Shown: positions 1 through 36,941 of the stretch, in pieces | Position numbering within the stretch: the first letter of the stretch is position 1 | Layout of the letters: each line of letters opens with the position of its first letter | Source of the DNA: Chloroflexota bacterium | GTDB taxonomy: Bacteria > Chloroflexota > Anaerolineae > UBA2200 | DNA length: 36,941 nucleotides | Assembly (NCBI GenBank): GCA_014360905.1 | Contig: JACIWW010000027.1 | Location: 1-36,941 of the forward strand | Reading direction: 5' to 3' | The notes under the pieces: model-generated | What the model was told of the DNA's origin: nothing | What the model saw: the letters and a program-made list of their open reading frames with translations, nothing else | Database searches by the model: none | Made by a program: the position numbers and the translations under genes

Positions 1-192
1 CTGAGTGCGGACAACAATCTGGCCGAACGGAGCCTTCGTCCGCTGGTGGTAGCGCGCAAGATCAGCGGGGGTACGCGGAGTAGCCGCGGTAGCAGGATCA
101 CGTTGGCCCTGGCCAGTCTCTTTGAGACGTGGAAAGCACGTGGGCTCAATCCCCTTACGCAGTGCTTCAGTATGCTTGCTCAAGGCCCTTAA
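1..192 (+). CDS. IS66-family transposase, C-terminal fragment
   Basis: The window opens inside a reading frame that runs to a TAA at 190-192 and gives the last 63 residues of a transposase. It carries the D-N-N-x-A-E-R-x-L-R-P stretch and the following R-K-x-x-G-G-T-R-S motif of the IS66 family; the Glu is the last acidic residue of the DDE catalytic triad and the short tail after it is normal for the family. The rest of the element lies to the left of the window, so whether the copy is intact cannot be judged. It reads toward the WXG100 locus that begins about 130 bases downstream. Family assignment is confident; the subgroup is not determined. Confidence 0.88.
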   Translation: MSADNNLAERSLRPLVVARKISGGTRSSRGSRITLALASLFETWKARGLNPLTQCFSMLAQGP

Positions 193-233
193 CCTCGAAA
201 CTGAAATTTCTTACCTCAAATCTGAACAGTTAC
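1..233 (+). mobile_element. Right end of an IS66-type insertion sequence
   Basis: Transposase coding sequence is followed by a short non-coding tail. GAACAGTTAC ends at 233 and the heptamer CAGTTAC occurs twice (227-233 and 235-241). I take the element to end near 233 because this resembles a terminal inverted repeat, but the left end is outside the window, so neither the repeat nor the target duplication can be confirmed. Confidence 0.4.
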
Positions 234-247
234 ACAGTTACGAAAAT

Positions 248-276
248 TTGACAATTTGGAAATAGGTTAGTATAAT
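248..276 (+). promoter_or_regulatory. Consensus sigma-70 promoter for the type VII locus
   Basis: TTGACA at 248-253 and TATAAT at 271-276 are separated by 17 bases, matching the housekeeping consensus at all twelve positions. It sits about 44 bases before the WXG100 start codon and just after the insertion sequence end, so strong constitutive transcription of the secretion genes is expected. Confidence 0.82.
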
Positions 277-319
277 TTCATACGAGGTTTTAAAAATCCC
301 ATTTTATAGGAGGCGCAAG

Positions 320-595
320 ATGGCTACGCTTCATATGGAAGTAGAGGTTGCCCGTAGCACACAGAACACTATGGCCAATACTTATCAGCAACTCTCTAGC
401 ATGGTGCAAAGCATGACCAGCACAGTCAATGGGCTGCAACCAGCTTGGTTGGGCAACTCTGCTACTGAATTCTTCGGCTTGTACGACCAATGGCGGGGCA
501 GTATGACCAACTTGTTGGATCAACTGCAACAGCTTTCCACTCGGTTGCAAGGTGAAATTACCGAGTGGGAGACCGTGGCCAGCAAACTGGTATAA
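320..595 (+). CDS. WXG100 (ESAT-6-like) protein
   Basis: This 91-residue protein has the size and pattern of the WXG100 family: two predicted amphipathic helices around a central turn that carries W-L-G (in AWLGNSA, about residues 43-45). Family members are small helical dimers exported by, and needed for, type VII secretion. The start ATG at 320 follows an AGGAGG at 308-313. The N-terminus (HM-x-x-E) and the end of the second helix (E-W-E) match the two longer WXG fusions in this locus, so they are paralogues. It lies first in the operon, 85 bases before the ATPase gene. Its place and small size suggest the core structural or co-exported WXG100 protein; this role is inferred. Confidence 0.9.
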   Translation: MATLHMEVEVARSTQNTMANTYQQLSSMVQSMTSTVNGLQPAWLGNSATEFFGLYDQWRGSMTNLLDQLQQLSTRLQGEITEWETVASKLV

Positions 596-631
596 CCCAC
601 TTGCTTGCTATAGAAAAGCAGCCTAGTTCTC

Positions 632-659
632 CTCAGCGGTAGCACAACATAGCGCTGAG
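632..659 (+). other. Stem-loop between the WXG100 gene and the ATPase gene
   Basis: CTCAGCG (632-638) pairs with CGCTGAG (653-659) around a 14-base loop, and the hairpin is followed directly by the AAGGAG ribosome site of the ATPase gene. No T-run follows, so it is not a classical terminator. It could stabilise the upstream mRNA or damp translation of the ATPase, which would keep the small WXG100 protein in excess; this is inference. Confidence 0.5.
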
Positions 660-680
660 AAAGGAGAGTATATTTCGCAT

Positions 681-3600
681 ATGGTTGGAGGCCAAGCCCC
701 CGCCCAACCTCAAGAGGTGGTCCAATATGGGCAAGGCGGGCATTGGTTTTTTATGCCTGCCATGCGGGAACCACTATGTTTGCCGTTAGATAATGTCGAA
801 CTACCCGCACCGGAGATCCCTCCTTCCCCACCTTCTCTCTCGAACCCATTTACTACTATTCTGCCCCCGATTATGCTCGTGATTGGAACCGCAGTGATTT
901 CGTTGCTCTCCAATAATTGGACCATGATGGGCCCTATGCTCATCATGAGCATGGCGTTTCCCCTTGCGAATATATTGAGTTACGCAGTACAAAAACGAAC
1001 CTACCGGCGTGCATGGGCAGAATATGAAGCGTCCTACCGCAAAAAGCTAGCGAAGATGCGCCGTCATCTGGACTCTTTGGCTGAAAACCAGCGTGCGCAA
1101 CTGGAAAAAGAGTACCCCACTGTTTCCAAGATGGTATCCATTGTTCTCGATCGCAATAAGCATTTATGGTGGCGGCGTGCTGATGACGAGGATTTTCTTG
1201 CCCTGCGCATAGGCACCGGCGACAGCAAACCATCTTTCAGTGTTTCACCACCGCGTACGGCTGACTCAAATAATCCTTTGACATCACTTGCATGGGAGCT
1301 TTCTCGATCTTATCAAAAGTTGCCCCATTTGCCTGTTCTATTGCCTCTGCAGCAGGTAGGCAGCCTGGCAATAGCTGGGAAACCTTCCTCAGCGGTTTAT
1401 GGTGTGGCGCGCCGCCTTGTACTGGATGTGCTAGTGCACCACTCACCAGAAGATGTACAGTTGGTCGTTATGACTGATTTACCTGAGGGAAGAGAACGAT
1501 GGGAATGGCTCAAGTGGGCGCCACACACCAGCGCGATTCATGCCGAAGAAGGCGTTTGCCGCCTGGCCTTCACTATGGACCAAGCTCAAGCTTGCCTAGA
1601 ATGGTTGAGGGAGCAATATCGTACCCGTTTTCCAACTACAGATACCACGTCTAATGTAATGAAAGAAGAGAGGCAGCCGGCAGCGATCATAGTGCTGTTA
1701 GACGATTCAGGGCGCATTCGCCAACATCCGGATATTGCGAACTTGGCCGCGCGAGGAAAAGAAGCAGGGATTTACCTGCTTTTTATCGGCGGGCAAGGTT
1801 GGCCACGTGAGTGCCGCGCTCGGCTAGACGTCCTGAGAGAGCACAATTTCCACTACCTTTCATCTCGAGCGGACAAAGAAAGTCTTACAACATGTGAAGG
1901 GATGTACGAGACCGCTTCGCTCGAGGATTGTGAATGTATCGCCCGTAGCTTGGCGCCACTAAAGGTGAGCACTGGACAAAGTGTATGCACCCTGCCGGAT
2001 AGCATTCGCATCTCGCAAGTCTTGGGAACGTTTTCACTAGAAGCATTGAAGCAAAATTGGATGGCAGAGCTTTCGCCAGCGGACATGCTTCAGTTGCCAG
2101 TGGGCGTGCGTGTCGGGCATGAGGGACTGGAGCCAATGATTATTGATCTACGTCCAGAGGGGCTGGGCGGTTATCAAGCATTCCATTCGGTGTTGATTGG
2201 CACTACGGGCAGCGGCAAAAGTGTTTTCTTGCAAACACTGATTCTGTCAGCAGCCTATCGTTATTCGCCGCGCTGGCTGAACTTTATGCTGATGGATTTT
2301 AAAGCAGGCGCCTCGGAATTGAGTAAACTGGAGAAATTGCCTCACGTCGTTGGCTTGGTAACAGATCTTACCCCTGAGCTAGCGACCCGGGCTCTGATCG
2401 CAGTCGATAGCGAAATTCGGCGACGTAAACAGGCCTTTGACGAAGCGGGCAAGTGCACTGGGATACGCATTTCAGATATTTGGGATTACAATAAACGTTT
2501 TCCGGGAGATCCTCTACCACATCTCCTGTTGGTATTGGACGAGTTTGCCAAAGGCATTGAACTCTTACCCGATTTGCAAAGAGTGTTGCAGTCATTGGCT
2601 CAACAAGGTCGAGCATTGGGAGTCTATCTCATTTTAGCCAATCAAAGAGTGACTCATGCCGTAGACACTTTGCTCTCTAACATTGGCTGGCGCATTGTCT
2701 TGCCGGTGGCCGAGCGTGACGAGATGCGCATTGTGGACAGGCTGCGTTCACCCAGTACTCGCCCAGGACGCGGTTATGTACGGGTTAAAGAGGAAGTCTA
2801 CGAGTTCCAAGGAGCACGTTCGGATGAAGCGACTCTCTCCCCTGACGCGGATGGCGTTGGATCTTTTACAATCTACACCATTGAGGCAGATGGCTCTTGG
2901 AAAACGTTGTACAAGTATAGCACCAATATTCCACAAGAAGACCGCAGTGAACAGACCTCTGCGCGCAAGTCCGAGCTGGAAACCTTGATTGATTGGATGA
3001 AGCAGGCTGAGCAAGACCTGGGATTGGTGCCGGCGCGACGAATTTACCTACCACCCTTGGAAGAACACATCCGCTTTGAGGAAATGCTGGAGGATTCTTC
3101 TTTGCCCTTGCGCTTCGAAGATGGCAGATGGCAGGGTGACTCACAAATATCCAGTAAATTGCTCGTTCCGCTAGGATATGTGGATTTGCTCGATGAATCC
3201 CGCCAGGAAATTCTGATGGTAAATTTTGAAGAGCAGGATGGGCATCTCTGGATCGTAGGTAGCCCCGGCAGCGGCAAGGCAATGAGCCTGATTACCTTGC
3301 TGTTGTCATTGGCATATACACATACCCCTGAAGAAGTACAATTTTACATCCTTGAATACGGGGCTGGTACATTGCTCTCTTTAGTAGATCTGCCACACAC
3401 TGGCGCAGTACTTCGTCTGGAGGAGAAAGAGCGCTTGCAACGTTTGCTCGCCTATCTGGATAAGGAGATGGAACAACGTCGAATCCATTTAGGAGGACAA
3501 AAGGTTGACGGAGCTTTCCCCAGTATTTTCTTGGTGGTCAATGACTTTGCTGAATTACGGGCGAACTATCCGGATGAGGCAGAACAGGTGGCCAGTTACG

Positions 3601-4640
3601 TGCGCAGCGGTAAAGCAGTCGGAATCCATGTCATCATCACCAGCAATCGTGGTACGGAGCTAAGCCGTTCCATCTCAGGCAACATTGCTCGCCGCTTGGT
3701 ATTGCAACTGACAAGCCGTAATGAGTACCTGGATGTAGTTAATCAGCCATTGACACCTCTGCCTAAACCTGTTCAGGGACGAGGTTACTGGATAGATCGC
3801 GGAGTGAGGGAATGCCAGGTAGCGCAGCCGCCGTGTGATATGAAGAACCTCGTGCAGCTTATGCGTAAGACCTGGCGCGGTGCTCTCCCTCACGAGATAA
3901 GAGCATTGCCTTCCTGCATTTCTCTGGCCTCGCTTCTTGATGCAGTGAAACCCATCCCTGGGAACGTGATTCCCATTGCTGTCGGACTAGCCTACGAAGA
4001 CTTGCGACTAATTACACCAAACTTGCTGGAGGAAATTCCTCAATGGCTGATTCTTGGGCCGCGGGAAAGTGGCAAGAGCAACTTTCTGGCCTGTATGGCA
4101 CGGAGCGTACTCCATGCTGATGCCAATGGATGGGAGGTATGGATTTTTTCGCCGCGCCGCAGTCTGGCCAACTTAGTAAACATAAATCAAGCCAAGCTTT
4201 TTAGCACTATCGAAGAAAGCGTCAAAGCGCTGGAAGAATTAAATGGACGTCTGAATCAAGGCCAGCCTGCAGCAAGCGGAAAGCGTTTGCTATTATTGCT
4301 GGATGATCTGGGATCTTTCTTCCAGTCAGGTCGTGAAAGAGCTGCCGCTGCACTCAATACCCTAACCACGGCTATTGAAAAAACCAATGAAGTTTACCTC
4401 GTTGCAGCAGGTTTGGTAGAAGAACTTCGGTTGCAAATGGGCAATGCGTTAATCCGCCTTTTACGCCAGAGCCGCACCGGAGTAGTGTTCTCGAAAGACA
4501 GCAATGATTTGGATTGGCTTGGCGCGCAGGTTTCGTGGGAATATCGCAAGATGGATTTACCGTGCGGGCGAGGTTTTTTTGTGAGCAAGGGTAAGGCGCA
4601 ATTGGTGCAAACACCGTTAACAGGGGAGTGCCCGAAATAG
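681..4640 (+). CDS. EccC/EssC-like FtsK/SpoIIIE type VII secretion ATPase
   Basis: This 1319-residue protein is the motor of a type VII secretion system. After a proline-rich N-terminus it has two membrane segments (about 61-77 and 83-100), then the H-L-W-W-R-R and D-F-L-A-L-R-I-G signature (161-178) typical of EccC, and three P-loop modules. Module 1 has G-T-T-G-S-G-K-S at 507-514 and Walker B ending D620-E621. Module 2 has G-S-P-G-S-G-K-A at 860-867 and an N-D-F end near 954-956. Module 3 has G-P-R-E-S-G-K-S at 1126-1133 and an L-D-D-L end near 1207-1210. There is no N-terminal FHA pair as in Firmicute EssC, so the layout is closer to a single-chain actinobacterial EccC. Only module 1 keeps the full catalytic D-E. 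The ATG at 681 has AAGGAG 12 bases upstream. Confidence 0.93.
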   Translation: MVGGQAPAQPQEVVQYGQGGHWFFMPAMREPLCLPLDNVELPAPEIPPSPPSLSNPFTTILPPIMLVIGTAVISLLSNNWTMMGPMLIMSMAFPLANILSYAVQKRTYRRAWAEYEASYRKKLAKMRRHLDSLAENQRAQLEKEYPTVSKMVSIVLDRNKHLWWRRADDEDFLALRIGTGDSKPSFSVSPPRTADSNNPLTSLAWELSRSYQKLPHLPVLLPLQQVGSLAIAGKPSSAVYGVARRLVLDVLVHHSPEDVQLVVMTDLPEGRERWEWLKWAPHTSAIHAEEGVCRLAFTMDQAQACLEWLREQYRTRFPTTDTTSNVMKEERQPAAIIVLLDDSGRIRQHPDIANLAARGKEAGIYLLFIGGQGWPRECRARLDVLREHNFHYLSSRADKESLTTCEGMYETASLEDCECIARSLAPLKVSTGQSVCTLPDSIRISQVLGTFSLEALKQNWMAELSPADMLQLPVGVRVGHEGLEPMIIDLRPEGLGGYQAFHSVLIGTTGSGKSVFLQTLILSAAYRYSPRWLNFMLMDFKAGASELSKLEKLPHVVGLVTDLTPELATRALIAVDSEIRRRKQAFDEAGKCTGIRISDIWDYNKRFPGDPLPHLLLVLDEFAKGIELLPDLQRVLQSLAQQGRALGVYLILANQRVTHAVDTLLSNIGWRIVLPVAERDEMRIVDRLRSPSTRPGRGYVRVKEEVYEFQGARSDEATLSPDADGVGSFTIYTIEADGSWKTLYKYSTNIPQEDRSEQTSARKSELETLIDWMKQAEQDLGLVPARRIYLPPLEEHIRFEEMLEDSSLPLRFEDGRWQGDSQISSKLLVPLGYVDLLDESRQEILMVNFEEQDGHLWIVGSPGSGKAMSLITLLLSLAYTHTPEEVQFYILEYGAGTLLSLVDLPHTGAVLRLEEKERLQRLLAYLDKEMEQRRIHLGGQKVDGAFPSIFLVVNDFAELRANYPDEAEQVASYVRSGKAVGIHVIITSNRGTELSRSISGNIARRLVLQLTSRNEYLDVVNQPLTPLPKPVQGRGYWIDRGVRECQVAQPPCDMKNLVQLMRKTWRGALPHEIRALPSCISLASLLDAVKPIPGNVIPIAVGLAYEDLRLITPNLLEEIPQWLILGPRESGKSNFLACMARSVLHADANGWEVWIFSPRRSLANLVNINQAKLFSTIEESVKALEELNGRLNQGQPAASGKRLLLLLDDLGSFFQSGRERAAAALNTLTTAIEKTNEVYLVAAGLVEELRLQMGNALIRLLRQSRTGVVFSKDSNDLDWLGAQVSWEYRKMDLPCGRGFFVSKGKAQLVQTPLTGECPK

Positions 4641-4665
4641 TTATTGGTGACTCAAGGAGGCAGAT

Positions 4666-5592
4666 ATGGGCGTAATTCACATGGAGACCGAGATCGTCAA
4701 AGAGGGGGCGGAGTGTCTGTTGCATTTTGCCACGGATCTTTCGGCCATTGTGGACAGGCTTAGTTACCACGGCAGGATTCTAAGAGGCGCTTGGCAAGGT
4801 GGCAGGTCGGAGAACTTTGTGGCACAATTTAATGGGTTGATCCGCCAGATGAATGCGCACATTCAAGAACTGGATCAGTTGGGATTGCGCGTCATCAGAG
4901 AGGTAAACGAATGGGAGCAGGTGGACCGTGACAATTCATTCAAAACCTATTGGGAAGATAATTGGCTTCACATCCTGAAAGATGCTACCAAAATCGGCGT
5001 GGCTGCTTCGTTTGCGGCTATGATGAGAACATCGGTCCTGCGACCAAACAGCATTATAATCAGTGCTCCCCCACTACTTAGAGAGATCTTTGGGGGAAGA
5101 AAATTGCGAGCATTTATTGGTTTGGAAGAAACACTGAATATCATTAAGCCCTCTACACTGGCCAAGAAAATGTTCCTAATGAATCTGGCCGTTGAGGTCA
5201 CCCCCCAACTCATTAGCGATTTTAGAGAGTATGGGCTATCTAAACGATTTGTCTCTGCTGCTTTGGTTGATGCTGTACTGAAAAGTGCAAGTAGTTTATT
5301 GCTTTTCGGAGCTAGTAAATTGATAATGGCAGCGTCATTTTCGAATCCAGTCACTGGCGGTCTTATCCTTCTAACGTGGGTAGCTGGTCCGGTATTGTGG
5401 GATTATATCGAACCCGGTTTATCGCGGTGGTTTGAATCACATGTTACAACGAGGGAAGCATTGATTGAACAAGGGGTGCGCGCGATTGACAAAACCCTGA
5501 ATTTTGGTCAGTATGTGGTCCAATCTGCGCGTCAGAAAGCGGATCAGGTTTTCAGCGGCTACATCCGCGCGTTAGCTCCATCTACTATCTGA
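4666..5592 (+). CDS. WXG100-domain protein with hydrophobic C-terminal region (putative type VII substrate)
   Basis: The first ~90 residues of this 308-residue protein form a WXG100 hairpin with A-W-Q-G-G at 42-46 and an E-W-E-x-x-D end at 82-87, matching the other WXG proteins here. The remaining ~215 residues have no motif I recognise. They contain a long hydrophobic stretch (about 196-245) that could span a membrane once or twice, and an amphipathic C-terminal tail. A WXG or LXG domain joined to an extra domain is the usual build of a type VII effector, so it may be a secreted membrane-active protein, but it could also be a structural part of the machine. It starts 25 bases after the ATPase with a strong AAGGAGG site and is followed 10 bases later by an EspG-like gene. 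Confidence 0.75.
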   Translation: MGVIHMETEIVKEGAECLLHFATDLSAIVDRLSYHGRILRGAWQGGRSENFVAQFNGLIRQMNAHIQELDQLGLRVIREVNEWEQVDRDNSFKTYWEDNWLHILKDATKIGVAASFAAMMRTSVLRPNSIIISAPPLLREIFGGRKLRAFIGLEETLNIIKPSTLAKKMFLMNLAVEVTPQLISDFREYGLSKRFVSAALVDAVLKSASSLLLFGASKLIMAASFSNPVTGGLILLTWVAGPVLWDYIEPGLSRWFESHVTTREALIEQGVRAIDKTLNFGQYVVQSARQKADQVFSGYIRALAPSTI

Positions 5593-5602
5593 GAGGGTTG
5601 AG

Positions 5603-6439
5603 ATGACACAACAATGCATTCACTTATCGTTATCTGTTGATGAGCTTGCTTTGTGTTTCTCGCTGGTTAACAGCCCAGCCCAGGGCAGAGCGATCCTGTC
5701 TGAAACATATGGTCAACTAACGGAATCCGAAATCCAGGAGCGGTTGACTTCAGCCAGTCATTCTTTGCTAGCGCGCAAAATGGTAACGATTACCCCTGAG
5801 GCGACCGTTAAGCTGAGCCCAGAGATTGAATGGCTTCTCTATCCTTTGCTTCGTTACTATCGCGTAATTCAAGTAATGATTATGGATAGCGAAGGGCTGC
5901 CGACTATCACGAATATCCATCTAGGAACCAACCACAAATTCACAGCTCATCGAGTAGAGCAAGGCGTAGTCCATCTTCTTTGGCATGACGATGAAGGATC
6001 GCTTTGCCCTCTGATCGAGGAATGGCTATTGCCATGGAAAGAAATGCCAGTGTCCCTGGTTCAGGAGATTCAAAACAAAGAACAAAGGATTACTCTCGCT
6101 CGGTTAGCGGAATTGCAAAGCTTTTCAATGAAAGAAGCCCAGCGAGCACTTGTCTCCGATGGCATCAGCGCCCTTATTGCTTCTGAGCTGGCCATGGATG
6201 GTACACGTTCTCTGAAAAGGGGCAGCATTGTTTTTGTTGATGCTTCTCCAGAAAACATAGCGAATCTCGATCCTGCCCAGGCCGGTCCTGGTATTCTATT
6301 CATAACTGGTGAAAAGACGACTTGGATTTTTGCCTTTGAAGAGGTTAATGATGCGGCCATAGGGCAAATTGCGATCGGGAGCTTGGATGCTTTTCGAAAA
6401 GTATTCCAGGATTTTCTCCAGAGGCACGATGCACAATAA
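5603..6439 (+). CDS. Putative EspG-like type VII chaperone (paralogue 1)
   Basis: This soluble 278-residue protein has no signal peptide or membrane segment. It is similar in layout to the 251-residue protein encoded at 7447-8202: an N-terminal strand, a hydrophobic helix, an L-T-x-x-E helix start, a segment ending near T-I-T-P or R-P-T, and a mid-protein H-L-L-W ... D-D-E-G-S-L block matching H-L-L-L-F ... E-D-E-S-L in the other. Size and position recall EspG, the cytosolic chaperone that binds particular ESX substrates. It begins 10 bases after the WXG fusion gene, as expected for a dedicated partner. The EspG link rests on context and loose pattern only; an immunity protein for the upstream gene is the main alternative. 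Confidence 0.55.
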   Translation: MTQQCIHLSLSVDELALCFSLVNSPAQGRAILSETYGQLTESEIQERLTSASHSLLARKMVTITPEATVKLSPEIEWLLYPLLRYYRVIQVMIMDSEGLPTITNIHLGTNHKFTAHRVEQGVVHLLWHDDEGSLCPLIEEWLLPWKEMPVSLVQEIQNKEQRITLARLAELQSFSMKEAQRALVSDGISALIASELAMDGTRSLKRGSIVFVDASPENIANLDPAQAGPGILFITGEKTTWIFAFEEVNDAAIGQIAIGSLDAFRKVFQDFLQRHDAQ

Positions 6440-6445
6440 CGGCGT

Positions 6446-6735
6446 CTGTTGGTGCTTTCCATTCATGTTGAACCACATGAGCTGCGCCTGACTGCTCAGG
6501 CTGTGGAGCACAAGGCTCTGCAGATAGACTACAAGTGGAGAGTTCGCGTATTGCCTGAGCTTATTTAGAGATGGCCTGGCAGGGAAGAACGGCAGAGCTA
6601 TTTCTCATGGGAATGCAAGCGCTTTTATGGCGATTAGGCGCTAGGATCGAAGAATTAGATGCTCTAGCCTTGACTCTTTTGTGACAAGCTGATCGCTGGG
6701 AAGAGCGCGATCAATGCTGGAATAATCTTGCAAAC
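6446..6735 (+). pseudogene. Decayed WXG100-domain gene
   Basis: Two reading frames together spell a WXG100 domain. Frame one (6446-6568) reads S-I-H-V-E-P-H-E-L, the equivalent of the HM-x-x-E start of the intact paralogues, and stops at TAG 6566. Frame two begins beside it (6565 onward) with L-E-M-A-W-Q-G, the central WXG turn, continues as the second helix, meets TGA at 6682-6684, and resumes with A-D-R-W-E-E-R-D, the conserved helix end. A frameshift near 6560 and one internal stop are therefore needed. There is no clear start codon or ribosome site. A hydrophobic run follows (to about 6785), like the membrane segment after the WXG domain of the protease fusion, before the FHA gene begins. 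Confidence 0.75.
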
Positions 6736-6823
6736 ATTATGGCATTTATGCTAGCGCTTTCAATTCTTATGAACCTTTTATGTATTGAGAGGGATACGAG
6801 AAGAATCATCGAGTGCGACAAGT

Positions 6824-7420
6824 ATGGCTTATGTGAAAGTTACCGTTACTTATGCGCCAGATGGGCGCAAGGACCTTGCTTTACCATTGGAGGTACCAGT
6901 TGGTTTGCTAGCCAATGCACTTGCCGAGGCCTTACATCTGGCTCCACCTCACGAGCATTATGTGCTTAGCATACAAGGTAAAAAGGGCCCACAACGCTTA
7001 CCGGAAAACCTGGCATTGGGTGAAATTGCCGTTTTTCATGGGGCTGTCTTATCCCTGGTACGAGGCTCGGAAATACGTCCTATACCGGGTCCTTCACCTA
7101 AAACGCTGCTAGTTGTTAAGAGTGGCCAGACATACTCACTCAGAAAGATTACTACTATCATTGGTCGCCGTGATCCCAAGCGCGGTATTGAGGTAGATAT
7201 AGATCTCAGCCTATTGGATAAAAGGCCGCCAATAATCTCGCGCCGTCACGCTTCCATCACCTGTAAAGGGGAAATCTGTCTTCTGACCGATTTAGGGAGC
7301 ACGAACGGTACATGGCTGAACGAGGAATACCTGATACCCAACCAGCCGTATCTTTTGAAAGATGGGGATGAGATTGCCCTTGGTCGCAGCGGGGTGCGGT
7401 TGAAATTTCTCTGTCGTTAA
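6824..7420 (+). CDS. Ubiquitin-like (EsaB/YukD-type) plus FHA domain fusion
   Basis: From the ATG at 6824 the protein has 198 residues. Residues 1-80 look like a ubiquitin-like fold of the YukD/EsaB group (opening strand, G-x-x-x-L-x-L helix starting 'VGLLANAL', later 'LGEIAVFHGAVLSL'), which in type VII systems is a small regulatory protein or the head of EccD. Residues 92-198 are a complete FHA domain with G-R at 114-115, S-R-R-H at 129-132 and L-G-S-T-N-G-T at 147-153, so phosphothreonine binding should be intact. No Ser/Thr kinase lies in the window. An upstream TTG at 6785 would add 13 residues; neither start has a strong ribosome site, and I chose ATG because the Ub-like strand starts there. 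The 3' end meets the opposite-strand gene after 26 bases. Confidence 0.8.
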   Translation: MAYVKVTVTYAPDGRKDLALPLEVPVGLLANALAEALHLAPPHEHYVLSIQGKKGPQRLPENLALGEIAVFHGAVLSLVRGSEIRPIPGPSPKTLLVVKSGQTYSLRKITTIIGRRDPKRGIEVDIDLSLLDKRPPIISRRHASITCKGEICLLTDLGSTNGTWLNEEYLIPNQPYLLKDGDEIALGRSGVRLKFLCR

Positions 7421-7446
7421 TAGCGCCTTTCTTCGACAAAATCCAG

Positions 7447-8202
7447 TTACTGCCAGTGCACAACTGGAGCAAAGAGAAATTCCTTTGTCCCTGTCTTTCC
7501 TAATGTAGTGCTCCATAAATGGGCACCATTAGAGGCCAAGAAACGCATACCAACTAAGCGAAGCTCTCCCTTTTGGGCCCTAAAAAAGGTCAGTTGAGTC
7601 AAGCTTTTCCAATCTCGTAGGCAATCCAGTGCAACTGAGATCTCGCTGGGAGGCAGTCCGCAAACTTGCAAAGCACGATGAGCTGCCTGGGAATCACGCC
7701 AGAACAAGCTTAGAATAGGAATTGGCTCCGGTAGGCGCAGAGTTGGCCCAGGGTTTGGTTCGATGGTGATAGGAACCCCGAAAAGATTCCGACAATGCGT
7801 CCACAGACTTTCATCTTCTTGAAATAGGAGCAGGTGATAGCAATCATTCACGAATTCGAGCAAAAGGCTTTTCTCAGCGCGAGAATACAGCCCGGCTGTG
7901 CGTGCCTCAGCCTGAGAACGTAGGACTTGAATTAAGACAAGCCTTTCCGGAGCGCTTAGCCATTCCACAAGCGATGCGATAAAACGATCTATCTCCACGC
8001 CAATGCTCGCTGTTGGACGAATTAGGCCGTGCTGTATCAGTTCCATTCTGCCCTGATCCAGGCACACATTCAGCTCAGCGGGTGTAAGGGAACAAAAGGG
8101 ATTTCCAGGCAAAACTACGTCCACTTTGCCCAGAGCTTGCATTAACCAAAACAATGCACCCTTGCTTATTTCCAAACTGAACTCTTCAGTTTTCTCCATC
8201 AT
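7447..8202 (-). CDS. Putative EspG-like type VII chaperone (paralogue 2)
   Basis: A 251-residue soluble protein with no signal peptide. It shares with the 5603-6439 product an N-terminal L-E-I/S-V strand, hydrophobic helix, L-T-P-A-E helix start, G-L-I-R-P segment and a central H-L-L-L-F ... E-D-E-S-L block. The gene follows the WXG-protease gene by only 6 bases, repeating the substrate-then-partner order of the + strand arm. I infer that it escorts the protease fusion to the ATPase. An inhibitor that keeps the protease inactive inside the cell would explain the same arrangement. No enzymatic motif is visible. Confidence 0.55.
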   Translation of the reverse strand: MMEKTEEFSLEISKGALFWLMQALGKVDVVLPGNPFCSLTPAELNVCLDQGRMELIQHGLIRPTASIGVEIDRFIASLVEWLSAPERLVLIQVLRSQAEARTAGLYSRAEKSLLLEFVNDCYHLLLFQEDESLWTHCRNLFGVPITIEPNPGPTLRLPEPIPILSLFWRDSQAAHRALQVCGLPPSEISVALDCLRDWKSLTQLTFFRAQKGELRLVGMRFLASNGAHLWSTTLGKTGTKEFLFAPVVHWQ

Positions 8203-8208
8203 GCCCCC

Positions 8209-9342
8209 TTATGGCCGAATAACATACATAGAGTTCATCCCTTTTTCCCACATCTCCTCAAAGGTATCTGGATCTATCTGTACCTCCTTGCCACTCCAGG
8301 GGTCATTTACCACTAGTTGTCCTTCCTGGGCCATACCCTTAACAACCATAGAATGCATAGTATTTCCTGCCCCTTTAAGAGCTCGTTCTTTTCCCCCCAC
8401 TAGATTGACGCCAGCTGCAATGATAACTGGACCATCTTGGAGCGCTGTTCTCAATTCCTTCAGTGAGGCATTTACCTTGCTAATAGGGATTTGGTAGCCT
8501 AGCTGTTGCAGCTCATCGGTCACTTTAGAAAGGGAAATTCCTTTGCCAGGTATTCCATCACCAGGATCGAGCATCTTAATAAGTTCGTCCGGTGAAACAG
8601 TCTTATGAGAGGGATCTATAGCATGGAAATAATCTAGCACCATACTAACCGAAGCAGGCGCACAGGCAGCATTACCGTAGAGGCTACCTTGTGAGTGGAC
8701 AGGAACCTCGTGATAGATTTCGTATTTGGATGTAGATGATGCAGGTTGTGCTGAAACAGAGGCCGAGGGCTCGTTGCTTGTGGGTTGGTCAGGTTTTTCT
8801 GTGATGAGCTCGCGAAATGAACTCTTAGGAAGGCTTGGAGGAGTCTCTTCAGCGATAGGCGTGTGGATTTCCTGGGATGGAAAAAGCTTCTCCAACCATG
8901 TCCGCAGCCATGGAGGGAGAAGTCGGCTCCAGGGAAGTTCAGCCAAGATAAGTGGCGGGGAAAAGCCGCTAGAAAGGAAGGCAGTGGAAAGGAATAGCCC
9001 GCTTACTCCACCAGTGATCAGAGGTGTCTGCTTAAACGGCATAGCGGTTCTGCTTGCTGTCCAATAGCGTGCGCCACGTTGATCAGTCTCTTCCCACTCG
9101 GCGACTTCGTGCTCGAGGTGGATGGACAGTTCAAATAAGGTGGTGATTTGCTCACTCAACTTGGTTGCCAGGTGTTCAGCTTCTGCCTGGAATTTGGCGT
9201 GTCCTCCGCCTTGCCAAGCACATGACAATGCATCCAGAGCACGGTGCAAGGAGAACAACTCTCCTTCAGCCATTTTAGCTGTGTGGCGCATTTTGGCAGC
9301 AAGGTTGCGGATTTCCTCTGTTTGCATGTGAAGGATAGCCAT
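8209..9342 (-). CDS. WXG100 domain fused to C39-like cysteine protease (putative type VII effector)
   Basis: Residues 1-90 of this 377-residue protein are a WXG100 hairpin with A-W-Q-G at 42-45 and E-W-E-E-T-D at 82-87. A hydrophobic segment (about 107-135) and a Ser/Pro/Thr-rich linker (about 160-205) lead to a papain-like C39-type peptidase domain (about 206-377). The catalytic set is visible: oxyanion Gln218, Cys227 in N-A-A-C-A-P-A-S, His330 in T-M-H-S-M-V-V, and Asp347 (or Asn346) in V-N-D-P-W. This build suggests a protease exported through the nearby ATPase, perhaps tethered by the hydrophobic segment; a role in processing other substrates is also possible. The ATG at 9342 follows GGAGGAG. 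The partner gene begins 6 bases downstream. Confidence 0.85.
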   Translation of the reverse strand: MAILHMQTEEIRNLAAKMRHTAKMAEGELFSLHRALDALSCAWQGGGHAKFQAEAEHLATKLSEQITTLFELSIHLEHEVAEWEETDQRGARYWTASRTAMPFKQTPLITGGVSGLFLSTAFLSSGFSPPLILAELPWSRLLPPWLRTWLEKLFPSQEIHTPIAEETPPSLPKSSFRELITEKPDQPTSNEPSASVSAQPASSTSKYEIYHEVPVHSQGSLYGNAACAPASVSMVLDYFHAIDPSHKTVSPDELIKMLDPGDGIPGKGISLSKVTDELQQLGYQIPISKVNASLKELRTALQDGPVIIAAGVNLVGGKERALKGAGNTMHSMVVKGMAQEGQLVVNDPWSGKEVQIDPDTFEEMWEKGMNSMYVIRP

Positions 9343-9398
9343 GGTCTTTTCTCCTCCGTGTTAAAGTCACACCAGTATACAGCCTGTACAGTTCGTTT

Positions 9399-9929
9399 CT
9401 AAACCAATTCCTTCAGTGCTCGCGCGTACGCCTCATAAGCCGAGCTACCGAACAGGACGAAGCGTACTAACTCGATTTCAGGATGGGACTGCAGGTATTC
9501 CATCACCGTCCGCAGCGCAATTGGTGCCGCCAGTTCGATGGGGTAGCCATAGGCGCCGGTGCTGATGGATGGGAATGCCACGCTCTTGATGCCGTGCTTG
9601 GAAGCCAGTTCCAGGCTGTAACGGTAAGCACTAGCCAGGGTCTCTGCCTCCCCTTGCGTTCCACCGCGGTAGATGGGGCCCACGGCATGGATGACGTACT
9701 TGGCCTTCAGTTTGCCTCCGCTGGTGATGCGCGCTTCACCAGGCGGGCAACCGCCGATTTCGCGGCATTCTTCGAGGATCTGTGGTCCCCCAGCACGGTG
9801 TATGGCTCCATCCACGCCGCCCCCGCCTAAAAGGCTTGGGTTTGCCGCATTGACAATTGCTTCGGTATCCTGCTGCGTAATGTCGCCCTGCACCAACTCC
9901 AGTTTGGATTTTCCAACCGTTACCTCCAT
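9399..9929 (-). CDS. Macro-domain protein (ADP-ribose binding, YmdB-like)
   Basis: This 176-residue protein is a single macro domain of normal length. Visible are Q-G-D-I-T (14-18, Asp16 for the adenine), V-N-A-A-N-P (26-31), the [10 protein letters not shown] loop (35-44) and the phosphate loop [10 protein letters not shown] (121-130). Family members bind ADP-ribose and many remove O-acetyl groups or mono-ADP-ribose. It lies 14 bases after the asparaginase gene, with GGAGG upstream of its ATG, so the two are probably co-transcribed; the WXG-protease gene follows after 56 bases. A link to the secretion locus is possible but only by position. Confidence 0.92.
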
Positions 9930-9943
9930 CTTTCAAACCTCCA

Positions 9944-10870
9944 TTAGCCGCGATAAACAACCGCTTCTCGCACTTCCGGCGCGCGGGAATCCTCCCACAT
10001 GACCAGGTAGTGCTCCCCGGCGGACTTGGTCGTAATGCCAAAGGGGTGGCTATTGCGATCCATGGCGACGATGCTCATGGTGCCGCCACTGGATGCCAGG
10101 ATGGGCTGCAAGTCACGCATTGCCTCATGACAGGCTTCCTCAACGCTCATGCCTATCTTCATGTACAATACGATGCTGCGGGCTGTGCCAGCGCGAATAG
10201 CGGACTCTCCGTGGTGGGTGCATGCTGCTGCCCCGTAGCGGTTGTCGGCGTAGTTGCCCGCTCCGATGATCGGCGAATCGCCCAAACGGCCTGGGTATTT
10301 CCAGGGCCAGCCACTGGTGCTAACGCCGCAAGCGATGTTCCCCTGCTGGTCGCGGGCGATGAAATTGACCGTACCTTGGCGGAGCCGGCTGTTGATGAGA
10401 TCCTTGACCAAGGGAAGCAGTTCCTTCCGGTCTGGCAGGGCATCGATCTCAGTATCGGGAATCAGTTCACGCAAGCGCTCCTGCCACTTGTTCCGCGCTC
10501 GCTCTATGGGCAGATTGCAACGAGAAAAGCCCAGCTCAGCGGCAAAGCGGTTTGCGCCTTCCCCCACCAGGATGACATGTGGCGTCAGTTCCATGACACG
10601 GCGGGCAATGGAGATAGGATGAGCATACCCTTGCATGGCCCCCACAGCACCTGCTGCCAGTGTGCGCCCGTCCATGATGCTGGCATCCAGTTCTACTTGT
10701 CCCAGTACGTTGGGCAGACCACCCACACCAACTCCTTCATCCTGCTCATTGAGTTCCACCAGCCGGATGCCTGCTTCAACAGCATCGAGCGCTGTGCCTC
10801 CTTCGCGTAGCACTTGCATTGCCTTCTCGATACCCGGCTGGCCATTGTGCGATGTAACGACCAACATCAT
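9944..10870 (-). CDS. Asparaginase/isoaspartyl peptidase family Ntn-hydrolase
   Basis: This 308-residue protein belongs to the N4-(beta-N-acetylglucosaminyl)-L-asparaginase family, which self-cleaves before a threonine that then acts as nucleophile. The G-T-V-N-F stretch in mid-protein supplies the Thr, and P-G-R-x-G-D-S-P-I-I-G-A-G with Y-A-D-N downstream forms the substrate pocket typical of the family. Normal N-terminal features (T-S-H-N-G, A-L-D-A-V-E-A-G-I, D-E-G-V-G-V-G-G-L-P-N) are present. The start at 10870 is chosen over 10906 because AGGAG lies 7 bases before it. It likely hydrolyses glycosyl-asparagine, asparagine or beta-aspartyl peptides; the exact substrate cannot be read from sequence. 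Confidence 0.92.
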   Translation of the reverse strand: MMLVVTSHNGQPGIEKAMQVLREGGTALDAVEAGIRLVELNEQDEGVGVGGLPNVLGQVELDASIMDGRTLAAGAVGAMQGYAHPISIARRVMELTPHVILVGEGANRFAAELGFSRCNLPIERARNKWQERLRELIPDTEIDALPDRKELLPLVKDLINSRLRQGTVNFIARDQQGNIACGVSTSGWPWKYPGRLGDSPIIGAGNYADNRYGAAACTHHGESAIRAGTARSIVLYMKIGMSVEEACHEAMRDLQPILASSGGTMSIVAMDRNSHPFGITTKSAGEHYLVMWEDSRAPEVREAVVYRG

Positions 10871-11077
10871 TGTTGTTCTCCTTGTTTGTGTTGATGAGGA
10901 ACGCATTTATTTTAGATGCAGAAGTGCAGAAGGGCAAATGGGAGCATTCCCATAACTGTTCAGTTAACGCGGACGCGCAGCGTTCGCGCCGATAAACGAA
11001 TACACGGCGCAGCTCACTCGTGGCTCATTCCTTGTTGGCGATTGGATACGTGGTAAGTCCTGTTTGCTACGAACTAA

Positions 11078-11106
11078 TTGACCTGGCGCAAATTCGGACT
11101 TATACT
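11078..11106 (+). promoter_or_regulatory. Sigma-70 promoter for the small DMT membrane gene
   Basis: TTGACC (11078-11083) and TATACT (11101-11106) are separated by 17 bases and precede the start codon at 11152 by about 45 bases. No other feature is evident in the 281-base gap between 10871 and 11151. Confidence 0.68.
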
Positions 11107-11151
11107 TCATCCGCATCAGACAGTGTCATTTGCCATCATAAGGAGAATCGT

Positions 11152-11502
11152 ATGAAAACGGTCTTGATTGTCGCACTTATTGTGCTCAATCTTTTGTGCA
11201 TCCTCTTCAGCCAGGTCAGCTTCAAATGGTCCGCGATATCCTCCAACAGTTCTGATTGGAAAGGCTTCCTGCGCTGGCAAATCATCGGCAATGTGCTCGG
11301 ATTTGTCAGCGTGCTCAGCCTTACTGCGCTGCTCAAGTTCATCCCCTTGCATCATGCCACTGCCATCAGCATGGGCTTGGGCTTTGTCCTGGTGCAGGTT
11401 ATTGGGGCACGGCTGATTTTCCATGAATCAATCAGCAGGACAAGCTGGAGCGGGGCGGGTCTGATCGCGACAGGCATTGTGCTCGTGTCTCTTGGGCAAT
11501 GA
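11152..11502 (+). CDS. Small four-helix DMT/EamA-like membrane protein
   Basis: From ATG 11152, preceded by AAGGAG, the product has 116 residues and about four membrane helices, the size of small multidrug resistance or ArnE-type proteins. The C-terminal half shows the 'G-L-G-F-V-L-V-Q' and 'G-A-G-L-I-A-T-G-I-V-L-V-S' helices common in the drug/metabolite transporter superfamily. The first helix lacks the glutamate that EmrE-type pumps use for proton coupling (Asn stands near that place), so classical drug efflux is doubtful. It may pair with another subunit or carry a lipid-linked substrate. The next gene starts 4 bases after its stop. Confidence 0.75.
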   Translation: MKTVLIVALIVLNLLCILFSQVSFKWSAISSNSSDWKGFLRWQIIGNVLGFVSVLSLTALLKFIPLHHATAISMGLGFVLVQVIGARLIFHESISRTSWSGAGLIATGIVLVSLGQ

Positions 11503-11506
11503 TACC

Positions 11507-12157
11507 ATGCCTGCCTCAAAGAGGGAGGAAAACCAGTTTTCCTTATGGGAGCGCCTCCTCACCGCGCTACCGCGAGCCTTCATCCAAGGCATTGACGCGG
11601 TGCTCCGGCGTGTGAACCATGTGCAAGAGTTTACCGATGATAGGTGGTGCCTGATACGCATTGCCTTGACCAAGAGCAATCAAGATATCGTCCTTTCCGA
11701 TGGTACGAGAGTGACCAAAGGCGAGATCATTGGTGAACTACATCTATGGAACGAACACATCCCAAGTATGCCTAGGAGTGGTCCTGACTTTGCCTGGGGC
11801 GTGCGGGCTTATTCCCTCTTGGTGCGTTCTTTCCGAGCGTTGGCCCAGTATACAGCCATGCATCCGGAACTAAGCCGCATTCGTGCCTGGCGTGGTGAAT
11901 CTTCCTTCCTGCCTAAAGGCATGGGCTTACCGAACCTTTTCCGCAGACTGGGGTTTGATGTGGTGCGGTCAGAAAGCCAATCGAACCTTCTACGCAAGTT
12001 CGTGGATTTCTGGGAAAACTTTTACTGGTGGATGCTCGCTTGGGCGTTTAATCCAGCCAGCCTTATCTACAAGGAACTGCTGAAGATGGAACGCTGGGAA
12101 GTCTGGCTCTCTTCGGCTCGGTTACAGGAAAAGTACGGGAATTCTCGTAACCTTTAA
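11507..12157 (+). CDS. YkoP-like domain protein
   Basis: This 216-residue soluble protein resembles the YkoP-like domain found in Bacillus YkoP and beside polysaccharide deacetylases: 'S-D-G-T-x-V-x-K-G-E-I-I-G-E-L-H-x-W-N' in the first half, a serine/arginine-rich helix in the middle and a 'L-x-R-L-G-F-D-V' segment later. The biochemical role of the domain is not established; lipid or cell-envelope links are suspected from neighbours in other genomes. It begins 4 bases after the DMT-type gene, so the two probably form a two-gene operon. Start taken at ATG 11507; an in-frame ATG at 11477 inside the previous gene is possible. Its stop overlaps the opposite-strand lgt stop. Confidence 0.7.
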   Translation: MPASKREENQFSLWERLLTALPRAFIQGIDAVLRRVNHVQEFTDDRWCLIRIALTKSNQDIVLSDGTRVTKGEIIGELHLWNEHIPSMPRSGPDFAWGVRAYSLLVRSFRALAQYTAMHPELSRIRAWRGESSFLPKGMGLPNLFRRLGFDVVRSESQSNLLRKFVDFWENFYWWMLAWAFNPASLIYKELLKMERWEVWLSSARLQEKYGNSRNL

Positions 12158-12990
12158 GAATTTTCACCTGCTTTGTCTGTTCCAGTGCGTCGAGAACGGT
12201 GACGGCAAATCAGCAGGCCGCTACACAAGATGATCGATGCGATCGCAATCCACTGTGCGGTGGCCACACCGGCGATCTTCCAAGCATCGGGGCGTTGGAA
12301 TTCGATGAAGAACCTCAAGAGCGGGTACAAGATCCCGTACAAAAGGATCAAATCGCCATCCTGCAATCGTTCGTCAAAGCGCCGCGAGATGTACATAACG
12401 ATGGCAAAGTTCACTAGATTGCCCAGCGACTCGTAGAGAAAAGTGGGATGAAAACGCGTAGATAAGGGGTATTTCGTGAGATCAGTGAATGGCGGTATAC
12501 GGTGTGCCGCATCAATGGTAATACCCCATGGCAATGTAGTTGGATAGCCATACAGTTCCTGGTTGAGATAGTTGCCCCAACGAGCAATGGCTTGGGCGAG
12601 GAACAAGCCAGGCGTTGCAATATCCGCCCAGCGGCCAAAGTTGAGGTGGTAGCGGCGGGTATAGATCCAAACAGCCAGGGCGCCACCAGCCACCGCCCCA
12701 TAGATGGCTAACCCGCCATGGCGTGTATTAAAGATCTCCACGGGATATTGGCGGTAATAATCCAAACTGGAGATGACGTGGTACAAGCGAGCCCCGATCA
12801 TGCCCAGGATCAGGCACAGTAGGAGCGCGTTCCAGACGTGCTCTGGATTCTCTCCGCGGCGTTTGGCTTCGCGCTCCGCCAGGAGTGCCGCTGCCATAGC
12901 ACTGACCACGATCAAGATGCCGTACCAAGCAATGGCAATAGGGCCTATACGAAAAGCAATTCTTGGACCTCCTGTTTCACCCAATTTCAT
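12154..12990 (-). CDS. lgt: Prolipoprotein diacylglyceryl transferase
   Basis: Lgt moves diacylglycerol from phosphatidylglycerol to the lipobox cysteine of prolipoproteins in the cytoplasmic membrane. The 278-residue product has about seven membrane helices, the opening 'I-G-P-I-A-I-A-W-Y-G', the H-G-G-L-A-I-Y-G segment (91-98; Tyr stands where E. coli has His103, as in many other phyla), and the Lgt signature A-R-W-G-N-Y-L-N-Q-E-L-Y-G (136-148) with the essential Arg137. An AGGAGG lies only one base before ATG 12990, while TTG at codon 3 would have a 7-base spacing, so the true start may be codon 3. It lies directly after a predicted lipoprotein gene, a natural substrate. Confidence 0.96.
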   Translation of the reverse strand: MKLGETGGPRIAFRIGPIAIAWYGILIVVSAMAAALLAEREAKRRGENPEHVWNALLLCLILGMIGARLYHVISSLDYYRQYPVEIFNTRHGGLAIYGAVAGGALAVWIYTRRYHLNFGRWADIATPGLFLAQAIARWGNYLNQELYGYPTTLPWGITIDAAHRIPPFTDLTKYPLSTRFHPTFLYESLGNLVNFAIVMYISRRFDERLQDGDLILLYGILYPLLRFFIEFQRPDAWKIAGVATAQWIAIASIILCSGLLICRHRSRRTGTDKAGENS

Positions 12991-13002
12991 TCCTCCTGTT
13001 GG

Positions 13003-13047
13003 TCATTTAGTCATTAGTCATTTAGTCATTAGTTGTTTAGCCATTGG
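13003..13047. repeat. Three tandem 15-bp units between lipoprotein gene and lgt
   Basis: TCATTTAGTCATTAG occurs twice head to tail (13003-13017 and 13018-13032), then a third copy with four changes (13033-13047) that ends exactly at the stop codon of the solute-binding protein gene. On the coding (-) strand the units contain repeated TAATGA and AAATGA strings, that is, overlapping stops and starts. Confidence 0.85.
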
Positions 13048-14208
13048 TTATTGGATCTGGACAAAGTCCCCGTTTTTCACTTGGAAAATGTAGATGCGTT
13101 GCTCTGTCAGGTCTCCTGCCGCATCGTAGCGGATGTGACCAACCAGGCTCTGGAAATCCAGGTTGCGGATGGCCTCCGCTACTTTACGCGCTTCGAATGT
13201 GCCTGCTTTCTTGACCCCCGCACTGATGACGTCCAGCGCGCTGTAACCGGCGATGCTGTAGGTGCCCGGGTTTCGTGCTTCCAGTTTTTGGTAGTCAGTC
13301 CACCACTTCTTGTCGGCAACCAGTTTGGGGTCAGGGGTGATGCCACTTACATACGCACCCTCAGCAGCGAGTCCAGCGCCGTCAATGAATTCGTAAAGGA
13401 AGCAGCCATCACTGGCCATGAAGGGCGCGTTCACGCCCGCTTCGCGTAGTTCGGGCAGAAGTACATAGCCTTCTGTCTCGTAGCCAGCGAGGAAAATGGC
13501 ATCTGGTTGCAGCGCTTTGATTTGTTCCACGGCCTTCATCTGGGTTGGAGCAGCTTCTGGAATTTCGATGACTGCAGCGGGTTCCACACCCAATCCTCTC
13601 AATGCAGTGGTAAACTCATCACGCAATCCACGTCCGTATTCGTTGTTGGCGTGCACCACGGCGATGCGCTTTGCCCCCAGTTTTTCAACTAGGAATCGGG
13701 CATCAGCAGGCCCTTGTGCTGCATCGGTGGCATTCACGCGAAAGAAATTCGTATAGCCACGCCGGGTGATGCTGACGTCACTGGCCGTGGGAGTAACCAC
13801 GACCAGCGGCAAATCCTTGTAGATTTCCATTGCCGCTAAGGTTTGTCCACTGTTGTAATGGCCTACGATGCCAATGACTTTTTCGCCCCGCTGCACAGCG
13901 GCTCGGATTTGCTCAGCTACTTGCACCGCTACCTCTGAATCTGCTTCATCATCTATGGCCACCACCTTAACCTTGTGGCCGAGCAGTCCTCCAGAGGAAT
14001 TGATCTGTTCTGCCATCAGGCGCACGCCACCCACAACGGTCTGGCCGCCATCGGCCTGCCATCCAGAGAGTGGCGCAGCGACGTAGACAATGACCTCCCC
14101 TTTCGGCTGGGGCGGTGTCGCGCAGCTAACAAGGCCGAACAAGCCAAGCAATAGCAATATTATTATGTCTTGTTTTGTCTTTATACGTGCGAACATGCTC
14201 ACTTTCAC
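13048..14208 (-). CDS. ABC transporter substrate-binding lipoprotein, branched-chain amino acid (LivJ/ANF) type
   Basis: The 386-residue product begins with a lipoprotein signal: a basic start, a hydrophobic helix, then L-V-S-C with the lipobox Cys at 29. The mature part is a type I periplasmic-binding fold (ANF receptor), with 'V-G-G-V-R-L-M-A-E-Q-I-N-S-S-G-G-L-L-G' and 'V-I-G-I-V-G-H-Y-N-S-G' typical of LivJ-like proteins that bind branched-chain amino acids, amides or aromatic acids. GTG at 14208 is taken as start because AGGAGGT lies 9 bases before it; ATG four codons later is the alternative. No transporter permease or ATPase genes lie nearby, so it is an orphan receptor here. lgt follows after the tandem repeat. 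Confidence 0.9.
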   Translation of the reverse strand: MKVSMFARIKTKQDIIILLLLGLFGLVSCATPPQPKGEVIVYVAAPLSGWQADGGQTVVGGVRLMAEQINSSGGLLGHKVKVVAIDDEADSEVAVQVAEQIRAAVQRGEKVIGIVGHYNSGQTLAAMEIYKDLPLVVVTPTASDVSITRRGYTNFFRVNATDAAQGPADARFLVEKLGAKRIAVVHANNEYGRGLRDEFTTALRGLGVEPAAVIEIPEAAPTQMKAVEQIKALQPDAIFLAGYETEGYVLLPELREAGVNAPFMASDGCFLYEFIDGAGLAAEGAYVSGITPDPKLVADKKWWTDYQKLEARNPGTYSIAGYSALDVISAGVKKAGTFEARKVAEAIRNLDFQSLVGHIRYDAAGDLTEQRIYIFQVKNGDFVQIQ

Positions 14209-14252
14209 GTATCACAGACCTCCTGCGCCAATTGCGTTAGATGTATATTATG

Positions 14253-15068
14253 TTATTTCGGAGAAGAGGAGCCGTAGACCTCATCCAGCGTTTCCTGCAA
14301 CGCTTGCAACGCAGCAATCTGATCCGCAATGCTCTCCCGCAGCCTTTGTGCGCGTCCGGAATCGATATCTTTGGATCCGATGAGCAATAATTGTGAATAA
14401 ACCGTACCCAAAGCAGTTAAAGTGGTCTCGAGTTGGTACTGCGCTTTCTCCATCATGTTCTGTAGTTTCTCCAGATTCATGAGCTGCTCTTGCTTGCCAG
14501 CAATCGCCTGCTGTAATTCCTGACGGACAGCTTCGTCATCCTCGCGCTGCAGTCGGGCTTGTAGCTCTGCTATTTCACGCGGTAGGTTGCGGCGGTCCTG
14601 AAGCAACATCTCATCATTGCTGTAACGGTCTAGGCGTTTCGCCAGGCCAAAGACGTTGGCTACCCAGTCTGCGATCCCTGTGGTTGTATCCAGCAAGTGA
14701 TCGCGCAAGACGCCCGCTGTCGCATTGCGTACATGCTCCTCGATTCGTTGGCGGTATTCGAGAGCCTTTTCGACCCGTTGGCGGTAATCCTTCGAGCGGA
14801 TTTCCGCAGGATTGAACTCCTGACGTAGCATATCGGCTATAACTTTACGTGTAGTCATCTCATCCGTAATGCTGGTATAGATGACCAGACCTTCGCCAAC
14901 CAGTCCCAGAATCAACCAATACCACCACTGCCACCAGGGAAAAGGCTTGGGAAAGAGAGCAACTAGGATAATGGTCAACGCAATGGTCAAGGCGCTCTCC
15001 AGGCGAAAGAAAGCATGAGCGATGATCGCCCTGGTTGCGCGCTGTTTTAATTCGTTTCCTTTGGCCAT
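14253..15068 (-). CDS. Membrane-anchored coiled-coil protein of unknown function
   Basis: This 271-residue product starts with two membrane helices (about 18-38 and 45-62, the second rich in Trp), followed by a long charged helical region. Heptad-like stretches at about 150-205 (around 'L-P-R-E-I-A-E-L-Q-A-R-L-Q-R') suggest a coiled coil. I recognise no family. It lies 47 bases after the solute-binding/VWA gene and 44 before the LivJ-like gene, so it belongs with the envelope group. A scaffold or partner of the VWA protein at the membrane is a reasonable inference, nothing more. Confidence 0.8.
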   Translation of the reverse strand: MAKGNELKQRATRAIIAHAFFRLESALTIALTIILVALFPKPFPWWQWWYWLILGLVGEGLVIYTSITDEMTTRKVIADMLRQEFNPAEIRSKDYRQRVEKALEYRQRIEEHVRNATAGVLRDHLLDTTTGIADWVANVFGLAKRLDRYSNDEMLLQDRRNLPREIAELQARLQREDDEAVRQELQQAIAGKQEQLMNLEKLQNMMEKAQYQLETTLTALGTVYSQLLLIGSKDIDSGRAQRLRESIADQIAALQALQETLDEVYGSSSPK

Positions 15069-15115
15069 GCCAGGCTCCTCCTCATCAAAAGCGAAACTTC
15101 GTTAATCTCTTCCCC

Positions 15116-16786
15116 TTAAAAATAAGTTGAGAGCAACTTGTATAATTCACGAATGGTCTCTGGGGTACCACGGCGCGTCTGCCCTCCAGTGGTCGCGGAG
15201 ATCTTTTCCAGTGTGTTCATATCTGCATCGTTGCCATAAGCAACGCAAAAGACCACGATAGGTAGGCCAGTCTCGTTGCCCTGGCGCAGTTTTGCGGTGA
15301 GATCGCGCAAGGAAATTTGCGAATTATTCTCCTTGCCATCAGTCATGACAACAATGGCATTGATTCGTTCGCTGTCTTGTCTTTGCTGCAGTTTGTCATA
15401 GGCTAGGTTGATTGCATCTAGGAGCGCTGTATCTCCCCCGGCGCTCAGAGCAGCGATCGTGGAATACAGCACCTGACGGTTGGTGGCCAACTCGGCCAGC
15501 AGTACCACTTCCGACACCTCTGAAGAAAACACAATCAACCCAACGCGTTCTTGATCCCCCTTAATGAGGCTGAGAAAGGTCAAAAATGCCTCCCTAGCTT
15601 GCTCCAACTTTTCGCCCTGCATGCTGCCAGAGACATCGGCCACCAAGTAGACGTTTGTTTTGCGCTTGGTATATTGCCAGACATTCCGCACGACCTCGAT
15701 TACCGATGTACCAGGAATCTGCAGCGTAGTTTTCGGCTGGGCATGATCCACGCCATTCTCGGCCTTAATGGGTGAAGTGGGGGAATCAAGCGCAATGCTT
15801 AAATCTGTGGGCCGGTAACCATGCGCCAGAACCAGATTCTGTGCATCTGATGATAATAGAAAGTCCCTGAAACTGCGATAGGCCAGCCGTTGTTCCGTGG
15901 TCGCTTCTGGGCGTTCCAGAAAGACCAGCGGATGATCCGCCCACATGGTGCCTTCTACAGGGTAGATGGCCACCAACTTTTCTTTGCTCTTTTGGTTGAA
16001 TTGGATTAGTAGTTGCTCTTGGACAATAAAGGCATCTAGATAAGATCGGCCCCTTTCTAACACCTGCTGGATGACTGCTTGTTCCCCTTCACCGTAGTAG
16101 CGCACGGTTTTCTCCAGCGCAGTTACATAGGCTAGAGTGCTCTCAGCGGTAACATCCTCTATCGTCAGCCCACGGGTCTTGTTCGCGCCGGCATAGAATG
16201 TGGCCAGTGTGGCCAATAGCCCGCTTGCTGACGAGGTCGAGGGATGGCTCCACTTGAAGTTTGGGTTGGTACGAGCAGCATCGAGCAGGTCCGACCAACC
16301 AATAGCCTTGTCGGGATAGCCTAGCGAGTGCGCGGTATCTGCCCACAGTGCAATGACCACTGGGCTGACTGCAAAGCGAGTCATCTCTCCGATAATGGAG
16401 ACCGCTGCCCCTTGCTGTGCCTGCCACTCTAGATCCAACTGCGTCAGCCAGATGGATGAATCCGGGCACAAGGCCTGGAAACGCCCCGCTAGGGCCGCGC
16501 TGATCATGGCTTCCGGTTCCATAGCGTTAGCGACGATCGTGATCCGTTTGCCAGAAGGAGTTCGTGAGCTACGTGCGTTGAAACGCTTGACGAGCTCCTC
16601 AAACAGATCCTGTTTTTCAGGCGAGTAGGCGATTTCCAACAAAACGGTATTCTCGCCACGGATATCCCGTTGCGCAGCCTGGTACACTGCCCAGCACGTG
16701 ATACAACCCACTAGAACGAGTATGGTGCTAACGAGAGCAGGGAGCATCCAGACGCGAGCTCTCTTGTTTCGGACGCGCCGACTCAT
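15116..16786 (-). CDS. Solute-binding domain plus von Willebrand A domain membrane protein
   Basis: One N-terminal membrane helix (about residues 13-37 counted from ATG 16792) is followed by a type II solute-binding fold (about 50-345) and a VWA domain (about 380-558). The VWA metal site is complete: D386-x-S388-x-S390, T455 and D485, so divalent-metal-dependent protein binding is likely. The binding domain resembles that of the next protein upstream. Such fusions are found in several Gram-positive and Chloroflexota genomes but their ligand is not known to me. I prefer ATG 16786, which has AGGAGG 7 bases before it, over ATG 16792, only one base from it. It starts 11 bases after the neighbouring gene's stop. 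Confidence 0.88.
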   Translation of the reverse strand: MSRRVRNKRARVWMLPALVSTILVLVGCITCWAVYQAAQRDIRGENTVLLEIAYSPEKQDLFEELVKRFNARSSRTPSGKRITIVANAMEPEAMISAALAGRFQALCPDSSIWLTQLDLEWQAQQGAAVSIIGEMTRFAVSPVVIALWADTAHSLGYPDKAIGWSDLLDAARTNPNFKWSHPSTSSASGLLATLATFYAGANKTRGLTIEDVTAESTLAYVTALEKTVRYYGEGEQAVIQQVLERGRSYLDAFIVQEQLLIQFNQKSKEKLVAIYPVEGTMWADHPLVFLERPEATTEQRLAYRSFRDFLLSSDAQNLVLAHGYRPTDLSIALDSPTSPIKAENGVDHAQPKTTLQIPGTSVIEVVRNVWQYTKRKTNVYLVADVSGSMQGEKLEQAREAFLTFLSLIKGDQERVGLIVFSSEVSEVVLLAELATNRQVLYSTIAALSAGGDTALLDAINLAYDKLQQRQDSERINAIVVMTDGKENNSQISLRDLTAKLRQGNETGLPIVVFCVAYGNDADMNTLEKISATTGGQTRRGTPETIRELYKLLSTYF

Positions 16787-16797
16787 CGCCATCCCTC

Positions 16798-17982
16798 CTA
16801 TCGCTCAACCACGTTCAGGTCAAACCAGCGCAGTAGGGTCAACAGGACATCCCGGTCTGGGAAGCGCATCATGGTAGTGCGGGGTACTATAGTCATTGCA
16901 CCTTGATCCTGCCACTTGACAAACAGGCTATCCGACTCGGTAACGGACACTTCAGGATTGGCTGGCCGCAGTCCTAATTGCACTGCTCGTTTCTGCGTCT
17001 CTGGCTGCAAGAGGTAACGTTCGAACTCCAGGGCTGCGTTTTTCTCCAAAGCAGTGGTTTCCTCGCCCATCCAGATGGTAAATGGGAAATCGAACCAGGT
17101 TACATATTTCGGATAGACAATGACCAATGGGTCTTGCCAGCGGGTCAGGATGCCAGCCATGTTCACGAGCAGGTCGCTTTCCAGCAATTGTCCGCCATCC
17201 CCCATGGAGTAGCCGAAAAGGGCCAGGTTCTCTACCGAATAAGCGCCCAGGCTGCTAAAGTCCGTGACTGCTCCCATCAATTCTTTGAGCCACTTCTGGA
17301 AGTCGGGGTTGGTGACATCGGCCACGCCGATATCCGTCTTGCCATAGTATTCGCCTGCAGCTGCGATCATCGCTGCCAGTCCACCCACATTCTTCCTAGG
17401 ATTCGGCACCACTAACTTGAAATAGCCCCAGTCAGGCGGCCCACCCAGCTCTGGCCAGCCTCCTTTGGCCGTCGCAGCGTCGTGGATCACTTTCCAATCA
17501 ATGTCGCCGTATTTTGCACGCAGAACTTGCGCGCGGCTGGCGTAGATGCCCCAGGAAAAGAGGGAAATGGCTATGGGACGGGCACGGTATTCACCTCCAG
17601 TCAGAAAGATGTCCCGGCCGAGCTTCTCCTTGTACGTAGCGTTTACCAATTCCACTAGGTAGCGGCTATCCGGAATCCAGACTGTCGGGATGGGGTTCAT
17701 TTCCTCGCGTTCCCAGCGGCCCATAGCAGTCAAGCCATCCATTGGCTCTACGGTGACTTTGATAGGATGACCTTCCAGCTTGTGGTTCTCGGCATTGAAT
17801 GTGCGGGCAGCTTCCTGCACAAAGGGCTCGACAGGCAGGGCACAAACGATGTGCACTTCTAGCGTCTGGGGCTGCTCGATTAGGGGTTTGACGCCTCCAG
17901 CACGCTGCACCACGAACGAAGCACCCACAACGGCTATGGCTAGCAACAAAATAATCAGGAAAACCCACCTTGTTCTATTCAT
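16798..17982 (-). CDS. Membrane-anchored extracellular solute-binding protein
   Basis: The 394-residue product has an N-terminal signal anchor (about 6-25) without a lipobox cysteine, then a type II solute-binding fold ('E-A-A-R-T-F-N-A-E-N', 'P-T-V-W-I-P-D-S', and near the C-terminus 'F-E-R-Y-L-L-Q-P-E-T-Q-K-R-A'). It looks paralogous to the binding half of the following VWA fusion, and the two genes are separated by only 11 bases. No permease is present, so the pair is more likely a sensor or adhesion-type assembly on the outer face of the membrane than an importer. pspA lies 300 bases upstream. Confidence 0.85.
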   Translation of the reverse strand: MNRTRWVFLIILLLAIAVVGASFVVQRAGGVKPLIEQPQTLEVHIVCALPVEPFVQEAARTFNAENHKLEGHPIKVTVEPMDGLTAMGRWEREEMNPIPTVWIPDSRYLVELVNATYKEKLGRDIFLTGGEYRARPIAISLFSWGIYASRAQVLRAKYGDIDWKVIHDAATAKGGWPELGGPPDWGYFKLVVPNPRKNVGGLAAMIAAAGEYYGKTDIGVADVTNPDFQKWLKELMGAVTDFSSLGAYSVENLALFGYSMGDGGQLLESDLLVNMAGILTRWQDPLVIVYPKYVTWFDFPFTIWMGEETTALEKNAALEFERYLLQPETQKRAVQLGLRPANPEVSVTESDSLFVKWQDQGAMTIVPRTTMMRFPDRDVLLTLLRWFDLNVVER

Positions 17983-18282
17983 GTTTCCTCTCCAAAAGCA
18001 GCAATGCCATTCCTCTTATTATATTACATGTTTGTTAACTGCGACGTGTTCGCGCCCTGACAAGTTGCACGTTCCTTTCAGCAAGAGATGAATGGCGTTT
18101 CAAATGGGGGCAGAGAATGCACAGCGTTTTCAGCGCGAGCCTTTGCTCCTATAACTCACTATGTAACCCGCAACAGTGATTTGGGCCTCCCGCAGGTTCA
18201 ACCCGAACGCATGGCCAAAGCAGCTTTGATTCTGCGCTTCTTTTAGGCAGAACCAGCGGAGGATGTTGCTGTCTGCCTGTTT
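17983..18282. other. 300-base intergenic stretch between pspA and the solute-binding gene
   Basis: No convincing gene is present. A TATAAT-like box on the - strand (18023-18018) could serve the downstream solute-binding gene, but no -35 box sits at a normal distance. The only clear structure is the stem-loop at 18245-18284. Confidence 0.5.
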
Positions 18283-18284
18283 TT
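18245..18284 (+). terminator. Terminator-like hairpin next to the pspA stop
   Basis: AGGCAGA (18245-18251) pairs with TCTGCCT (18272-18278) and inside it CAGC (18254-18257) pairs with GCTG (18268-18271), with a two-base bulge and 10-base loop. TTTTT at 18280-18284 follows on the + strand. On the - strand, where pspA ends, the stem is present but no T-run follows. It may end pspA transcription by structure alone or end an unseen + strand transcript. Confidence 0.5.
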
Positions 18285-18957
18285 ACTGTAATCCAAGTCG
18301 GGCTTTGCGCTCAGCAAGTTGGCGGTCAATAGTATCTTTTTCCAATGCCTCGGCCATCTGGTTATCCAGACGCTTGGCGTCAATCTCGCCCTGCGCCGTG
18401 GCTTTGTCCAGGCGGCGCTGGATTTCCTCGCGAATTTCGGCGATGCCTGCCTCGGAGGTAGTGATGCCGCCAACGCCCTCGACCACGCGATGCGTCAGTT
18501 CCTTGCTCTTGGCCAGGTCGAGCATGGCCTGTAGTTCGGTGCGCTCTCGCTTAGCCTCCGTGAGCTTGGCTTCCAACTTCAGTTTGGCGTCGAGAAGTTT
18601 CTTATATTCGGTCTCTTGCGCTTTTGCCTGTTCTGCGTAGGTGTCGGCAAGCCGCTTAATGGTGTTGTAGCGGTACTGTGCCGCCTGAGCTAGATCTTCT
18701 TTGCCTTGCTTCAGAAACAGATCAATGTTACGATCCAGTTCTGCTGCTTGCTTCTCGAATTCTTCCTGCTTGCGTTTAAGCGTCTTGGCCTCCCCGCCCA
18801 CGGTAGCCGCAGCATCCTCAAGTGCTTCGAGGTTGTCCTCGACTTTGCGGATGTACTCATCAACCACGGCCATGCTGTTCGCTCTCAGCGCCTGGCTGAC
18901 CAGATAGTTCAGGTTAGCCGAAATCAATGTGCGTACTCTGTCTAGTAGTGATGCCAT
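18283..18957 (-). CDS. pspA: PspA/IM30 family envelope-stress protein
   Basis: The 224-residue product is almost wholly helical, with an amphipathic first helix and long coiled-coil hairpin ('L-L-D-R-V-R-T-L-I-S-A-N-L-N' then 'Y-R-Y-N-T-I-K-R-L-A-D' in the middle), the usual length and pattern of PspA and Vipp1. Family members assemble into rings and rods on the inner face of damaged membranes, related to ESCRT-III. The ATG at 18957 follows GGAGGAG with a 6-base gap. It stands beside the solute-binding/VWA genes, which suggests a shared envelope-stress role. The regulator is not evident; a group of TGACAC half-sites lies upstream. Confidence 0.92.
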   Translation of the reverse strand: MASLLDRVRTLISANLNYLVSQALRANSMAVVDEYIRKVEDNLEALEDAAATVGGEAKTLKRKQEEFEKQAAELDRNIDLFLKQGKEDLAQAAQYRYNTIKRLADTYAEQAKAQETEYKKLLDAKLKLEAKLTEAKRERTELQAMLDLAKSKELTHRVVEGVGGITTSEAGIAEIREEIQRRLDKATAQGEIDAKRLDNQMAEALEKDTIDRQLAERKARLGLQ

Positions 18958-19077
18958 CTTGTTCTCCTCCCCGGTTTATACAAGTTCTTCTCTTTGTAGA
19001 TCGCGTAGTTCAAATCCTTCGCTTTTCATTGTACCATGATATGGATATCTATGCATGACGACTATCCGACAGAAAGC

Positions 19078-19118
19078 TGACATTCCACGAAAATTGGAAG
19101 TGTCACTAGGCTTGACAC
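19078..19118. promoter_or_regulatory. Cluster of TGACA half-sites upstream of pspA
   Basis: TGACATTCC (19078-19086) faces GGAAGTGTCA (19096-19105), and GTGTCA (19100-19105) faces TGACAC (19113-19118) with a 7-base spacer. Three half-sites in 41 bases look like an operator for a dimeric regulator or an alternative-sigma promoter region for pspA, about 120-160 bases upstream of its start codon. Confidence 0.4.
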
Positions 19119-19133
19119 AGTGCACGATAGCCT

Positions 19134-20510
19134 TTACTCCGGACTGACTAACTTGTATCTTCTGCCCCGTACGGTGAGCAGGTATTTCGGCTCTGCAGGG
19201 TTGGGCTCGATCTTTTCGCGCAGACGGCTCACCAGTTTCTCAATACGGGCATCATCCACTTCATCTATGTAACTTTCGCCCCACACGGACTCGACAATTT
19301 TGTACTTGTCGCAGATCTTGTCGAGGTTGCCGTACAGTAGCAGGAGCAACTTGTATTCCAAATCGGTGAGCAACGGCGCAAGTTTGCCATCTACCCAGAT
19401 GTCGCCAGATTCGACATCAATCCGTATCCCGCGTGGACCACGACGACGCACTAACTGTTGCCGTCGCGCAAAGCCAGCAAACAAGTCCGAAAACGCTCGT
19501 CTACCAGAAGCGGTTGCTTGCACGATGCCCTTTTCAGTTAGTGCATCCAACCCCGCTGTAATTTGCTGACGGTCGAGCAAGGCGATCAGCGCCTCTTGCT
19601 CTGTCGCGCTCAAATCGTTCCATAACTTGGCGCATTCAAGGCGGATGTTGGTGTCGCCAGCGAGTTGCTCCCGCACATGTTCGTAACTCATGACAGATGG
19701 CCTCAGAATGGCTTCCTCTTTGGCCCTAGCCAAGATACGGCAAGTCGCCTGTAGCAATGAGGGATGACCGCCAGCGCACTCCGCTATGAAATCCGCGTCG
19801 CTTGCCGTAAATTGCGCCTGGGAACGTGCAGCCCAATTCTGAATCAGGACACGAGCAGCCGACTCAGGCAATGGAGGCAAATAGTGGACATGAGCGGCAA
19901 ACAGTTCGCAGAATTCGCCGACTTCTCGCTCATGCCGTATCTCAGAAAGGGGACGGGATGTGGCTGTCACATAGCAAAGGCGAGACCAATACCTATCTTT
20001 CAGCGCGCGCAAGCGCACAAATACGCGCGGCTCGATCGCAGTGAAAACCTCATCAAACTCGTCGAATAGAAGCACAAGCATCCCTGGCTGATGGTCAGTG
20101 ATGGCCTTGAGGCTGTCCTCGAAGGCCAGCGGAATGCGGAATGGGTTGTCAGGGGCTATCACCGTCTGATAAGCGCGTTGAACAATGGACATGAGCTCTT
20201 GATCTACGTGCCTCGCTTCAAGGGTTCCCAGGACATTGCGCAGAATAACTTCATAGACGCCCTGCTCCGTAACTTGTGAGGTAAGATTAAAGTCAACGTA
20301 GACGAATACGTATTGGTCAGCCTTGGAGCCAAGCAGTTGTGTAGGCACTTCAGGCAGGGATAAAGAACGCAGCAGCGTGGATTTGCCCATATTGCTCAAT
20401 CCCACGACTGCGCAGCAATCCGCTCCGCTTATGCAATTCATGATATAGGCGATGTCATCTTCTCGGTCAATCAACTGGACAGCAAACTTGTTAGCAGGTT
20501 GGCTTTTCAT
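19134..20510 (-). CDS. STAND/AAA-type ATPase fused to OmpR-type winged helix
   Basis: This 458-residue protein has an N-terminal ATPase of the STAND/archaeal-ATPase group: Walker A G-L-S-N-M-G-K-S-T (37-45) and Walker B L-V-L-L-F-D-E-F-D (Asp140, Glu141). A helical section follows, then a C-terminal winged-helix DNA-binding domain of the OmpR/PhoB type (about 365-458), with 'L-T-D-L-E-Y-K-L-L-L-L-L' and ending 'V-R-G-R-R-Y-K-L'. This order, ATPase first and DNA binding last, suggests a nucleotide-controlled transcription factor. Target genes are unknown; pspA, 176 bases downstream, is a candidate. It is the last gene of the run from recJ and starts 8 bases after the MFS gene. Confidence 0.85.
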   Translation of the reverse strand: MKSQPANKFAVQLIDREDDIAYIMNCISGADCCAVVGLSNMGKSTLLRSLSLPEVPTQLLGSKADQYVFVYVDFNLTSQVTEQGVYEVILRNVLGTLEARHVDQELMSIVQRAYQTVIAPDNPFRIPLAFEDSLKAITDHQPGMLVLLFDEFDEVFTAIEPRVFVRLRALKDRYWSRLCYVTATSRPLSEIRHEREVGEFCELFAAHVHYLPPLPESAARVLIQNWAARSQAQFTASDADFIAECAGGHPSLLQATCRILARAKEEAILRPSVMSYEHVREQLAGDTNIRLECAKLWNDLSATEQEALIALLDRQQITAGLDALTEKGIVQATASGRRAFSDLFAGFARRQQLVRRRGPRGIRIDVESGDIWVDGKLAPLLTDLEYKLLLLLYGNLDKICDKYKIVESVWGESYIDEVDDARIEKLVSRLREKIEPNPAEPKYLLTVRGRRYKLVSPE

Positions 20511-20518
20511 TTCGTCCT

Positions 20519-21688
20519 CTATCCTTCACCCCATATTATGGCAGCCGATGGCCGTGTTTCTTGTACTCGCCAGGCTATGGGCCAAGCGATCAGCGCCGGG
20601 ATACCGGCGCTTAGCAGCAATAGCTCCATGCTCCCTAGGAATCCGTAGAAGGCCAGCGCCAAAGAGGGAGCGATAAAGAGCACCAGATCAATAGCTGCAT
20701 CAAATGCACCAAGTACAGTAGCGCATTGGTCCTTTGGTGTGATGTCCGCCATCATTACGGAACTCATGAGATAGGTCATGCTAGCGCCTAAGCCAAAGAT
20801 AGCGTAGAAAATAGCTAATCCTGGTCCACTGTGCGACCAAGTTAGGCCCATGCAAGCCAGCAGAATCAAAGGCTGGGCGATGATGACGAAGAAGCGACGC
20901 CCCAAACGGTCAGACAGTTTGCCAGCAAGATAAGAGCCGAGGGTATAGGCTATTGCTTCGCTGGCGAGCAGAACACTAAGCTGGCTCGGTGTCAGCCCAA
21001 GCAGCTGCCCTTTGGCGGGTACAAAGGAAGAAAGGATGGGAAAGGCAAAATTGTTCGCCATCCCAAATAGAAAGAAAGCATATACCGATTTAGCCGTGAA
21101 CAAGGATTTGAGTTGCCTCCATTGTTCCACACTGTGCCCTGTATAGTACGGTTGCTTGTGATCCTGCATGGTCATGGTGAGGACAGCACAGATTAACAGC
21201 GACAAAAGCCCATCTACCACAAACGGTACGCACAAGCCCCAGCGGGATAATTGCCCGCCGATGACTGGGGCCGCGATGAAGGACAGCCCTTGGCTAGAGC
21301 GCAGGATGCCAAAGGAAGAGCCGTGTTGTCCCGCGGCTACCTCGGCGGTGAGGCCGAGCAGAGCAGGCATAGCGATAGCATCTGCTATTCCTCCTAATAT
21401 GCGCAAAACGAGCAGCCATTGCCAGTGCCCCACTAGGGCGCAGAGAAGCGAACTAATTCCTCCTAGAAAGGCTCCACAGATCAGAACTAGCCGTCGCCCG
21501 TAGCGATCCGCCAGCATGCCGCTGAAAAATTGCAGCAGCACGAGCGTCATCAATGCGGCAGAAAGAATAGCCGCCACGGCTTGCGTATTGGCGTCCAATT
21601 GGGCTGCTAATGCAGGAAGGGCGGGAATGCCTACTTGAGTGCTCAGGAACAGGATAAAGCTAGTCAAGGCGATCAGATAGATGGACAA
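20519..21688 (-). CDS. Major facilitator superfamily transporter (efflux type)
   Basis: The 389-residue product has about twelve membrane helices. The loop after helix 2 carries 'G-M-L-A-D-R-Y-G-R-R', the MFS motif A, with a second copy 'G-K-L-S-D-R-L-G-R-R' in the C-terminal half. Helix 5 has the G-x-x-x-G-P-like 'F-I-A-A-P-V-I-G-G' of proton-driven exporters, so drug or metabolite efflux is likely; the substrate is not readable. The start is TTG at 21688 with AGGAG 8 bases upstream, overlapping the stop region of the preceding TPR gene (3-base gap), so translation is probably coupled. Confidence 0.9.
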   Translation of the reverse strand: MSIYLIALTSFILFLSTQVGIPALPALAAQLDANTQAVAAILSAALMTLVLLQFFSGMLADRYGRRLVLICGAFLGGISSLLCALVGHWQWLLVLRILGGIADAIAMPALLGLTAEVAAGQHGSSFGILRSSQGLSFIAAPVIGGQLSRWGLCVPFVVDGLLSLLICAVLTMTMQDHKQPYYTGHSVEQWRQLKSLFTAKSVYAFFLFGMANNFAFPILSSFVPAKGQLLGLTPSQLSVLLASEAIAYTLGSYLAGKLSDRLGRRFFVIIAQPLILLACMGLTWSHSGPGLAIFYAIFGLGASMTYLMSSVMMADITPKDQCATVLGAFDAAIDLVLFIAPSLALAFYGFLGSMELLLLSAGIPALIAWPIAWRVQETRPSAAIIWGEG

Positions 21689-21691
21689 GCT

Positions 21692-23134
21692 CTAATCTCC
21701 TGGCAACAACGGCCTGGCGATCCTATCCCAGGCCGAACTGAGGCTCTGGCGTACTGCACCGGCTCGTTGCAGAAGGTTGCGTGAGGGCAAAGCGCGCATT
21801 TCTGCTTCGCCTCGGGTCATTTTCTCGAAAGTACCCCAGTGATTGCATTGGAAACAACGGGCTTGGTTCTCTTTCGTCACATATCCACATGCCTGGCAGC
21901 GGTACACAGTTTCCTGAGCAAGAGCAACGCTCAGGCCATCATGGTAAGTCAAGGCGGCCTTGGCTTCTTGACCAACACGAGCATACGTACCCCCTAGCTC
22001 TTCTTGTGCTGCCAGCAACTGTGGGGTCAAGTGCACTGCTTTCTCTAGCCACGCGGTGCTCTCCTCTTCTTCGCCTGCACGGCACAGTAGCCTGGACAGG
22101 AGATAGGCATACCTCCCATCTCTTGGGTGACGAGCAAGACAATCGCGCACGAGGGTGATCGCGCCCCAAATATCCGCTGTTTCGCCAGCAACAATGAGCA
22201 CCCGCTCCGCAAGCGCATCGGAGTAATCAACCCAGAGTCCACGGCACCAAGTGTCCAGTGCTGTATGGGGTTGTTGATCCAAATAATAGAGATCTCCCAG
22301 AGCGATATAGAAGGAGATAGAATAAGGGTCAAACTGCAGTGCCAATTGATAATCATTCCGGGCTTCAGGGTAACAGGCTAGGCGGAAGTGGTCTTCGCCG
22401 TGGTGCGAAAACAACGCTGCCAGCCTCTCTGCGCTTTCACCAACCTTGATAATGCGTAGCTGTTCGAGCGCTTCCGCTTCCATGTTGGCTTTGCGATAGA
22501 TCGCATACAAATAGTAGTGTGTGTCCAGATTAGTCGCATCTAGATCCAAGGCCCGCTGGAATTGGAAGATGGCTGGCCCTATCTCATCAAGTCGAAAATG
22601 CACCATGCCAAGCCGGATTGCGGCTGTGAGGTTGTCTACATCCAATTGCACAGCGCGCTTGTAATGCTTTTTGGCGTCGCTCCAGGCTCTCCGTTCTTCA
22701 TCCAGCCAGCCTAGACGCAAATGCGCCAGGACATGCAAGGGTTTTAGTTCTACCCCTCTATCCCAGAAAATAGCCTCAGCAAATTTGCGTCGGGCCAGTT
22801 CATAATCTCCTCGGTCAAAGGCGGCCATGCCTTCCTGAAAAGTGGCCTCTGCACGCCGCACGTTGAAAGTGAGCACATCAGAGACTATACCTGCCAATGT
22901 CCCGCTCAAACTCGCCTGAGTCTGCTCTTCTTCGGCGGATATGGATGCAGCACGAAAAGCCTGGCGCAGCCTTGTGCTCACATTCTGTGCACCCTTGAAA
23001 AGCTGGCCAGGAGTGTGCCATAGCGCTGATAGAAAGCGCCGTAATGGCCTAAAGACCATGCCAGCGATGAACCCCAGGAAAAACGCGCCCAATAGAGCCA
23101 ATATATCCCCTAGTAAACCTATGCTGTTCTCCAT
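21692..23134 (-). CDS. LapB/YciM-like TPR protein with zinc ribbon
   Basis: From ATG 23134 the product has 480 residues: one N-terminal membrane helix (about 8-28), a long series of TPR-like repeats (about 90-400; for example 'A-F-D-R-G-D-Y-E-L-A-R-R-K-F'), and a C-terminal C-x2-C ... C-x2-C metal knuckle ('Y-R-C-Q-A-C-G-Y-V' and 'C-F-Q-C-N-H-W-G'). This is the layout of LapB, where TPRs and a rubredoxin-type metal site face the cytoplasm and control LpxC turnover in Gram-negative bacteria. No lipopolysaccharide genes are seen here, so the role must differ or be broader. The later ATG is chosen because GAGG lies about 8 bases ahead of it. Confidence 0.82.
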   Translation of the reverse strand: MENSIGLLGDILALLGAFFLGFIAGMVFRPLRRFLSALWHTPGQLFKGAQNVSTRLRQAFRAASISAEEEQTQASLSGTLAGIVSDVLTFNVRRAEATFQEGMAAFDRGDYELARRKFAEAIFWDRGVELKPLHVLAHLRLGWLDEERRAWSDAKKHYKRAVQLDVDNLTAAIRLGMVHFRLDEIGPAIFQFQRALDLDATNLDTHYYLYAIYRKANMEAEALEQLRIIKVGESAERLAALFSHHGEDHFRLACYPEARNDYQLALQFDPYSISFYIALGDLYYLDQQPHTALDTWCRGLWVDYSDALAERVLIVAGETADIWGAITLVRDCLARHPRDGRYAYLLSRLLCRAGEEEESTAWLEKAVHLTPQLLAAQEELGGTYARVGQEAKAALTYHDGLSVALAQETVYRCQACGYVTKENQARCFQCNHWGTFEKMTRGEAEMRALPSRNLLQRAGAVRQSLSSAWDRIARPLLPGD

Positions 23135-23189
23135 AATCCCATCCTCATTCGTGTGGAAACAATCCCACAATAAGGGGTGATGAGCGATC

Positions 23190-24902
23190 TTACATTTGAG
23201 CGGGCTGCAGATCCTTCACGACTAGTTCTATCCATTCGCGATCGTTCCAAGTGTTGCTCTGCAATGTGTAGACGATGTCTATGCGCTCAGAGAGGTTCTC
23301 TGAGGCAATCTCTTGAAAAGCGATAGCATCCCACACTGCTATACCATCGCTCAATTTGAATTTCAAACCTGTTCGTTCTGTACCAATGGGACGGCAGTCA
23401 CGGACTTGCACATTGTAGCTGACGAACGTTGGCCTGGGATTGCCCACGCCAAAGGGCTGCAATTCCTCCAAAAGGGCTAAGGTTTCCCCATTGGCTTGGG
23501 TAAGCGGGAGAATGGCATCAATCTTGAGCGGGGGTACCAAATCCTGTGGCGTCAATTGATTAGCCGCGATTTCACGCAACTTGACGCAAAAGGCATCCAG
23601 GTTCTCGTTATGGATGGTGAACCCCGCTGCGGCGGCGTGTCCCCCGTGCTTAACCAGCAAATCTTCACATGCATCCAGGGCTTTTGTGATGTGGAAAGCG
23701 CCGATGCTGCGCGCCGAGCCTTTGCTCTGCTCCTCCCCCACAGCGATGACGAGCGTTGGGCGGTAGAACTCTTCCGTGATGCGGCTGGCCACCAATCCAG
23801 CGATGCCCACGCTATAAGTGGGATCGGCCAAGATATAGATCAAGTCATCGCCTAGGGCAAGGACCTCTTGGCGGGCTTTTTCCACCATGTCGTTCATGAG
23901 TTGCTGTCGCTCGCGGTTCTGTGCGCCGAGTTGCTGAGCCAATGGAACTGCTTCATCCATAGAAGATGTAGTCAGCAGTTTGTAACTAGCCATGGCAGTA
24001 TCCAAACGCCCTGCGGCATTCAGGCGCGGGCCGAGCACAAAGCCGATGGTGGTTGTATCTACCTGCTCTGGCTGCAGCCCGGCTTCTTCCAGCATGGCCG
24101 CAATTCCTGGCCGGCGCGCTTTCCTAAGTTCTTCCAATCCGCGATACACCAATGCGCGGTTCTCACTAATCAGGGGAGCTAGATCGGCCACTGTGCCCAA
24201 AGCGACCAGGTCTAGCATTTCTTCTTCCTCTGGTAAGGCACCTTTGCTCTTGGAAACCGGCACCCGGTTTTCAGCACGCAACAGAGCCTGAGCCAGTTTG
24301 AAAGCCAGCCCTACACCCGCGAATTGTTTGAATGGATAACGGTCATCTTCACGCCGAGGGTCAATGACGGCCACGGCTGGAGGCAATTCTTCTCCCAGCG
24401 CATGGTGATCGGTGATGATCACATCTAGGCCTCGTTTGCGTGCACATGCTACCTCCTGAACCGAGCGCACACCGCAATCCACTGTCACAACCAGCTTGAT
24501 GCCCTGACTTGCCAAGGTTTCCAAGGCTGGAATGTTTAGCCCATAGCCTTCGTCCATGCGATTGGGTATGTAAGGAATTACCCGCGCACCCAAGGCGCGC
24601 AATGTCGGCACCAGCAGCGCTGTGGCTGCCACACCGTCCACATCATAGTCGCCATAGACCGCAATCGCTTCCCCAGCACGAATTGCCTGGCGCAGACGAG
24701 TAACAGCCTCATTCATGCCCTTCAGCAGGAAAGGGTTATCCAAAGCAAAATTGCGCGCCAGAAATGACCTTACCTCATCGGGCGTGCGTATCTGACGGTT
24801 GTATAGAAGTTGCATGAGAAGCGGTGGCACGTCTGGGCAGCTTGCTAGATGCTCTTCGGGAGCAGGTGGTAGAACTTCCCAGCGCTTTTGCAATACAGTC
24901 AA
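23190..24902 (-). CDS. recJ: Single-stranded-DNA-specific exonuclease RecJ
   Basis: RecJ degrades single-stranded DNA 5' to 3' in recombination and mismatch repair. The 570-residue product has the DHH-phosphoesterase motifs: D85-Y-D87-V-D89-G, Asp142 in V-D-C-G, and D165-H166-H167, followed by the DHHA1 G-G-H-A-A-A-A-G motif and a C-terminal OB fold. All metal ligands appear present and the length is normal. The start is TTG at 24902 with GAGG 8 bases upstream. It is the first gene of a - strand run (recJ, TPR protein, MFS, ATPase/winged helix) with gaps of 55, 3 and 8 bases. Confidence 0.97.
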   Translation of the reverse strand: MTVLQKRWEVLPPAPEEHLASCPDVPPLLMQLLYNRQIRTPDEVRSFLARNFALDNPFLLKGMNEAVTRLRQAIRAGEAIAVYGDYDVDGVAATALLVPTLRALGARVIPYIPNRMDEGYGLNIPALETLASQGIKLVVTVDCGVRSVQEVACARKRGLDVIITDHHALGEELPPAVAVIDPRREDDRYPFKQFAGVGLAFKLAQALLRAENRVPVSKSKGALPEEEEMLDLVALGTVADLAPLISENRALVYRGLEELRKARRPGIAAMLEEAGLQPEQVDTTTIGFVLGPRLNAAGRLDTAMASYKLLTTSSMDEAVPLAQQLGAQNRERQQLMNDMVEKARQEVLALGDDLIYILADPTYSVGIAGLVASRITEEFYRPTLVIAVGEEQSKGSARSIGAFHITKALDACEDLLVKHGGHAAAAGFTIHNENLDAFCVKLREIAANQLTPQDLVPPLKIDAILPLTQANGETLALLEELQPFGVGNPRPTFVSYNVQVRDCRPIGTERTGLKFKLSDGIAVWDAIAFQEIASENLSERIDIVYTLQSNTWNDREWIELVVKDLQPAQM

Positions 24903-24944
24903 CGGACCAGCCTCGCCTTAATACTTACCTCACGGTTCATCATG

Positions 24945-24973
24945 ATTATATGCTGATAGATAGAAAACGCCAA
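24945..24973 (-). promoter_or_regulatory. Promoter for the recJ operon
   Basis: On the - strand TTGGCG (24973-24968) and TATAAT (24950-24945) are 17 bases apart, about 42 bases before the recJ start codon. Confidence 0.62.
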
Positions 24974-25018
24974 GGTTAGCTCCCAAGAGGTGTGGCGAAC
25001 AAGTTCCTTGGCTTACAT

Positions 25019-25046
25019 TGCCCAATTGGCTTTGGCCAATTGGGCA
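25019..25046. repeat. Perfect 12-bp inverted repeat between recJ and the tRNA genes
   Basis: TGCCCAATTGGC (25019-25030) and its exact complement (25035-25046) flank a TTTG loop. A smaller pair, GCCAAGG (24970-24976) and CCTTGGC (25006-25012), lies just before it. There is no T-run on either side, so it is not a standard terminator. Confidence 0.8.
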
Positions 25047-25095
25047 GTCGCAAGTTTTCTCCCTGCCTTCTCTTCATCCTTAGTAGTTCGCCTAT

Positions 25096-25124
25096 TTGAC
25101 ACGAACTTTATCCTGTTGTATACT
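25096..25124 (+). promoter_or_regulatory. Promoter for the tRNA-Lys/tRNA-Thr genes
   Basis: TTGACA (25096-25101), 17-base spacer, TATACT (25119-25124), about 25 bases before the first tRNA. Confidence 0.82.
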
Positions 25125-25148
25125 GTACCTTGCCCAACGGAGGGCGAT

Positions 25149-25222
25149 GAGCCGTTAGCTCAGCCAGGTAGAGCACCTGCCTTTTAAGCAGGGTGTCGCG
25201 CGTTCGAGTCGCGCACGGCTCA
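25149..25222 (+). tRNA. tRNA-Lys (anticodon TTT)
   Basis: The acceptor stem GAGCCGT pairs with ACGGCTC. The D stem is GCTC/GAGC, the anticodon stem CCTGC/GCAGG encloses CTTTTAA with anticodon TTT, and the T stem GCGCG/CGCGC encloses TTCGAGT. The discriminator is A and no CCA is encoded. Confidence 0.97.
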
Positions 25223-25235
25223 TTGGTGTTGATAT

Positions 25236-25308
25236 GCCACCCTAGCTCAATCGGCAGAGCAAGCGCTTCGTAAGCGCTGGGTTTCCAGTTCAAGTCTGGA
25301 GGGTGGCT
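25236..25308 (+). tRNA. tRNA-Thr (anticodon CGT)
   Basis: The acceptor stem GCCACCC pairs with GGGTGGC. The D stem is GCTC/GAGC, the anticodon stem AGCGC/GCGCT encloses TTCGTAA with anticodon CGT, and the T stem TCCAG/CTGGA encloses TTCAAGT. CCA is not encoded. It lies 13 bases after tRNA-Lys. Confidence 0.97.
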
Positions 25309-25327
25309 TGATTCAGACATTCGTGAT

Positions 25328-25356
25328 TTGACAAATTAGTTGAAGGAAAGTACACT
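25328..25356 (+). promoter_or_regulatory. Promoter for tRNA-Leu
   Basis: TTGACA (25328-25333), 17-base spacer, TACACT (25351-25356). It gives tRNA-Leu its own start in addition to read-through from the upstream pair. Confidence 0.68.
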
Positions 25357-25367
25357 AACACTGTCAT

Positions 25368-25452
25368 GCCGGGGTGGCGAAACTGGCAGACGCGCTAGGT
25401 TCAGGGCTTAGTGAGCATTGCGCTCATGTGGGTTCAAGTCCCACCCCCGGCA
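25368..25452 (+). tRNA. tRNA-Leu (anticodon CAG)
   Basis: An 85-base class II tRNA. The acceptor stem GCCGGGG pairs with CCCCGGC, the anticodon stem CTAGG/CTTAG (one G-T pair) encloses TTCAGGG with anticodon CAG, a long variable arm (TGAGC...GCTCA) follows, and the T loop is TTCAAGT. The discriminator is A with no encoded CCA. Confidence 0.97.
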
Positions 25453-25462
25453 TCAACAAGTT

Positions 25463-25492
25463 CCCAGATGCACTATGCCATCTGGGTTTTTT
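25463..25492 (+). terminator. Rho-independent terminator of the tRNA cluster
   Basis: CCCAGATG (25463-25470) and CATCTGGG (25479-25486) form a perfect 8-bp stem with an 8-base loop, followed by TTTTTT (25487-25492). Confidence 0.93.
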
Positions 25493-25636
25493 GCTTTCTA
25501 TGCCTTTTCGCTCTCTGCTGGGTCATCGGTCATCACTTGAGAGAGTTGGGGAAAAGTGATAAAATGGTGACGCAGATGAGGCCAGTATTGGTGCAGAAAC
25601 AGCTCCGGGTTGTAGGAACCAAGTAAGGAGATTCAT

Positions 25637-26299
25637 TTGTTGCTGACACTCTTTCATCGCATGGCACCCCTTGCTTCTTCGCGCGCTCCTCAGCTTGTGA
25701 GCGGTTTGGTTGCTTGTGGAGCCATATCGTTCGTTGTCTCTGATTTTCGTCTGGGAGCGTGGATTTTCCTCGGGCAGCGCTTGATTCTCATCGCACTCCT
25801 TTGGTCTGCTATTGGAATCCCCTCAGCGCTCGCGAGCACAATCGCGTCCGTAGCTATTGCCCTCATTTTTTCCCTCACTGCTTGGCGCTTATGGTGGGTA
25901 CAACGCGCCGTAAGGAAAGGAGCAACAGAAATTGCCCCAAACAAACCTGCGCTGAATCGATTTTCGCTGCGCCTGGTGACTGCCGCATTGGGGATATTGG
26001 TGAGCTATGGCCTAGTGCAGAAATATCATGTCTATCCGTTGCCTTTTGTCACCACTTTCGCTATCGCATGGCTTTTTATGAGCAGCCTGCTCTGCTTGGT
26101 GCTGTATGATCATGCCTTGCACGCGAGTCTGGGCATTTTGAGTTTTGCCGACGGCTGTCGAATCCTGTATGCTCTCTGGCAACCTAACCCCATGGTATGG
26201 GGGCTCTGGGCAGCCTGCGACGTGCTGGTAGCACTAGCCGCTTCCCACTTACACAATGGGGAGGCCGTCATTACCAAAAGCCAATCGCGGGAGAACTGA
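25637..26299 (+). CDS. HyfE/NuoK-like multi-pass membrane protein
   Basis: A 220-residue protein with about six membrane helices. The C-terminal half ('H-A-S-L-G-I-L-S-F-A-D-G' and 'D-V-L-V-A-L-A-A-S-H-L') has the outline of the hydrogenase-4 subunit E/NuoK fold. Its stop is followed after one base by the start of an antiporter-like subunit, the normal partner of HyfE. The start is TTG at 25637 with AAGGAG 6 bases upstream. Assignment rests on topology, a loose motif match and the neighbour; similarity is distant. Confidence 0.6.
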   Translation: MLLTLFHRMAPLASSRAPQLVSGLVACGAISFVVSDFRLGAWIFLGQRLILIALLWSAIGIPSALASTIASVAIALIFSLTAWRLWWVQRAVRKGATEIAPNKPALNRFSLRLVTAALGILVSYGLVQKYHVYPLPFVTTFAIAWLFMSSLLCLVLYDHALHASLGILSFADGCRILYALWQPNPMVWGLWAACDVLVALAASHLHNGEAVITKSQSREN

Positions 26300-26300
26300 A

Positions 26301-27668
26301 GTGCAACCATACTGGCTGTGTTTGATAGCGCTCATAGGCGCTGGTGCTGTGGGCATAATACAAAGATGGCGTGCCCCAATGGTTGGGCTTGGCCTTGCCA
26401 CGATGATCGCTTGTACGCGTTTGGTCCTTGCACTGCCTCTGAATGAGACTGCGACTTTTCTAGGGCAGCCCTGGAGCCTTGACCAAAGCACACAGGCACT
26501 GTTGACCTTTGTGTATGGGACGACTATGGTTCTGCTGGCTATCGCTGCGACAGCGGAGCAGGCCGAATCGTTTTATGCCCCTGTTTTGGCAAGCGTAGGC
26601 TTGCTCAGTGTAGCGATCCTGCTACGCTCTTGGTTATCCTTCCTTTTGCTGCCCGCTGCTCTGATTGTACTGGTGCTTGCTACCCCACCAGCTTTCCCCA
26701 CCTCGCTGCGCGGTGCCTCACGCTTCTTGGCTTGGGCCACCCTGCCAGTTCCATTTCTACTGGCTATTCCTATCCTCTTAGAGCGTTTTGCCCTGTTTCC
26801 AGACCAGCAACTGCTTGCGTATCGGAGCGCGTGGTTAGTGGTGCCACCTCTTGTCTTATGGCTAACCCTATTCCCCTTGCATGGGACAACACCGCTGTGG
26901 GCTAGCGGCAATCCGCATCTCACACTGACCTTCCTTTGGACCGTGAAAGACTGGGTTGTTCTCCACCTTTTCTTAACGCTATGGCAGCAGAATCCGGTAT
27001 TGCATACGGAAGGTGTCACGGCTACGCTGAGCGGTTTAGGCCTATTGACGACGGTTTTCAGCGGCGTATGGGCGGTTATTCAAACAAGTCCTTCTGCTGT
27101 GCTGGGTTGTGCTGCCATAAGCGTGCTGGGTCTCGTGGTGCAAGGCGTAGCTGTAGGTTCAGGAGAGGGTCTTTTGGGTGCGATGTCGTGGCTAGTGCAC
27201 AGATCAGTGGCGGTGTTGCTGGCCAGTTCGGCGCTGATAGCATTATACAGTCAATCTATTGCAGACGGAGAAGAAGCGAAGGCACAGTCCTTTCCTTGGC
27301 AAGGATTGATACTATTCATTATCTTTATCGTTTGTGTGTTGGACTTGGCGGGCATGCCCCTTATCTCGAGAGGACTTTTGGGCTACCAGAAAGTGGATAA
27401 GGTATTGCAGGAAACACAACCTCGCGTGATACAAGCATTGTGGATACGCTCTGCTGGTATTATCATCGGATTGATACGCGTTAGTTGGCGGCTCTGGCAT
27501 GACCAAGTACGCGCTTCGGCAGGGCGTATCCGCTTCCTGTCTTTTTCATTGGTGATCTGCATCTTTCTCGTTTTGCTTTGGCTGGAATTATCCTCCTCAC
27601 TTGTAATAGATTGGGTTTCGACTGTCGCAGCACCATTTTCCGCTCCTTTGACAACCCCCTTTTCATGA
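26301..27668 (+). CDS. Divergent NuoN/HyfB-type antiporter-like membrane subunit
   Basis: From GTG 26301 (GGGAG 7 bases before it) the product has 455 residues and some twelve or more membrane helices. 'F-P-L-H-G-T-T-P-L-W-A-S' stands where antiporter-like subunits have P-F-H-x-W-L-P-x-A, Lys216 in 'L-W-T-V-K-D-W' matches the helix-7 lysine, and 'L-D-L-A-G-M-P-L-I-S-R-G' matches the 'L-A-G-I-P' helix. I do not find the conserved helix-5 glutamate, so proton pumping may be lost or altered. No NADH or hydrogenase subunits lie nearby, so this is an orphan HyfE-antiporter pair. An in-frame ATG at 26256 would overlap the previous gene. Confidence 0.68.
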   Translation: MQPYWLCLIALIGAGAVGIIQRWRAPMVGLGLATMIACTRLVLALPLNETATFLGQPWSLDQSTQALLTFVYGTTMVLLAIAATAEQAESFYAPVLASVGLLSVAILLRSWLSFLLLPAALIVLVLATPPAFPTSLRGASRFLAWATLPVPFLLAIPILLERFALFPDQQLLAYRSAWLVVPPLVLWLTLFPLHGTTPLWASGNPHLTLTFLWTVKDWVVLHLFLTLWQQNPVLHTEGVTATLSGLGLLTTVFSGVWAVIQTSPSAVLGCAAISVLGLVVQGVAVGSGEGLLGAMSWLVHRSVAVLLASSALIALYSQSIADGEEAKAQSFPWQGLILFIIFIVCVLDLAGMPLISRGLLGYQKVDKVLQETQPRVIQALWIRSAGIIIGLIRVSWRLWHDQVRASAGRIRFLSFSLVICIFLVLLWLELSSSLVIDWVSTVAAPFSAPLTTPFS

Positions 27669-27676
27669 CATATAAT
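27648..27676 (+). promoter_or_regulatory. Consensus sigma-70 promoter for ftsK
   Basis: TTGACA (27648-27653) and TATAAT (27671-27676) with a 17-base spacer match consensus fully. The -35 box lies inside the end of the preceding gene, and the ftsK start is about 58 bases downstream. Confidence 0.82.
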
Positions 27677-27734
27677 TATGATGAAGTGAGTGTCTTACCA
27701 GATGCTTTTCTCTCAGCCGAGAGGAGCTTGATCC

Positions 27735-29915
27735 GTGTCAACCAAAAAAAGCCCTAAGAAACAACGCCCGCAGGGAATACCGATTACCTTGGATCAGGCC
27801 TTGCAAAAAGAGATATTGGGCGTGCTGCTCATTGCTCTGGGGGGTGTGACCGCTCTGGCCTTGTTGTCCATTACCAGAGGCACTTTGAGCAAAGCATGGA
27901 GCATGTCCTTGCGGCGTATCTTTGGCTGGGGTGCCTACCCGATGGTTTTGCTCTTGCTCGTTGCCGGTCTGCTCTTCCTATGGGATGATCTGCGCAAGCG
28001 CCTCTCCATTCCCACGCGAAGCATCGTTGCCCTGGAGATACTCTTCGTGGCCCTGTTGGGTCTTTCCCATCTCGTTATTGCGCCAGGACAGTCCCTCTTG
28101 GCGGCAGAAAAGGGTCAGGGAGGAGGATACATCGGCTGGGCAGTTAGCTACTTTCTCATCGCAGCAGTAGGACGAACGATCTCCTTTCTGATCCTGCTCT
28201 TGGCCATTTTCGTTAGTATTTGCCTGCTCTTCCGCCTCAATTGGAATGAATGGGTTGTAATTCTGGGCAAAATAAAAACCCGTCTGAAGAGCCTGGCTCC
28301 GCCACCTCAGCCAGTCGAGCCAGTTCGTACTCCTCAGATCGTACTCAGGGAGAAAAAACGGCTTGCTCAAGAGCAGCTCAGCACGCCTCAAAAAGCGCCC
28401 ATAGAGGTCCCATCCACGCCAGTGCGCACCCGCCGCATGCGCCAGGAGCGGGGCTTGCCACCTTTGGATTTGCTCAACGGAAGCGCCAATGAGCCTTATG
28501 GCGATGCAGATGTGCGTTACAAGAAGCAAATTATTGAGGAGACATTAGCCAGTTTTGGGGTACCTGTCAAAGTGGTTGAAATCAACCAAGGTCCAACGGT
28601 TACCCAATTTGGCGTGGAACCCGGTTTCGTAGAAACGCCAGAGCCAGATGGGCAAATACGGCGCAGGAAAGTCCGTGTCAGCAGAATTATGACCTTGCAG
28701 GATGATTTGGCGCTGGCGCTGGCAGCATCCCCTATTCGTATTGAGGCGCCTGTCCCGGGACGTTCAGTAGTGGGAATCGAGGTCCCGAACAGTAGCCCTT
28801 CGCTGGTCAATTTGCGTTGCGTGATGGAGTCCAAAGCCTTCCGTAGCATAGACTCTAAACTGAGGATTGCTTTAGGCTTGGATGTCTCTGGGCAACCGGT
28901 AGCAGCCGACTTGGCACAGATGCCACATCTACTAATCGCCGGCGCTACCGGCTCAGGTAAATCGGTATGTATGAACTCCATCACGGCATGCCTACTGTTC
29001 AACAACACTCCAGAGGACCTTCAGCTGCTTATGGTTGACCCAAAGATGGTGGAACTGACTGCTTTCAATGGCATTCCGCATCTTGTAGCACCTGTAGTAA
29101 CAGAGGTAGAGGAAGTTGTGCGGGCATTCCACTGGGTTACCAAGCAGATGGATGAGCGTTACCGGCTGTTCTCAGAGATGGGGGCCCGGAATATCGATGT
29201 CTATAATCAATTGATGGCTTCTAGGGGGCAGGCGAAGCTGCCCAATATGGTCATTCTTATTGACGAATTAGCTGACTTAATGGTGAGTGCACCAGAAGAG
29301 ATCGAACACGCCATCTGCCGCATCGCTCAACTGGCGCGGGCAACAGGCATTCACCTGGTCATTGCCACGCAACGTCCATCTGTAGACATTATCACTGGAT
29401 TGATCAAAGCAAACTTTCCCGCGCGCATCAGTTTTGCAGTAACTTCACAAATAGATTCACGGGTCATTTTGGATACAGCCGGTGCAGAGAAGCTGTTGGG
29501 GCGAGGGGACATGCTGTACATGGCTCCGGACTCGAGCAAGCTGATTCGTCTGCAAGGCTGCTTTGTTTCGGATGAGCAATTGGAGCGCTTGGTGAACTTT
29601 TGGCGCGAGAAGATAGATTGGCTTGTGCCACAAGCAGAAGCCAATGCCCCATGGCACGATGTGGACTTGGAAGAAGAAGGGGACGACCTATTGCAGCAGG
29701 CTATTGAACTGACACGTGGGCGAAGCAGCATATCCACCTCTTTTATCCAGCGCCATCTGCGCATCGGTTACCCACGAGCCGCACGCTTGATTGATCAGAT
29801 GGAAGAGCTGGGGATTGTTGGACCGGCTGAGAACGCTGGGCGTTCGCGGCGAGTGTTGATCAATGAATACGATTTTCAGGACGAGGAAAAATGGGATGAA
29901 TATACAACCGAATGA
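27735..29915 (+). CDS. ftsK: FtsK/SpoIIIE DNA translocase
   Basis: FtsK is a hexameric ATPase that pumps chromosome termini through the division septum. The 726-residue product has about four N-terminal membrane helices (roughly 28-175), a linker that is short for the family, the alpha/beta motor with Walker A G-A-T-G-S-G-K-S (403-410) and Walker B V-I-L-I-D-E (506-511), and a C-terminal gamma winged helix ('S-T-S-F-I-Q-R-H-L-R-I-G-Y-P-R-A') that reads KOPS-type sequences. GTG 27735 follows GAGAGGAG. Unlike the EccC-like protein at 681-4640 it has one P-loop and the gamma domain, so it is the housekeeping translocase, not a secretion motor. Confidence 0.96.
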   Translation: MSTKKSPKKQRPQGIPITLDQALQKEILGVLLIALGGVTALALLSITRGTLSKAWSMSLRRIFGWGAYPMVLLLLVAGLLFLWDDLRKRLSIPTRSIVALEILFVALLGLSHLVIAPGQSLLAAEKGQGGGYIGWAVSYFLIAAVGRTISFLILLLAIFVSICLLFRLNWNEWVVILGKIKTRLKSLAPPPQPVEPVRTPQIVLREKKRLAQEQLSTPQKAPIEVPSTPVRTRRMRQERGLPPLDLLNGSANEPYGDADVRYKKQIIEETLASFGVPVKVVEINQGPTVTQFGVEPGFVETPEPDGQIRRRKVRVSRIMTLQDDLALALAASPIRIEAPVPGRSVVGIEVPNSSPSLVNLRCVMESKAFRSIDSKLRIALGLDVSGQPVAADLAQMPHLLIAGATGSGKSVCMNSITACLLFNNTPEDLQLLMVDPKMVELTAFNGIPHLVAPVVTEVEEVVRAFHWVTKQMDERYRLFSEMGARNIDVYNQLMASRGQAKLPNMVILIDELADLMVSAPEEIEHAICRIAQLARATGIHLVIATQRPSVDIITGLIKANFPARISFAVTSQIDSRVILDTAGAEKLLGRGDMLYMAPDSSKLIRLQGCFVSDEQLERLVNFWREKIDWLVPQAEANAPWHDVDLEEEGDDLLQQAIELTRGRSSISTSFIQRHLRIGYPRAARLIDQMEELGIVGPAENAGRSRRVLINEYDFQDEEKWDEYTTE

Positions 29916-29948
29916 TTTTGCACAATCTGGCCAATAGAAAGCGGAAAT

Positions 29949-30716
29949 ATGATCTATATTGGTACTAGTGGTTACAGTTATGAAGACTGGGTAGGACCTT
30001 ATTATCCCGCGGACTTGCCCAAGACAGATTGGTTGACTTTCTACGCCCGCGAATTTCAGGCATGCGAGATCAATTTCACTTTCTATCGCTTGCCTGAGGC
30101 GCGCATTTTAGCGGCTATGGCGGACAAAACGCCCCAGGGATTTCTGTTCACCGTCAAAGCTACCCAGGAATTGACACACAAGCGCGAGGGCAATGCAGAA
30201 CTCTTCCCCAAGTTCGTGCGAGCGCTTAGGCCTTTGATCGAGGCCGGCAAATTTGGCTGTGTTCTGGCGCAGTTCCCCTATTCTTTCTATCCTAATGCCG
30301 AGAACCGTGACTATCTGAAGGCATTTCGTGATACAATGGCCGAGTTGCCAGTAGTGGTTGAATTTCGCAATGCGCGCTGGCTGACTGCGGAGTCCTTTGC
30401 CTTCTTAGAAGAAAACGACCTGGGTTTCTGCTGTGTGGATGAACCACGACTCAAGGGCTTGATCCCTCCCATAGCAGAAGCGACCAGTCGCATAGCCTAT
30501 GTGCGTTTCCACGGTCGCAATGCCAAAAAGTGGTGGCGCTATGATGAACCGTGGGAGCGCTATGATTATACCTACTCAAAAGAAGAACTAGAGGAATGGG
30601 TACCAAAAATTAGAGACCTGGGGGCGAAGGCTGAGAACACTTTCATCTTTGCCAATAACCACTGGCGAGCACAAGCAGTGGATACGGCGCGCCAATTGCG
30701 CTTGCTGTTACCATGA
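29949..30716 (+). CDS. DUF72 (YecE) family protein
   Basis: The 255-residue product shows the DUF72 hallmarks: 'I-G-T-S-G-Y-S-Y-x-D-W' at the start, 'C-E-I-N-F-T-F-Y-R-L-P', 'F-x-F-T-V-K-A' and late 'Y-V-R-F-H-G-R-N' and 'F-A-N-N-H' stretches. The fold is a TIM barrel of unknown reaction; no substrate is established. It starts 33 bases after ftsK with a weak ribosome site and is followed by a terminator-like hairpin, so it probably ends the ftsK transcript. Confidence 0.93.
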   Translation: MIYIGTSGYSYEDWVGPYYPADLPKTDWLTFYAREFQACEINFTFYRLPEARILAAMADKTPQGFLFTVKATQELTHKREGNAELFPKFVRALRPLIEAGKFGCVLAQFPYSFYPNAENRDYLKAFRDTMAELPVVVEFRNARWLTAESFAFLEENDLGFCCVDEPRLKGLIPPIAEATSRIAYVRFHGRNAKKWWRYDEPWERYDYTYSKEELEEWVPKIRDLGAKAENTFIFANNHWRAQAVDTARQLRLLLP

Positions 30717-30762
30717 AACTAGGGCCGTGCTCTCTGAAGATAGCCCAGACTCTCAGCCTTCA

Positions 30763-30800
30763 GCGTTAGCCTCTGCACTTTCAGGCTGACGCCTTCATTT
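30763..30800 (+). terminator. Probable terminator after the DUF72 gene
   Basis: GCGTTAGCCT (30763-30772) pairs with AGGCTGACGC (30783-30792) through ten pairs (one G-T) around a 10-base loop, followed by the T-rich but imperfect CTTCATTT. Confidence 0.6.
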
Positions 30801-30828
30801 GCTAATATCGCGCTAAAATTGATATAAT
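30799..30828 (+). promoter_or_regulatory. Promoter for yebC-ruvCA
   Basis: TTGCTA (30799-30804) and TATAAT (30823-30828) are 18 bases apart. The transcript would have a leader of about 120 bases before yebC. Confidence 0.6.
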
Positions 30829-30955
30829 GTACATACAGATTTGAGAAGTCAAGGGAAAGTGCCTATCCCATAGAAAGCGAACTCCCTGGTTGGATTCTAA
30901 CAATGTTGGGTATTTGTTCGCATTCGGATAGATACCGAAGGAGGTGTTTTTAACT

Positions 30956-31711
30956 ATGTCTGGACATTCGCATTGGGCCACGATCAAACGCACTAAAGGC
31001 GTGGCTGACGCCAGACGGGGACAATTGTTCACCAAATTGGGTCGAGAGATCGAAATTGCCGCCCGCGATGGCGGAGGCGACCCTGCTTCCAACTTTCGCT
31101 TGCGGCTTGCTATAGATAAAGCTAGACAGGCCGCTATGCCCAAAGAGAACATCGAGCGCGCTATTTTGCGCGGAACTGGTCAACTAAAGGGCGAAGCCAT
31201 AGAGGCAATTCAATACGAAGGCTATGGCCCCCAGGGAATCGCCATGATCGTCGAGGTGCTTACAAACAACCGCAATCGTGCTGTCTCTGAAGTACGGAGG
31301 GTTTTCTCCCGACATGGTGGAAACTTGGGTGCAACAGGCTCCGTTGCCTGGATGTTCGAACGCAAAGGCTATATCAGTATTGTACCGGATGATGGAAATG
31401 CTGAAGAGCTGGCACTTGCGGCCATTGACGCTGGCGCTGAAGATGTGAAGGTGGACAAAGACTTGGTCGAGGTTTTTACCAAGGCCGAGGACCTGCAGAA
31501 AGTCAAAGAGAGATTGGAACAACAGAAAATCTCGTTTACCAGCGCACAATTATCGTGGGTGCCCAAAACCATGGCGCGCATTGACGAGAAGGCAACGATT
31601 CAGAACATGCGTCTGATCGAAGCGCTGGAGGAATTGGATGATGTGCAGCAAGTCTACTCCAACCTCGAGATCAGCGACGAAGTCATGGCTGCGTATGAGG
31701 CAGAGCAGTAG
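30956..31711 (+). CDS. yebC: YebC/PmpR family translation/transcription regulator
   Basis: The 251-residue product starts with the family signature M-S-G-H-S-H-W-A-T-I-K and continues with 'A-R-R-G-Q-L-F-T-K-L-G-R-E-I', 'G-G-D-P', and 'L-T-N-N-R-N-R'. YebC proteins were described as transcription regulators and more recently as factors that help ribosomes through proline-rich stretches. ATG 30956 is chosen because AAGGAGGT (30938-30945) sits 10 bases before it. Placement ahead of ruvC-ruvA is the common bacterial order. Confidence 0.96.
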   Translation: MSGHSHWATIKRTKGVADARRGQLFTKLGREIEIAARDGGGDPASNFRLRLAIDKARQAAMPKENIERAILRGTGQLKGEAIEAIQYEGYGPQGIAMIVEVLTNNRNRAVSEVRRVFSRHGGNLGATGSVAWMFERKGYISIVPDDGNAEELALAAIDAGAEDVKVDKDLVEVFTKAEDLQKVKERLEQQKISFTSAQLSWVPKTMARIDEKATIQNMRLIEALEELDDVQQVYSNLEISDEVMAAYEAEQ

Positions 31712-31738
31712 CTTTGCTTCACCCAAGAGTTAGCGGCT

Positions 31739-32281
31739 TTGTCACAACCTGCTAACACAGGAATAGTCATACTGGGCGTTGACCCCGGCGTAGCCATTAC
31801 CGGTTATGGTATTATACGCTTGGATGGGGATGCTGTGCACTCCATAGCATATGGCACAATCGCCACGCCATCCCATCTTGCTTTACCACTCAGGTTACAA
31901 CACCTCTACCGCGAGTTGCGCAATCTGATTGACACCTATCATCCAGCAGAGGCTTCGGTTGAGGAGTTGTTCTTCGCTCGGAATGTGCGCACAGCATTGT
32001 CTGTAGGACACGCCAGAGGGGTCATCCTGCTGGCTTTAGCCCATGCCGGGTTGCCGACATACGAGTACACGCCCCTGCAAGTGAAACAGAGCATCACCGG
32101 TTACGGACTGGCAAGCAAGGAACAAATGCAGCAGATGGTACGTCTCTTGCTTAAGCTAGAAGACATCCCTAAACCGGATGATGCTGCTGATGCGCTGGCG
32201 GTGGCTATCTGCCATGCCCATTCGTTCTCCATGGCCTTGCGGGTGGCACAAGGCAGCAAGGACATAGAAAGGGAGCAATGA
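31739..32281 (+). CDS. ruvC: Holliday junction resolvase RuvC
   Basis: RuvC cuts four-way junctions as a dimer together with RuvAB. The 180-residue product has the four acidic catalytic residues: Asp15 in G-V-D-P-G, Glu75 in V-E-E-L-F-F, Asp148 and Asp151 in D-D-A-A-D-A-L. It begins with TTG at 31739, 27 bases after yebC, with only a weak purine-rich site upstream. Its stop overlaps the ruvA start in an ATGA (32278-32281), so translation is likely coupled. ruvB is not in the window. Confidence 0.96.
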   Translation: MSQPANTGIVILGVDPGVAITGYGIIRLDGDAVHSIAYGTIATPSHLALPLRLQHLYRELRNLIDTYHPAEASVEELFFARNVRTALSVGHARGVILLALAHAGLPTYEYTPLQVKQSITGYGLASKEQMQQMVRLLLKLEDIPKPDDAADALAVAICHAHSFSMALRVAQGSKDIEREQ

Positions 32282-32859
32282 TCGCTACGCTCGAAGGACG
32301 AATATCCGCGCTGGGTGAGAACTACGTTATCGTGAACGTTGGTGGTGTGGGGTTCAAGGTTTATGTGCCACCCAATATACAGGACCGCCTAGGCGGGGTA
32401 GGAAACAAGGTTAGTCTGTTCACGCATCTGCATGTGCGAGAAAACGAACTCGAGCTCTATGGTTTTGTTACCCCTGAAGAACTGACACTGTTCGAGCTAC
32501 TCTTAGGAGTGCCCGGCATTGGCCCAAAAGTGGCCTCCAGAATCGTCTCCATCATGTCTGTGGAAACTTTGCGGGAAGCGATTGCTCGGGGAGATGCCGC
32601 GATATTGACACGTATCCCTGGGATTGGGAAAAAGACGGCAGAGCGGCTAATGGTTGACCTGAAAGACAAGCTCGGCGTGGAATTGGAGTTTGCCGCCTAT
32701 CCAGAGCTGACACATGCAGATGCCGAGGTCATTTCGGCATTGACCTCGCTTGGCTACAGTATCACAGAGGCACAGTCAGCTTTGCGCTCGCTCCCGCGAG
32801 AGAGCTTACCCCTAGAAGAAAAGGTGCGCCTAGCGTTGCAGTACTTTGCGCGAGAGTGA
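32278..32859 (+). CDS. ruvA: Holliday junction branch migration protein RuvA
   Basis: RuvA binds the Holliday junction as a tetramer and recruits the RuvB motor. The 193-residue product shows the N-terminal OB fold ('I-A-T-L-E-G-R-I'), two helix-hairpin-helix motifs ('V-P-G-I-G-P-K-V-A' and 'I-P-G-I-G-K-K-T-A-E-R') that grip DNA, and the C-terminal RuvB-binding helical domain ('A-L-T-S-L-G-Y-S'). Start ATG overlaps the ruvC stop. Confidence 0.97.
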   Translation: MIATLEGRISALGENYVIVNVGGVGFKVYVPPNIQDRLGGVGNKVSLFTHLHVRENELELYGFVTPEELTLFELLLGVPGIGPKVASRIVSIMSVETLREAIARGDAAILTRIPGIGKKTAERLMVDLKDKLGVELEFAAYPELTHADAEVISALTSLGYSITEAQSALRSLPRESLPLEEKVRLALQYFARE

Positions 32860-32873
32860 AAGGAGACAGGGAC

Positions 32874-33365
32874 ATGAATTGGGTTGATGCGATGATCGTA
32901 GTTATCATTGCCATTTCCACGTTTTCCAGCCTACGGGCAGGCTTTCTGCGCCAGGCTTCTGCCTTGATTGGCTTCATCGTTGGGGTATACGCCGCACTGA
33001 GCTATCACGATGTAGCAGCTATTAGCCTACACGCGTACATCAGTGATCCTACCATAGCCAAGATCGTTGCTTTTGGGTTGATTTTCGTCGCAGTTTGGAT
33101 TGTTTCTACCATTCTAGCAGAATTGGTCAGCGAAATTCTGAAGGCCATTGGCCTGGCATGGGCAGATCATCTTCTGGGCATGCTATTGGGGCTGTTGACC
33201 GGCCTGCTTGTTGTGATTTGTTTGTTGCTGCTTCTCGTTCGTATCCCGATCCCTGGCCTTACTGAGTCAATCAGGCAATCCCCGCTCGCTTCGCTCATCT
33301 TCCATGAATTGCCTCACCTCAGGGAGTTATTGCCCAGCGATCTACGCATATTCAAAATGATTTGA
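32874..33365 (+). CDS. CvpA family membrane protein
   Basis: From ATG 32874, with AAAGGAG 8 bases upstream, the product has 163 residues and four membrane helices. 'N-W-V-D-A-M-I-V' followed by 'G-F-L-R-Q-A-S-A-L-I-G-F' is the typical opening of CvpA, first named for colicin V production and now linked to envelope integrity. The gene lies 14 bases after ruvA, so it is probably the last of the yebC-ruvCA transcript, and it is convergent with the HD-domain gene. Confidence 0.88.
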   Translation: MNWVDAMIVVIIAISTFSSLRAGFLRQASALIGFIVGVYAALSYHDVAAISLHAYISDPTIAKIVAFGLIFVAVWIVSTILAELVSEILKAIGLAWADHLLGMLLGLLTGLLVVICLLLLLVRIPIPGLTESIRQSPLASLIFHELPHLRELLPSDLRIFKMI

Positions 33366-33425
33366 AGTTTCGAAAAACAGACGAAGCAACTGCAGCCTGC
33401 CTTTGAACTGGAAACTGCGTTTGCC

Positions 33426-34022
33426 TCAGGTTTTGAAGACTTGCATCTGCAAAAGCCCATCGCAGAATTCCATCGCTCGCTTATAACCGGGCCCGGCCAA
33501 TTCCCGCGCTGCATCCGTATAGAGCGAGCGATACGCTTCTTCAGTCAATTCGCGCCCTCGGCGGATAGCTGCTGCCAATTGGGCATAGGTCAGGCCCTCC
33601 CAGTTTATCTGTCCACCAAGGTGGACAAGCACACCCAGCAAACCCATGCCTTGGGCGCGGCCAATCTTATCTGCATCATAGAGGATGCGCCCTTCAATGG
33701 GCACGCGCTCTCGCTCCGGACCCGCTATGGCGCGCATATGCGCAATGATGGCCACCATTACACGCTCGATGCGCTCCTCTGGATAGCCACGTTGGCTCAG
33801 CCATTCCCGGGCCATCTCTGCTGATTTGACATTGTGGTCCTCCGGCCCCAGCGTCACACGCGATATGTCGTGGAAATAGGCGGCAATAGTGACGATCTCT
33901 TCGTCCGTGCCAATTTCCCTCGCCAACTGCTGCCCATAAGCAACCACTTCGGCAATGTGCGGGAAATCTGCTGCGGGATATACTTCTCTGGCGTAAGCTG
34001 CTACTTCGTCTATGATGTTCAT
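33426..34022 (-). CDS. HD-domain phosphohydrolase
   Basis: The 198-residue product has a single HD domain with the metal ligands His23 (F-P-H-I), the H-D pair in 'A-A-Y-F-H-D-I-S-R', a later His in 'I-I-A-H-M' and Asp in 'L-Y-D-A-D-K-I-G'. This subgroup (YedJ-like) is expected to cleave phosphate esters or nucleotides; the substrate is unknown. It starts 7 bases after the aldehyde oxidoreductase stop and probably shares its transcript. Confidence 0.9.
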   Translation of the reverse strand: MNIIDEVAAYAREVYPAADFPHIAEVVAYGQQLAREIGTDEEIVTIAAYFHDISRVTLGPEDHNVKSAEMAREWLSQRGYPEERIERVMVAIIAHMRAIAGPERERVPIEGRILYDADKIGRAQGMGLLGVLVHLGGQINWEGLTYAQLAAAIRRGRELTEEAYRSLYTDAARELAGPGYKRAMEFCDGLLQMQVFKT

Positions 34023-34029
34023 CTTTCAC

Positions 34030-35781
34030 TCAACAAGAGAGCGGATAGCCTTTCTCATCCCAACCACGCAAGCAGTAATAGTCAGAAAGCATCAGAGCCA
34101 ATTCTTCACGTGTAATCGTGTGTCCATCGAGTGGCTCATCATGGAAACGGGCGGGTAGCAGATCATCGGCATATCCGAACCCTTCGCGTACATTGAAACA
34201 GCGAGCTAATGTTGCAATCCCATTGGCGATCTCTCGCAGGGTAGGAAGATCAAATTCAAGTCCTGTGGTTAGGTGGATAATATGCTGTAATTCTTCCCAG
34301 GGCACAAGATCGCGGAAAAAGCGGCAGAGGATAAGGGTATCCATAATGGTCATGCGGTCTTCGATCTCCACGAACATGGCTGCTTTGCCCTCGACCTGGC
34401 TAGCATCAATCTGGCCGGACAATTCGTACTTGTAGAACGTAGCACGCAAATGACACGCTCCTCGTGGTGCTGTAGCATAGGCCAGAGCCATGCCTTTCAG
34501 TACGCGTGGATCGTAGGCGGCTGGCTCTAGGCCCTTCACATGTATTGCTAGGTCCCCCAGATTCCATGCCCGGCTAGCAGCGACGATGCCATCAGCTAAG
34601 ATAGCGCCAGGGCCTTCGCGGTTCACGATTTGCTCCAGCAACGTTGCGACGCCTTGTGCATCACCATACTGCAAAGAGAAATTCAGCCGCCCGCGCCGTG
34701 TAGCCTCCATGACTAGCCCGGCCAGGTTGCCTGCCGTTATTGTATCTAACCCATAGCGATCGCACAGATCGTTCAGGTAAACGATTTCCTCCAGCGAGGT
34801 GATGGCACAAAGACCGCCGAAGGCATAGATCGTTTCATACTCAGGCCCTTCGATGGTCAGCCCTTTGTGCCGCCCTTCTCTGACTGTGCTCAGTTTGCCA
34901 CAGGCTAAGAAGCAACCAGGGCATGCATGAGGTCGAACGTCCAAGTTCTCGACAAGAGCGTCAGCACTGATTTGCTCCCATCCAGGCAAAGAGCCGGCTG
35001 ACCAGTAATAAGCAGGAAATGCCCCAGCCGTGTTCGTAACGGCTACCATGCTGGGAGTGCCATAGCGCGAGTAATTGGCAGCGCTTGGGCTGCTCAGGCC
35101 TTTCGCCCGGAAAGCACGTAGATAAGCCTCGAAACCAGTGGGGTCAGCCAGAGGCCGTTCCCTTTGCCCATGGAAAACAATACCTTTGATCTTTTTTGCA
35201 CCCAAAATAGCTCCCAGACCAGTGCGCCCGGCTGAACGCCATTTGTTGTTAACTATACAGGCAAAACGCACCAGATTCTCGCCCGCGGGGCCTATCACCA
35301 AAGCCTGAGCATGTGGTGCAACTACCTGGGCAAGAATGGCCTCCTCTGCACGATAAGTATCCATGCCCCAAAAAGGTATGGCATCTCGAAAATCGATGCT
35401 GGTATCGGATATTTCGAGATAAATCGGTGAGTCGGAAGCCCCACGAATGACAATGGCATCATAACCAGTACGCGAAAGTTGTGTAGCGACACGCCCGCCA
35501 GCGGAGGACTCGGAAAAAGCGTGGGTCAACGGAGAATGGCTGAAAATCTCGTAGCGGCTTGCGCCAGGAAAGTTGGTTCCAGTAAGAGGGCCTGTCGTGA
35601 GAATAAGCACATTGTCTGGACCAAGGGGATCAGTTCCAGCGTGCAATTCCTGCCACAAGAGATGGCTCCCTAACCCACGACCACCCAAGTAGCGGCGCAG
35701 GATGACATCAGGTAACTCCACTACACGATGGTAGCGATTTGTGACATCCACGTACAGGAGTTTGTGGTGAAAACCGTACAT
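34030..35781 (-). CDS. Aldehyde:ferredoxin oxidoreductase (tungsten/molybdenum pterin)
   Basis: The 583-residue product is a full-length AOR-family enzyme, which oxidises aldehydes to acids (or the reverse) with ferredoxin using a bis-pterin W or Mo centre. The [4Fe-4S] ligands are Cys287, Cys290, Cys294 (A-C-P-G-C-F-L-A-C) and Cys486 (T-L-I-L-C-R-F). Pterin-contact stretches 'Y-L-G-G-R-G-L-G', 'G-P-L-T-G-T' and 'D-R-Y-G-L-D-T-I' are present. AOR enzymes are oxygen-sensitive, which suggests anaerobic or microaerobic life. No MoaD-like or ferredoxin gene lies beside it. Substrate cannot be fixed from sequence. GAGGTGGG precedes ATG 35781. Confidence 0.95.
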   Translation of the reverse strand: MYGFHHKLLYVDVTNRYHRVVELPDVILRRYLGGRGLGSHLLWQELHAGTDPLGPDNVLILTTGPLTGTNFPGASRYEIFSHSPLTHAFSESSAGGRVATQLSRTGYDAIVIRGASDSPIYLEISDTSIDFRDAIPFWGMDTYRAEEAILAQVVAPHAQALVIGPAGENLVRFACIVNNKWRSAGRTGLGAILGAKKIKGIVFHGQRERPLADPTGFEAYLRAFRAKGLSSPSAANYSRYGTPSMVAVTNTAGAFPAYYWSAGSLPGWEQISADALVENLDVRPHACPGCFLACGKLSTVREGRHKGLTIEGPEYETIYAFGGLCAITSLEEIVYLNDLCDRYGLDTITAGNLAGLVMEATRRGRLNFSLQYGDAQGVATLLEQIVNREGPGAILADGIVAASRAWNLGDLAIHVKGLEPAAYDPRVLKGMALAYATAPRGACHLRATFYKYELSGQIDASQVEGKAAMFVEIEDRMTIMDTLILCRFFRDLVPWEELQHIIHLTTGLEFDLPTLREIANGIATLARCFNVREGFGYADDLLPARFHDEPLDGHTITREELALMLSDYYCLRGWDEKGYPLSC

Positions 35782-35797
35782 GTATGCCCACCTCAGG

Positions 35798-36325
35798 TCA
35801 GATAGGTTCCCCTTGATTTTCGCGGTGCTGCACGCGGCGCAGCTTCTCTGGGCTGTCTACGCGATCTAGGAAAAGCTTGCCATCCAGGTGGTCTATCTCG
35901 TGTTGAAAGGCCCGGGCCAATAGCCCTTGAGCTTTGGTACGAATGGGACGACCTTTGAGGTCCTGTCCTTTCACCGTAACAACTGTAGCGCGTTTGACTG
36001 TTCCCACATACCCGGGCACAGAAAGGCATCCTTCCTCATCCTCTTCCTCGCCGTGTGCTTTAATGATCTCTGGGTTACAGTATACATACAACTGGCTCGG
36101 CTGGATCTCTTTGCCTTCTTCATCTTCCTCTGCCGGCATCTCGATCACAATCAGCCGTAGAGGTATGCCAATCTGCGGCGCAGCCAGACCGAGCCCATTG
36201 GCTGCGTGCATCGTATCCAGCATATCCTGAACCAGGTCTTCGAGAAATGGCCCGAAGCTGGTGACTCTTTTGGCTTTCTGGCGTAATATCGCCTCTCCAG
36301 CCACAAGAATGGTACGTTTTGCCAT
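35798..36325 (-). CDS. def: Peptide deformylase
   Basis: Def removes the formyl group from new proteins. The 175-residue product has all three metal-site motifs: G-L-G-L-A-A-P-Q-I-G (44-53), E-G-C-L-S with Cys100, and Q-H-E-I-D-H with His142, catalytic Glu143 and His146. An acidic insert at about 65-73 and 93-98 is unusual but lies in surface loops. It is followed 16 bases later by the AOR gene and preceded 52 bases upstream by the cyclophilin-like gene. Confidence 0.97.
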   Translation of the reverse strand: MAKRTILVAGEAILRQKAKRVTSFGPFLEDLVQDMLDTMHAANGLGLAAPQIGIPLRLIVIEMPAEEDEEGKEIQPSQLYVYCNPEIIKAHGEEEDEEGCLSVPGYVGTVKRATVVTVKGQDLKGRPIRTKAQGLLARAFQHEIDHLDGKLFLDRVDSPEKLRRVQHRENQGEPI

Positions 36326-36377
36326 CTCATTACATCCCCTGCATTGACTAGTTCCAATGCTCAGAAAATATCATAAA

Positions 36378-36755
36378 TCAAATTGCTGAGATTGCCTCGA
36401 CCGTAACGGTTTCGCCGTCTCGCACTTTCCTGAGAACAGTGGGATCGCCAATTACCCGCCCAAAGACATTGACAGGACTGGCAGGCCGAATCTCTTGCCC
36501 TTTGCTAACGGGCGTGGGGCCAAAGAAAATGCAAAAGGCATGTCCAGGTGGCCAGTATCCCAAGTCCCCTAAGGAGACAACGGCCTGCGCGTTCTCCTCC
36601 TGCAATTTGACTGGTATGGAGAAATAGATTTCATCGCCCCATGTGTTTCCAGCAGCAGAAAACGGCAAGGCTGCCCAAATGGCGTCAGCCGTGTGGGTAT
36701 CATTTAATTCGGCGATTACCTCAATACTACCTGCACGAATCCGGATCTGTCGCAT
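36378..36755 (-). CDS. Cyclophilin-like fold protein (DUF369/TM1367 type)
   Basis: The 125-residue product matches the small cyclophilin-like family: 'N-D-T-x-T-A-D-A-I-W-A-A-L-P' near residue 18, 'W-G-D-E-I-Y-F' and 'G-D-L-G-Y-W-P-P-G-H-A-F-C-I-F-F-G-P-T-P'. The fold resembles cyclophilin but prolyl isomerase residues are not conserved in the family and its function is unknown. GAGGAGG lies just before ATG 36755. It is probably the first gene of the def-AOR-HD transcript. Confidence 0.85.
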   Translation of the reverse strand: MRQIRIRAGSIEVIAELNDTHTADAIWAALPFSAAGNTWGDEIYFSIPVKLQEENAQAVVSLGDLGYWPPGHAFCIFFGPTPVSKGQEIRPASPVNVFGRVIGDPTVLRKVRDGETVTVEAISAI

Positions 36756-36776
36756 TTTCCCTCCTCTTGTGCCTTA

Positions 36777-36805
36777 ATTATATCCCATTTGTTCGCTTGC
36801 AGCAA
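36777..36805 (-). promoter_or_regulatory. Promoter for the cyclophilin-like/def/AOR transcript
   Basis: On the - strand TTGCTG (36805-36800) and TATAAT (36782-36777) are 17 bases apart and about 21 bases before the start codon. Confidence 0.6.
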
Positions 36806-36893
36806 TACAGAAGAAGGGGGTGTATTTCAATTTGGGGGCAAATTTGGGGCATAATGTAGGGAAGAATCGAAGCTCAAGAGAAAGGAATCTAAG

Positions 36894-36941
36894 ATGAAAC
36901 GCACCCGTGCAGAGATCAAAGCGCAGCTATTGGCAGAGGCT
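36894..36941 (+). CDS. Start of an unidentified gene (cut by window edge)
   Basis: An ATG at 36894, preceded by AAAGGA at about 8 bases, opens a frame that reads M-K-R-T-R-A-E-I-K-A-Q and stays open to the window end (16 codons). Too little is present to name a family. A CATAAT at 36850-36855 may be its -10 box. Confidence 0.55.
   Translation, partial: MKRTRAEIKAQLLAEA

What the first reader, a model, noticed from the sequence alone, without database searches (positions are those of the whole stretch)
248..9342. Compact, two-armed type VII (ESX/WXG100) secretion locus with few core parts
One EccC-like three-ATPase motor is surrounded by three intact WXG-domain proteins, a decayed one, a Ub-FHA fusion and two EspG-like proteins, yet EccB, EccD, EccE, mycosin, EsaA and EssB are all absent. 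Known actinobacterial and Firmicute systems need such membrane parts. Either they are encoded elsewhere or this lineage uses a reduced machine, possibly with the Ub-FHA protein replacing the soluble part of EccD.
Basis: partly seen in the sequence, partly recalled or inferred. Interest (0 to 1): 0.85.

Follow-up and report, generated by a model that had tools for sequence, protein, structure and literature searches.

The report
Phospho-switch type VII secretion locus, Chloroflexota
A bacterium, probably a Chloroflexota, carries a stripped-down protein-export machine of the type VII kind, with two likely cargo proteins and their likely chaperones and, probably just across a mobile element, a kinase and a phosphatase that may switch it on and off; it extends a group of such machines that was catalogued in 2024.

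Summary
The parts are real. An EccC/EssC ATPase, a 91-aa WXG100 protein, two WXG-fused proteins (one with a C39-like cysteine peptidase), a decayed WXG copy, a ubiquitin-like-FHA fusion and two EspG-like proteins lie at 320-9342. Each WXG-fused gene is followed, 10 or 6 bases on, by an EspG-like gene. Genome searches found no EccB, EccD, EssB or EsaA. That is not unprecedented: T7SSc, g and h (2024) lack them too.

The window starts at a contig edge inside an IS66 element, so the locus is cut. The other end of an IS66 sits at the start of contig C4. There, running toward the break, lie genes for a vWA-FHA protein, a PP2C phosphatase, a transmembrane Ser/Thr kinase and a PA14/NHL protein. A shared 8-mer beside the IS ends, synteny in relatives and the kinase's distribution suggest one locus. 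Together they hold all seven T7SSc component types.

Best reading: a T7SSc-like, phosphorylation-gated system, probably of Anaerolineae, with EccC as pore candidate and Ub-FHA as phospho-reader. The junction is inferred, the chaperone assignment rests on sequence, and structure models were poor. New variant of a known kind.

The parts
1..233 (+). Right end of an IS66 element (last 63 codons of the transposase plus terminal inverted repeat); contig edge
   Evidence: PF03050 7.2e-6; same sequence at the starts of contigs C8, C18, C19, C20, C25, C33
242..249 (+). GAAAATTT, candidate IS66 target-site duplication shared with the C4 contig end; 234-241 is a tandem copy of the last 8 bp of the IS
248..276 (+). 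Perfect sigma-70 promoter match (TTGACA-17-TATAAT) ahead of the WXG100 gene
   Evidence: 12 of 12; consensus match only, and the scan as a whole found 13 sites against 10.3 in shuffles
320..595 (+). WXG100 (EsxA/TsxA-like), 91 aa
   Evidence: PF06013 4.6e-12; TIGR03930 48.8 bits over cut-off 44.85
681..4640 (+). EccC/EssC-type ATPase, 1319 aa, two hydrophobic segments at residues 58-76 and 81-99 (the second only at the lower threshold), no N-terminal FHA, three FtsK-type domains
4666..5592 (+). WXG-fused protein, 308 aa, hydrophobic C-terminal part of unknown function (candidate substrate)
   Evidence: PF06013 2.2e-5, over cut-off; AF2 pLDDT 39.8, uninformative
5603..6439 (+). EspG-like (TsxG) chaperone candidate 1, 278 aa, 10 bases after the 308-aa gene
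   Evidence: family
6461..6684 (+). Decayed WXG copy (two frames, internal stop, no start)
   Evidence: weak
6785..7420 (+). Ubiquitin-like (YukD) + FHA fusion, 211 aa from TTG 6785 or 198 aa from ATG 6824
   Evidence: PF08817 6.9e-10, PF00498 7.6e-17; GR, SRxH and N positions invariant in the 10 aligned rows
7447..8202 (-). EspG-like chaperone candidate 2, 251 aa, 6 bases after the WXG-C39 gene
   Evidence: leave-out HMM 1e-13; profile match 2.1e-4
8209..9342 (-). WXG-fused C39-like cysteine peptidase, 377 aa (candidate substrate)
   Evidence: PF13529 1.6e-9, PF06013 2.5e-7; Q218, C227 and H330 shared with a second WXG-C39 protein, L044, which its contig end cuts

Best explanation
This is a T7SSc-like type VII secretion locus of a Chloroflexota, probably Anaerolineae, split between two contigs by an IS66 insertion. 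Shown by sequence: the core (WXG100, EccC without FHA, Ub-FHA), two adjacent WXG-fused/EspG-like gene pairs (WXG-308 with EspG1; WXG-C39 peptidase with EspG2), and, at the start of contig C4, a transmembrane Ser/Thr kinase, a PP2C phosphatase, a vWA-TM-FHA protein and a PA14/NHL protein. Inferred: C4 and C27 are neighbours across the IS66. Inferred mechanism: each EspG-like chaperone keeps its WXG-fused substrate soluble and hands it to EccC; an EccC hexamer, whose TM helices line the pore in ESX-5, pushes it through the membrane; the Ub half of Ub-FHA docks on EccC as the EccD Ubl domain does, and the FHA half reads a phosphothreonine made by the kinase, so that secretion is gated by kinase and phosphatase. 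The C39 peptidase and the hydrophobic 308-aa protein are the exported effectors.
For: EccC membership. Pairing: both EspG-like genes in the window lie 10 or 6 bases behind a WXG-fused gene; 20 of 34 EspG-like genes in the loci I examined have a same-strand WXG gene within 300 bp, and 8 of the 14 without lie under 700 b from a contig or locus end (the WXG HMM was built partly from these neighbours). Ub-FHA full length in 9 of the 15 genomes that I judged EccC-positive, plus one cut by its contig end. FHA phospho-binding positions invariant in 10 of 10 aligned rows (their role is recalled). FHA, with a probable Ub-like stretch before it, inside an Actinomycetota EccC. C4-C27 link: IS66 left end at C4 and right end at C27 in matching orientation; the 8 bp beside C4's IS recur exactly at C27 242-249, right behind a duplicated IS end, as a nested IS66 insertion would leave; a random 8-mer from contig ends matches that place in 1e-5 of draws and any of the 7 flanks at offsets 0-13 in 0.0011, about 0.9% over the eight left ends. 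Control pairs in register: C10-C19 8/8, C6-C8 7/8, C34-C20 7/8. The C4 PA14 protein matches (38% over 362 aa) the gene that directly precedes EccC in L046, and genes near EccC in L044 and L045. The C4 kinase is 34-35% identical to the kinases of 4 relatives of the order, which match the C5 kinase at 60-85%; a full-length EccC too is in 1 of 7 genomes of the order. Kinase, PP2C and vWA-FHA genes lie beside EccC in relatives L048 and L050. Pore: the ESX-5 pore is built from EccC TM helices with a conserved TMH2 proline (PMC8232910, passages); the window EccC has P85 in its second segment, in line with prolines of 7 of 9 relatives.
Against: No sequence spans C4-IS66-C27. The shared 8-mer is 8 bp out of register; C4 also matches C20, which has another partner, at 7 of 8 at the same offset, and C38 matches C27 at 7 of 8 one base out of register, though C38 starts with unrelated-looking genes. 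4 of the 7 right ends tested, C27 among them, have no in-register partner, and two further right-end matches at C28 and C34 were left out of the comparison. How common PA14 proteins are in these genomes was not tested. EccC falls under all three NCBIfam cut-offs and sits on a long branch that the tree cannot place. The EspG-like protein gave a poor model (pLDDT 46.3) and no fold match; 4 of 35 family members match PF14011 at E 1. EspG-like genes were found in 7 of the 15 EccC-positive genomes, and of 16 EspG-positive genomes among the first 150, 9 had no long EccC match, so the link is loose. Of the other Chloroflexota records, the genomes of L105 and L070 have sub-cut-off EsaA matches (1.5e-10, 2.6e-7). 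That P85 equals the ESX-5 proline is not shown. No T7SSc reference sequence was compared. I saw no obvious immunity gene beside either candidate effector, so a toxin role is open. No secretion or phosphorylation was measured.
Confidence: 0.65

Rival explanations
1. A truly minimal machine: the window is complete, EccC with WXG100, Ub-FHA and EspG-like chaperones is all there is, much as in T7SSg or T7SSh, and the C4 genes are an unrelated signalling cluster.
For: In T7SSg the ATPase is the one membrane part named, and T7SSh adds only TshM with one TM helix (PMC11217815). The WXG100 gene has its own perfect promoter match at 248-276. Kinase/PP2C/vWA clusters also occur in other contexts (recalled). 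No sequence spans the proposed junction, and the 8-mer is out of register.
Against: The C4 cluster shows the matching IS66 end, the shared 8-mer, PA14 synteny and a kinase without a close counterpart in the relatives compared; kinase, PP2C and vWA-FHA genes lie beside EccC in L048 and L050.
Confidence: 0.24
2. A decaying locus: the IS66 insertion and the broken WXG copy show that the system was acquired and is being lost, and the remaining genes are no longer used.
For: IS66 at the edge and a decayed WXG copy, no full-length EccC in the 6 other genomes of the order, GC3 0.44-0.51 against 0.52-0.65 for the 11 other window genes measured.
Against: The core frames are open and key positions are kept: D1 Walker A/B, FHA GR/SRxH/N, C39 Q/C/H; the IS ends ahead of, not in, the promoter match.
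Confidence: 0.08
3. Undetected, very divergent EccB/EccD/EssB/EsaA counterparts complete a canonical T7SSa or T7SSb elsewhere in the genome.
For: Profiles can miss diverged membrane proteins; completeness is 96.23%; EccE, mycosin and EssA were not searched; other Chloroflexota genomes show sub-cut-off EsaA matches.
Against: No match in G000 at E 0.1 for EccB, EccD, EssB or EsaA, with controls that ring; the only YukD match is the Ub-FHA protein.
Confidence: 0.05

Closest known systems
T7SSc (TscA-TscG; Garrett, Higginson and Palmer 2024, PMC11217815)
   Same: WXG100, Ub-like protein, EccC without FHA, EspG-like protein, and (on C4) transmembrane kinase, PP2C phosphatase and vWA protein; no EccB, EccD, EssB or EsaA found
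   Different: Ub is fused to FHA; the vWA protein has TM segments and an FHA domain where TscE is called cytoplasmic; the PP2C has a TM segment; two EspG-like genes paired with WXG-fused genes; the paper covers Bacillota and Actinomycetota; kinase set on another contig
T7SSh and T7SSg (same paper)
   Same: EccC without FHA; T7SSh has an EspG-like protein, and homologues of the window's EspG-like family sit behind EccC in Paenibacillus loci L071 and L073, whose layout resembles T7SSh
   Different: No TshM or TsgL counterpart among the seven proteins scanned; Tad pilus genes, the usual neighbours, were not searched for here
T7SSb (EsaA, EssA, EssB, EssC, EsaB, EsxA)
   Same: EssC-type ATPase, Ub-like EsaB, FHA domain present in the system, EsaE described as EspG-like (PMC11217815, passage)
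   Different: FHA is not on the ATPase; no EssB or EsaA match
T7SSa / ESX
   Same: EccC, EspG family (PF14011 matches a relative), Ub fold as in EccD
   Different: No EccB or EccD match; EccE and mycosin not searched

Membership tests
EccC/EssC ATPase | Full-length similarity with TM segments, DUF and three FtsK-type domains | tested here: met
   TIGR03928 8.8e-174 over residues 35-1311; PDB EccC/YukB hits. Under the equivalog cut-offs.
Type VII secretion system (any) | EccC/EssC ATPase encoded with a WXG100 protein | tested here: met
T7SSa | EccB and EccD present | tested here: not met
   no match in G000; added actinobacterial genomes ring over cut-off: 2 of 2 for EccD, 3 of 3 for EccB
T7SSb | EssB and EsaA present | tested here: not met
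   no match in G000; 1 of 14 control genomes over cut-off in each search, B. subtilis among those that ring; genomes of L088 and L106 over cut-off for EsaA
T7SSc | TscA, TscB, TscC without FHA, TscG at one locus | tested here: met
   320-595, 6785-7420 (Ub fused to FHA), 681-4640, and two EspG-like genes
T7SSc | TscD kinase, TscE vWA, TscF PPM phosphatase at the same locus | tested here: inconclusive
   all three kinds at the start of C4; linkage to C27 inferred from IS66 ends
T7SSc | EccC groups with T7SSc ATPases in a tree | not tested
EspG chaperone family | PF14011 match or linked sequence family | tested here: met
   relative L155 30 bits over cut-off 27; window proteins linked by HMM; no Pfam match of the window proteins themselves
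EspG chaperone family | EspG fold | tested here: inconclusive
   pLDDT 46.3, no fold match
C39-like peptidase | PF13529 with catalytic Cys and His | tested here: met
   38.9 bits over 24; C227 and H330 shared with L044; catalytic roles recalled

The most novel reading that the evidence does not exclude
A type VII machine in which a free Ub-FHA adaptor is a phospho-operated clutch: it docks on EccC by its ubiquitin-like half and locks or unlocks the ATPase by binding a phosphothreonine set by the locus's own kinase and erased by its PP2C, while EccC alone forms the membrane channel. In some Actinomycetota the same module is built into EccC itself.
Probability: 0.3. Interest if true: 0.75.

Novelty: new variant of a known kind. 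Interest (0 to 1): 0.55.

Why it matters
It carries a T7SSc-type plan outside Bacillota and Actinomycetota, adds to the case that export can work without EccB/EccD/EssB/EsaA counterparts, and gives a small system in which the question 'can EccC alone form the pore?' could be tested. The Ub-FHA protein, separate here and apparently part of EccC in some Actinomycetota, points to a direct physical link between phosphorylation and the ATPase. The gene pairs give a simple marker for finding candidate effectors.

Tried and rejected
Structure route: AF2 of EspG1 with 8 rows gave pLDDT 46.3 and Foldseek found nothing at E 0.001 or better; AF2 of the 308-aa protein alone gave pLDDT 39.8. Neither is used as evidence. 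PDB sequence searches with EspG-like profiles found no EspG. A PDB search of the C39 domain gave only weak, unconvincing hits. PHROGs gave nothing for three proteins. The EccC tree (quick search, LG+G4, 46 rows that I chose from those collected) leaves the window protein on a long branch next to another long branch and is not used to place it; four rows of about 2900-3000 aa and one of 2075 aa had been dropped. Genomes G010, G046, G078, G122 and G141 with weaker EccC-like hits were not counted as EccC-positive; I looked at two of their loci (L051, L052) and found no WXG gene there. A 10-TM protein beside Ub-FHA in L046 looked like an EccD membrane half but is an ammonium transporter. C38 as the left partner of C27 was considered because of a 7/8 match one base off, and set behind C4 because its first genes look housekeeping-like (named by eye). 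Profile comparisons by hhalign had no negative control and count as hints. Literature searches showed no paper on a Chloroflexota T7SS gene set of this kind; most subscription papers are not in the library, and Sutcliffe 2011 was seen only as a reference.
Full report
Check of the observation. The ATPase at 681-4640 matches EssC and EccC models over nearly its whole length (TIGR03928 8.8e-174) and solved EccC and YukB chains, although it is under all three curated cut-offs. It has two hydrophobic segments at residues 58-76 and 81-99, the second only at a lower threshold, no FHA domain, an intact first ATPase site, and D2/D3 sites without the Glu of the Walker B motif, the usual EccC pattern (pattern recalled; motifs). 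The three WXG100 matches of the whole genome that pass the cut-off are all in this window, as is the only YukD match of the genome.

What the unnamed proteins are. The 377-aa WXG protein carries a C39-like cysteine peptidase domain with glutamine, cysteine and histidine shared with a second such protein in L044. The 278-aa and 251-aa proteins form one family. An HMM built from 32 class members, without the 251-aa protein and without Bacillota rows, finds the 251-aa protein at 1e-13 and the proteins behind EccC in two Paenibacillus loci at 1.6e-11 and 6.2e-8; the layout of these loci resembles the published T7SSh, where that place is TshG, but I did not test their other genes. Of 35 family members, 4 match PF14011 EspG at E 1 or better, and one, L155, passes its cut-off. 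The family has a match in 35 of 298 genomes drawn from the class, some of them weak. In the window each EspG-like gene follows a WXG-fused gene on the same strand with 10 or 6 bases between. Over 34 EspG-like genes of the loci I examined, 20 have a same-strand WXG gene within 300 bp; one search lists further places that I did not examine. Of 10 WXG proteins from such loci, 2 have a named C-terminal domain over cut-off: C39 in L044 and lipase in L162; L047, beside EccC but not beside an EspG-like gene, has a WXG-CHAP protein. I read the pairs as substrate and chaperone.

Missing membrane parts. Whole-genome profile searches of G000 (96.23% complete, 49 contigs) gave no match at E 0.1 for YukC/EssB, EccD, EccB or EsaA. 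Controls: for EssB and EsaA, 1 of 14 control genomes is over the cut-off and B. subtilis is among those that ring; the genomes of L088 and L106 are over it for EsaA; EccD and EccB ring over cut-off in the 2 and 3 actinobacterial genomes that I added, whereas nothing rang for EccB. No class genome passed a cut-off: 0 of 17 for EccB and EssB and 0 of 15 for EccD and EsaA. Sub-cut-off matches occur: G064 3.8e-5 for EccD, G055 0.0026 for EsaA, and, outside the class sample, the genomes of L105 (1.5e-10) and L070 (2.6e-7) for EsaA. EccE, mycosin and EssA were not searched. The absence is therefore supported for four families, but it is not new: T7SSc, g and h lack them as well (PMC11217815).

The locus is cut. 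The window is a whole contig and its first 233 bases are the right end of an IS66 that also begins six other contigs. I took the ends of the other contigs. Contig C4 begins with an IS66 left end. Reading inward from it, on the strand that runs out toward the break, come a PA14/NHL/PPC protein, a Ser/Thr kinase, a PP2C phosphatase and a vWA-FHA protein, each of the last three with a hydrophobic segment. Turned round, this cluster would lie upstream of WXG100-EccC and in the same direction. Four things speak for that junction. First, the 8 bp beside the IS on C4, GAAAATTT, are found on C27 at 242-249, directly behind an exact copy of the last 8 bp of the IS, which is what a second IS66 hitting the end of the first would leave; three other pairs of contig ends match in register with 8, 7 and 7 of 8. 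A random 8-mer from this genome's contig ends matches that place in 1e-5 of draws and any of the seven flanks at offsets 0-13 in 0.0011, about 0.9% over eight left ends. Second, the C4 PA14 protein matches (38% over 362 aa) the gene that ends about 100 bp before EccC in L046, and genes near EccC in L044 and L045. Third, the C4 kinase is only 34-35% identical to the kinases of four relatives, while the C5 kinase matches these at 60-85%; the fifth locus compared gave no hit with either, and the sixth genome has no kinase match. A full-length EccC has the same distribution, 1 of 7 genomes of the order (the other six give FtsK-type matches only). Fourth, kinase, PP2C and vWA-FHA genes stand beside EccC in L048 and L050. 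Against it: no sequence spans the junction, the repeat is out of register, C4 matches C20 at 7 of 8 at the same offset, C38 matches C27 at 7 of 8 one base off, and four of seven right ends have no in-register partner.

Ub-FHA. The fusion is not a peculiarity of this genome: it is full length in 9 of the 15 genomes of the class that I judged EccC-positive, cut by the contig end in one and not found in five. The phosphothreonine-binding positions (GR, SRxH, N; roles recalled) are invariant in 10 of 10 aligned rows, the window's included. In an Actinomycetota EccC (L122, Propionibacterium MAG) an FHA domain (PF00498 1.3e-13) and before it a stretch that aligns with the Ub half (hhalign probability 86.6 for the pair, without a negative control; no Pfam YukD match) are part of EccC itself. 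In ESX-5 the EccD Ubl domain contacts the EccC DUF (PMC8232910, passages). This makes docking on EccC the most likely job of the Ub half.

How it probably works. Shown: the parts, their order, the conserved sites and the adjacency. Inferred: the chaperones deliver the two WXG-fused proteins; EccC forms the channel with its own TM helices, as the ESX-5 pore suggests; the kinase, the phosphatase and the FHA reader gate it. A single-membrane envelope would make further envelope parts less necessary (recalled for Anaerolineae, not tested).

Membership and novelty. It is a type VII system by the EccC plus WXG100 criterion. It is not T7SSa or T7SSb by the families tested. With C4 it has all seven T7SSc component types, but linkage and tree placement are open, so 'T7SSc-like' is as far as I go. 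Papers seen place WXG100 proteins and T7SS-type toxins in Chloroflexi (PMC3935865, PMC10765036, PMC3482391; passages only), but none of my searches showed this gene set described. Host class: the EccC tree joins G146 of the class with a record titled Anaerolineales, so Anaerolineae is an inference.

Noticed in passing
IS66 right ends in contigs C27 (window 234-260), C33, C25, C19, C18, C8: In 6 of 7 IS66 right-end flanks compared, a TTGAC motif starts 14-18 bp beyond the element, as if this IS66 targets the stretch just upstream of -35 boxes; C20 lacks it, and two further right-end matches (C28, C34) were not examined for it.
   Followed up: partly
L053 1922-10699, L054 2064-11114, L055 4455-13349, L056 7727-16759: EccC-like proteins of about 2900-3000 aa in four genomes of the class, with many FtsK-type matches in one frame: apparently doubled EccCs, with WXG matches nearby and a neighbour of about 365 aa with a C-terminal hydrophobic segment, confirmed as Pkinase in L055.
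   Followed up: no
L122 9359-13762, L072 9077-13738, L077 9293-13702, L133 2132-6745: Actinomycetota EccCs with an extra N-terminal part; in L122 it is FHA with an apparently Ub-like stretch, in L072 and L077 only weak FHA-type matches, in L133 none by Pfam. L122 also has PP2C and kinase genes upstream.
   Followed up: partly
L043, L047, L049: A clade whose EccC sits with a WXG-CHAP-type protein (confirmed by Pfam in L047) and a hydrophobic-segment protein of no Pfam family (scanned in L047), with no Ub-FHA found.
   Followed up: partly
Genomes G003, G004, G022, G030, G041, G079, G092, G094, G144: EspG-like matches (some weak) without a long EccC match in the same genome: orphan modules, missed EccC, or incomplete assemblies.
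   Followed up: no
window 9399-10906 (-): A macro-domain protein and an asparaginase-type hydrolase directly beside the WXG-C39 gene; GC3 is higher there, 0.64-0.65, so probably the old chromosome.
   Followed up: no

What the first reader, a model, noticed from the sequence alone, without database searches (positions are those of the whole stretch)
5603..8202. Two EspG-like proteins, each paired with one WXG fusion
The products of 5603-6439 and 7447-8202 share length class, N-terminal pattern and a central H-L-L ... D/E-D-E-x-S-L block, and each gene follows a WXG-fusion gene by 10 and 6 bases. The repeated substrate-partner order on opposite strands suggests dedicated chaperones, or immunity proteins, in a phylum where EspG has not been clearly described to my knowledge.
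Basis: partly seen in the sequence, partly recalled or inferred. Interest (0 to 1): 0.7.

Follow-up and report, generated by a model that had tools for sequence, protein, structure and literature searches.

The report
Paired EspG-type secretion chaperones in Chloroflexota
Two small genes in a Chloroflexota (Anaerolineae-type) bacterium encode distant relatives of EspG, the helper proteins that guide proteins into the type VII secretion machine of mycobacteria, and each sits directly behind the one probable secreted protein it most likely escorts; relatives across the phylum repeat this one-helper-per-cargo pairing.

Summary
Genes 5603-6439 (+) and 7447-8202 (-) follow WXG100-fusion genes by 10 and 6 bases. 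BLASTP sees no similarity between their products, but a profile of relatives built without either finds both over nearly full length (E 5e-29 and 3e-19; best non-member 0.3). The family profile's best hits in the whole PDB are EspG1 and EspG5. AlphaFold2 models of both match only EspG structures with confidence (Foldseek probability 1.00; VIA Z 14-18; next unrelated chains Z 5 or less).

Both are therefore EspG-family proteins, in a phylum for which I found no published EspG. About 10% of sampled Chloroflexota genomes carry the family, some with seven or eight copies. A WXG protein lies directly upstream of 38 of 61 copies (control genes 10 of 239). The partner is nearly always a long WXG fusion with a variable C-terminus, not a short WXG100 protein. 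The two window proteins fall in different clades, and arrays elsewhere mix distant clades, so these are substrate-chaperone cassettes rather than tandem duplicates.

Best reading: each is a dedicated cytosolic secretion chaperone for its neighbour. Immunity is less likely: in some relatives a separate, variable membrane protein or lipoprotein gene lies between the fusion and EspG. Binding and cognate specificity are untested.

The parts
5603..6439 (+). EspG-type chaperone 1 (278 aa, P0001)
   Evidence: Held-out family profile E 5.4e-29; AF2 pLDDT 77.6, pTM 0.71; Foldseek top 15 all EspG, prob 1.00; VIA Z 14.1-17.6 to EspG1/3/5 over 229-252 residues, rmsd 3.3-4.3 A
7447..8202 (-). EspG-type chaperone 2 (251 aa, P0002)
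   Evidence: Held-out family profile E 3.1e-19 over residues 2-235; AF2 pLDDT 77.1, pTM 0.73; Foldseek top 18 all EspG, prob 1.00, E down to 2e-11; VIA Z 15.0-17.3
4666..5592 (+). Probable T7SS substrate 1: WXG100 domain fused to a ~210 aa C-terminus of unknown function (308 aa), 10 bases before EspG 1
   Evidence: WXG100 E 2.2e-5 at residues 5-87; TIGR03930 E 1.9e-5; its WXG part is 30% identical to that of substrate 2, E 3e-12
8209..9342 (-). Probable T7SS substrate 2: WXG100 domain fused to a C39-like cysteine peptidase domain (377 aa), 6 bases before EspG 2
   Evidence: WXG100 E 2.5e-7 and Peptidase_C39_2 E 1.6e-9
681..4640 (+). EccC/EssC-type secretion ATPase (1319 aa), just upstream of substrate 1
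   Evidence: FtsK_SpoIIIE E 2.7e-59; EssC TIGR03928 580 bits and EccCa TIGR03924 390 bits, each below its cut-off; best PDB relatives 4nh0 (listed as FtsK/SpoIIIE; EccC from my own knowledge) and EccC5
320..595 (+). Stand-alone WXG100 protein (91 aa), likely small partner/core EsxA-like protein
   Evidence: PF06013 45.6 bits, over cut-off; TIGR03930 48.8 bits, over cut-off
6785..7420 (+). YukD (EsaB-like) domain fused to an FHA domain (211 aa), between the two convergent EspG genes
   Evidence: YukD E 6.9e-10 and FHA E 7.6e-17

Best explanation
Both genes encode EspG-family chaperones of a type VII secretion system, each dedicated to the WXG100-fusion substrate encoded immediately upstream in the same transcription unit. 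Proposed mechanism: the fusion's N-terminal helical WXG part (perhaps with a small WXG100 partner) is bound in the cytosol by its own EspG, which caps an exposed helical surface, keeps the substrate soluble and unassembled, and presents it to the EccC/EssC ATPase; the EspG stays behind when the substrate leaves. Shown here: family membership, fold, T7SS locus, recurrent gene pairing with long WXG fusions, and separate ancestry of the two EspGs. Inferred: physical binding, one-to-one specificity, cytosolic retention and delivery to EccC/EssC.
For: Profile built without either window protein finds P0001 (5.4e-29) and P0002 (3.1e-19) while the best non-member scores 0.32. A neighbouring relative in L018 passes Pfam's EspG cut-off (32.4 vs 27 bits) and is found by the P0001-family profile at 102 bits. 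The 65-member family profile against 177,635 PDB sequences ranks EspG1 first (5.5e-6) and EspG5 next (0.009). AF2 models of both match only EspG structures with confidence. WXG protein directly upstream in 38 of 61 members versus 10 of 239 control genes (Fisher p 4e-23); 36 of those 38 partners are fusions of 200 aa or more; fusions are followed by EspG in 35 of 51 cases, short WXG100 proteins in 2 of 43. Repeated at 11 of 20 scorable copies in loci from other parts of the phylum. C-termini of fusions scanned vary (C39 peptidase, lipase, other alpha/beta hydrolase, glycine zipper) while the WXG part is constant. P0001 and P0002 lie in different clades, and arrays of up to four cassettes mix clades.
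Against: No interface model, expression or binding data exist. 23 of 61 copies have no recognised WXG gene directly upstream; some of these are cut by contig ends or carry one intervening gene, but others remain unexplained. Similarity of EspG tracks the C-terminal part of the fusions at least as well as the WXG part (matrix correlation 0.59 versus 0.41), so binding to the WXG part specifically is not shown. Neither window protein reaches Pfam's EspG model by itself.
Confidence: 0.78

Rival explanations
1. They are immunity proteins: each neutralises the C-terminal (toxic) domain of the upstream WXG fusion in the producer.
For: Gene order toxin-then-small-gene with 6-10 base gaps is typical of toxin-immunity pairs; substrate 2 carries a peptidase domain; EspG similarity also follows C-terminal similarity among pairs.
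Against: All members share one fold and family, that of a known secretion chaperone, although the C-terminal domains they accompany are unrelated. In several relatives a separate variable gene (lipoprotein, membrane or small soluble protein) lies between fusion and EspG and looks like the immunity gene.
Confidence: 0.1
2. They are general chaperones of this secretion system that serve any WXG substrate; adjacency reflects operon structure and not specificity, as in mycobacteria where one EspG per ESX system serves many PPE proteins.
For: In mycobacteria a single EspG per system acts as adapter for many substrates (PMC10765036); not every copy has a WXG fusion next to it.
Against: Two very divergent EspGs coexist in this locus, each beside one fusion, and come from different clades; other genomes carry up to 8 copies. 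A general chaperone would not need one copy per substrate.
Confidence: 0.1
3. EspG-fold proteins with a different job, e.g. subunits of a pre-secretion complex that are exported, or regulators.
For: Fold alone does not prove function; partners here are WXG100 fusions, not PE-PPE proteins.
Against: Every experimentally studied EspG-fold protein I found in the literature (EspG1/3/5, EsaE) is a T7SS targeting chaperone; the genomic context here is a T7SS locus.
Confidence: 0.02

Closest known systems
EspG1/EspG3/EspG5 (Pfam PF14011) of mycobacterial ESX systems (T7SSa)
   Same: Sequence family at profile level, full-length fold, encoded in a T7SS locus.
   Different: Partner is a WXG100 fusion and not a PE-PPE pair; up to 8 EspGs per genome, typically paired with individual WXG fusions, instead of one EspG per system serving many substrates; sequence identity to solved EspGs in structural alignments 7-15%.
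EsaE of Staphylococcus aureus (T7SSb), chaperone of the nuclease toxin EsaD
   Same: EspG-fold chaperone encoded beside and specific to one toxin with an N-terminal helical T7SS domain (PMC10653861).
   Different: EsaE is reported to lack sequence homology to EspG; the Chloroflexota family has it by profile. esaE lies upstream of esaD, here the chaperone follows the substrate, and no EsxB/C/D-like trio was identified at the window pairs.
Bacillus subtilis YfjC, downstream of the predicted pore-forming toxin YfjB
   Same: EspG-fold protein encoded immediately downstream of a T7-associated effector (PMC10765036): the same gene order.
   Different: No sequence similarity to EspG reported; a single pair in Bacillota. 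Direct comparison with the present proteins not made here.
TscG, TshG and the T7SSi EspG-like protein of Garrett et al. 2024
   Same: EspG-like component encoded at T7SS loci outside the Actinomycetota (PMC11217815).
   Different: That survey covered Bacillota and Actinomycetota only and treats them as system components, not as one chaperone per substrate.

Membership tests
EspG family (PF14011, T7SS targeting chaperones) | Sequence homology to EspG, at least at profile level | tested here: met
   Family profile hits EspG1 (5.5e-6) and EspG5 (0.009) in the PDB; 15 of 65 members match PF14011 at E<=0.01, best 1.3e-11; both window proteins belong to that family by held-out profile. As single sequences P0001 and P0002 give no PF14011 hit.
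EspG family (PF14011, T7SS targeting chaperones) | EspG fold over the whole chain | tested here: met
   P0001: VIA Z 14.1-17.6, 229-252 residues aligned; P0002: Z 15.0-17.3, 218-237 residues aligned; first unrelated chains Z 5.0 and 3.8. Models were predicted without templates at pLDDT 77.
EspG family (PF14011, T7SS targeting chaperones) | Encoded with a type VII secretion system | tested here: met
   EccC/EssC-type ATPase, WXG100 protein and YukD-FHA protein in the same 9 kb.
EspG family (PF14011, T7SS targeting chaperones) | Binds the helical tip of a T7SS substrate and is needed for its export | not testable with these tools
   Only single-chain prediction was available; linkage to a substrate gene is shown statistically, binding is not.
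T7SS immunity protein | Family changes with the toxin domain it neutralises | tested here: not met
   One fold and family accompanies C39 peptidase, lipase, hydrolase and glycine-zipper C-termini.
T7SSa (ESX type) machine | EccB and EccD membrane components | tested here: inconclusive
   PF19053 (EccD) and PF05108 (EccB) gave no match in this genome; the EccB search had no positive control, EccD had only weak hits in controls, the contig starts 319 bp before the WXG100 gene and the assembly is about 96% complete.

The most novel reading that the evidence does not exclude
In Chloroflexota, type VII secretion is organised as exchangeable cassettes, each made of a WXG100-fusion effector, often a variable (immunity-like) gene, and a private EspG that recognises only its own effector; cassettes from distant lineages are collected side by side in one locus, so substrate choice is set by a large, diversified set of EspGs and not by one EspG per machine.
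Probability: 0.4. Interest if true: 0.65.

Novelty: new variant of a known kind. Interest (0 to 1): 0.5.

Why it matters
It extends the EspG chaperone family, by sequence and not only by fold, to a phylum where type VII secretion is almost unstudied, and it supplies dozens of natural substrate-chaperone pairs. That makes the open question of how an EspG-fold chaperone reads its substrate testable by comparing many divergent cognate pairs, and gives a simple handle (the EspG gene) for finding T7SS substrates with unknown C-terminal domains in Chloroflexota.

Tried and rejected
Direct Pfam and NCBIfam scans of the two proteins gave no EspG hit. BLASTP between the two found nothing. Single-protein search with P0002 in 301 phylum and 100 related genomes gave only marginal partial hits, best E 0.002. 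Three IMG/VR scans found no relatives, so there is no sign of a phage origin. Matrix correlation between EspG and the two parts of its partner did not separate 'reads the WXG part' from 'reads the C-terminus' (0.41 vs 0.59; C-terminal similarities are mostly near zero, so weak evidence). Local tandem duplication as origin of the two EspGs was rejected: they lie in different clades. The C-terminus of substrate 1 was considered as a membrane-inserting domain, but its hydropathy peak is only 1.63, so this is not claimed.

Full report
The two reading frames named in the finding exist as described. The first, 5603-6439 on the + strand (P0001, 278 aa), starts 10 bases after 4666-5592; the second, 7447-8202 on the - strand (P0002, 251 aa), starts 6 bases after 8209-9342. 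Both upstream genes encode proteins with an N-terminal WXG100 domain; the second also has a C39-like cysteine peptidase domain. The two WXG parts are 30% identical to each other and 27% identical to a separate 91 aa WXG100 protein at 320-595. An EccC/EssC-type ATPase (681-4640) and a YukD-FHA fusion (6785-7420) complete a type VII secretion locus cut by the contig start.

P0001 and P0002 show no BLASTP similarity to each other and no Pfam or NCBIfam EspG hit as single sequences. P0001 has relatives at 18-24% identity in other genomes of its class. Most follow a gene whose product carries a recognisable WXG100 domain, and in one of them (L018) the next gene is a Pfam-grade EspG (32.4 bits, cut-off 27). 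A six-sequence profile from P0001's relatives finds that Pfam-grade EspG at 102 bits and 40 of 346 genomes of the class. Iterating on the fetched loci gave 70 members. With both window proteins left out of the profile, P0001 scores 5.4e-29 and P0002 3.1e-19 along nearly its full length, while the best non-member scores 0.32. So the two are homologous to each other and to EspG.

Independent links to EspG: scanning 65 members one by one against all of Pfam, PF14011 is the only family hit by more than one member (15 of 65, best 1.3e-11). The 65-member profile against all PDB sequences puts EspG1 first (5.5e-6), the EspG5 entries next (0.009-0.023), and EspG3 further down (0.48 and 0.65). Template-free AF2 models of P0001 (pLDDT 77.6, pTM 0.71) and P0002 (77.1, 0.73) find only EspG structures with confidence: all top 15 and top 18 Foldseek hits are EspG, at probability 1.00; below them the probability drops to 0.16 for P0001 and to 0.69 or less, with TM at most 0.25, for P0002. 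Realignment gives Z 14-18 over 218-252 residues against Z 5.0 and 3.8 for the first unrelated chains.

The pairing was tested on 61 EspG members of at least 240 aa with at least 600 bp upstream. A WXG protein lies directly upstream on the same strand in 38, against 10 of 239 control genes in the same loci (Fisher p 4e-23); directly downstream it is 14 of 58. Of the 38 partners, 36 are fusions of at least 200 aa (median 394 aa). Seen from the other side, 35 of 51 long fusions are followed by an EspG but only 2 of 43 short WXG100 proteins are. Allowing up to 1.3 kb, 51 of 69 have a long WXG fusion upstream. In a second set of loci from other parts of the phylum, not used to build the profiles, 11 of 20 scorable copies have a WXG protein as the immediate upstream gene. 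The control is imperfect: the loci were collected through EspG hits and the WXG profile was iterated on the same loci, although Pfam and NCBIfam independently recognise WXG100 in 42 and 45 of 47 fusions.

The C-termini of the fusions differ: C39 peptidase, lipase class 3, other alpha/beta hydrolase or cutinase-like, glycine zipper, and many without a match. One chaperone family accompanying many C-terminal types is what a chaperone of the shared WXG module would show. However, EspG similarity correlates with C-terminal similarity at least as strongly as with WXG similarity (0.59 vs 0.41), so the data show co-inheritance of pairs and not which part is read.

P0001 and P0002 do not descend from a local duplication: P0001 falls in a 14-member clade with 0.993 support that excludes P0002. 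In arrays with two to four EspGs the members usually span the tree, with L144 (sisters) as an exception (the tree is from divergent sequences, so deep branches are weak). This fits cassettes of substrate plus chaperone gathered from different lineages. Prevalence: 31 of 301 sampled genomes of the phylum, with 7-8 matches in most genomes of one genus. The phylum is Chloroflexota, inferred from the titles of the relatives' records (Anaerolineae, Anaerolineales, Ardenticatenaceae). The one other genome held of the same genus has no match to the P0001-family profile.

Immunity: in several relatives a variable gene lies between fusion and EspG. Two look like lipoproteins (L102, L093; lipobox-like N-termini by eye), others like membrane proteins (L101, L107, L082) or small soluble proteins (L092, L094). 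These are better immunity candidates than a conserved EspG. In the window no such gene exists, so either the substrates need none or EspG has an additional role there.

Known context: EspG chaperones bind the helical tip of PE-PPE pairs and adapt them to their ESX system (PMC11217815, PMC10765036). EsaE, specific to the toxin EsaD, and B. subtilis YfjC, encoded right behind the predicted pore-forming toxin YfjB, share the EspG fold without sequence homology (PMC10653861, PMC10765036). WXG100 proteins in Chloroflexota have been noted (PMC3935865, PMC10765036), but no paper in the searched library pairs EspG with this phylum, and the 2024 survey of T7SS variants covers Bacillota and Actinomycetota only. 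Subscription papers and preprints were not searchable.

Conclusion: both proteins are EspG-family (about 0.97 by my judgement). Dedicated chaperone function for the neighbouring fusion is the best explanation (0.78). Binding, specificity and export dependence remain to be shown.

Noticed in passing
L102:3189-3788, L093:1520-2086, L101:7779-8525, L107:11941-12525, L082:2425-2919, L092:7897-8457, L094:15403-16239: A variable gene (lipoprotein-like, membrane or small soluble product) lies between the WXG fusion and EspG in several relatives: candidate immunity genes, giving an order effector - variable gene - EspG.
   Followed up: partly
6785-7420: YukD (EsaB-like) domain fused to an FHA domain, while no FHA domain was found in the EccC-type ATPase of the same locus; the same fusion follows EspG in L022:2324-3037. 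FHA may have moved from the ATPase to the YukD protein in this lineage.
   Followed up: no
7447-10906: Four minus-strand genes in a row with gaps of 14, 56 and 6 bases: asparaginase_2 family (9944-10906), macro domain (9399-9929), WXG-C39 fusion, EspG. Possible read-through transcription.
   Followed up: no
L045:12953-15965: One WXG fusion is followed by two EspG genes in tandem from distant clades; the second passes Pfam's EspG cut-off.
   Followed up: no
genomes G034, G043, G078, G102, G110, G281: One genus carries 7-8 EspG matches per genome, including shorter ones with 235-236 aa frames.
   Followed up: partly
8209-9342: The C39-like domain keeps a Cys (NAACAPASVS), a His (TMHSMVV) and an Asn-Asp (VVNDPW) at places typical of C39-like peptidases by eye, so it may be an active enzyme.
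   Followed up: no
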